Below the pieces are notes generated by a model that worked only from the letters and a program-made list of their open reading frames with translations, was not told the DNA's origin and ran no database searches. From Bacillota bacterium (GTDB lineage: Bacteria > Bacillota > Clostridia > Tissierellales > Tissierellaceae), in NCBI GenBank assembly GCA_030602225.1, contig JAUWAD010000011.1:1-35050 (forward strand): a stretch of DNA of 35,050 nucleotides, written 5' to 3'. The translations under genes and the position numbers were made by a program. Positions 1-35,050 of this stretch are shown one piece after another (position 1 is the stretch's first letter; the number at the start of each line of letters is the position of its first letter).

Positions 1-165
1 CAACTCTCCTGTCAAACTTCCCGTTCCACAAGCCATCTCCAGTATTGCATTTCCCGTATTATTTTCTCTGTTGATAATTTCTTTGATGTATTTAGCCCAG
101 CTGGGATAATCAAAATCATCCATCAATGTATCATATATATAGGCAAATTCCTCATAACTATTCAT
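1..165 (-). CDS. Class I SAM-dependent methyltransferase (N-terminal part only)
   Basis: The first 55 residues of a protein that runs off the left edge. It begins MNSYEEFAYIYDTLMDD and reaches the glycine-rich SAM-binding motif I (ILEMACGTGSL), which is typical of class I methyltransferases found in Firmicutes. The substrate cannot be told from this fragment. A strong ribosome site (AAAGGAGT) lies just upstream of the ATG and overlaps the stop codon of the preceding CPBP protease gene, so the two are almost certainly co-transcribed and probably translationally coupled. The family call is firm; the specific function is unknown. Confidence 0.8.
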   Translation of the reverse strand, partial: MNSYEEFAYIYDTLMDDFDYPSWAKYIKEIINRENNTGNAILEMACGTGSLTGEL

Positions 166-176
166 ATTAAACTCCT

Positions 177-1130
177 TTAGTAGAATAAAAATCTATAGTT
201 TGTGTATATAAATAATGCAAAAATTATATAAATAGGTAACCATGTTATCCTTATTTCTGACTGATAGTTATGTTCTTCTTTCATTTCATAAAGTTCTGAC
301 ATACTCTCAGGTTCTATATCTGTTACAGTTTCAGCTGTTGGAAACTTCTTAATAAGAAGATATAATATTATCCCAGAAAACAGAGCAAATCCTCCTAGAA
401 CAATAAATGTTGCAATAAGCTGAATACCCGAGGGAATAATTGGTCCTTGATCAACTATCTGCTCAAGGTTTTCTGTTATCCTAGCCAGATAGTACCCAAG
501 GGTAAGGGCAATTGCGTTGTTAAAAACATGTCCTAAAATAGAGGTGTATAAACTATTGCTCTTAATAAGTAAAAGTCCTAATATCATTCCCAAGAATGTT
601 GGTCCTGCTAGATTGAAAATATTAAAATGAAATAATCCAAATAATACTGAGGATATAATCAATCCTCTCTTAACACCTAATCTACTATATGCACTTTGAA
701 GGGTACCCCTAAACATGACCTCTTCACATATCCCAGGAGTAATGGCAATAATAAAGTAACCTATAATAAGTTCATTTATACTCCCTGGTATGGGTACACC
801 CGTTGGTATTGTTGTACTTACAGTTCCAATTAAAGCTATTACAATATAGTTTAAGAACACAGCTATTGGATATGCAAAAACAATTATAATAAAAGTATAT
901 AATACTTGTCTTGCATTAATTCCATTAAGTTTTAATACTTTTTTTAAGGAATATCCTCTTAATTTCAAATATAGAATATTGGGAATAAGAATCAGTAAAT
1001 ACTCAGTTATTAGAAGTCCTGAATACAACTCTATCCTCTGGGCTATGGATCCAATGAAAAACAAACCTAGTCCAAGTACTAAATAAAGTATATTAACTTC
1101 ATTAACTGAGGGTGAAGAAATTGTTCTCAT
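177..1130 (-). CDS. CPBP family intramembrane metalloprotease (Abi/Rce1-like)
   Basis: A very hydrophobic protein of 317 residues with about eight predicted membrane segments. The CPBP signature is clear: EEVMFR (about residues 136-141), an FHFN motif near 168 and HVFNN near 202, which supply the glutamates and histidines of the Rce1-type intramembrane protease active site. The C-terminal 40 residues form a charged loop followed by a last membrane helix. An ATG seven codons further upstream is also open, but the AAAGG ribosome site lies inside that extension and points to the ATG at 1130. It sits between hpt and a methyltransferase gene. In Firmicutes such proteins act in bacteriocin immunity or prenyl-protein-like processing; the substrate here is unknown. 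Confidence 0.88.
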   Translation of the reverse strand: MRTISSPSVNEVNILYLVLGLGLFFIGSIAQRIELYSGLLITEYLLILIPNILYLKLRGYSLKKVLKLNGINARQVLYTFIIIVFAYPIAVFLNYIVIALIGTVSTTIPTGVPIPGSINELIIGYFIIAITPGICEEVMFRGTLQSAYSRLGVKRGLIISSVLFGLFHFNIFNLAGPTFLGMILGLLLIKSNSLYTSILGHVFNNAIALTLGYYLARITENLEQIVDQGPIIPSGIQLIATFIVLGGFALFSGIILYLLIKKFPTAETVTDIEPESMSELYEMKEEHNYQSEIRITWLPIYIIFALFIYTNYRFLFY

Positions 1131-1155
1131 AAATATCCATCCTTTCAACAAATAT

Positions 1156-1175
1156 ACCTACAGTAGACTGTAGGT
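1156..1175 (-). terminator. Short stem-loop after hpt (weak terminator or attenuator)
   Basis: An 8-bp perfect stem (ACCTACAG/CTGTAGGT) with a 4-base loop starts one base after the hpt stop codon. On the minus strand it is followed by TATATTTG, a poor U-tract. It could be a leaky terminator or mRNA-processing hairpin between hpt and the CPBP gene rather than a full stop. Confidence 0.4.
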
Positions 1176-1700
1176 TTATTCAAAGGTAAAAATATAAGGA
1201 ATGTTTCTATAATATTCTCCATAATTCAAGCCATATCCAACTATAAATACATCCGGTATCTCATATCCAACATAATCTGGTTCCAATTCCACCTGTCTTC
1301 TACTTGGCTTATCCAGCATTACACATACTTTTATGGTATTAGGGTTTTTACCTTCTAAGTGTTTAATTACTTTGGATATAGTATGACCAGAGTCTATTAT
1401 ATCATCAACTATTAAAACTTCTTTACCTACCAATTCACCTCTTACATCCTGGAGTATTTTAACATCTCCTGATGATATTTCCTCATTCCCATAACTGGCA
1501 GTGGTCATAAATTCTATCTCAACTGGGATATCCAATTCTCTTACTAAATCAGCAGTAAAAATAAAGCTTCCTCTCAATAGGGATACCACAACTAATTTCT
1601 TGCCTCTGTAAACTTCGCTAAGCTCTTTGCCTAATTCCTTAACTCTATAATCTATTTCCTCTCTAGAATATAGGACCTTCTCTTTTTTATTTTCGATCAA
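1176..1700 (-). CDS. hpt: Hypoxanthine phosphoribosyltransferase
   Basis: A purine salvage enzyme that joins hypoxanthine (and usually guanine) to PRPP to give IMP/GMP in the cytoplasm. At 174 residues it has the normal length. The PRPP-binding loop VLIVDDIIDSGHT is at residues 95-107, and the LLRGSF loop that contacts pyrophosphate is near 41-46. The start is TTG, preceded by AAGGGAG at suitable spacing. No ATG gives a better fit. Upstream and in the same unit is a 41-codon membrane miniprotein; downstream is a CPBP protease. The common tilS-hpt-ftsH arrangement of Firmicutes is not seen here. The identification is secure. Confidence 0.95.
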   Translation of the reverse strand: MIENKKEKVLYSREEIDYRVKELGKELSEVYRGKKLVVVSLLRGSFIFTADLVRELDIPVEIEFMTTASYGNEEISSGDVKILQDVRGELVGKEVLIVDDIIDSGHTISKVIKHLEGKNPNTIKVCVMLDKPSRRQVELEPDYVGYEIPDVFIVGYGLNYGEYYRNIPYIFTFE

Positions 1701-1715
1701 AATAGTCTCTCCCTT

Positions 1716-1841
1716 CTATCTATATCTTTTCTTTAATATTTCCTTTATTTCCCTTAGCTCCTTTAATAGCAAGTTTAAAGTATATTGAAAGCTAATCAGA
1801 ATTATTAGTATTATAACACTAATTATAATTTTTGTATCCAT
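1716..1841 (-). CDS. Small membrane protein of 41 residues upstream of hpt
   Basis: A short reading frame (ATG to TAG) encoding one hydrophobic helix, residues 4-20 (IIISVIILIILISF), followed by a highly charged amphipathic tail with a regular K/E/R pattern (LLKELREIKEILKKRYR). This layout, a single membrane anchor with a cytoplasmic charged helix, is that of a genuine miniprotein and not of random AT-rich sequence. Its stop lies 15 bases before the hpt start, with the hpt ribosome site in between. Its own ribosome site (GAGG) is about 12 bases from the ATG, which is long and lowers confidence. I do not recognise a family or function. Confidence 0.6.
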   Translation of the reverse strand: MDTKIIISVIILIILISFQYTLNLLLKELREIKEILKKRYR

Positions 1842-1933
1842 TAATTATCGCATCCTCATCTTTTTTTGATAGATTACTAGTCTCATAGATACCCTTTAAT
1901 CCTACTCTTTCACACATTTAATTTTTAAATCTA

Positions 1934-1961
1934 TTTACTGTTTGTTTTATTATGTTATAAT
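1934..1961 (+). promoter_or_regulatory. Promoter of the DUF4364 gene
   Basis: A TTTACT -35 box, 16-base spacer and a perfect TATAAT -10 box, ending 26 bases before the start codon at 1988. The ribosome site GAAAGGAG follows at 1973-1980. Confidence 0.65.
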
Positions 1962-1987
1962 TCTATAGAGATGAAAGGAGTGGTTAA

Positions 1988-2518
1988 ATGTTTCAAAATC
2001 AAACTGAAGACATTGCTCTTAACAAGCTGATAATACTATTTACCATAAATGTATCACCTAATCCATTGTATAAAGAAAAATTGATGGAAACTTTAATGAC
2101 AATCAATGATACAAACTACTTCTTATTGCAGCAATACTTATCAGAATTAATCCATAGCAAGATGATCTCCCAAGTAGAAGATGAAAATTTGATTCATTAC
2201 ATTTTAAACAAAAAAGCAGTAGAAGCATTGGAGCACTTTGGTTTTAAGATCCCAGAGGATATTATGACAAAAATCAAAAAACACTTTAATATCCAATCAG
2301 TAAGTGAATCAATAAAAACCACTGTGGAAAGTACCACTTATCCCAAAGATAATGGAGAATATAATGTAAATTTAAAGATAATCGAAAATGGAGATACCAT
2401 ATTTAGTCTCTATATCAGTGTTCCCAACAAATCACAAAGTGATGAACTATGTAGACTTTGGGAAGACTCCCCTGATTATTATTTTAAATCAATCTTGGAT
2501 TTATTTATTAAAAGCTAA
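1988..2518 (+). CDS. DUF4364 family protein
   Basis: A 176-residue protein resembling the DUF4364 family that is widespread in Clostridia. The N-terminal ~90 residues look like a winged helix (helices separated by short turns, ending in ENLIHYILNKKAVEALEHF), followed by a small beta-rich C-terminal part. Family members are regarded as possible transcription regulators, but no target is established. It is a monocistronic plus-strand gene with a good promoter and the ribosome site GAAAGGAG. Its stop codon lies inside the left arm of a terminator hairpin shared with convergent folC. Confidence 0.8.
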   Translation: MFQNQTEDIALNKLIILFTINVSPNPLYKEKLMETLMTINDTNYFLLQQYLSELIHSKMISQVEDENLIHYILNKKAVEALEHFGFKIPEDIMTKIKKHFNIQSVSESIKTTVESTTYPKDNGEYNVNLKIIENGDTIFSLYISVPNKSQSDELCRLWEDSPDYYFKSILDLFIKS

Positions 2519-2547
2519 CCCACTATGAAAATAGCAGGTTAGCTTTT
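2510..2547. terminator. Bidirectional terminator shared by the DUF4364 gene and folC
   Basis: An 11-bp perfect stem (AAAAGCTAACC / GGTTAGCTTTT) around a 16-base loop that can itself form a CTAT/ATAG inner stem. The A- and T-runs make it work in both directions. The DUF4364 stop (2516-2518) is in one arm and the folC stop (2523-2525) is in the loop. Confidence 0.85.
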
Positions 2548-3821
2548 GTTCTTACTTCTCCTATTAGATACAATGACCCCCCAAATAGGATCATATCTCC
2601 TTCTTCAGCCATTTCATACGCCTTTTTTACAGCTTTACCCACATCTGGTTCGATGATAACATCATCACAAATTCTGGACACCTCTTTAGCCAGTATCTCA
2701 GCCTTGAGTTTTCTTGGCATATTGACTTCTGTGACCACTACAGAATCCGCCAGAGGTACTAAAGTCTCGATCATATGTGTGTAATCCTTATCCTTTAGTA
2801 CTCCCATGCCAATAATGAGTCTGTTATATGAAAACAGTTTTATAGCCTTTGCCAAATGAGTTATTCCCTGAAGATTGTGGGCACCATCAATTAAGAATAT
2901 TGGATTTTCCCTTAGAACTTCCAATCTACCTTTCCATTTAGTCTTCTTCAAACCGCTGTAGATATGGGAATCTGAAATATCTATTTTCTTTCTTTCCCTA
3001 AGTTCAAGAATAGTAGTTATAGCTGTTGCAGCATTATATATCTGATATTCTCCCAACATACAAATACTAAGATCATCAAGGGTAGTATCTCCATATTTAA
3101 AACTAAATACACTGCCCTTATATGTCTGTTCACTGATTGTTAAATTATCTACATTCACTTTAATAAAATCAGCACCTAATTCATTTGAAACAGTTATGAG
3201 AACTTTCTCTGCTTCCTCTAACTGAGGATATGAGATGACCAGTCCACCTTTTTTAATTATTCCAGCCTTCTGATAGGCTATCTCCCCAATTGTATCCCCC
3301 AATACATCCACATGGTCATAATCTATTGTTGTAATTATAGATGCCAATGATTCATCAATGATATTTGTGGAATCGAATCTTCCTCCCAATCCAACTTCCA
3401 ACACCACATAGTCCACATTCTGTTCATTGTAATATACAAAAGCAATTGCAGTGACAATTTCAAATGTGGTAGGGTGTTCGATTCCTTCAGTTACCATTTT
3501 GTCTGCTGCTGATTTGACCATTTCAGTAATTCTGCCTAAATCCTCTTCTGGGATATCTAATCCATTTATCTGTATTCTTTCAGTAAACTTTTCAAGATAT
3601 GGAGAAGTATAAAGTCCAACTTTATACCCTCCTTCAGATATTATACTTGCTAAATATGCAGATGTTGAGCCTTTCCCATTTGTACCTCCCACATGAAGAT
3701 ACTTAAGGCCTTTATGAGGATTTCCAAGATTATCAAGGAGCATTCCCACCGATGCCAATCCCAATCTTGATCCATACTTATCCTTATCATTTATATAGGC
3801 CAATGCCTGTTCATAATTCAT
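2523..3821 (-). CDS. folC: Bifunctional folylpolyglutamate synthase / dihydrofolate synthase
   Basis: A cytoplasmic Mur-ligase-type enzyme that adds glutamate to dihydropteroate and then extends the polyglutamate tail of folates, using ATP. The ATP loop is HVGGTNGKGS (about residues 43-52), followed by family motifs LEVGLGGRFDSTN and DGAHN. Length is 432 residues from the start I prefer, ATG at 3821 (MNYEQALAYI), eight bases after GGAG. An ATG at 3836 overlaps the valS stop by one base (TAATG), but the ribosome site lies downstream of it. It follows valS directly, so both depend on the Val T-box. Its end is within a terminator hairpin. Confidence 0.93.
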   Translation of the reverse strand: MNYEQALAYINDKDKYGSRLGLASVGMLLDNLGNPHKGLKYLHVGGTNGKGSTSAYLASIISEGGYKVGLYTSPYLEKFTERIQINGLDIPEEDLGRITEMVKSAADKMVTEGIEHPTTFEIVTAIAFVYYNEQNVDYVVLEVGLGGRFDSTNIIDESLASIITTIDYDHVDVLGDTIGEIAYQKAGIIKKGGLVISYPQLEEAEKVLITVSNELGADFIKVNVDNLTISEQTYKGSVFSFKYGDTTLDDLSICMLGEYQIYNAATAITTILELRERKKIDISDSHIYSGLKKTKWKGRLEVLRENPIFLIDGAHNLQGITHLAKAIKLFSYNRLIIGMGVLKDKDYTHMIETLVPLADSVVVTEVNMPRKLKAEILAKEVSRICDDVIIEPDVGKAVKKAYEMAEEGDMILFGGSLYLIGEVRTKANLLFS

Positions 3822-3835
3822 CATACACTCTCCCA

Positions 3836-6484
3836 TTATGCCTTCTTTAAGGACTCTAACCTTTCCAAGACATTATTTAACATGTCAGTATATTTCTCCT
3901 TCTTGGCTTTTTCTTCATCCACCAATTTTGCTGGAGCTTTACTTATAAAACCTTCATTGGAAAGTTTATTGTCAACTCTGTTTATCTCATCCAGATACTT
4001 ATCCTTTTCCTTCTCCAATCTTTCGATTTCCTTGTCAAAGTCAATCAATTCCTTAAGAGGTATGAATACTTCACATTTTTCAAGAACAACAGAAATATTA
4101 TCATCTCCTAAAGATGTCTTATCATTTTTGAAGGATATGCTCTCTGCACTTGCCAATGTCATAAACTTCTTCGTGCCCTTCTCAACTGTGGTCTTAATAT
4201 CTTCATTATCAGTTACAAATATCAAGCTAGCCTTCTTAGAAGGAACAATATTCATTTCTGCCCTGGCATTTCTTATTCCCTTAATAGCTGATTTTATGAA
4301 CTCAATGGATTTTTCAGCTTCATTGAAATCCATTGAAGAATCTTCCATTGGCCAGTCTTCTAAAATCAGAGCTTTATTAATTCCTGGTAGATGCTGCCAT
4401 ATTTCCTCAGTTATAAAAGGCATAAATGGATGTAGTAACTTTAATGTGTCTTTCAATACCACTACCAATACATTCTGAGCTGATTCCTTCAAGCCCTTGT
4501 TATCCCCATATAATCTAGACTTAACCATCTCAATATACCAATCACAGTAATCCTCCCAAATAAACTCATATACCTTCTGAGCGGCAAGACCTAATTCATA
4601 CTTATCCAAGTTAGACTTTACTTCCTTCTTTAATTTGTTCAGTCTACCCAATATCCACTTATCTTCATCTTCAAGGTTTATGCCTTCAATACTTGGTTCT
4701 TTTATCTCTTCATCCAAGTTCATCAATACAAATCTAGTTGCATTCCATAGCTTATTGGCAAAATTTCTATTCGCCTCTACTCTCTCAGTGTAGAATCTCA
4801 TATCATTTCCTGGAGTATTTCCTGTTACAAGGGTAAATCTTAATGCATCTGCTCCATATTGTTCTATTATTTCCAGGGGATCAATACCATTACCCAGTGA
4901 CTTGCTCATTTTTCTACCTTGAGAATCCCTTACCAATCCAGTTAGAAATACATCCTTAAATGGAACTTCTCCCAACTGCTCAATGCTTGAGAAAATCATT
5001 CTGATTACCCAGAAGAAAATAATATCGTATCCAGTTACAAGTACATCCGTTGGGAAAAAGTACTCAAGATCCTCAGTCTTCTCTGGCCAACCCAATGTTG
5101 AGAAAGGCCATAATGCTGAAGAGAACCAGGTATCCAAAGTGTCAGTCTCCTGTCTGATATTGTCACTATTGCATTTTGTACAGTGATGTATTGGTTCCTT
5201 TGATACTATTATTTCATGACATTCATCACAATAATATACTGGTAGCCTATGACCCCACCATAATTGTCTTGAGATACACCAATCCTTTATATTCTCTAAC
5301 CAATGTACATAAATTTTCCCAAATCGCTCAGGTACAAAGTTCAGTTCACCTTTGTAGTATGCTTCCAATGATGGTTTAGCAAGGGGTTCCATTTTAACAA
5401 ACCATTGCTTAGAAATTAGGGGTTCTATTATAGTCTTACATCTTTCACAATGCCCAACAGCATTATCATGTTCTTTAACTTCAACTAAGAATCCCTCTTC
5501 TTTTAACTTTTCAGCAACAATTTTTCTAGCTTCAAACCTTTCTAAACCTCTAAACTCTCCGCCATTTTCATTTATATAACCATCTTCATCAATAACTATA
5601 AATTGTCCTAATTTATGTCTTTCTCCAACTTCAAAGTCATTAGGGTCATGGGATGGAGTAATTTTTAATGCTCCTGTTCCAAAGTCCATTTCAACATAAC
5701 TATCTGCAATTATTGGGATTTCACGTCCAACAAGTGGTAGAATTACTGTCTGTCCAACAAGATGTGAATACCTCTCATCATCTGGGTGAACAGCAACTGC
5801 CAAATCTCCCAACATGGTTTCAGGCCTTGTAGTTGCGATAACTATTCCTTCATTGCTATCCTTAATTGGATATTTTATATGCCATATATGGCCATGGGAA
5901 TCTTCATGGTCAACCTCAGCATCTGAAATTGCAGTGTGGCAACTTGGACACCAATTTATAATCCTATCCCCTCTATATATTAGATCCTTTTCATATAATC
6001 TAATAAATACTTCTTCAACTGCATTACTTAACATTTCATCAAGGGTAAATCTATCCCTTGACCAATCACATGATACACCTAACTTTTTTAATTGATTTTT
6101 TATAGTTCCACCGTAAAGATGTGTCCATTCCCAGGCTTCTTCAATAAAAGCTTCTCTTCCTAGCTCTTCTTTAGATCTGCCTTCACTCTTTAGTTTCTCC
6201 ACTACTTTTACTTCAGTTGAAATACTGGCATGATCAGTCCCTGGTAACCACAGAGCTTCAAATCCTTCCATTCTCTTCCAGCGGATTAAAATATCCTGAA
6301 TTGTATTGTTCAATGCATGTCCCATATGAAGGCTACCAGTTACATTTGGTGGTGGCATCATAATGGTAAAAGGTCTTTTATCCTTGTTTATTTCTGGTGT
6401 GAAATATCCATTGTCATTCCAAAAAGAATAAAGCCTATCCTCAAAATCCTTTGGATCATAATTCTTTGGTAAATTTTCTAGCAT
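3836..6484 (-). CDS. valS: Valine--tRNA ligase
   Basis: A class I aminoacyl-tRNA synthetase of 882 residues, the usual size. The HIGH motif appears as HMGH (residues 53-56, in PPPNVTGSLHMGHAL) and the KMSKS loop in GRKMSKSLGNG about residue 525. Several CxxC pairs (WCPSCH, HCERC, YCDEC, HCTKC) suggest zinc sites. The connective editing domain contains ATTRPETMLGD. The C-terminal 65 residues form the coiled-coil tRNA arm. The start at 6484 has an ideal AAGGAGGG site six bases upstream; an upstream ATG in frame lies within the leader. It is controlled by a T-box leader and followed by folC. Confidence 0.97.
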   Translation of the reverse strand: MLENLPKNYDPKDFEDRLYSFWNDNGYFTPEINKDKRPFTIMMPPPNVTGSLHMGHALNNTIQDILIRWKRMEGFEALWLPGTDHASISTEVKVVEKLKSEGRSKEELGREAFIEEAWEWTHLYGGTIKNQLKKLGVSCDWSRDRFTLDEMLSNAVEEVFIRLYEKDLIYRGDRIINWCPSCHTAISDAEVDHEDSHGHIWHIKYPIKDSNEGIVIATTRPETMLGDLAVAVHPDDERYSHLVGQTVILPLVGREIPIIADSYVEMDFGTGALKITPSHDPNDFEVGERHKLGQFIVIDEDGYINENGGEFRGLERFEARKIVAEKLKEEGFLVEVKEHDNAVGHCERCKTIIEPLISKQWFVKMEPLAKPSLEAYYKGELNFVPERFGKIYVHWLENIKDWCISRQLWWGHRLPVYYCDECHEIIVSKEPIHHCTKCNSDNIRQETDTLDTWFSSALWPFSTLGWPEKTEDLEYFFPTDVLVTGYDIIFFWVIRMIFSSIEQLGEVPFKDVFLTGLVRDSQGRKMSKSLGNGIDPLEIIEQYGADALRFTLVTGNTPGNDMRFYTERVEANRNFANKLWNATRFVLMNLDEEIKEPSIEGINLEDEDKWILGRLNKLKKEVKSNLDKYELGLAAQKVYEFIWEDYCDWYIEMVKSRLYGDNKGLKESAQNVLVVVLKDTLKLLHPFMPFITEEIWQHLPGINKALILEDWPMEDSSMDFNEAEKSIEFIKSAIKGIRNARAEMNIVPSKKASLIFVTDNEDIKTTVEKGTKKFMTLASAESISFKNDKTSLGDDNISVVLEKCEVFIPLKELIDFDKEIERLEKEKDKYLDEINRVDNKLSNEGFISKAPAKLVDEEKAKKEKYTDMLNNVLERLESLKKA

Positions 6485-6504
6485 CAATATCCCTCCTTGT
6501 AAAA

Positions 6505-6540
6505 TAAAAAGACCCTTCATCCAATGAAAGGACGAAGGGT
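6505..6540 (-). terminator. T-box terminator of the valS leader
   Basis: An 11-bp stem built from ACCCTTC/GAAGGGT plus four further pairs (one G-U), followed on the minus strand by CTTTTTA. It competes with the antiterminator formed by the T-box sequence immediately upstream. Confidence 0.88.
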
Positions 6541-6738
6541 TCGCGGTACCACCTTAATTCCATGAATAATCATGGCACTTAGTATCTGTAACGTAGATTT
6601 ACGTTTAAGCCTACTTTCATTCAGCCTAAAAGCTCAAAAGCTACCTTCATACCATCGTAACTACAAATCTTTCAGCCACGGATTTGTTCTCTTAAAGCCC
6701 TTTGGTACTACTCCTCTTTGTCTTAGCTATGTATATAA
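6505..6738 (-). promoter_or_regulatory. T-box riboswitch leader of valS (tRNA-Val sensing)
   Basis: The minus-strand leader carries the T-box core AGGTGGTACCGCG (6542-6554), whose UGGU (6551-6548) would pair with the ACCA end of uncharged tRNA-Val. The Stem I distal signature CGTGGCTGAAAG lies near 6670-6680. A likely specifier codon is GUA (valine) at 6652-6650, just 3' of Stem I; this assignment is by eye and less sure than the T-box itself. It ends in a strong terminator. Confidence 0.92.
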
Positions 6739-6746
6739 TTGACCCT

Positions 6747-6776
6747 ATTATAGTCGATAGATGTGTTATTTGTCAA
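6747..6776 (-). promoter_or_regulatory. Consensus sigma-A promoter of valS
   Basis: On the minus strand TTGACA (6776-6771), an 18-base spacer and TATAAT (6752-6747): both hexamers match consensus perfectly. The -35 box is inside the last codons of pgsA (I-D-K-stop). Confidence 0.88.
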
Positions 6777-7311
6777 TGTTAAGTTTTTCATCGGCAAGTA
6801 ATTTCCTAACTATGCCCAAATAATTAACAAATGCAATCAGATTAAGTACTACAGTAATTATCAGTAAAATAAAAGATAATGTCATGGGTACCTTAAACAC
6901 TATACTCAATACTGCTGCATACAATGAGAATGTAGCTATCTTACCATACTTGTTAGCTGGGATGACAGCTTCCTTATGTCTAAAATACAAAATGGAAGCA
7001 CCAGCTATCATAGTAACTTCCTTAATCAACATTGGAATCAAAATCCAAATTGGAATTAACCCGATGGAAGTAAATGTTATCAACACTGTGAAGCTCATCA
7101 ACTTGTCAGCAAAAGGATCCAGCAAAGCTCCTAATTTACTGGTTAAATTAAATCTTCTAGCTATATATCCATCTAGTACATCTGAAACTCCAGCAACTAC
7201 AAATATTAGACCTGCATAAAGTATTCTATTTTCCATCTGAGAATAGAATACAGCCAAAAATACCGGTATTAAAATAATCCTAAATATTGTGATGATGTTT
7301 GGTAGAGTCAT
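6766..7311 (-). CDS. pgsA: CDP-diacylglycerol--glycerol-3-phosphate 3-phosphatidyltransferase
   Basis: An integral membrane enzyme that makes phosphatidylglycerophosphate, the first committed step to phosphatidylglycerol and cardiolipin. It has 181 residues and about five membrane helices. The CDP-alcohol phosphotransferase motif is complete: D44-V-L-D47-G48-Y-I-A51-R52, then G61, D65 and D69. The ATG is preceded by GAGGAG at five bases. It is separated from malic enzyme by about 145 bases and from valS by its own promoter. The last codons double as the valS -35 box. Confidence 0.95.
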   Translation of the reverse strand: MTLPNIITIFRIILIPVFLAVFYSQMENRILYAGLIFVVAGVSDVLDGYIARRFNLTSKLGALLDPFADKLMSFTVLITFTSIGLIPIWILIPMLIKEVTMIAGASILYFRHKEAVIPANKYGKIATFSLYAAVLSIVFKVPMTLSFILLIITVVLNLIAFVNYLGIVRKLLADEKLNIDK

Positions 7312-7332
7312 ATGTTCTCCTCACAAGAATGT

Positions 7333-7363
7333 GACATTAAGTGATATTATTTTCACTTTTGTC
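7333..7363 (-). promoter_or_regulatory. Imperfect dyad in the pgsA upstream region
   Basis: Two arms, GACA-N3-AGTGA-like and its inverse, face each other across eight bases (AAGTGA/TCACTT plus outer GACA/TGTC). It lies just downstream of a weak promoter candidate (TATATA at 7365-7370, TTGTTC at 7390-7395, 19-base spacer) and 22 bases before the pgsA start. It could be an operator or an mRNA hairpin. Confidence 0.3.
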
Positions 7364-7455
7364 TTATATACCCACTTTACCTCTACTCTGAACAAAAAAT
7401 AATGATGAATCCCTCTTCCTTATCCTATTTGTCCAACGTGGAGGCACCAGACTTA

Positions 7456-8631
7456 TTAACTTCTGCACACAAGAGAATCCATTGCTGCCTTTTTAACAGC
7501 TTCTGATACAACTTTAGCAACCCTATCATCAAATGGGTTTGGAATTATATACTCTGGTGATAGTTCCTCGTTAGAAACTAGATTAGATATTGAATATGCA
7601 GCTGCTAATTTCATGCTTTCATTTATACATTTTGCCTTCCCATCTAATGCTCCTCTAAACACACCAGGAAATGCCAGTACATTATTAATCTGATTTGGAT
7701 AATCTGATCTTCCCGTTCCAATAATTAGTGCTCCTGCTTCCTTTGCCAAAGCAGGATCTATTTCTGGAGTCGGATTAGCCAATGCAAATATTATTTGATT
7801 ATTATTCATTGATTTAATCATATCAGCATTTAATATACCTCCCTTTGAAACACCTACAAAAATATCGGCATTTTTCAAAGCAAATGCTAAATCTCCATCC
7901 TGATTGTCTTTATTAGTCATCTTAGCCATTTCATCCTTTATCCAATTCATCTCTCCTATTCTATTCCTGCTAATAATCCCCTTGGAATCCAATAGAAGTA
8001 TATCCTTTACTCCCACACTTAATAAGATTTTAGTAATTGCTATACCCGCTGCTCCGGAACCATTTATTACTATCTTAAGGTTCGAAAAATCCTTGTTAGT
8101 TAACTTTAGCGAATTAATAATCCCAGCCAATACAACAATGGCCGTCCCATGCTGATCATCGTGGAAAACTGGAATGCTTAGTTCAGAATTAAGCCTATCC
8201 TCTATTTCAAAGCATCTTGGAGCGGAAATATCCTCAAGATTTATTCCCCCAAAAGTGGGTTCAAGTAACTTCACAGTCCTTATTATTTCTTCAGTATCCT
8301 TTGTATCAAGGCAAATGGGGAATGCATCCACATCGGCAAACTCCTTGAAGAGAGCTACTTTTCCCTCCATAACAGGTAAAGCTGCATATGGTCCGATATC
8401 CCCAAGACCCAATACTGCTGATCCATCAGTTACGACTGCTACAAGATTCCCCTTAGCTGTGTAATCATATACAGACTCTTGATTCATGGAAATTTCCTTG
8501 CAAGGTTCAGCTACTCCAGGAGTATATGCAAGACTTAGAACATCCTTATTATTTATCTTAACCTTACTATTGACACTTATTTTCCCTTTCAACTCTTTAT
8601 GAAGCTTTAGAGCATCCTCTTTTAGTGACAT
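7456..8631 (-). CDS. NAD(P)-dependent malic enzyme (oxaloacetate-decarboxylating)
   Basis: Oxidatively decarboxylates malate to pyruvate and CO2 in the cytoplasm, supplying pyruvate and NAD(P)H. It is 391 residues, the short bacterial form without a phosphotransacetylase tail. Visible motifs are LSLAYTPGVAEPC with catalytic Tyr36, GKVALFK with catalytic Lys91, the metal ligands NLEDI (133-134) and FHDDQHGT (157-163), and the dinucleotide fold INGSGAAG (189-196). The start has AAAGGAG at proper distance. It begins 15 bases after the trpS stop with no terminator, so it should be transcribed from the Trp T-box leader. Cofactor preference cannot be read with confidence. Confidence 0.93.
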   Translation of the reverse strand: MSLKEDALKLHKELKGKISVNSKVKINNKDVLSLAYTPGVAEPCKEISMNQESVYDYTAKGNLVAVVTDGSAVLGLGDIGPYAALPVMEGKVALFKEFADVDAFPICLDTKDTEEIIRTVKLLEPTFGGINLEDISAPRCFEIEDRLNSELSIPVFHDDQHGTAIVVLAGIINSLKLTNKDFSNLKIVINGSGAAGIAITKILLSVGVKDILLLDSKGIISRNRIGEMNWIKDEMAKMTNKDNQDGDLAFALKNADIFVGVSKGGILNADMIKSMNNNQIIFALANPTPEIDPALAKEAGALIIGTGRSDYPNQINNVLAFPGVFRGALDGKAKCINESMKLAAAYSISNLVSNEELSPEYIIPNPFDDRVAKVVSEAVKKAAMDSLVCRS

Positions 8632-8646
8632 ATTAGTCTCCTTTCA

Positions 8647-9642
8647 TTAACCCCTTGGAATAAACCCAACCTTCTTATATACCTTTCTAAGGGTCTTTAT
8701 GGCCTTTTTCTCTGCTTTTGAAGCACCTTCTGCATAGATAGCCTCTAGATATTCCTTGTTATTTCTTATCTCTTTATACCTATCTTGAATTGGCTTTAAG
8801 GCATTAATCACAACTTCTCCTAGATCATCCTTGAACTCTCCATAACTAAGTTCTTTATACATATTGACTATATCTTCAACACTTTTGCCTGAGAGAACCG
8901 AGTAAATATTTATCAAATTTTTAAGTCCAGGTTGTTCATCCGTATAATTCACCTTGCCAACGGAGTCAGTAACTGCTCTTTTTATTTTCCTTCTGATTGT
9001 TTCCTCATCATCCATAAGAAGAATAAATGAATTCTTATCCTGGTCAGATTTACTCATTTTACTGGTTGGTTCTTGCAGACTCATTATTCTAGCACCAAAC
9101 TCCTTTATCAAAGGCTCAGGTACAACGAACGTATCACTATATTTATTGTTAAATCTAATTGCCACATCTCTTGCCAGCTCTAAATGCTGTTTTTGATCGT
9201 CCCCTACAGGGACATAATCAGCCTGATACAGAAGAATGTCAGCAGCCATTAACACAGGATATGAGAATAATCCAGCATTTAAGTTTTCTTCTGATTTTTT
9301 AGATTTCTCCTTATACTGTGTCATTCTGTTCAATTGACCCATATAGGTGATTGTATTTAATACCCAAGCCAATTCTGTATGTGCAGGAACATGGGACTGA
9401 ATGAATATTGTTGATTTCTCTGGATCGATTCCACATGCCAGATACATTGCCAATACATCCAGGGTATGACTCCTTAAGTCTTTTGGCACTTGAGGTATTG
9501 TTATAGCGTGAAGATCAACTATACAATAATTACAATCATATTCATCCTGTAGCTCAACAAAGTTTCTTAAAGCTCCAATATAGTTGCCCAAAGTCAAAGC
9601 ACCAGATGGTTGAACACCACTAAAAACAACTTTCTTTTCCAT
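8647..9642 (-). CDS. trpS: Tryptophan--tRNA ligase
   Basis: A class Ic synthetase that charges tRNA-Trp; 331 residues from the start chosen. The HIGH-like motif is TLGN (17-20, after SGVQPSGALTLGN) and KMSKS is at 195-199. Three ATGs are close together. The one at 9642 (MEKKVVFSG) is nine bases from GAAAGG, whereas those at 9651 and 9648 almost touch it. It lies behind a T-box leader with a UGG specifier and in front of malic enzyme, with which it seems to form an operon. Confidence 0.96.
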   Translation of the reverse strand: MEKKVVFSGVQPSGALTLGNYIGALRNFVELQDEYDCNYCIVDLHAITIPQVPKDLRSHTLDVLAMYLACGIDPEKSTIFIQSHVPAHTELAWVLNTITYMGQLNRMTQYKEKSKKSEENLNAGLFSYPVLMAADILLYQADYVPVGDDQKQHLELARDVAIRFNNKYSDTFVVPEPLIKEFGARIMSLQEPTSKMSKSDQDKNSFILLMDDEETIRRKIKRAVTDSVGKVNYTDEQPGLKNLINIYSVLSGKSVEDIVNMYKELSYGEFKDDLGEVVINALKPIQDRYKEIRNNKEYLEAIYAEGASKAEKKAIKTLRKVYKKVGFIPRG

Positions 9643-9659
9643 TTTCATCATCCTTTCAA

Positions 9660-9885
9660 AATATAAAAACCCTTCTTCTCCTATTAAAGAGACGAAGGGT
9701 TATCCGCGGTACCACTCTTATTGCATAAATGCCTGCTTAAGTCCTTATAAGGGAGGACTCCCTTGTCCTATTGGTTCAGACAAAACTCAGAAGTCCATTC
9801 ACCAAATGTATCCACTGATTTTCACCACCATCAGCTCTCTTGGGAATACAAGAAAGGTTACTATTCTTCTTCATTGTAAATATTA
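9660..9885 (-). promoter_or_regulatory. T-box riboswitch leader of trpS (tRNA-Trp sensing)
   Basis: The minus strand holds the T-box AGAGTGGTACCGCGG (9704-9718 region), with UGGU at 9714-9711, a Stem I with AGAGAGC and GGTGGTGAAAA, and a clear tryptophan specifier UGG followed by A at 9797-9795 (in GAATGGACTT). It ends in a terminator before trpS. Since the T-box core, the specifier and the downstream gene agree, the assignment is firm. Confidence 0.94.
9664..9701 (-). terminator. T-box terminator of the trpS leader
   Basis: AACCCTTC pairs with GAAGGGTT, extended by an inner TCTC/GGAG-like section, followed by TTTATA on the minus strand. Confidence 0.85.
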
Positions 9886-9890
9886 AACAT

Positions 9891-9919
9891 ATTATACTTA
9901 TATTTGTCTATTTTGTAAA
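9891..9919 (-). promoter_or_regulatory. Promoter of the trpS leader
   Basis: TTTACA (9919-9914), 17-base spacer, TATAAT (9896-9891) on the minus strand. It lies 33 bases downstream of the DUF2007 gene, with no convincing terminator in between. Confidence 0.75.
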
Positions 9920-9951
9920 GTTTTAACCCTTACTTTTTATAGAATTATTTA

Positions 9952-10188
9952 TCAAATACTAATGGACTCAAGCAAACCATTGGCTCTATCAAAGTCTGAT
10001 TCCTCAACCATGATATCTGTACTAAATGGTGAAGATCCTGTTATAATTCTCATATATGCCCCAGAACCCTTGTCTTTCACAATATATGGGATATTATTAT
10101 CATCTAGTATCTCCTTAATCATTCCCAATTCTATTTCATTGGTTAGACTTCTAAGCTTTATAAGTTTTATATCTTCTCTATCTTTCAT
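9952..10188 (-). CDS. DUF2007-like small protein (putative signal-transducing family)
   Basis: A 78-residue soluble protein with the alternating strand/helix pattern of the DUF2007 family: a first helix (EIELGMIKEILDDNNIPY), a short hairpin (IVKDKGSGAYMRI) and a final segment DIMVEESDFDRANGLLESI. Members occur in many bacteria, alone or fused to zinc ribbons; no biochemical role is established. It begins 21 bases after the photolyase stop with a GGGAGG ribosome site, so it is the second gene of that operon. Whether the pairing is functional is unknown. Confidence 0.75.
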   Translation of the reverse strand: MKDREDIKLIKLRSLTNEIELGMIKEILDDNNIPYIVKDKGSGAYMRIITGSSPFSTDIMVEESDFDRANGLLESISI

Positions 10189-10209
10189 ACGTTTACCTCC
10201 CAGATTATC

Positions 10210-11559
10210 TCATTTTAACTGGTCAATTTTTTTCAAATAATCTTCCATGTAAAATTTTCTCTCTAATCCCTTATCATTCATATACCTTACTTTCCCAAAT
10301 ATCTCCCTCTCAACCCAAGGTCTGTCATGTTTTCCAAATACCCAGGCTATGCCTGCATACCCATTAGGATCTCTACCATCTAGAGAATATTTGTCATTTA
10401 AGTATATTAAATACTCATAGGCTTTCTTGTAATCATCAGACCATTGAATGACTTTTTTACCCCAATACATTCTCATATATCCATTCATCTTCCCAGTTAT
10501 GACTAGCTCCTTCTGTGCTGCATTCCAATACCTATCGTGGGTCATGTAATTTTCTAGATCCCATAATGAGTAAGTATACTCTCTATCATCATCCATATGA
10601 GCCTCTAAGGTATCAATAGCCCATTTTGGTAAACACTCAAATGTGTCATAATTTTCATTATAAGTTGTGAAATTATAGCTTAATTCTCGTCTAGTAATTA
10701 ACTCTTCAAGAAATCCAGATTTTAAATCCTCAGCTACTCCTCTTAATTCCAAGACAATCTCTAGGGATGATATCTGGCCAAAATGTAAATATGGACTTAA
10801 ATTTGAAAGGACATCCTTGGATGGATCATTCTTAAGCTGATTATAAAATTGTATTTTGTTTTCTATGAAAAACTTCAAATTCTCCTTAGCCTTAGAGTAA
10901 CCCCCTTTGTAATATTTGGATTTACAAACGCTTTTATCAATATCTAATTGTTTAATTGCCAAATCAATATTATCTAAACTAAGCTCACTCTCAAAATCCA
11001 AGTCTCCCCTTACATCATACCTTGGCAAATTCATTTCCCTTAGATAATCCTCCAAGAGTGTTTTTATCTTTCTCCTTATGGTTGCAGCTGAGTATTCTTC
11101 CTTTTTAGATAACTCCTCAACTGGTATGAGAACATCAGTTTCTACCTGCACTAAAGGCTTATCAAGCATTTCTCCTAACCGACTTCTCCACAAGGCTTCA
11201 ATTCTTGTATAACCTTTATCTGTTATAACCATCACTGCTCTATTTGCTACTTCATTTACTCTTTCAATGGGATTTCCTCTTAGGATTATAAACTTAACCC
11301 CCATCCTACTTAACTCAATCACAACTTCTTTCAGACCTTCAAGCATGAAATAAAAGTGTCTACTATTAGCATTTGGAAACTTATCATCTACAACAAACAA
11401 TACCAAGAGAGGTTTATTAAACTCTTTTGACCTTTCAATTGCATACCCTAAGGCATGATTGTAATGAACTCTTTGAGAATGGGACATCCAATATAATACA
11501 TACTCTCCTTTTGATACATCACAAACATCATTCAAAAATTGAATTCTCTTTTGATACAT
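10210..11559 (-). CDS. Class II CPD (deoxyribodipyrimidine) photolyase
   Basis: A flavoprotein that uses blue light to split cyclobutane pyrimidine dimers in DNA. The N-terminal half (about 20-160) is a Rossmann-like antenna domain starting LYWMSHSQRVHYNHAL, characteristic of class II enzymes. The C-terminal half holds the FAD-binding helical domain, with GKMNGYMRMYWGKKV and DGRDPNGYAGIAWVFGKHDRPW. Length, 449 residues, fits class II. The ATG at 11559 has GGAGG seven bases upstream; a GTG two codons earlier would touch that site. It forms an operon with the DUF2007 gene. A terminator from the YdcF gene isolates it upstream. An 8-HDF or other antenna pigment is not predictable. Confidence 0.93.
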   Translation of the reverse strand: MYQKRIQFLNDVCDVSKGEYVLYWMSHSQRVHYNHALGYAIERSKEFNKPLLVLFVVDDKFPNANSRHFYFMLEGLKEVVIELSRMGVKFIILRGNPIERVNEVANRAVMVITDKGYTRIEALWRSRLGEMLDKPLVQVETDVLIPVEELSKKEEYSAATIRRKIKTLLEDYLREMNLPRYDVRGDLDFESELSLDNIDLAIKQLDIDKSVCKSKYYKGGYSKAKENLKFFIENKIQFYNQLKNDPSKDVLSNLSPYLHFGQISSLEIVLELRGVAEDLKSGFLEELITRRELSYNFTTYNENYDTFECLPKWAIDTLEAHMDDDREYTYSLWDLENYMTHDRYWNAAQKELVITGKMNGYMRMYWGKKVIQWSDDYKKAYEYLIYLNDKYSLDGRDPNGYAGIAWVFGKHDRPWVEREIFGKVRYMNDKGLERKFYMEDYLKKIDQLK

Positions 11560-11603
11560 TCTCACACCTCCAAATAGTACACATCTAGTATTTACCCAAT
11601 TTT

Positions 11604-11632
11604 ACAAAAAATAAAGAAGACTGCTGTCTTCT
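11604..11632 (-). terminator. Terminator of the YdcF gene
   Basis: A 7-bp stem AGAAGAC/GTCTTCT with a 4-base loop, followed on the minus strand by TTATTTTTTG. It starts in the YdcF stop codon. Confidence 0.88.
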
Positions 11633-12218
11633 AAAAATCAAATATTAATGATTTTGTAACTGCTAGGTATTCTCTAAAATATGAGGATAATACTATAGTT
11701 GGTGGTATTTCTGCACCTAATAATGTAGGTTCTAAACCCATTCTTCTTGCTATTAATCTAGCCCTGAAAAGGTGAAACCTGTTAGAAACTATAACTATGG
11801 ATGGAACTTCATCTTCTATATTTAGAATAATCTCCTTTGCCAGCTTTAAATTCTCAAAAGTACTTGTGGACTTATCTTCAACTATAATTCTATCTTGATT
11901 TATTCCATGTCTTACAAGGTAATCCTTCATGGCTATAGCCTCTGGTATTAACTCATCTGGCCCCTGTCCTCCAGTAACTATAACTTTACTATTGTGATTC
12001 TCCTTTAAATATAAAACTGCAGTATCTAATCTTTCTCTTAAAGCAGGAGACGGATAATCTCCGTATAACCTTGCTCCAAGAACTATTAGATATTGAGCAT
12101 TCTCCATTGGCATTTCATCTTCAACAGATTTTATCATGACATGCATGGTAGCTATGTAAAGAAGACCTACTAAAAGTAAGCCTCCTACTATTTTAAAAGT
12201 CATCTTGTTAATTTTCAT
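11631..12218 (-). CDS. YdcF/SanA family (DUF218) membrane-anchored protein
   Basis: A 195-residue protein with one N-terminal membrane helix (about 6-26, GGLLLVGLLYIATMHVMI) and a DUF218 domain. Family landmarks are YLIVLGARLYG, SPALRERLDTAVLYLK, VIVTGGQG, EDKSTSTFENL and IVSNRFHLFRA. DUF218 proteins such as SanA affect envelope permeability, but their chemistry is undefined. The ATG at 12218 is six bases after GAGGT; an ATG ten codons earlier would place that site inside the gene. A small hairpin (12225-12238) covers the ribosome site. It lies 53 bases after mhqD with no clear terminator, so it may be part of that operon. Confidence 0.85.
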   Translation of the reverse strand: MKINKMTFKIVGGLLLVGLLYIATMHVMIKSVEDEMPMENAQYLIVLGARLYGDYPSPALRERLDTAVLYLKENHNSKVIVTGGQGPDELIPEAIAMKDYLVRHGINQDRIIVEDKSTSTFENLKLAKEIILNIEDEVPSIVIVSNRFHLFRARLIARRMGLEPTLLGAEIPPTIVLSSYFREYLAVTKSLIFDF

Positions 12219-12224
12219 TTCTTC

Positions 12225-12238
12225 ACCTCTTATGAGGT
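12225..12238 (-). promoter_or_regulatory. Hairpin covering the YdcF ribosome-binding site
   Basis: The minus strand reads ACCTC-ATAA-GAGGT, a 5-bp stem in which the 3' arm is the ribosome site GAGGT itself, six bases from the start. It could throttle translation unless opened by ribosomes or a ligand. Confidence 0.4.
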
Positions 12239-12271
12239 ATTTTAACATTTTCCAGTGGTTCTAACAAGCTA

Positions 12272-12868
12272 TTATACCTTTTTTAGTAACCATTCTCTAG
12301 CCGCTTCTACCTCACTCAGGGTAAGCTGATGTCCTTTGTTTTCCCAATGGACATAAACAGATGCATTAGCTTCTCTCAGATGTTTCTCAAGATCCTCTGC
12401 CTCACTCATAGGTGTTATAGGATCATTCTTCCCTGCACCAATAAATACATTTAGTCCAGTTAGGTCTTTTAATTTTTCATTTCTCAAGGGAACCATGGGA
12501 TGATGCAGTATAGCTGCTGAAAATACTTTTCCCTTCAGATACAATAGACTTCCTATTATATTAGCACCATTTGAATATCCAACGGCAATTGCATCCTCCA
12601 AGTCATAGAAGTATTTCCTGGATGCCTCCAATAGAAACTGATATATTTCCTCACTTCTAAACCTTAGATCTTCTTCATCAAATACACCTTCACTAAGTCT
12701 TCTAAAGTACCTATTCATACCGTTCTCACTTACATTACCTCTAATACCTAATATAGCTGAACTTGGAGATAACTCCCTTGCAATACTCAATAGACTCTTT
12801 TCATTTCCTCCAGTGCCATGAAATAATATCAAAACAGGGGATTTCCCATCAATATAAATATGTTCCAT
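12272..12868 (-). CDS. MhqD-like alpha/beta hydrolase (carboxylesterase family)
   Basis: A 198-residue hydrolase of the phospholipase/carboxylesterase type. The catalytic triad is visible: Ser in GYSNGA (about residues 97-102), Asp in GAGKNDPITP (about 149-158) and His in NKGHQL (about 176-181). The oxyanion loop is LFHGTGGNE near 15-23. It follows the ring-cleaving dioxygenase by three bases, the same order as mhqO/mhqD-type genes of Bacillus that respond to methylhydroquinone and other quinone-like electrophiles. The gene for its ribosome site (GGAGG) is within the end of the dioxygenase gene, suggesting tight coupling. The physiological substrate is unknown. Confidence 0.85.
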   Translation of the reverse strand: MEHIYIDGKSPVLILFHGTGGNEKSLLSIARELSPSSAILGIRGNVSENGMNRYFRRLSEGVFDEEDLRFRSEEIYQFLLEASRKYFYDLEDAIAVGYSNGANIIGSLLYLKGKVFSAAILHHPMVPLRNEKLKDLTGLNVFIGAGKNDPITPMSEAEDLEKHLREANASVYVHWENKGHQLTLSEVEAAREWLLKKV

Positions 12869-12871
12869 TTT

Positions 12872-13801
12872 CTAAACCTCCAATTTTACTGGTATTAGAG
12901 ACTCTTCCAACCTACTTCTTAAATGCTCATACTGCTTAGGCAATTTCAACTCACTGCCCAAACTCTCCAAGTCCTCATCAATGGTAAATCCAGGACCATC
13001 AGTTGCGATTTCAAACAAGATTCCACCTTTTTCTCTGAAGTATATTGATTTGAAATAGTTCCTATCTCTAACTTCCGTAACGGTATATCCTCTTTTCTTC
13101 AATAGTTCCTGATAATTTATCTGTTCAATATCATCCTTAGTCCTCATTGCTATATGATGGACAGTTCCAACAGAAGTTATACCCTTGCCACTGGATGAAA
13201 GCTTAATGTCTATAATATTACCAAGTTCTCCAGGAGTACTTAATCTAACATAGTCTCCTTCTTCCTTAACTACCTGAAAACCAAAAATATCAGTTAGCAA
13301 CTCTTTTGTCTCCTGGGGAAAATGAGATAATAAAACTGCACCACCAAATCCTACTATTGCCTGGTCTTTTGATATTCCATAAACTTCCCAGTTACTCTTA
13401 TTAGTTACACTTCTTTCCACTAATTCAATCCGCAAGCCATGAGTGTCGCTAAACTGTAAATATCTTTCAGCAAATCTGGTCTCCTGGGTTAAATCTATAT
13501 TATTATCTATTAACCTTTCTTTCCAAAAATCATAGCTTCCTTCTGGTATAATGTATGTTGTAGTACCCACCTGACCGTCTCCTATTCTTCCCTTTCTACC
13601 ATTTGTAAATGGGAAGAAGGTAATAATTGTTCCAGGATTTGCCCCATCATCGCCAAAATAGAAGTGGTAGGTATTTGGATCATCAAAGTTCACAGTCTTT
13701 TTTACAAATCTCAAACCCAAAAGCTTTCCATAAAAATCCATATTTTCCTGTGGATGTCCTGATATTGAAGTAATATGATGTATTCCGTTTGTCTTTATCA
13801 T
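12872..13801 (-). CDS. MhqO-like ring-cleaving dioxygenase (VOC superfamily)
   Basis: A 309-residue protein with two vicinal-oxygen-chelate modules (about 4-130 and 148-285). Probable metal ligands are the His of GIHHITSISGH, the His of VHHIAMRTKDD and the Glu of GILFEIATDGPGF, the 2-His-1-carboxylate set of this superfamily. Homologues (Bacillus MhqO/MhqA/MhqE type) are hydroquinone-specific extradiol dioxygenases. The gene is preceded by a GGAGGAG site and by an MhqR-type operator inside its probable promoter, and followed at once by the hydrolase. An oxygen-using enzyme is notable in what otherwise looks like an anaerobe. Confidence 0.88.
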   Translation of the reverse strand: MIKTNGIHHITSISGHPQENMDFYGKLLGLRFVKKTVNFDDPNTYHFYFGDDGANPGTIITFFPFTNGRKGRIGDGQVGTTTYIIPEGSYDFWKERLIDNNIDLTQETRFAERYLQFSDTHGLRIELVERSVTNKSNWEVYGISKDQAIVGFGGAVLLSHFPQETKELLTDIFGFQVVKEEGDYVRLSTPGELGNIIDIKLSSSGKGITSVGTVHHIAMRTKDDIEQINYQELLKKRGYTVTEVRDRNYFKSIYFREKGGILFEIATDGPGFTIDEDLESLGSELKLPKQYEHLRSRLEESLIPVKLEV

Positions 13802-13820
13802 TAATAATCTCCTCCTATTT

Positions 13821-13848
13821 TATCTCTAATTCGAGATATCGTTGTAAA
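13821..13848 (-). promoter_or_regulatory. MhqR-type operator and promoter before the dioxygenase
   Basis: The near-perfect palindrome TATCTCTAATTCGAGATA (13821-13838) is one base off the perfect copy before mhqR. On the minus strand it fills the space between TTTACA (13848-13843) and GATAAA (18-base spacer), so a bound repressor would block RNA polymerase. Confidence 0.75.
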
Positions 13849-13852
13849 AAAA

Positions 13853-14272
13853 CTAGTCCCCTAGACCAATTTTCTTAAGTAATCTTATAGCTTCCTCTTT
13901 TTCCTCATATGTTAAGTGTTCAAACATCTCATCAATGGTTTCCCTATGCTGTGGAAATGACTTATTCATAAACTCATACCCTTTGGCACTTAATTCTCCA
14001 TAGGTAATTCGCTTATCTTCAATACAACTTATCCTATTAACAAATCCTTTTTCAACTAATTTGTCTATAACATAAGTTGTACTTGAGCTTGCAAGGAGAA
14101 TCTTATTTCCTATGTGTTGAATTGGTTGTCTACCTTTGCTAAATAACAGTTCCATTACTGCAAACTCAGTAGGATTTACTCCGTACTTAAGCATATCTTT
14201 CTTAACTTTTCTATTCACGGTTCCAGATGCTTTTAGAAGTACCACTAATAATTTCAATGAATCATTTCCCAA
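13853..14272 (-). CDS. MarR family repressor, MhqR-like
   Basis: A 139-residue winged-helix regulator. The recognition part is around residues 28-92 (YGVNPTEFAVMELLFSKGRQ, then ILLASSSTTYVIDKLVEKGFVNR), flanked by dimer helices. It starts with TTG seven bases after GGAGG. It is followed by a VOC dioxygenase and a hydrolase, and perfect or near-perfect copies of an 18-bp palindrome that matches the known Bacillus MhqR box lie before this gene and before the dioxygenase. I therefore infer a quinone/electrophile-responsive repressor that controls both itself and its neighbours. The end runs into a weak hairpin plus seven T residues, perhaps a leaky terminator. Confidence 0.88.
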   Translation of the reverse strand: MGNDSLKLLVVLLKASGTVNRKVKKDMLKYGVNPTEFAVMELLFSKGRQPIQHIGNKILLASSSTTYVIDKLVEKGFVNRISCIEDKRITYGELSAKGYEFMNKSFPQHRETIDEMFEHLTYEEKEEAIRLLKKIGLGD

Positions 14273-14287
14273 AATATCTCCTCCTTT

Positions 14288-14305
14288 TATCTCGAATTCG
14301 AGATA
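14288..14305 (-). promoter_or_regulatory. MhqR-type operator before the mhqR-like gene
   Basis: A perfect 18-bp palindrome TATCTCGAATTCGAGATA sits 15 bases upstream of the TTG start and overlaps the expected transcription start of a candidate promoter (TTTAAA, 17 bases, TATAGT on the minus strand). It agrees with the Bacillus MhqR consensus as I remember it. Confidence 0.78.
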
Positions 14306-14319
14306 TATAATTACTATAT

Positions 14320-14350
14320 ACCCCCCTGCTATATATTTAAACAGAGGGGT
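14320..14350 (-). terminator. Hairpin terminator after the ABC exporter operon
   Basis: A 9-bp stem (ACCCCTCTG / CAGGGGGGT, one G-U) with a 13-base loop begins four bases after the ATPase stop. The following U-tract is broken (ATATAGTAAT), so efficiency is uncertain. Confidence 0.55.
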
Positions 14351-14354
14351 ATTA

Positions 14355-15041
14355 TTACGATCTAATATCCATACTTATCTTTCCATCTTTTATCTCGATG
14401 ATTCTATCTGCTTTCTCCGCAATCCTCTTATCATGAGTTATTACAATAAAAGTTGACTTAAACTCATTATTTATATCCCTTAACATATTGTATACATTCT
14501 CTGTTGTCTCTGAATCAAGGTTTCCAGTTGGTTCATCCCCTAGAATTATCCTAGGACTATTAATCAAGGCCCTTGCAATTGCCGCTCTTTGCTGTTGCCC
14601 TCCAGATATATCGGTGGCTTTATTTTTTCGAACCTTTGTCAAACCAACTATCTCGATAAGGTCATTGGCTCTCTTTAGTGCCTGAGCATTTACCTTCCCA
14701 TGTTTTATCTCATAAGGAATAAGAATATTATCAATAACACTAAATTCTGGTAGAAGGTAGTGAAACTGAAAAATAAAACCTATTGTTTCATTTCTAAAGG
14801 CTGATAACTGATTTGCACTCATATCTTTTGTGCTTCTACCATCAATTAGAACATCTCCACTTGTTGGCTTATCCAATGTACCCATTATGTTCATTAAGGT
14901 GGATTTTCCACTACCTGATGCCCCTATAATAGAGTTAAAGCTTGATTCTTCAAATCCTAAATCCACATCAAACAGAACCTGTGTCTTTATCTTTTCACCG
15001 TATATTTTATTTATTTTACTTAATTCAAGAACATTAGCCAT
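14355..15041 (-). CDS. ABC transporter ATP-binding protein (LolD/MacB type)
   Basis: A 228-residue ATPase that would power the adjacent permease at the membrane. Walker A is GASGSGKST (40-48), the Q-loop is near Q92, the signature ISGGQQQR is at 145-152, Walker B is IILGDE (165-170), and the switch His is in ITHD (201-204). PTGNLDS after Walker B is typical of the MacB/LolD group. Its ATG overlaps the last codons of the permease (8 bases) with a GAGGTG site inside the permease gene, so the subunits are made together. It is the last gene of the unit that begins with a B12-binding protein. Confidence 0.95.
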   Translation of the reverse strand: MANVLELSKINKIYGEKIKTQVLFDVDLGFEESSFNSIIGASGSGKSTLMNIMGTLDKPTSGDVLIDGRSTKDMSANQLSAFRNETIGFIFQFHYLLPEFSVIDNILIPYEIKHGKVNAQALKRANDLIEIVGLTKVRKNKATDISGGQQQRAAIARALINSPRIILGDEPTGNLDSETTENVYNMLRDINNEFKSTFIVITHDKRIAEKADRIIEIKDGKISMDIRS

Positions 15042-16188
15042 TTCTTATCACCTCTATTGGATTTAGTTTTGATGACTTTCTAGCAGGTATAAACGCTGCT
15101 ACCATAGCTGCTATAATTGCTATTGCCACAGAAAAAGCAACAAATCCATAATCAAGATAGAAGGGAACCAATGGTGTTCCATCGGGATTAGTTACAAATA
15201 CTGAAAATATATATGTTAATCCTATTCCCAATCCTGTTCCAAGTATTCCTCCGAATATACCTAGTATCAAGCCCTGGAATAGAAATATTTGGCTGGCGGT
15301 TTTATTCTTAATTCCCATTGCTTTTAAGATACCCAACTGTCTTGACTTTTGTACTACAGAAATGGCAAGAACTGAACTTATGCCCAACAGAACTGCTAAC
15401 AAAACAAATACTTGTATCATATAGCTGGATGCAGATTGCCCAGTTAGTCCTGATAACAGTTCCTCATTCTGAGCCTTCCAATTATCCACCTGTAAAGAAT
15501 TACTTAGACTCATCGATAAGTCTTCAGCAATAATATCAGCATCAAATACATTCTCCACCTGGGTTTCTATTGATGAGATCTGCCCTTCCCTTTGGAACAA
15601 CTTCTGAGCTGAAGAAATTTCTGTTATCATCCATGACCTATTTAAACTAGCTATACGAAGATCAAATACCCCAACCAAAGTAACATTTTCCAGAGCAATC
15701 TCAGGGATTATAAAGTCCAACTCATCACCTATGTTCAATCCCAACTCATCAACTAGACCTATACCAAGGGCAACTTCCCTCTCCCCATTTGGCAGACGTC
15801 CTTCAATAATTCTTTCATCAAACTTATAAATACCATTTGCATCTTGAAAATCAAAACCCCTACTTAATAAGGAATATGTCTCCTCATCGTATAAGAGAAA
15901 ACCTGCAGCATCAAAACTTGAAGAAACTTGGGTAAATCTAGTGTCAGCTCTTAACATACTGTATATATCATCTTTATCTTCAAAAAAATTATCCCTCCCT
16001 GAAGGTGAGATGGTTATATGGGATGAACTCCCTATTGTCTTATCAACAAGACTTAACTGTAATCCATCAATAAGTGATCCAATGAAGATCTGAACTGATA
16101 TTCCAATGGTAATACCTAGGAGGATAAGTACGGTTTGACCTTTGTTGTTCTTTAGAAATTGCTTTGCTATCTTAAATGCCAGTCTCAC
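15034..16188 (-). CDS. ABC transporter permease (FtsX/MacB/LolC type)
   Basis: A 384-residue membrane subunit: one N-terminal helix (about 17-39), a large extracytoplasmic MacB-type domain (about 40-260) and three C-terminal helices (about 260-375) with the FtsX landmarks AISVVQKSRQLGILKAMG and FIPARKSSKLNPIEVIRNG. Such permeases act as dimers and move lipids, peptides or lipoproteins mechanically. It starts with GTG, nine bases after AAAGGAG, and overlaps the end of the B12-binding protein by 17 bases; the ATPase overlaps its own end. The cargo is unknown. Confidence 0.92.
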   Translation of the reverse strand: MRLAFKIAKQFLKNNKGQTVLILLGITIGISVQIFIGSLIDGLQLSLVDKTIGSSSHITISPSGRDNFFEDKDDIYSMLRADTRFTQVSSSFDAAGFLLYDEETYSLLSRGFDFQDANGIYKFDERIIEGRLPNGEREVALGIGLVDELGLNIGDELDFIIPEIALENVTLVGVFDLRIASLNRSWMITEISSAQKLFQREGQISSIETQVENVFDADIIAEDLSMSLSNSLQVDNWKAQNEELLSGLTGQSASSYMIQVFVLLAVLLGISSVLAISVVQKSRQLGILKAMGIKNKTASQIFLFQGLILGIFGGILGTGLGIGLTYIFSVFVTNPDGTPLVPFYLDYGFVAFSVAIAIIAAMVAAFIPARKSSKLNPIEVIRNG

Positions 16189-16834
16189 TTACATCAGCTC
16201 CTTTGTCCAAATCTAATACATCACTAAAATTTTTAAGGTGAATATCTGCTCCAACTTCCCTATATGCGTTGGGATTATTATTAAAAGCATAACCTCCCAC
16301 AACAAATCTTATTTGGTATTGAATCTTATCTTTAATGGTATTGATTGTATTTTTTAGTGCAACTAGGTTATAGTAATTTGTTACGCTTATAGATATAATA
16401 TCAGGTTTAATCACCTCAATAGCTTTAAGAATAGTCCTTTCAGGTGTATTAGCTCCTATGAATGTTGTCTTATAGCCAGCAATTGTATAAAAATCTGATA
16501 CCATCCTGGCTCCAATTTCATGCTCTTCAAACCTTGGACACATAACTATAACATTCTGATTTTTCTCATTGCCCAATGCCTTTCTTTCTTTTATTACATA
16601 AGGATAAGAAGCTTCGATTATCCCCCTGATAATTCCACTTCTAACATGTTCCTTCCAGATTAGATTATCCTCATCTCCGTTGTATTCATGAATAATGCTA
16701 TTTAATGCTGGGCTTAATACATTCTGATATAGATCCATTACTGATATCTGTTTTTTATCAAGGGCATTAAAACAGATTTCCATTGCTAGAGCTCTATCTT
16801 CATTTTTCAATGCAGCTAATAATTCATCATACAT
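16172..16834 (-). CDS. CarH/LitR-like B12-binding protein lacking a DNA-binding domain
   Basis: A 220-residue protein with a helical cap (about 1-85) containing WKEHVRSG (EH at 62-63) and a B12-binding Rossmann domain (about 93-205). The cobalamin motif is EEHEIG (103-108, axial His105), with SVT at 150-152 and the GG of VVGGYAF at 180-181. ExHEIG and the EH in the cap resemble the CarH/LitR photoreceptor regulators more than methyltransferase corrinoid proteins, but the MerR helix-turn-helix is absent: the protein begins with the cap. The Trp usually found 9-10 residues before the EH seems replaced by Tyr51 or Asn52. It overlaps the permease gene, so a regulatory link to the exporter is likely. 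Its function is not established. Confidence 0.85.
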   Translation of the reverse strand: MYDELLAALKNEDRALAMEICFNALDKKQISVMDLYQNVLSPALNSIIHEYNGDEDNLIWKEHVRSGIIRGIIEASYPYVIKERKALGNEKNQNVIVMCPRFEEHEIGARMVSDFYTIAGYKTTFIGANTPERTILKAIEVIKPDIISISVTNYYNLVALKNTINTIKDKIQYQIRFVVGGYAFNNNPNAYREVGADIHLKNFSDVLDLDKGADVSETGI

Positions 16835-16867
16835 TTCTGCACTCCCCCTTTTTGTAATTACTTCAAA

Positions 16868-16896
16868 ATTATACCCATCTCATATTGTGTTTTAAA
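16868..16896 (-). promoter_or_regulatory. Probable promoter of the B12-protein/ABC operon
   Basis: TTTAAA (16896-16891), 17-base spacer and a perfect TATAAT (16873-16868) on the minus strand, 34 bases before the start codon. Confidence 0.6.
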
Positions 16897-16939
16897 CATA
16901 TCGTATTAATTATTTATTTCAATTTGGCATATATTGAAA

Positions 16940-16970
16940 TGAAAAAGAGCCAAAGAATAATTCTTGACTC
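16940..16970 (-). terminator. Terminator of the GGDEF-EAL gene
   Basis: GAGTC-AAGAA pairs with TTCTT-(T)-GGCTC (one bulge, one G-U), followed by TTTTTC on the minus strand. It begins about ten bases after the stop codon. Confidence 0.75.
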
Positions 16971-16979
16971 CATTTATAC

Positions 16980-19457
16980 TTAAATATTTAAAAGGTTGTT
17001 TATATCCTCCACCTTAAGGGGTTTACTAAAATAATACCCTTGGGCGAAATCACAATTAGATTCTTTCAAAAACTCCAATTGTTCTTTAGTCTCTACCCCT
17101 TCAGCAACTACTTTTATATTTAAATCATGGGCTAGTTTAATTACAGTTCTAATTATTGTGGATTTATCATTATCAGATCCTATGGACCAAATAAACTCCC
17201 TGTCCAATTTAATTATATCTATTGGAAGTTTCTGAAGATAAGTCAAAGATGAATATCCTGTTCCAAAATCATCTAAAGCAATGCTTACTCCAAGTTTTTT
17301 AATTTCCTTTAAGGTTTTAATAATCCCTTCCAAATCAGATATGATTGCAGTCTCAGTTATTTCAAAGGTTATACTCTTTGCATGAGCTTCTTCCAAATAG
17401 CATGTTTTGATTTTCTCAACCCATTTATCTCTGCCTATCATTTTACCTGAGATATTTATGGCAAGCTTTATATGATCAAGACCACTACTTGTCCAAATAT
17501 CTTTTTGATTATATGCAGCTTTTATAACGTACTCATCTATAAACTCAATTTGTCCTGTTTCTTCCGCAAAAGGTATGAAATCATTAGGAGCTACAATGCC
17601 TCTAGTTGGGTGTTCCCATCTAATTAAGGCTTCCACTCCAGTTATCCTATCTGTCCTTAAGTCAATCTGGGGCTGATAAACAAGATAGAATTGATTATTA
17701 AAGATAGCATTTCTTAAATCATTTCCAAGCTGCATATACTCAAGTGTCCTTAATCTCATTTGATTGTCGTAAACCAGGAATTTATTCTTGCCACTTTCCT
17801 TAGCGTATGCCAATGCAGTATCAGCATTTCTCATGATGGTTTCAAAGTTATTTCCATGCTCGGGATATATGGCTAAACCAGAACTAGCAGAAACCACGAA
17901 TTCCTGCTCCATATAATACCATGGTATTCTTATTGAGTCTATCACTTCATTTAATAGTCCCTTTATTTCTTCTGTCTTGTGTTGTTTATGAAAAAGTAGT
18001 ACGAATTCATCCCCTCCAAATCTATAAGTAGTTGCTTTTTCACCTATAACATTTTTTATTGAGTTTGAAATAAATAATAGAAGCTCATCCCCTGCATCAT
18101 GGCCCATGGAGTCATTTACAAGCTTAAAGTTGTCAATGTCCATATAAGCTACTCCAATGCATGATAGTCTATCAACATCCTTAATAATTTCATTGAAGTC
18201 GAATTTGAATTTTTCTCTATTAGGTAAATTAGTTAAGGAATCATAATATGCCAGTTTCTCTAGCTTATCCTCCATTATTGCACGTTCTGTAATATCTACT
18301 CCGATAAAAACATACCCTTCTATATTCTCTTCATTGTCATGAAGAAAGCTATTATTCCAAAGTAGAGTTATCTCCTTTTGGTCCTTGTTTCTTAATGTTA
18401 TTTCCATGCTACTCATGGTGTGCCCCATCATAAGTTTATTAATAAGATTATCTATATTATCCTTATCCGTATATGGTTGAAGAAAGTCAATTATATTTGT
18501 ACCTAAAATATCCTCTGCCCTATAATCCAAGATGCTTTCAGCGAAGTGATTGAATTTAGTAATAAATCCATCCTTATCGCATACAATAATTACAGTAGGA
18601 GACTCGTTTGCTATACTATCCACCAACTCCTTTTCTCTTCTTAGAGAATCTTGGAGCTTGATTTGATTGGTTAAATCAGTATGGGATCCAGCAAATCTAA
18701 TTGCTTTACCACTGTCATCTCTGAAAATCTTACCTCTACTTAATATCCATCTGTAACTTCCATCCTTTGTACAAATCCTAAATATGTTCTCATATATATC
18801 AGTTCCTTCCTTAACATACTTTTCCATAATCTTGACACCATAAATTAGATCATCCTGATGAATCAACTCTTGCCACTTCTTCATGGTATTAATATTGGCT
18901 GCATCTTCATCACTATAGCCAAACTCCGGCTTTAATAAAATTGATGTATAATAGGTATCATTGTCTAGATTCCAATTCCAAACTCCATCATTTGATCCTT
19001 CTATGGATAGTGAGTATGTTATTTGACTTTCATTTAATGCATGCTTATAATGCTCAAGCTGATTATATTTGTCCTTTAACTCATTTTGAGCATCTTCAAG
19101 AACTTCATAGGATTTGTCCAATTCTTCATACCCCTGGTAGATTCTATCAGTGGCAGTTTTAAGTAGTATCATTCTATTGGCAATTAGGAAATAGAATACT
19201 AATCCTGATAAAAGAACATAGATCCACCCTTTATAAGTCTGCAGTCTATTATATAAATCCTGATCTTTGGCAAAATCAAATAATAACCTATCAGAAAACA
19301 GTATCCATATTGAACCTATGACAATGTAAAGTACAATAACTTTCATCGTCTCTTTTCTTGGCTTAATACTCTTTCGAAGGTCATTAAAATTTTGGAGGAT
19401 AGTACTCCTATCTTCCGTATTAAGATTTAATTTGTCTAAATGTTTTTTATAGGACAT
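16980..19457 (-). CDS. Membrane-bound PAS-PAS-GGDEF-EAL cyclic-di-GMP enzyme
   Basis: An 825-residue signalling protein. Two membrane helices (about 39-60 and 77-98) are followed by a coiled coil (about 100-145), PAS1 (about 150-265, with C-terminal PAC-like segment SYRWILSRG), PAS2 (about 278-392), GGDEF (about 400-560) and EAL (about 580-822). The cyclase motif is intact, GGDEF at 481-485, but the RxxD inhibitory site expected upstream reads GEKA. The EAL domain keeps EAL (609-611), DDFGTGYSS (729-737) and EGVET (786-790), so phosphodiesterase activity is likely; net activity is open. It has a strong AGGAGG site. It lies 57 bases after the LysR gene, with no clear promoter between. Confidence 0.93.
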   Translation of the reverse strand: MSYKKHLDKLNLNTEDRSTILQNFNDLRKSIKPRKETMKVIVLYIVIGSIWILFSDRLLFDFAKDQDLYNRLQTYKGWIYVLLSGLVFYFLIANRMILLKTATDRIYQGYEELDKSYEVLEDAQNELKDKYNQLEHYKHALNESQITYSLSIEGSNDGVWNWNLDNDTYYTSILLKPEFGYSDEDAANINTMKKWQELIHQDDLIYGVKIMEKYVKEGTDIYENIFRICTKDGSYRWILSRGKIFRDDSGKAIRFAGSHTDLTNQIKLQDSLRREKELVDSIANESPTVIIVCDKDGFITKFNHFAESILDYRAEDILGTNIIDFLQPYTDKDNIDNLINKLMMGHTMSSMEITLRNKDQKEITLLWNNSFLHDNEENIEGYVFIGVDITERAIMEDKLEKLAYYDSLTNLPNREKFKFDFNEIIKDVDRLSCIGVAYMDIDNFKLVNDSMGHDAGDELLLFISNSIKNVIGEKATTYRFGGDEFVLLFHKQHKTEEIKGLLNEVIDSIRIPWYYMEQEFVVSASSGLAIYPEHGNNFETIMRNADTALAYAKESGKNKFLVYDNQMRLRTLEYMQLGNDLRNAIFNNQFYLVYQPQIDLRTDRITGVEALIRWEHPTRGIVAPNDFIPFAEETGQIEFIDEYVIKAAYNQKDIWTSSGLDHIKLAINISGKMIGRDKWVEKIKTCYLEEAHAKSITFEITETAIISDLEGIIKTLKEIKKLGVSIALDDFGTGYSSLTYLQKLPIDIIKLDREFIWSIGSDNDKSTIIRTVIKLAHDLNIKVVAEGVETKEQLEFLKESNCDFAQGYYFSKPLKVEDINNLLNI

Positions 19458-19514
19458 AGTATCCTCCTGGTAATACTTAGGAAATATATACCCAGTTATT
19501 GGAATCTATCACAT

Positions 19515-20402
19515 TTAATCATTTCTTAAAAGTATTTCAATAAATTTTTTAGAAGATGGAGATAGACTTACATCCTTTAAGTGACATAGACCTATGTTCC
19601 TTTGAGGAATTCTTCCCTTAGTACTTATTTCGTATATGCTGCCAGAATTTATATAATCCATGGAATACTCCTTTACTACACTGGCTATGCCAAGTCCAGC
19701 CTTTGCAAATTCCAGTAATAAGTCATGGGATCCTAATTCAATCTCAGGATCCATCTTGGCTCCTAAGGATAGAAGATAACTTTCCACATACTGCCTAGAG
19801 CGGGATCTGTTATCTAACATTATTAATGGATAATTTACAAGCTCTTGGATCTCCATGTTCTTCTTGGTAAGTTTTTTGTAACCTAGCCCTGCCACGAAGA
19901 TGTCCTGAATTTCTTTCGTTTTATATATTTCTAGACTTTTGTCTTCAATGGGAAGATTTACCACCGCAATGTCTATTTCACCACTTTTTACCAATTCTTT
20001 TAATTCCATTGTAGTTCTATTTATTATTCTAAGTCTAATCTGCGGATGCATTCTATGAAAAACCTCTAGATATTTTATAAGATAGTACCTAAGAATGGTA
20101 TCTCCAACACCAATCTTCAATCTACCTTCTATTAGATTTTTACTATCTAGAATTTTTTGTTCTCCACTGCTAATTAGGTTTATTCCTGCATTTACATGTT
20201 GAAATAGAAGTTTTCCTTCACTTGTTAAAATCACACCTTTATGAGTCCTTGTAAACAGCCTTACACCCAATTCACCTTCAAGCTGAATGATTGCTTGACT
20301 AATGGCAGGCTGACTCATATATAGGCTTCTAGCAGCCTTAGAAAAGCTTTCTGAAACAGCAACCTCATTAAATACTCTGTAGAGATCTAATTTATTTATC
20401 AT
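19515..20402 (-). CDS. LysR family transcriptional regulator
   Basis: A 295-residue regulator with the N-terminal winged helix at residues 1-62 (LYRVFNEVAVSESFSKAARSL, then SQPAISQAIIQLE) and a periplasmic-binding-like effector domain from about 90. It is transcribed away from the CofE-like gene, the classic arrangement of a LysR protein and its target. Upstream of its ATG is AAGGAGAGG. The shared 107-base region contains a promoter for the divergent gene and an imperfect dyad around CTTAAG (20448-20461) that could be its operator. The ligand is unknown. Confidence 0.93.
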   Translation of the reverse strand: MINKLDLYRVFNEVAVSESFSKAARSLYMSQPAISQAIIQLEGELGVRLFTRTHKGVILTSEGKLLFQHVNAGINLISSGEQKILDSKNLIEGRLKIGVGDTILRYYLIKYLEVFHRMHPQIRLRIINRTTMELKELVKSGEIDIAVVNLPIEDKSLEIYKTKEIQDIFVAGLGYKKLTKKNMEIQELVNYPLIMLDNRSRSRQYVESYLLSLGAKMDPEIELGSHDLLLEFAKAGLGIASVVKEYSMDYINSGSIYEISTKGRIPQRNIGLCHLKDVSLSPSSKKFIEILLRND

Positions 20403-20439
20403 ATAACCTCTCCTTATACCTAATATATATATTATTTAT

Positions 20440-20468
20440 TTTACTTATATCTTAAGTTATCTTATACT
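20440..20468 (+). promoter_or_regulatory. Promoter of the CofE-like gene
   Basis: TTTACT, a 17-base spacer and TATACT. The spacer contains the imperfect dyad ATATCTTAAGTTAT, a possible LysR binding site. Confidence 0.65.
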
Positions 20469-20509
20469 AAAAGTAAAGATGGTAACTGAAATAAAAGGAG
20501 CGATGTGCT

Positions 20510-21700
20510 GTGGAGAGAATGGTGGGTACAGTAGTTAGAGGTTTAAGAGCACCAATAATCAAAGAAGGCGATGATATTGTTGAGGTTGTGGTGGATACAC
20601 TGATGAAAGCATCTGAAGCCGAGGGATTTAGGATTAATGATAGAGATGTTATAACAGTAACTGAATCTGTAGTTGCAAGAGCACAAGGAAATTATGCATC
20701 CATAAATTCAATTGCAAAAGATGTTAGTTCAAAGTTTGGGAAAGAGGAGTTTGCGGTTATATTTCCTATTTTAAGTAGAAATAGATTCGGAATTATTTTA
20801 CGAGGCATAGCAAAGGAAGCAAAAAAAATCTACCTAATGTTAAGTTATCCCTCTGATGAAGTTGGAAATCATCTTGTTGATATGGATGTTCTTGATATTA
20901 AAGGAGTAAATCCGTGGACAGATGTATTAACTGAAGCTCAATTTAGGGAGTATTTTGGGTATAATAAGCATCCTTTTACTGGAGTGGATTACATTGAATA
21001 CTATAAATCCATAATGGATGACTATGGTATTGAGTATGAAATAATATTTTCCAATAACCCCCTAACAATTCTTGACTACACAAAAAATGTTATTGCATGT
21101 GATATTCATACAAGATTTAGGACAAAGAGCCTACTTAAAAAATACGGTGGACACAAAATCTACGGATTGGATGATATTCTGAATGTTCCTACTGATCATA
21201 CTGGTTTTAACCAGGAATATGGCCTTCTTGGATCAAACAAGTCTACTGAAGATATGATAAAACTATTCCCTAGAGATGGTCAGCCAATTGTGGAAAGTAT
21301 CCAAAGTAAGGTTAAGGAATTAACTGGAAAAACCATAGAGGTTATGATTTATGGAGATGGAGCCTTTAAGGATCCTGTGGGAAAAATTTGGGAGCTAGCT
21401 GATCCTGTTGTATCACCTGCATATACTAAAGGTTTAGAAGGCACTCCTTCTGAAGTAAAGCTAAAATACCTCGCTGATAATGAATTCAGCCATCTTAATG
21501 GTGCAGAATTAAAAAGTGCAATTTCTGAATACATTAAAAATAAAGATGAATCTTTAGTGGGTAATATGGCATCCCAAGGTACAACACCAAGAAGATTAAC
21601 CGATCTTATTGGTTCATTGTCTGATTTAACATCAGGTAGTGGTGACAAAGGTACTCCAATTATATATATTCAAGGTTATTTCGATAGTTATGTAAAATAA
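20510..21700 (+). CDS. CofE-like coenzyme F420-0:L-glutamate ligase family protein
   Basis: A 396-residue protein of the CofE family (F420-0:gamma-glutamyl ligase). It begins VGTVVRGLRAPIIKEGDD and continues RDVITVTESVVARAQGNY and FPILSRNRFGIILRGIA, landmarks I associate with the long Firmicutes form of this family. True CofE enzymes are about 250 residues; here some 140 more are present, including a C-terminal segment with MASQGTTPRRLTDLIGSLSDL. No other F420 gene is in this window, so the product is doubtful and a different amide-ligase reaction is possible. It starts with GTG, nine bases after AAGGAG. It is monocistronic and divergent from lysR. Confidence 0.8.
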   Translation: MERMVGTVVRGLRAPIIKEGDDIVEVVVDTLMKASEAEGFRINDRDVITVTESVVARAQGNYASINSIAKDVSSKFGKEEFAVIFPILSRNRFGIILRGIAKEAKKIYLMLSYPSDEVGNHLVDMDVLDIKGVNPWTDVLTEAQFREYFGYNKHPFTGVDYIEYYKSIMDDYGIEYEIIFSNNPLTILDYTKNVIACDIHTRFRTKSLLKKYGGHKIYGLDDILNVPTDHTGFNQEYGLLGSNKSTEDMIKLFPRDGQPIVESIQSKVKELTGKTIEVMIYGDGAFKDPVGKIWELADPVVSPAYTKGLEGTPSEVKLKYLADNEFSHLNGAELKSAISEYIKNKDESLVGNMASQGTTPRRLTDLIGSLSDLTSGSGDKGTPIIYIQGYFDSYVK

Positions 21701-21705
21701 AAAAT

Positions 21706-21737
21706 AAATGCATATCAGCCTAGGCTGATATGCATTT
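21706..21737. terminator. Perfect 32-base palindrome, bidirectional terminator
   Basis: Perfectly symmetric about the TA of CCTAGG; as RNA it gives a stem of up to 14 bp (AAATGCATATCAGC) with a CUAG loop. It lies directly between the CofE-like gene (ends 21700) and the universal stress gene (stop at 21738-21740), with A- and T-runs on both sides. Confidence 0.9.
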
Positions 21738-22163
21738 TTATTTAACCACTAATACAGATTTATTTGCGTAATTCAATACTTTATTAGATACGCTACCCAG
21801 TAGGGACCTTGCAGAAATACTCATACCTCTTCTTCCCATAATGATCAAATCATAACCATCATCCTCTGCAACATCAATAATGTTTTCAGCAATATCTCCA
21901 TTTCTTAGCATAGTCTCAACCACACCATTATAATTTCTTGTTAAGTTAACTCCATCAGCTAGAATTCTCTTGCCATTTTCAATATTTTTAATGCTTAATT
22001 CAGAAGTATAATCCTGATCTATAATATATGGATTGTCCTTTTGACTATTTACCACTGTTAATAACAATATCTTCGCGTTGTCATTTTGCTCTCCTAATTC
22101 AATAGCTTTTTCAATTGCTTTCATAGAATTTTCAGATCCATCTATTGGAACAAGAATTTTCAT
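21738..22163 (-). CDS. Universal stress protein (UspA family)
   Basis: A 141-residue cytoplasmic nucleotide-binding protein. It starts MKILVPIDGSENS with the adenine-contacting Asp8, and the ATP motif G-2x-G-9x-G-S is exact: G110-RR-G113, then G123-S124. Hence it belongs to the ATP-binding branch. The start at 22163 lies ten bases from GGAGGT; an ATG six codons earlier overlaps that site. It has its own promoter (22199-22227) and a terminator on each side, so it is monocistronic. Its specific stress role is not predictable. Confidence 0.93.
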   Translation of the reverse strand: MKILVPIDGSENSMKAIEKAIELGEQNDNAKILLLTVVNSQKDNPYIIDQDYTSELSIKNIENGKRILADGVNLTRNYNGVVETMLRNGDIAENIIDVAEDDGYDLIIMGRRGMSISARSLLGSVSNKVLNYANKSVLVVK

Positions 22164-22198
22164 ATGTATCGACACCTCCATGTTAATTATTTATCTTA

Positions 22199-22227
22199 AG
22201 TATACCCCATAAACTAACTGCTTCCAA
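22199..22227 (-). promoter_or_regulatory. Promoter of the universal stress gene
   Basis: TTGGAA (22227-22222), 17-base spacer and TATACT (22204-22199) on the minus strand. Confidence 0.65.
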
Positions 22228-22252
22228 CATAATACTCAACAATTTTAAAATA

Positions 22253-22270
22253 ACTCTTCTATAGAAGAGT
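22253..22270 (-). terminator. Terminator at the end of the M20 peptidase gene
   Basis: The perfect palindrome ACTCTTCTATAGAAGAGT contains the last codons and the stop codon of the peptidase gene; on the minus strand it is followed by TATTTTAAAATT. Confidence 0.7.
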
Positions 22271-23449
22271 ATTTTCAAGAAATCTAAGAATTATTTCACT
22301 TACCTTTATGGCACTATCTAGTTCCACATACTCATCAGCACTATGATAGTTCTTACCAGATGGTCCAAATACGTAGGTAGGTATATTTAATCTTGTGCCC
22401 AGATAGTTAAAGTCTCCAATGCTTGAAAAATATCCTATTTCAGCTTTTCTCCCTACAATCTCTTCAATGGAATCTTGCAATATTACTGTATAAATATTTT
22501 CTTCATCAACAGTATAAGGCATGAATCCACCATTTAAGCTGTGGGGTGAATCCCTAAACTCTATCTTAATATCTGCTTTTATATTTGCAATTTGTGCTGC
22601 TGTTTCAACTTCCTTTATAAGATACTCCTTAGTCTCACCTCTAACAACATGTCTAAAAACAGTAAAACTTGCCCCTTCAGCAACACTGCAAGCAGCACCT
22701 CCTCCATCTATCTTAATAACACATAGATCCCCTTTACCCAGCTGATCATCCTCTATTCCAGTAATCTCTTCCAAAGCGGATATTAATTTTGCTGCTTCAT
22801 TTATGGCATTTAGTCCTTTTTCTGGATTAGCTGCATGGGCAGCCTTGCCTTTTAAATAAACTGTGTAATTCCAGCCTCCCCTTGCACCAAGACATAGGGT
22901 AGGGAAATCAGTGCCTAAGAATCCACTGCTGGGTTCTGGAACAATGGCACAATCTGCATGATCTGCAATCCCATCTAAAATTATGGCATCTGTTCCAAGT
23001 CCATATGGACCTTCTTCATCGGAAACTATGGTATAAATTACTTCTCCACTAAAACTCTTGTATTTTTTGTTAAATGCGTCAACAGCCATAAGTATGGCAG
23101 CTACTCCTGCTTTCATATCCAATGCTCCAAGACCGAACATTCTACCATTCTCAATTATTGGACTTAGAGGCTTAGTGCTCCAGTTATCAGTAATTTCTAC
23201 AGTATCCACATGACCATTGAGTAAAATCACTGGTCCTTCTCTATCTCCCTTTATACTACCAACTACATTAATACCTTTATACTTAAGTATCCTATCTTCT
23301 GTATATGTATGAAATTCGGCTGGGAGATTTCTCTCTTTTAGCCAGCCGAATACATAGTTCATTGCCTCTTCTTCCTTAAGATAAGGACTGTATATTGATA
23401 TTAACTCGGAAAGTAGCTTTTCAAACTTTTCCTTATCAATATTACCCAT
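22259..23449 (-). CDS. M20 family metallopeptidase (ArgE/DapE/CPG2-like)
   Basis: A 396-residue zinc hydrolase of amide bonds in small peptides or acylated amino acids. Metal and catalytic residues appear as NGHVDTVE (H80, D82), the shared metal ligand in LGALDMKAG (D111), SDEEGPYG (E145 catalytic, E146), EPSSG after VP and the C-terminal YHSADE. A dimerisation lid lies between about 185 and 295. It is the last gene of a unit with an AGCS symporter (16 bases upstream) and a RocB-like peptidase, suggesting intracellular breakdown of imported peptides or derivatives. The exact substrate is unknown. Confidence 0.88.
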   Translation of the reverse strand: MGNIDKEKFEKLLSELISIYSPYLKEEEAMNYVFGWLKERNLPAEFHTYTEDRILKYKGINVVGSIKGDREGPVILLNGHVDTVEITDNWSTKPLSPIIENGRMFGLGALDMKAGVAAILMAVDAFNKKYKSFSGEVIYTIVSDEEGPYGLGTDAIILDGIADHADCAIVPEPSSGFLGTDFPTLCLGARGGWNYTVYLKGKAAHAANPEKGLNAINEAAKLISALEEITGIEDDQLGKGDLCVIKIDGGGAACSVAEGASFTVFRHVVRGETKEYLIKEVETAAQIANIKADIKIEFRDSPHSLNGGFMPYTVDEENIYTVILQDSIEEIVGRKAEIGYFSSIGDFNYLGTRLNIPTYVFGPSGKNYHSADEYVELDSAIKVSEIILRFLENTLL

Positions 23450-23465
23450 AACAATACACTCCCTC

Positions 23466-24839
23466 TTATTTAACTTTACCTATATCCTTAAGGTAATACT
23501 TCTCAGATGTAAAGAACTCTTTTGTTAAATCTTTTACCTCCCCATGTAGAAGGAATAGTGCAAGCATATTTGGGAAGATGATTAGAGCAAGCATAATGTC
23601 TAGGAATTGCCATAGAAGCTGAGCTCCCCCCACTGCACCAACTATAATCGATGCCAAATACACATACCTCATCACTTTTGAAAACTTCAAGCCAAATAAG
23701 TATTCTGCCTGTTTTTCACCATAAAAGATGATAACTATCAGTGTTGAAACTACGAATAACAATAATGATATTGTAACAACCGTTCCTCCAATTGGCCCAT
23801 AGAAATTAGAAAATGCTGCTGCTGGTAATCCTGAAGGATTATCCATAGCCCCAGGTGCTTCCCACAAACCTGATGATAGTACTACAAAAGCAGTGGTTGA
23901 ACAAATAACTATAGTATCCACGATTATTTCGAATAGACCCCAGAATCCCTGTCTAACAGGATGATCATTGGATGCAGCTGAATGTGCCATAGGTGCAGTA
24001 CCCATACCAGCTTCATTGGAGTATACACCTCTTGCAACTCCCCAACGTATAGAAGCTGCTATAACAGACCCTGCAAAACCACCTACTGCTGCCATTGGCC
24101 TAAAAGCATATCCAAATATTAATCCTAAAACTCTTGGCATTTCGCCAATATTAAATATTATAATAACAACTGCTCCAAGGAAATACGCCAAAGCCATGAA
24201 GGGAACAAGCTTTTCAGTTACTCTTGCAATTCTCGTTATACCTCCAATAACTACCAATCCTACTAGTACCAAAGTGATTATACCAGTAATTATAGGTTGT
24301 AGATTAAATGCCTCAAGAGCTGATGCTGATACAGAATTAGCTTGAACCATAATACTTGGTACTAACTCAAGCATTAGGAAGAAGGAGAAGAATACTCCAA
24401 GCCACTTCATCTTAAGACCTTTTTCCATGTAGTACATAGGTCCTCCAACGTATTCTCCTTCTTCATTTTTTTCTCGGTACTTAAATCCAAGAACAATTTC
24501 TACAAACTTTGAACCCATACCCATTATTGCCATTACCCACATCCAGAAAATAGCACCTGGTCCACCAAACATAATTGCTGCTGGAACACCAACTATATTT
24601 GATGCACCCACTGTGGATGCCAATGCAGCTGTAGCTGCCTGGAATGGTGAAACTTCACCTTCAGCTGGTTTTGTAAACATCTTTCCAAATGTTTGCTTCA
24701 TAATATATGGGAAGTATTTTATCTGAAAAAACCCTAATCTAAAGGAAAGGAATAGTCCTCCTAATCCTAAAGTCAGTAACATAGGTAATCCCCATACCCA
24801 ACCAGTTACTACTCCAACTAAATCTAAAAATCCTTGCAT
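23466..24839 (-). CDS. AGCS family sodium:amino-acid symporter (AlsT/DagA-like)
   Basis: A 457-residue inner-membrane carrier with about ten hydrophobic segments. The family landmarks FQAATAALASTVGASNIVGVPAA (about 65-87, shown in part), GGPMYYMEKGL and GVYSNEAGMGTAPMAHS are present. AGCS carriers bring in alanine, glycine or related amino acids with sodium. GGAGG is seven bases upstream of the ATG. It is placed between two M20-type peptidases, forming a rocB-like/symporter/M20 operon with gaps of 39 and 16 bases. Which amino acid it carries cannot be read. Confidence 0.93.
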   Translation of the reverse strand: MQGFLDLVGVVTGWVWGLPMLLTLGLGGLFLSFRLGFFQIKYFPYIMKQTFGKMFTKPAEGEVSPFQAATAALASTVGASNIVGVPAAIMFGGPGAIFWMWVMAIMGMGSKFVEIVLGFKYREKNEEGEYVGGPMYYMEKGLKMKWLGVFFSFFLMLELVPSIMVQANSVSASALEAFNLQPIITGIITLVLVGLVVIGGITRIARVTEKLVPFMALAYFLGAVVIIIFNIGEMPRVLGLIFGYAFRPMAAVGGFAGSVIAASIRWGVARGVYSNEAGMGTAPMAHSAASNDHPVRQGFWGLFEIIVDTIVICSTTAFVVLSSGLWEAPGAMDNPSGLPAAAFSNFYGPIGGTVVTISLLLFVVSTLIVIIFYGEKQAEYLFGLKFSKVMRYVYLASIIVGAVGGAQLLWQFLDIMLALIIFPNMLALFLLHGEVKDLTKEFFTSEKYYLKDIGKVK

Positions 24840-24878
24840 AACAACCTCCTTTTAAATTTACAATTATCTCTCGTCCAT

Positions 24879-26507
24879 CTATAGAATGCAGTCAATAGCA
24901 TATCTTGTTAATTCAGGGGTTTGTTTTAATACATCTTTTCTTAAAACTCTTTCTGTAAACTTATGATAATCTTTCCCCCATGGTCCAATGTTAATAATTG
25001 GTATGGATAAATCTCTTAAATCAGACAGTGGTATATCATATAAGTGTCCCCAATGGGGCATATTTGGTTGAATATAAGGTATTACTTCTTCACTATTGTT
25101 AAGAGCAAAGTAGCTTAAATCAGAAATTCCCATGAAGTAGTATTTTCTTATATAATCAGAATCTAAATTATCATGGGCATACTTAATTAGTTTATCGCCT
25201 ATATATTTGACTCCATTTGGCAAACTTGCAAAATCTAGGTTTGATAAATGTGGATAATATGGTGGTGAAAAGGCTATTACAACCTTTGGACTCTTATCCT
25301 TAAGATAATCTAGAGTTAGGCCGATTAATTCCAGAGTAGAATTAGGGATATTAGTCTTCCCTTTGGCTATATCCTCTTTGATTGATTGAAGTTTCATATG
25401 ATAAGCATTTGCAAAATCCCCTTGAGAATCTTCCATCGCTTGCTTATAGACATCAGAAAATAACTTAACATCTACATCCCACTCCAGTGATTCTATGGGA
25501 AGATGACTCATTATCCTAAATTTAGAATAGTGCTTATTTACTCTCTTAATAACATCTTCAAATGATTTTTCTGTTATTTTCTTAATGTTTTCTAGTATTT
25601 CCTTAGGTGTCTGAGTTAGAGTTAAGACACTAAAATAACCTCCAGCTGATTCTGGAATCGATGCATCATATTGTTCTTTTGTATCTCTAATATAGCTCCA
25701 TGAAGGTGGAGGTGATACCTCACCTTGTACAATATCTGAAAAAACTGGGTTCATATCAATATTTGTTACTATTTCAGATAATATATGACTTGGATTCAAA
25801 CCCTGGAATATATGTCCTATATGTGTCTTCTTACCTCTTACATATACTACAACCATTGTCTTACCCACAGAACCTTCATATATTACCCCGCGGTTTTTAT
25901 CATCTCTCTCATGGGGCTCACCATCTATGCATAAAGCATAGCTTAAATTATACTTCTCCTTTAAATCTTTTAATAAATTTACTCCTTTTCTTGCACCAAG
26001 AGATAATGATTCCTCATCTGGTACAGACATGAACAGTATGTTACCCTTAAAATCTTCAATTTCACTATACTCTTTTAACAAGCACATATGAATGGCTGCA
26101 CCAGCCTTCATATCTGCAGTTCCTCTACCAAATATCCACTCTCCACTGTTTAGATCTTTACTTGCATCCTCATTCAAATCCGCATTTATTAGTTTATCCT
26201 TTAACCTATTAGGATCATATGCGAACTCTTGCAGTATGCCGTAATCATACGAGTCCACCACATCATGATGATGCAAAAGAATTACTGTTTCATTTCCTTC
26301 CCCTTTTACCAACCCCCATACTATTGACCTTTTTAACGGATCTGACTCTATTACGTACTTCCCAAAGTTGTCAGTGTTCTCTTTAAAATAATCAACCTCC
26401 TTTAACCACTGGTAGATAAACTCTTCAACATCCTTTTCCAAATCTGTCCCAGTGTCACTTTTAATACTAACTAATTTATAGAGTAAAGCTCCTATATCCT
26501 TATACAT
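24879..26507 (-). CDS. RocB-like M20 family peptidase
   Basis: A 542-residue member of the M20 group that includes Bacillus RocB (arginine utilisation, activity unproven). Visible motifs are LLHHHDVVDS (H79-D82 region), GRGTADMKAG (about 128-136), VPDEESLSLG (about 162-171), DGEPHERD and the terminal GKDYHKFTER with the last metal His. Length is that of RocB and much longer than classical M20 enzymes. It has a good promoter and AAGGAGGG site and leads an operon with the AGCS symporter and an M20 peptidase. A role in peptide or arginine-derivative breakdown is inference. Confidence 0.88.
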   Translation of the reverse strand: MYKDIGALLYKLVSIKSDTGTDLEKDVEEFIYQWLKEVDYFKENTDNFGKYVIESDPLKRSIVWGLVKGEGNETVILLHHHDVVDSYDYGILQEFAYDPNRLKDKLINADLNEDASKDLNSGEWIFGRGTADMKAGAAIHMCLLKEYSEIEDFKGNILFMSVPDEESLSLGARKGVNLLKDLKEKYNLSYALCIDGEPHERDDKNRGVIYEGSVGKTMVVVYVRGKKTHIGHIFQGLNPSHILSEIVTNIDMNPVFSDIVQGEVSPPPSWSYIRDTKEQYDASIPESAGGYFSVLTLTQTPKEILENIKKITEKSFEDVIKRVNKHYSKFRIMSHLPIESLEWDVDVKLFSDVYKQAMEDSQGDFANAYHMKLQSIKEDIAKGKTNIPNSTLELIGLTLDYLKDKSPKVVIAFSPPYYPHLSNLDFASLPNGVKYIGDKLIKYAHDNLDSDYIRKYYFMGISDLSYFALNNSEEVIPYIQPNMPHWGHLYDIPLSDLRDLSIPIINIGPWGKDYHKFTERVLRKDVLKQTPELTRYAIDCIL

Positions 26508-26553
26508 ATTCCCTCCTTATGTTTACTGGTGGAACGCCCTATCACTTTATTCC

Positions 26554-26582
26554 ATTATACACAATTGATAAATATGGGTCAA
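26554..26582 (-). promoter_or_regulatory. Promoter of the rocB-like/symporter/M20 operon
   Basis: TTGACC (26582-26577), 17-base spacer and TATAAT (26559-26554) on the minus strand. The -35 box lies in the tail of the terminator of the preceding unit. Confidence 0.78.
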
Positions 26583-26586
26583 ATAA

Positions 26587-26618
26587 ACAACCCTCTATAC
26601 ATTTGTATAAAGGGTTGT
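26587..26618 (-). terminator. Terminator of the korB-korA-busR-like unit
   Basis: ACAACCCT/AGGGTTGT and TATAC/GTATA pair around a 4-base loop with one mismatch, followed on the minus strand by TTATTTG. It lies 11 bases after the regulator's stop codon. Confidence 0.7.
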
Positions 26619-26629
26619 GGAAATTTCAA

Positions 26630-27253
26630 TTATTCTTCATCTAAGAAATTATTAACTGCATCAAATACCTCATCTTCACCTATAATCAACAGAATATCAC
26701 CCACTTCTATTGTTGCATAAGGTCCAGGTGAAAGTATTGTTTCATCCGCTCTTCTAATACCAACTATGGTAGCTCCTGTATTTTGCCAAAAGCTTAGTTT
26801 TCCTATAGATTTTCCTATTACTTTGCAGTTTTCAGTAATTTCAACTTCAAATGGCGTCAGGGCTGTTGTATTACTTAATATTGAACTTCTTTCCACAATC
26901 CTATCAATAGTTGTTAGAATTTCCTTTTCCAATTGATGTTTTTTCTCAATCTGTTCCATTAACTTAATTTTAAATGAAGCTAAACTTTCAATATTCTTAA
27001 ATCTGTTAATGTACTTGTAAGCCTTTTCTTTGGATAGGATTGTTATTCCACTACCCTTTGATGATTCAACCACTCCAACATCTTCCAATATCTTAACAGC
27101 ACGTCTTATGGTTTCAGGAGATACATTATATGTTCCTGCCAATGTGGACCTGCCATAAAGCTTTTCACCTTCTGTATACTGTCCCTTGTATATGGCATTT
27201 GCAATATCAAGAGCTATTTTTTCATATCTGGGGCTACTATGATTATCATCCAT
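26630..27253 (-). CDS. GntR-type regulator with RCK_C (TrkA-C) domain, BusR-like
   Basis: A 207-residue protein: GntR winged helix (about 8-72, with SPETIRRAVKILEDVGVV), a long helix likely to form a coiled coil (about 85-125) and a TrkA C-terminal domain (about 132-206, ending VGDILLIIGEDEVFDAVNNF). This is the architecture of BusR, a streptococcal repressor that binds cyclic di-AMP in its RCK_C domain. It begins 38 bases after korA with a GAGGTG site, so it is probably the third gene of the korB-korA operon. c-di-AMP sensing is an inference from the domain set; targets are unknown. Confidence 0.88.
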   Translation of the reverse strand: MDDNHSSPRYEKIALDIANAIYKGQYTEGEKLYGRSTLAGTYNVSPETIRRAVKILEDVGVVESSKGSGITILSKEKAYKYINRFKNIESLASFKIKLMEQIEKKHQLEKEILTTIDRIVERSSILSNTTALTPFEVEITENCKVIGKSIGKLSFWQNTGATIVGIRRADETILSPGPYATIEVGDILLIIGEDEVFDAVNNFLDEE

Positions 27254-27291
27254 TTAAAACACCTCAACTGTATAGTAATAATTGTTTCACA

Positions 27292-28959
27292 CTACTTTAA
27301 CTTTTTATACTCCTTAACTATTTCATCCCCATTTAGTGGACGTCCATCATATTTTAATATTCTTCCACCTACAACTAGTCTTGTCTTCTCATTGATTAAA
27401 CTTTCAAGTTGGCCAGTCCTGTTTTGTTCTATGGTAATTATCTTTTTTGCATTTTTACCAAGTTCATTTATAAGCTTCGTGGGAAATGGCCATATATCAC
27501 CATATACCAATGCTCCAAACGAACTTTTCTCTTTGTTCAGTTCATCTACTGCTTCCTTTAAAGCACCATATGTTGCGCCAAATGCAACAAAAAGAATCTC
27601 TGGATTATCTACGCCCATCTGCCATGGTTCTTCTACTTCATTAGCTAAAATCTCAAACTTCTTCATTCTCTTATCCATCATTTTGTTTCTTGTTTCTATG
27701 GCTTCATCAATATTTCCATATTCATCATGTTCATGACTATCAACAAGTACTATCTTATCTTCGTACTGCCCAGGATTTATTCTTGGTGATACTCCATTAT
27801 CAGTATACTTATATCTTTTATATCTTCCTTCCTCTAGCTCATCCTTAGATGACAAATATCTTTCTATTCTAATTTTATCAAACTCAAAAGGTTTGCTGGT
27901 CATCATATAGTCAGTAAGATACTCTTCAGTCAAAAGAATCACAGGCATCTGATACTTCTCAGCCAAGTTAAAAGCTCTTGCAGTCTGATAAAAAGCATCC
28001 TCAGGTGTTCTTAGTGAAATTACCATTTTGGGGAATTCACCATGACCTGAATGTATTACAAATCTCAAATCTCCTTGTTCTGTACGCGTTGACAATCCAG
28101 TTGCTGGCCCTGGTCTTTGAGCATTTACAATCACAGCAGGAAGCTCTGTTATTCCGGCTAAACTCATTGCTTCAGTCATTAGTGCAAATCCTCCTCCAGA
28201 TGATCCAGTCATTGCCCTTACACCAGCATAGGTTGCTCCTAGAACCATATTTAAAGCTCCAACCTCATCTTCTATCTGGTCCACAAGTATACCCATCTGA
28301 GAAGCTTTAGATGAAATATAGCTCATAACACTGGTTGAGGGAGTCATGGGGTATCCGCAGTAGTACTTAACCCCTGCTGCTATTGCTCCTAATGCCAATG
28401 CTTGGTTACCATTGATGATTATATTTTCATCCTTTTTAAGTTCAATTGAATATTTTTCTATCCCTATATCATATCCCTTTATTAAGCCTTTTAAGTTTAC
28501 CTCCAGAATCCTATCCTTGAACATCTCCTTAACTGCATTCTCTGCTATTTCAATATCCATCCCTAAATACTTAACTATTGCCCCAAATCCTATGGTTGGA
28601 ATTATTTTACTATTTCCTATCTCTTTTGCAATCTTATTTAATGAAAGGTGGTAAAAGTCCTCTTCTTGTAACATTTCATCATCTACGAGAATAATTCCAT
28701 CTTCATTAAGATTTTCTCTGTGTATCTGCACACTCTCTTCTGTCAGGGCAAAAATCATATCTACCTTCGTCTTATAAGTATAAAGTGGTTTGTCAGAAAA
28801 TCTTACCTGCATGAAATTATGACCGCCTCGTACCATGGACATGTAATTTTTGTAAGTGAAAACATGGTATCCACTTCGTTTAATTGTTCTTTCCAATAAA
28901 TGTACAACTGTTTCAATTCCTTGTCCTGCTGCTCCACCAATTAATATTGTATAATCCAT
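27292..28959 (-). CDS. korA: 2-oxoacid:ferredoxin oxidoreductase, fused gamma-alpha subunit
   Basis: A 555-residue subunit of an enzyme that oxidatively decarboxylates a 2-oxoacid to its acyl-CoA with reduced ferredoxin. The N-terminal ~175 residues are the gamma domain (YTILIGGAAGQGIETV, MSMVRGGHNFMQVR). The alpha domain follows (GNQALALGAIAAG, YYCGYPMTPSTSVM, MTGSSGGGFALMTEA). The real start is at 28959, nine codons into the longest frame, because AAAGGTGG lies just before it. It starts 13 bases after korB. The substrate (2-oxoglutarate or a branched/aryl 2-oxoacid) cannot be told, and no delta (ferredoxin) subunit is nearby. Confidence 0.9.
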   Translation of the reverse strand: MDYTILIGGAAGQGIETVVHLLERTIKRSGYHVFTYKNYMSMVRGGHNFMQVRFSDKPLYTYKTKVDMIFALTEESVQIHRENLNEDGIILVDDEMLQEEDFYHLSLNKIAKEIGNSKIIPTIGFGAIVKYLGMDIEIAENAVKEMFKDRILEVNLKGLIKGYDIGIEKYSIELKKDENIIINGNQALALGAIAAGVKYYCGYPMTPSTSVMSYISSKASQMGILVDQIEDEVGALNMVLGATYAGVRAMTGSSGGGFALMTEAMSLAGITELPAVIVNAQRPGPATGLSTRTEQGDLRFVIHSGHGEFPKMVISLRTPEDAFYQTARAFNLAEKYQMPVILLTEEYLTDYMMTSKPFEFDKIRIERYLSSKDELEEGRYKRYKYTDNGVSPRINPGQYEDKIVLVDSHEHDEYGNIDEAIETRNKMMDKRMKKFEILANEVEEPWQMGVDNPEILFVAFGATYGALKEAVDELNKEKSSFGALVYGDIWPFPTKLINELGKNAKKIITIEQNRTGQLESLINEKTRLVVGGRILKYDGRPLNGDEIVKEYKKLK

Positions 28960-28972
28960 ATTATCACCACCT

Positions 28973-29821
28973 TTAATAGAAGTCATTCATTAATTTTTCA
29001 GCATCCATGGGATCTAGTTTAACATCAACTAATGGTTTTCCATTTCGAATAAACTCAAATCTGTCCTCATATGTTTCTCTTTCAACCTTATAGAGTATTC
29101 CTATTGGAATTTCATCTCCAAATTCCAAAGCCTTTTTGTATGCTAAATCAAAATCAGTATAATCGTAGTCATCTGGTAATTTGTAGGCCCTGTCCTTATA
29201 CCATTGATATGTATTTACTTTATTCCATACTACGCATGGTTGTAATATATCTAAATGTGCATACCCTTTATATAGTATGGCTTCTTTCATAAGTTCAACT
29301 AAATGGGGTATGTCTCCAGAAAATCCCCTGGCCACAAAACCAGCTCCCATGGTTAGACTCAAAGCTAATGGTTTGACGGGTTCAACCTTAACACCTTCAT
29401 ATTGCAATGTTGTTATCTGTCCCAGAGCAGTTGTAGGTGAACCCTGACCCTTAGTCAGTCCATAAATTTGGTTATCATGAACAAAGTGAGCAATATTAAT
29501 ATTTCTCCTGATTGTATTAATAAAATGATTTCCACCTTCACCATAAGTATCTCCATCACCTGATTCAGCTATTACTGTTAAGTCTTTATTAGATAGTTTA
29601 ATACCAATAGCAGGGGGCAAGGCTCTGCCATGTAATCCATTAAATCCATTGGCATTTATGTAATGAGGCATTTTCGCCGCTTGTCCTATCCCAGTTACTA
29701 TAACAGCTTTATAAGGGGGAATATTAAGTTCTTCCAGAGCCTGTTTAAGAGCTGTCCTGATCATATAATTACCACATCCAGGACACCAAGATGGGTCATA
29801 AAGTTCATATTCACAATTCAT
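28973..29821 (-). CDS. korB: 2-oxoacid:ferredoxin oxidoreductase, beta subunit
   Basis: The thiamine-diphosphate-binding subunit of the complex, 282 residues. It has WCPGCG (12-17, cluster/TPP region), GIGQAAKMPHY, the TPP/Mg motif GDGDTYGEGGNH (88-99) and HDNQIYGLTKGQGSPT. It is the first gene of the operon; beta precedes alpha, the reverse of many kor loci. The ribosome site AAAGGAGG is at good distance. An extended -10 promoter (TGGTATAAT) lies about 40 bases upstream. It works with the fused alpha subunit in amino-acid-derived 2-oxoacid oxidation. Confidence 0.92.
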   Translation of the reverse strand: MNCEYELYDPSWCPGCGNYMIRTALKQALEELNIPPYKAVIVTGIGQAAKMPHYINANGFNGLHGRALPPAIGIKLSNKDLTVIAESGDGDTYGEGGNHFINTIRRNINIAHFVHDNQIYGLTKGQGSPTTALGQITTLQYEGVKVEPVKPLALSLTMGAGFVARGFSGDIPHLVELMKEAILYKGYAHLDILQPCVVWNKVNTYQWYKDRAYKLPDDYDYTDFDLAYKKALEFGDEIPIGILYKVERETYEDRFEFIRNGKPLVDVKLDPMDAEKLMNDFY

Positions 29822-29861
29822 ATCTTCTCTACCTCCTTTATGATTTACTGTGTTAATCTAA

Positions 29862-29870
29862 ATTATACCA
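29862..29870 (-). promoter_or_regulatory. Extended -10 promoter of korB
   Basis: The minus strand reads TGGTATAAT, an extended -10 element that can act with a weak -35 box; no good -35 is seen 16-18 bases upstream. Confidence 0.55.
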
Positions 29871-29881
29871 TATTGTTTCCA

Positions 29882-29910
29882 TTGTTGTACTGAATTAAAG
29901 TATGTATAAT
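29882..29910 (+). promoter_or_regulatory. Promoter candidate for the P1 peptidase/two-component operon
   Basis: TTGTTG, 17-base spacer, TATAAT. The start codon is about 90 bases further, leaving an untranslated leader in which I see no riboswitch. Confidence 0.5.
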
Positions 29911-30000
29911 ATAATAAATGTGAATTTTATTTAAATATTCATACCCTGAGTAACGAATTGTAACACTTGATACTAATACTAATTTTGGGAGGACTTTAAT

Positions 30001-31035
30001 ATGACTAAAACTCTAAGAGATTATGGAATCACTCCTGGACACATAAAGTGCGGGAGGAATAATTTAATAACTGATGTAAAAGGGGTAAAGGTCGGCCATA
30101 AAACTCTGGATGATGGCGAGATAAAAACAGGAGTGACAGTAATTTTCCCTCACGAAAATAACACCTTTAAGAATAAAGTTATAGCTGCATCCCATGTTAT
30201 AAATGGTTTCGGTAAATCAGTGGGATTAATTCAAATTGATGAACTGGGAACTTTGGAAACACCAATTATTCTTACAAATACTCTAAGTGTTGGAGTAGCA
30301 CAAAATGCCCTTATAAAGTATATGCTGGATCATAACCATGATATAGGTGTGGATACAGGAACTGTTAATTGTGTAGTTGGTGAATGTAACGATGGAGTTT
30401 TAAATACTATTAGAAAATTACATGTAAGAGAAGAAGATGTCTTAGATGCTTTAAACTCGTGTAGTGAGGTTTTTGAACAAGGAAATGTAGGCGCTGGCAC
30501 TGGAATGGTTTGTTATCAATTAAAGGGTGGTATTGGTTCTTCATCTAGAGTTATAGAACTTGATGGATTTGAGTATACTGTGGGTACACTAGTATTGTCT
30601 AACTTTGGGTCTTTGGAGGATTTAATGGTCTTAGGTAATCCTGTTGGTCAAAATATTAAGGAAAATATGGGTATAAATAGGCAAGATGATAAGGGCTCTA
30701 TTATTGTTTTAATAGCAACAGATATTCCTCTGACTGCAGATCAGCTTAAAAGATTGTGTAAAAGAGCACAGTCTGGTATTGCCAGAACAGGTGGATATAC
30801 AGGGAATGGCTCAGGTGAAGTTGCAATAGCTTTTTCCACAGGTAATTGTATCCCCCACTATTCTGATAATGATTTTCTAAATATAAGGACAATAAATCAA
30901 GATAAACTTGATATAGTTTTTAAAGCAGTTGTGGAATCTACTGAAGAATCCATCATTAATTCTATGTTGTGCAGTAGAACAACGGTTGGGAGAAATCATA
31001 AGGAAATTAAAAGCTTATCTGAGTATTTCTATTAA
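30001..31035 (+). CDS. P1 (DmpA/BapA-type) aminopeptidase
   Basis: A 344-residue Ntn-hydrolase-fold peptidase that matures by cutting itself. Family motifs are GNVGAGTGM (161-169), KGGIGSSSR (175-183) and the cleavage site DKGSIIVLIATD, with cleavage expected between Gly232 and Ser233, leaving Ser233 as the N-terminal nucleophile. DmpA/BapA enzymes remove D-amino acids or beta-amino acids from peptides. There is no signal peptide, so it is cytoplasmic. The ribosome site is GGGAGG. A response regulator starts 20 bases later, suggesting an operon with the two-component system. Confidence 0.92.
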   Translation: MTKTLRDYGITPGHIKCGRNNLITDVKGVKVGHKTLDDGEIKTGVTVIFPHENNTFKNKVIAASHVINGFGKSVGLIQIDELGTLETPIILTNTLSVGVAQNALIKYMLDHNHDIGVDTGTVNCVVGECNDGVLNTIRKLHVREEDVLDALNSCSEVFEQGNVGAGTGMVCYQLKGGIGSSSRVIELDGFEYTVGTLVLSNFGSLEDLMVLGNPVGQNIKENMGINRQDDKGSIIVLIATDIPLTADQLKRLCKRAQSGIARTGGYTGNGSGEVAIAFSTGNCIPHYSDNDFLNIRTINQDKLDIVFKAVVESTEESIINSMLCSRTTVGRNHKEIKSLSEYFY

Positions 31036-31055
31036 TTAGTTAGGATGTGATTTAA

Positions 31056-31748
31056 ATGGACATGTACACAATATTAGTTGTGGAGGATGAAGCTCCCATT
31101 AGAAAAGTTATTAAAGATTATCTTGTTAATAGTGGCTATAAAGTAATTGAAGCTAATGATGGAAAAACTGCAATGGATCTTTTTTTAAATAATGAAATCC
31201 ATCTAGTTCTTCTTGATCTTATGCTTCCTCAACTAAGTGGAGAAGAAGTATGCGAAAGAATAAGAAAGACTTCTAATGTTCCAATAATTATGCTAACTGC
31301 AAAGTCAGAAGAGAGTGAGAAGATAGAAGGTTTCTCATTGGGAGCAGATGATTATGTTGTGAAACCATTCAGTACTAAAGAACTGCTAGTAAGGGTTGAA
31401 GCACTACTTAAGAGGACTTATCTTTATAAAAAAATTGCATCAAAAAAAATATATCTTCAAGATAACAGGATAATAATTGATACTGATGATAAGACAGTGA
31501 AAAAAGATGGTCAATTTATAGACCTAACAAACCACGAGTATCAACTTTTACTTCAACTATCTCTGCATAAGGGAAGTATCCTAACTAGACAACAATTGAT
31601 AGAACTTGCCTTTGGCTTTGATTATGATGGGTACGACAGAACAATTGATGCCCATATTAAGAATATAAGGCAGAAGCTGGAAGATAATCCTAAAACTCCC
31701 ACTACAATTCTTACAGTTTATGGAGTAGGATATAGGTTAGCTCAGTAA
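31056..31748 (+). CDS. OmpR/PhoB family response regulator
   Basis: A 230-residue regulator. The receiver domain (1-120) has the acidic pocket VEDE (9-12), phosphoacceptor Asp54 in LLDLMLP, Thr81 and Lys103 in VVKPFS. The winged-helix DNA-binding domain (about 132-228) ends with DAHIKNIRQKLEDNP and TVYGVGYRL, typical of the OmpR class. It is followed 64 bases later by its histidine kinase and preceded by a P1 peptidase. The target genes are unknown; the nearest possibilities are the operon itself or envelope genes. Confidence 0.95.
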   Translation: MDMYTILVVEDEAPIRKVIKDYLVNSGYKVIEANDGKTAMDLFLNNEIHLVLLDLMLPQLSGEEVCERIRKTSNVPIIMLTAKSEESEKIEGFSLGADDYVVKPFSTKELLVRVEALLKRTYLYKKIASKKIYLQDNRIIIDTDDKTVKKDGQFIDLTNHEYQLLLQLSLHKGSILTRQQLIELAFGFDYDGYDRTIDAHIKNIRQKLEDNPKTPTTILTVYGVGYRLAQ

Positions 31749-31812
31749 TCTTTGTTAATATTCATTCTTTCTTCACAATTGTATCATATACTTTATTTAA
31801 GGAGGTAATATA

Positions 31813-33177
31813 ATGAGCTTAAGACGAAAGTTAATAGTTGGATTTTCCATAGCGATCATAAGCTCGCTATTTTTGGTAAGTATTATCTCCATGTTTATAA
31901 TTAACGATAGATTCCAAACTTACCTAGAAATTGAACAAGTTAATAGGTTCAAGTCCATAAGTGATGAAATCTCATCACTTTATATAAACAACAACTATTC
32001 TATGCGAGGGTCTAACTTTGAACGAACAGCAAGCAGAGAAGGTATAGAGATTACTGTATTAAATGAAAATGGAAATACAGAGTATTCAAGTGGTACTCCA
32101 AGGATGAGAGGTATGGGTAGAGGAATGATGCAGAATACTATTTCTAGTGATATCTTAAAAACAATCCACTTTGATATACTTGATAATGGGAATAAAGTAG
32201 GTGAAGTAATAATTGGATATTACAACTATTCATACATTACTGAATCGGCTTCTGTATTTTTCAACACATTACAAAGATCCATAGTTTTATCTGGGATCAT
32301 TGCTTTATTGATAGGTTTGATTATCAGTTTGGTACTTTCAAGGAAAATTTCAACTCCATTGGTTGATATTACAGACACTGCCAATAGAATAACCAAAGGT
32401 GATTTCAAGTCTATCCCCATCAAGAACTCAAATATTACAGAAATTGACCAGCTATCTCAATCCATAGATTATTTAAAAGGTGAGCTTATTAATCAGGAGA
32501 GAATTAGAAAAGAATATGCTCATAACATCTCCCACGATCTAAGGACACCTTTGACAACTATAAAAACATATATTGAAGCTATTCAAGATGGAATATATGA
32601 ACCTAACAGTGACAATTTGACACTTCTGAAGGATGAGATAGATAGAATCAATAAATTAGTTGAAGACTTGAAAAATAGTTACAATATCACCAAGGAAGAT
32701 TTAGGGTTGATAATCACTGAATATAACTTAAATGAAGAACTTAGAAACATAAAACTAACGTATGAAAGACCAATTAATAATGAATCCAAGAAACTCATAA
32801 TTGAAGTAAGAGATGAGATTATTGTTAATCTGGATAAGAGCAGAATAAGAGAAGCTATTGTCAATCTATTGGATAATGCTAGAAAGTATACTAATCCAGG
32901 TGGAAGGATTGTAATTTATGCTGCTAAAACCAATGATGAAATAATAATTGGAGTGAAAGATGATGGAATAGGAATTCCTGAAAAGGATCTCCCTTATGTT
33001 ACTGAAAGGCTATATCGTACTGACCCATCTAGAAATAAGGATACTGGTGGTTCAGGATTAGGTTTATCATTGGTAGATACAATCGTTAAAGCTCATAATG
33101 GTAAATTATTAATTGAAAGTTCCCCAGATAAAGGCACTTCCGTTTTCATGGTATTTAAAACACCTCCCAAAGATTGA
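31813..33177 (+). CDS. Membrane sensor histidine kinase
   Basis: A 454-residue kinase with two membrane helices (about 8-30 and 155-176) enclosing a ~120-residue extracytoplasmic sensor domain, then HAMP (about 177-228), HisKA with phospho-His241 in SHDLRTPL and an ATPase domain with NLLDNARKY, DDGIGIPE and GGSGLGLSL. The sensor loop contains a Met/Arg/Gly-rich run (PRMRGMGRGMM, about 96-106), possibly a metal or peptide contact. AAGGAGG lies before the ATG. The end of the gene forms the left arm of a terminator hairpin. Confidence 0.95.
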   Translation: MSLRRKLIVGFSIAIISSLFLVSIISMFIINDRFQTYLEIEQVNRFKSISDEISSLYINNNYSMRGSNFERTASREGIEITVLNENGNTEYSSGTPRMRGMGRGMMQNTISSDILKTIHFDILDNGNKVGEVIIGYYNYSYITESASVFFNTLQRSIVLSGIIALLIGLIISLVLSRKISTPLVDITDTANRITKGDFKSIPIKNSNITEIDQLSQSIDYLKGELINQERIRKEYAHNISHDLRTPLTTIKTYIEAIQDGIYEPNSDNLTLLKDEIDRINKLVEDLKNSYNITKEDLGLIITEYNLNEELRNIKLTYERPINNESKKLIIEVRDEIIVNLDKSRIREAIVNLLDNARKYTNPGGRIVIYAAKTNDEIIIGVKDDGIGIPEKDLPYVTERLYRTDPSRNKDTGGSGLGLSLVDTIVKAHNGKLLIESSPDKGTSVFMVFKTPPKD

Positions 33178-33195
33178 TCTCTTGGGAGGTGTTTT
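33157..33195. terminator. Bidirectional terminator between the kinase gene and cysE
   Basis: A perfect 14-bp stem (AAAACACCTCCCAA / TTGGGAGGTGTTTT) with a short inner loop. The left arm encodes the last residues of the kinase; the right arm ends at the stop codon of cysE. Confidence 0.92.
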
Positions 33196-33737
33196 CATAT
33201 TACATATAAATAATCTCTAAGATTATTCTTAACTACTTTTGCAGGAATTCCCACAGCTGTTGAATTTGCTGGAATGTCTTTAAGCACTATTGAATTTGCA
33301 CCAATTTTAGAATTATCACCAATTTTAATTGGCCCAAGAATTTTTGCTCCTGCTCCGATTGTTACGTTATCACCAATATTTGGATGTCGTACTTCATTTT
33401 TTTCTCCACCAATACCACCTAAAGTTACCCCATGATAAAGAGTCACATCATTTCCTACAATGGCAGTCTCGCCAATAACTATACCCATCCCATGATCAAT
33501 AAATAATCCTTCACCGATTTTTGCTCCTGGATGGATTTCAATACCAGTCTTTTTTCTTGATCTGTATGAAATAAATAAAGCAGTATTTACAAATCCCTTT
33601 CTATATAGTAGATTTGAAACTCTATATCCTATTATTGCCCTTAAACCTGGTGAAAATAAAAATGCTTGCAGTATGTTTTTTGTTGCCGGATCCTTGTTTA
33701 ATATGGTATTGGCGTCTCTTTTTATATTCTTTAACAC
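33195..33737 (-). CDS. cysE: Serine O-acetyltransferase
   Basis: Makes O-acetylserine from serine and acetyl-CoA, the first step of cysteine synthesis. It is a left-handed beta-helix protein with hexapeptide repeats ([49 protein letters not shown]) and the catalytic His in IDHGMG. I place the start at the GTG at 33737, one base after the cysK stop and six bases after AAGGGTG. This gives the usual short N-terminus (LKNIKRDAN) and 180 residues; an ATG at 33779 within cysK would add 14 residues. It is co-transcribed with cysK under the Cys T-box. Confidence 0.92.
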
Positions 33738-33738
33738 A

Positions 33739-34653
33739 TTACTCACCCTTAAATAAAATAGTTGATAGGTATCTTTCACCAGTGTCAGGTAAAATAGTCA
33801 CTACGTTTCTACCCTCACCAAGTTCCTTAGCCATTCTAACTGCAGCAGCAAAGTTTGCTCCAGCACTCATTCCAGATAAAATACCTTCTTTTTTTGCTAG
33901 ATATCTAGCAGCTTCATAAGCTTCATCCTCAGTCATATTGATAATCCGATCTACAACAGATGCATCATATATATCAGGTATAAAATTAGCCCCAATTCCC
34001 TGAATACCATGACTTGCTGGAGTTCCATTTGTCAATACCTGTGATTTTTCAGGTTGAACTCCTATAATCAATATATCTTCAATATTTTCCTTAAGCCTAC
34101 TCCCCACGCCACTTATGGTACCTCCCGTACCCACACCTGCAACAAAAGCACTTATATGATTTTTTAAATCATTTAATATCTCCTTTGATGTTGTCTCATA
34201 GTGAGCCTTTACATTGGAATTATTCATAAATTGACTTGGCATAAAGTATCCATTTTCATTAACCAACTCATTTGCTTTATCCACTGAACCCCTCATTCCA
34301 ATTGTTCCTTGGGTTAAAATAAGATCTGCACCAAAAGCCTTAACCATTAGCTTTCTTTCCTCCGTCATGGTCTCAGGCATAACAATTATAACCTTATATC
34401 CCTTAGCTGCACCTATCATAGCTAGAGCTATTCCAGTGTTGCCACTGGTTGCCTCAATTATTGTATCCCCTTCTTTTAGAATACCTTTTGCTTCTGCATC
34501 CTGGATCATATATAAAGCAGCTCTATCCTTGACACTACTCCCAGGATTAAAGCTCTCTATCTTTAAATAAATATCCGCCATATCTTTATGCATTCTTTTT
34601 GCCTTTATAATAGGTGTTTCACCAATTGTTTCTAAAATACTATTGTATAACAT
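33739..34653 (-). CDS. cysK: Cysteine synthase (O-acetylserine sulfhydrylase)
   Basis: A pyridoxal-phosphate enzyme that joins O-acetylserine and sulfide to give cysteine. At 304 residues it is full length. The PLP lysine is K42 in [10 protein letters not shown], the substrate loop EATSGNTG is at 67-74 and the phosphate loop [10 protein letters not shown] is near 170. It has an ideal AGGAGG ribosome site. It is the first gene after a T-box leader with a UGC (Cys) specifier and is followed at once by cysE, so both enzymes are made when uncharged tRNA-Cys builds up. Confidence 0.96.
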
Positions 34654-34675
34654 ACTCTACCTCCTAAAATTTGTA

Positions 34676-34930
34676 ATAAAAAAAAACCTTCCCCCTGTAA
34701 ATAATATACAGAGGCAAAGGTTAATCTTCGCGGTTCCACTCTGATTAGGATTTCTCCCATCTCTATTCAGATACTTTCATATCCTAGTTCTGTAACGGGA
34801 ACTCCCGTATTGGTCTACTTAATTCAACCAAAAGCTCCTTGGTGCACTTCATCTACATCAATACAGATAACTCCCACCATTGTTATCCTCTCTTTGGTAT
34901 TAATCATAAACTACTCTACCAACTCAAAGC
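34676..34930 (-). promoter_or_regulatory. T-box riboswitch leader of cysK-cysE (tRNA-Cys sensing)
   Basis: The T-box reads AGAGTGGAACCGCGAAG on the minus strand. Its UGGA (34738-34735) pairs with a UCCA end, as expected for tRNA-Cys with discriminator U. The specifier codon is UGC followed by A at 34846-34844, and Stem I has AGAGAGGATAAC and GGTGGGAGTTATC. A cysteine-specific riboswitch is thus supported twice. This stretch accounts for most of the gene-free end of the window; 34990-35050 shows nothing I can name. Confidence 0.95.
34677..34722 (-). terminator. T-box terminator of the cysK leader
   Basis: AACCTT/AAGGTT plus CCTCTGTA/TACAGGGG (one G-U) around a 7-base loop, followed on the minus strand by a run of nine T residues. 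Confidence 0.9.
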
Positions 34931-34959
34931 TATTATTAATAATTATTATCAACTACTAT

Positions 34960-34987
34960 AGTTTATCAAATATTTATAAAAATGCAA
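34960..34987 (-). promoter_or_regulatory. Candidate promoter of the cysK leader
   Basis: TTGCAT (34987-34982), 16-base spacer and TAAACT (34965-34960) on the minus strand; a weak match, placed at the right distance from the T-box Stem I. TATAGT at 34960-34955 is an alternative -10 box. Confidence 0.35.
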
Positions 34988-35050
34988 GTAATTTCTAAAA
35001 AATTATTGTACCGAACACTTTTCAACTTTAAGGTACTTAATCCCTAAGTA

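Follow-up and report, generated by a model that had tools for sequence, protein, structure and literature searches.

A three-gene set suggesting B12-controlled export: a B12-binding-type protein encoded with an FtsX-type ABC exporter in anaerobic bacteria

B12 is an enzyme cofactor, and it is the light-sensing cofactor of CarH, AerR and the photocobilins, the outputs of which are transcription or second messengers. What, then, is the role of a B12-binding-type protein whose gene overlaps that of an ABC exporter permease? This question was raised by a stretch of DNA of 35,050 nt (the window) on contig JAUWAD010000011.1 (GCA_030602225.1), from a member of the Tissierellaceae, order Tissierellales. 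The window contained 46 open reading frames of at least 80 aa, many of them overlapping one another, and 27 of its proteins were covered by a Pfam scan. The features relevant to the question are collected in Table 1.

Table 1. Coordinates of the three-gene set and of neighbouring features in the window
Feature	Position	Strand	Size	Remarks
B12 protein gene	16172..16834	-	220 aa	ATG start; from open reading frame and Pfam
Exporter permease gene	15034..16188	-	384 aa	GTG start; FtsX and MacB_PCD; predicted fold closest to LolE
Exporter ATPase gene	14355..15041	-	228 aa	ABC_tran; LolD/MacB type
B12/permease gene overlap	16172..16188	-	17 nt	
Permease/ATPase gene overlap	15034..15041	-	8 nt	
AAAGGAG, Shine-Dalgarno-like, of the permease	16198..16204	-		From sequence; inside the B12 coding sequence, 9 nt before GTG
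DNA photolyase-family gene	10210..11565	-		2.8 kb downstream of the ATPase gene; operon membership only a possibility
MarR-family regulator gene	13853..14272	-		Downstream of the ATPase gene

In the order of transcription, the B12 gene was followed by the permease gene and then by the ATPase gene, and the two overlaps described in an earlier reading made from the sequence alone (the sequence-only reading) were borne out by the open reading frame coordinates. The GTG start of the permease was supported by the sequence MRLAF, with which both the window permease and the consensus of its relatives begin, and by the AAAGGAG upstream of it. No relative of the MarR-family gene was found beside the other gene sets, and its product is possibly a local regulator only. 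The GGDEF-EAL gene upstream (16980-19457) was rejected as a part of the system, as none of the relatives checked had a homologue of it next to the three genes. No cobalamin riboswitch was detected in the window at gathering scores; when eight sources were searched, one was found in L040, approximately 6 kb from the B12 gene and on the opposite strand.

The B12 protein was composed of a helical cap (residues 1-87, approximately) and a B12-binding domain (approximately 91-210). The latter scored above the Pfam cut-off (PF02310, E 1.3e-14) and the cap below it (PF02607, 17.8 vs 23 bits). The AlphaFold2 model (pLDDT 90.8) comprised four main cap helices and a Rossmann-type domain, and EEHEIG with His105 and WKEH at residues 60-63 were present. 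Pfam and AlphaFold2 agreed with the earlier description of a protein made of a cap and a B12 domain only. No MerR DNA-binding domain was contained in its 220 aa, and a bilin-binding domain was absent, the protein ending after the B12 domain. Among solved structures the best match of the model was the photocobilin 8j2w (Z 23.9, rmsd 2.1 over 202 residues), and MetH (1bmt, Z 20.9), the methylamine corrinoid protein 3ezx and CtMerR 8jbt (Z 20.2 each), CarH (Z 19.0) and AerR (Z 18.9) scored lower. All NCBIfam scores were far under the cut-off (best 40.8 vs 370 bits), with the corrinoid proteins MtgC and MtbC at the top of the ranking and a weak match to CarH further down. Sequence and model together suggested a stand-alone B12-binding-type protein, with cobalamin binding predicted.

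We then compared the cofactor site with that of known photoreceptors. W60, E62, H63, E103, H105, G108, G127 and P131 were invariant throughout the permease-anchored set described below (36/36 B12 proteins). The published CarH-type light signature consists of GxxW, EH, GxxH and GxxxP (PMC11796333). Against this signature, EH (E62 H63) and GxxxP (G127 and P131) were present in all 36 proteins. GxxH was not: His105 was found in 36/36, but the glycine and the histidine jointly in only 5/36, and the window protein carried FEEH at this position. The tryptophan of GxxW occurred in 0/36 set proteins versus 5/5 other B12 proteins of the order (L048-L052). A tryptophan two residues ahead of EH was invariant in the set and missing from L048-L052, and CtMerR carried both tryptophans; the one preceding EH (W60) may take over an upper-face role. 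Because the B12-profile scan described below selected on an IWxEH pattern, WxEH was counted in the permease-anchored 36 only. The sequence-only reading had called the protein a CarH-like sensor without a DNA-binding domain. The missing MerR domain was confirmed, and the best solved fold was that of a B12 photoreceptor. However, the term CarH-like was too strong, since GxxW was absent from all 36 proteins and since MetH and the methylamine corrinoid protein fitted nearly as well; lacking both the MerR domain and GxxW, the protein is not CarH. Cobalamin adenosyltransferase families, whose presence is not specific, were found in 29/29 permease genomes of the order (PF01923 in 26, PF02572 in 16). 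Since each genome had at least one of the two, these hosts can probably make adenosylcobalamin.

The permease exceeded the Pfam cut-offs for FtsX and MacB_PCD, and the ATPase that for ABC_tran. The permease model (pLDDT 83.7, pTM 0.61) was closest to LolE (Z 33.3), followed by the heme exporter HrtB (Z 20.8) and MacB (Z 20.7), and an HrtBA-type heme exporter was rejected as the nearest kin because HrtB lay well below LolE. The nearest NCBIfam families were LolC/E for the permease (139.1 bits, cut-off of 362.45 not reached) and LolD for the ATPase (253 bits, cut-off of 307.75 not reached), and the permease scored 46.2 vs 966 bits against the MacB family. ATPase and permease were encoded by separate overlapping genes, not fused as in MacB. 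By sequence and predicted fold, the pair is an FtsX-type ABC exporter of the LolCDE/MacB superfamily.

Conservation of the three-gene linkage in related genomes had been set as a test by the sequence-only reading, and both linkage and gene order were kept. An orthologue of the B12 protein (E <1e-37) was found in 15 of 60 relatives, and all 15 contained the permease too. The permease was present in 29 of 249 genomes of the order, the window's included, and in 20 of 391 genomes of a class sample, four of which were already in the order count; order and class sample together provided the 45 permease-anchored loci. The B12 gene adjoined the permease gene upstream on the same strand in 35 of them, and was cut off by the contig end in L095 and L122, where it sat at the end of another contig. 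Eight loci had no adjacent B12 gene (L083, L085, L093, L094, L115, L124, L125, and L126), and L083 retained a 44-residue remnant of it at the proper place. In the permease tree (midpoint root, several open forks), 43 of the 45 rows formed one clade, the B12-less rows within it were scattered, and at least seven changes of B12 state were counted, which fits repeated loss of the B12 gene. It follows from these eight loci that the exporter can exist without the B12 protein.

A single-sequence scan of genome contigs with the window B12 protein detected no relative; a B12-profile scan of named genomes yielded 59 loci, 41 of them new. The permease gene was next door in 36 of the 41 new loci. Three loci (L163, L184, and L185) ran off the contig, one (L162) had a B12 gene and no exporter within 1.9 kb behind it, and in L186 the B12 frame broke off with conjugal-transfer genes next to it. 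The B12-anchored loci were spread over Bacillota, Chloroflexota, Thermotogota and metagenome-assembled genomes labelled as archaea. By record title, the hosts of the set included Clostridia, Fundicoccus, Acholeplasmataceae, Erysipelotrichaceae, Dehalococcoidia, Thermotogaceae, Lokiarchaeota, Sigynarchaeum, and Thermoplasmata. The Lokiarchaeota case was a single contig of 793 kb, and the archaeal cases may be contamination since most records are metagenome-assembled genomes. The B12 and permease genes overlapped at 34/34 junctions measured; the overlap was 4 nt long at 23 of them, 17 nt at ten and 3 nt at one, with the starts of L113 and L117 extrapolated. The permease/ATPase overlap was 8 nt in 27 of 31. 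Judged from the sequences, this pattern is that of proteins made together in fixed proportion. Adjacency in 35/45 and 36/41 loci placed the linkage beyond chance, and adjacency and overlaps together showed the B12 gene to be a dedicated component of the exporter operon.

These results suggested one machine, an FtsX-type ABC exporter with a dedicated cytosolic B12 subunit, in which the state of the cobalamin gates the exporter; we give this reading a slightly better than even chance. The B12 protein would bind cobalamin base-off with His105 as the lower ligand, and W60-x-E62-H63 of the cap would face the upper ligand. The trigger would be a changed upper ligand or cobalt state, through adenosyl lost by light, redox, methyl or corrinoid supply. 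Such a change would alter the cap or the oligomer, and the altered form would, by analogy with AerR, touch the ATPase-permease pair directly and so control its activity or its assembly. AerR is described as a B12 photoreceptor that acts through binding of a partner protein and is redox-regulated (PMC5362033), and an AerR-like protein without a B12 domain is reported to still follow redox (PMC10734443). The cargo is not encoded nearby and is probably small and common, with a hydrophobic or tetrapyrrole-like character; clustering and Pfam brought out no recurrent biosynthetic gene in the flanks, which suggests that the cargo is made elsewhere in the cell. In a more specific version, the B12 protein would be a photoreceptor using cobalamin, or a sensor of the cobalt state, and would gate the exporter protein-on-protein without transcription. 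This would amount to light- or redox-gated efflux in anaerobes from Clostridia to (as far as the labels of the metagenome-assembled genomes permit) Asgard archaea, with the cap motif rebuilt to WxEH where CarH has GxxW; we regard it as possible but doubtful.

We further investigated if light could be the signal. Genes for light or UV-damage responses were found around several loci, with Pfam assignments for L035 and L037 and tblastn matches for the remainder. A photolyase gene and RudS (TudS-DUF1722) lay directly upstream of the B12 gene in L037-L039, which belong to one genus. UvdE-DUF1722 was found upstream and RudS directly downstream in L035, UvdE-DUF1722 upstream of the adaptor gene in L090 and L091, RudS directly downstream in L095, a photolyase-like gene 4.6 kb upstream in L118, and a partial UvdE-like match right behind the ATPase gene in L120. 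The L120 piece was rejected as a DUF1722 gene, since it aligns with query residues 185-315, which belong to UvdE. RudS is reported as common in light-responsive operons together with photolyase and B12-dependent LitR (PMC11417400).

Across the order, photolyase was present in 10 of the 25 genomes with both B12 gene and exporter versus 4 of 224 others, UvdE-DUF1722 in 14 of 25 versus 13 of 224, and RudS-length DUF1722 genes in 13 of 25 versus 10 of 224, the UvdE-DUF1722 and RudS sets being assigned by frame length and position and domain-checked in L035 and L037 only. Any of the three was found in 22/25 versus 22/224 genomes (odds ratio 67), the split into DUF1722 fusions having been chosen after the data were seen. 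Outside the large family f4 the counts were 22/24 versus 18/94, where f4 membership was set from handle order and the non-f4 genomes number 116 or 118 depending on the count. A superoxide-dismutase control gave 19/25 versus 74/224 (odds ratio 6.4; 3.3 outside f4), and UvdE taken whole was no better than this control (14/25 versus 33/224, odds ratio 7.4; 3.1 outside f4). Within 8 kb of the permease gene lay 4 of 10 photolyase hits (0.06 expected), 3 of 20 UvdE hits (0.10 expected), and 5 of 15 RudS-type hits (0.08 expected). Light genes were found at this distance in 8 of 29 permease genomes, and in 4 of 14 genera versus 0.24 expected (p 5e-5), the idea having arisen from some of the loci that were also counted here. 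At the genus level, photolyase was present in 6/14 versus 2/78 genera (p 1e-4). All these p-values are optimistic because the genomes are related.

In contrast to the order, the 41 new loci contained no photolyase, UvdE-DUF1722 or RudS match in their flanks (469 kb, both flanks full in 17), so that the light tie has so far been seen in Tissierellales only. Judged by record title, many hosts of the set live in dark habitats. UvdE-DUF1722 and RudS-length genes were also present in 2 of the 4 B12-less exporter genomes of the order, and the light genes may therefore follow the exporter, not the sensor. A light tie in Tissierellales is thus likely, and since the set travels there with photolyase, UvdE-DUF1722 and RudS, the signal in this order is plausibly light or UV stress; the general function of the set may be another one. 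Light-gated photoprotection, in which a true adenosylcobalamin photoreceptor lets the exporter expel phototoxic tetrapyrroles, is a special case that falls within the probability of the B12-gated exporter, and we consider it unlikely. It draws on the co-occurrence and clustering of the light genes in Tissierellales and on the operons described for RudS, and MacAB, an exporter of the same superfamily, is reported to matter for survival in light by expelling protoporphyrin (PMC4263509). The absence of GxxW, the result for UvdE taken whole, the 0/41 further loci with light genes and a permease nearer LolE than HrtB or MacB stand against it.

Flanking genes were used to assess the remaining possibilities. 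An HlyD/MacA-like adaptor gene was found in 19 of the 45 loci by clustering and in 18 by direct match, with the order adaptor, B12 gene, permease in 14 of the 19 adaptor-bearing loci. No MacA/HlyD-type adaptor was found in the window. Of the eight B12-less exporter loci, four or five had the adaptor, depending on L126, for which the assignment rests on clustering without a direct match. There was no constant fourth gene besides the adaptor: no other cluster was present in more than five of the first 46 loci (25 best clusters listed) and no flank cluster in more than four of the 41 new loci, and when 126 proteins from the flanks of 37 new loci were scanned with Pfam, no family turned up in more than five. 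As an observation of its own, the adaptor gene, the spread outside Clostridia, and the tie to UV and light genes in the order together with its failure in the wider set all go beyond the sequence-only reading.

Corrinoid handling would make the B12 protein a cytosolic carrier that feeds corrinoids or a B12-linked cargo to the exporter (cobalamin efflux), or a gauge of corrinoid supply. LolE/MacB-type permeases take large amphipathic cargo, and a B12-binding-type subunit dedicated to an exporter whose permease is of this type by fold would suit such a role. The invariant ExH and WxEH, however, suggest tight functional use of the cofactor, not hand-over, no cob/cbi gene was recognised among the recurrent flank clusters (read by eye; 25 best families), and the presence of adenosyltransferases is not specific. 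We regard corrinoid handling as improbable.

The B12 protein might also be a corrinoid methyl carrier that works with a methyltransferase, the exporter moving the methylated product or the substrate. Its best NCBIfam matches were methyltransferase corrinoid proteins such as MtgC/MtbC, and genes of the URO-D family, the family of MtaA-type methyltransferases, flanked at least five loci of three lineages (L046, L121, L122, L153, and L156; the search was not exhaustive). On the other side, the best score was far from the family cut-off, the same non-exhaustive search brought up no URO-D gene in any other flank that it covered, and URO-D genes are abundant in these lineages. Moreover, methyl carriers use DxHxxG, from which ExHxxG and WxEH differ. 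In agreement with the sequence-only reading, which had noted that methyltransferase partners are absent, the Pfam scan of 27 window proteins turned up no family of methyltransferase type. The methyl carrier has a low probability in our view. Operon hitch-hiking, in which the B12 protein would serve some unrelated purpose and stay next to the exporter through co-expression alone, would account for the 8/45 exporters without a B12 gene and for the B12 gene without an exporter in L162, but it has little likelihood given that gene order and short overlaps were kept across many families and phyla and that 15/15 orthologue-bearing genomes had the exporter.

Returning to the B12-gated exporter, the recurrence of the three-gene set in numerous anaerobic bacteria, and possibly in some archaea, suggests an undescribed form of B12-controlled export. 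If true, B12 would gain a new output as part of an ABC exporter, and transport would gain a ready-made handle for optogenetic or redox control. The questions would then arise of why anaerobes, many of them from dark habitats, retain the set in different phyla, and whether B12 controls the export of phototoxic tetrapyrroles. The sequence-only reading knew of no described system of this kind, and in the open-access PMC literature we likewise found no B12 protein described as belonging to the operon of an ABC exporter.

Known systems resemble the set in parts. CarH/LitR share the helical cap with a B12 domain, the lower-ligand histidine, EH and GxxxP, and the fold (Z approximately 19), whereas the window protein has no MerR domain and no GxxW and its gene is inside an exporter operon. 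AerR/PpaA are also stand-alone B12 proteins without a DNA-binding domain and similar in fold. AerR is reported to act on a partner protein (PMC5362033), which is the transcription factor CrtJ; none of the 27 window proteins scanned was noted as a PpsR/CrtJ-type regulator, and the overlapping neighbours are the exporter genes. Photocobilins provide the closest solved fold, but the window protein lacks the bilin-binding domain, a GGDEF output within the protein, and GxxW. MtgC, MtbC, MtaC and MetH have the same architecture of cap and B12 domain and include the best NCBIfam matches and a close fold (MetH), but the scores were far below the cut-off, there was no constant methyltransferase neighbour, and the set has ExHxxG. 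LolCDE, MacAB and HrtBA resemble the exporter in its LolE-like FtsX permease, its LolD-like ATPase and the HlyD/MacA-like adaptor of 19/45 loci; the set differs in that the LolC/E and LolD cut-offs were not reached, a B12 gene is part of the operon, and the ATPase is not fused as in MacB. The sole described case we met in which a B12 domain and a transporter domain are joined is HaAI-2E, a protein made of an AI-2E exporter, a B12 domain and a diguanylate cyclase (PMC11796333). As described there, it differs from the set in being a fusion, in belonging to another transporter family, and in having Arg in place of the ligand histidine, and it is not predicted to be a photoreceptor. The parts of the set are of known kinds, their combination was not found in the literature searched, and there is a real chance that gating of transport by cobalamin is a categorically new output.

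The exporter set of the window consists of the B12 protein gene, an FtsX-type permease gene and a LolD/MacB-type ATPase gene, and lacks the HlyD/MacA-like adaptor that accompanies the set in three loci of the same genus (L044, L045 and L047). In the permease tree, which was midpoint rooted and contained several open forks, the adaptor-less set of the window clustered with other genera and one genome of family f9. The difference from the congener sets may reflect either horizontal transfer or old paralogy. Among the relatives checked, no homologue of the PAS-GGDEF-EAL gene was found at the corresponding place. Features of the window and of the compared loci are listed in the table.

Features of the window and of compared loci
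Feature	Locus	Position	Strand	Remarks
T-box leader	window	6525-6733	-	precedes aminoacyl-tRNA synthetase gene (tRNA-synt_1)
T-box leader	window	9685-9883	-	precedes aminoacyl-tRNA synthetase gene (tRNA-synt_1b)
T-box leader	window	34707-34936	-	
PAS-GGDEF-EAL protein gene	window	16980-19457	-	directly upstream of B12 gene; Pfam
B12 gene remnant, 44 residues	L083	G198:C6:155393-155527		just upstream of permease
Broken B12 frame	L186	7992-8312	+	
B12 gene of exporter-linked family	L162	6216-6863	+	contig labelled Bathyarchaeota
Two tandem URO-D-family genes	L153	1732-4089	-	divergent to exporter set; Asgard-labelled contig
Two tandem URO-D-family genes	L156	2010-4469	-	divergent to exporter set; Asgard-labelled contig
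B12-domain protein with apparent HTH, 294 aa	L052 (G000:C16, window's genome)	6767-7651	-	sequence reading, motif comparison

The exporter itself was intact beside the B12 remnant of L083, and the B12 gene was retained in its close relative L040, making this pair a natural experiment. The B12 frame of L186 stopped after about 70 matching residues and was followed downstream by conjugal-transfer genes (TrbL_5); an inserted element probably interrupted the gene. At L162 the exporter was not found within 1.9 kb behind the B12 gene, which was flanked by genes for a 1932-aa Big_1-domain protein and an ICMT/PEMT methyltransferase-like protein.

In three Acholeplasmataceae-type contigs (L166, L175 and L178), flank clustering placed two genes directly upstream of the exporter set, one of them small and the other of 334-335 aa; based on a Pfam scan of the flanks, this pair apparently comprises PadR and HAAS members. 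On contigs mostly labelled Acholeplasmataceae, the B12 gene is preceded by a gene that, judged from its sequence, resembles recA (L173, L183 and L185); at L181 such a gene lies 3 kb upstream.

The window's genome encodes a second B12 protein, at L052, with an apparent helix-turn-helix of XRE type. Motif comparison located all four motifs of the CarH-type light signature (GxxW, EH, GxxH and GxxxP; PMC11796333) in its B12 domain, making it a second candidate B12 photoreceptor and, judged by these motifs, the more canonical one.
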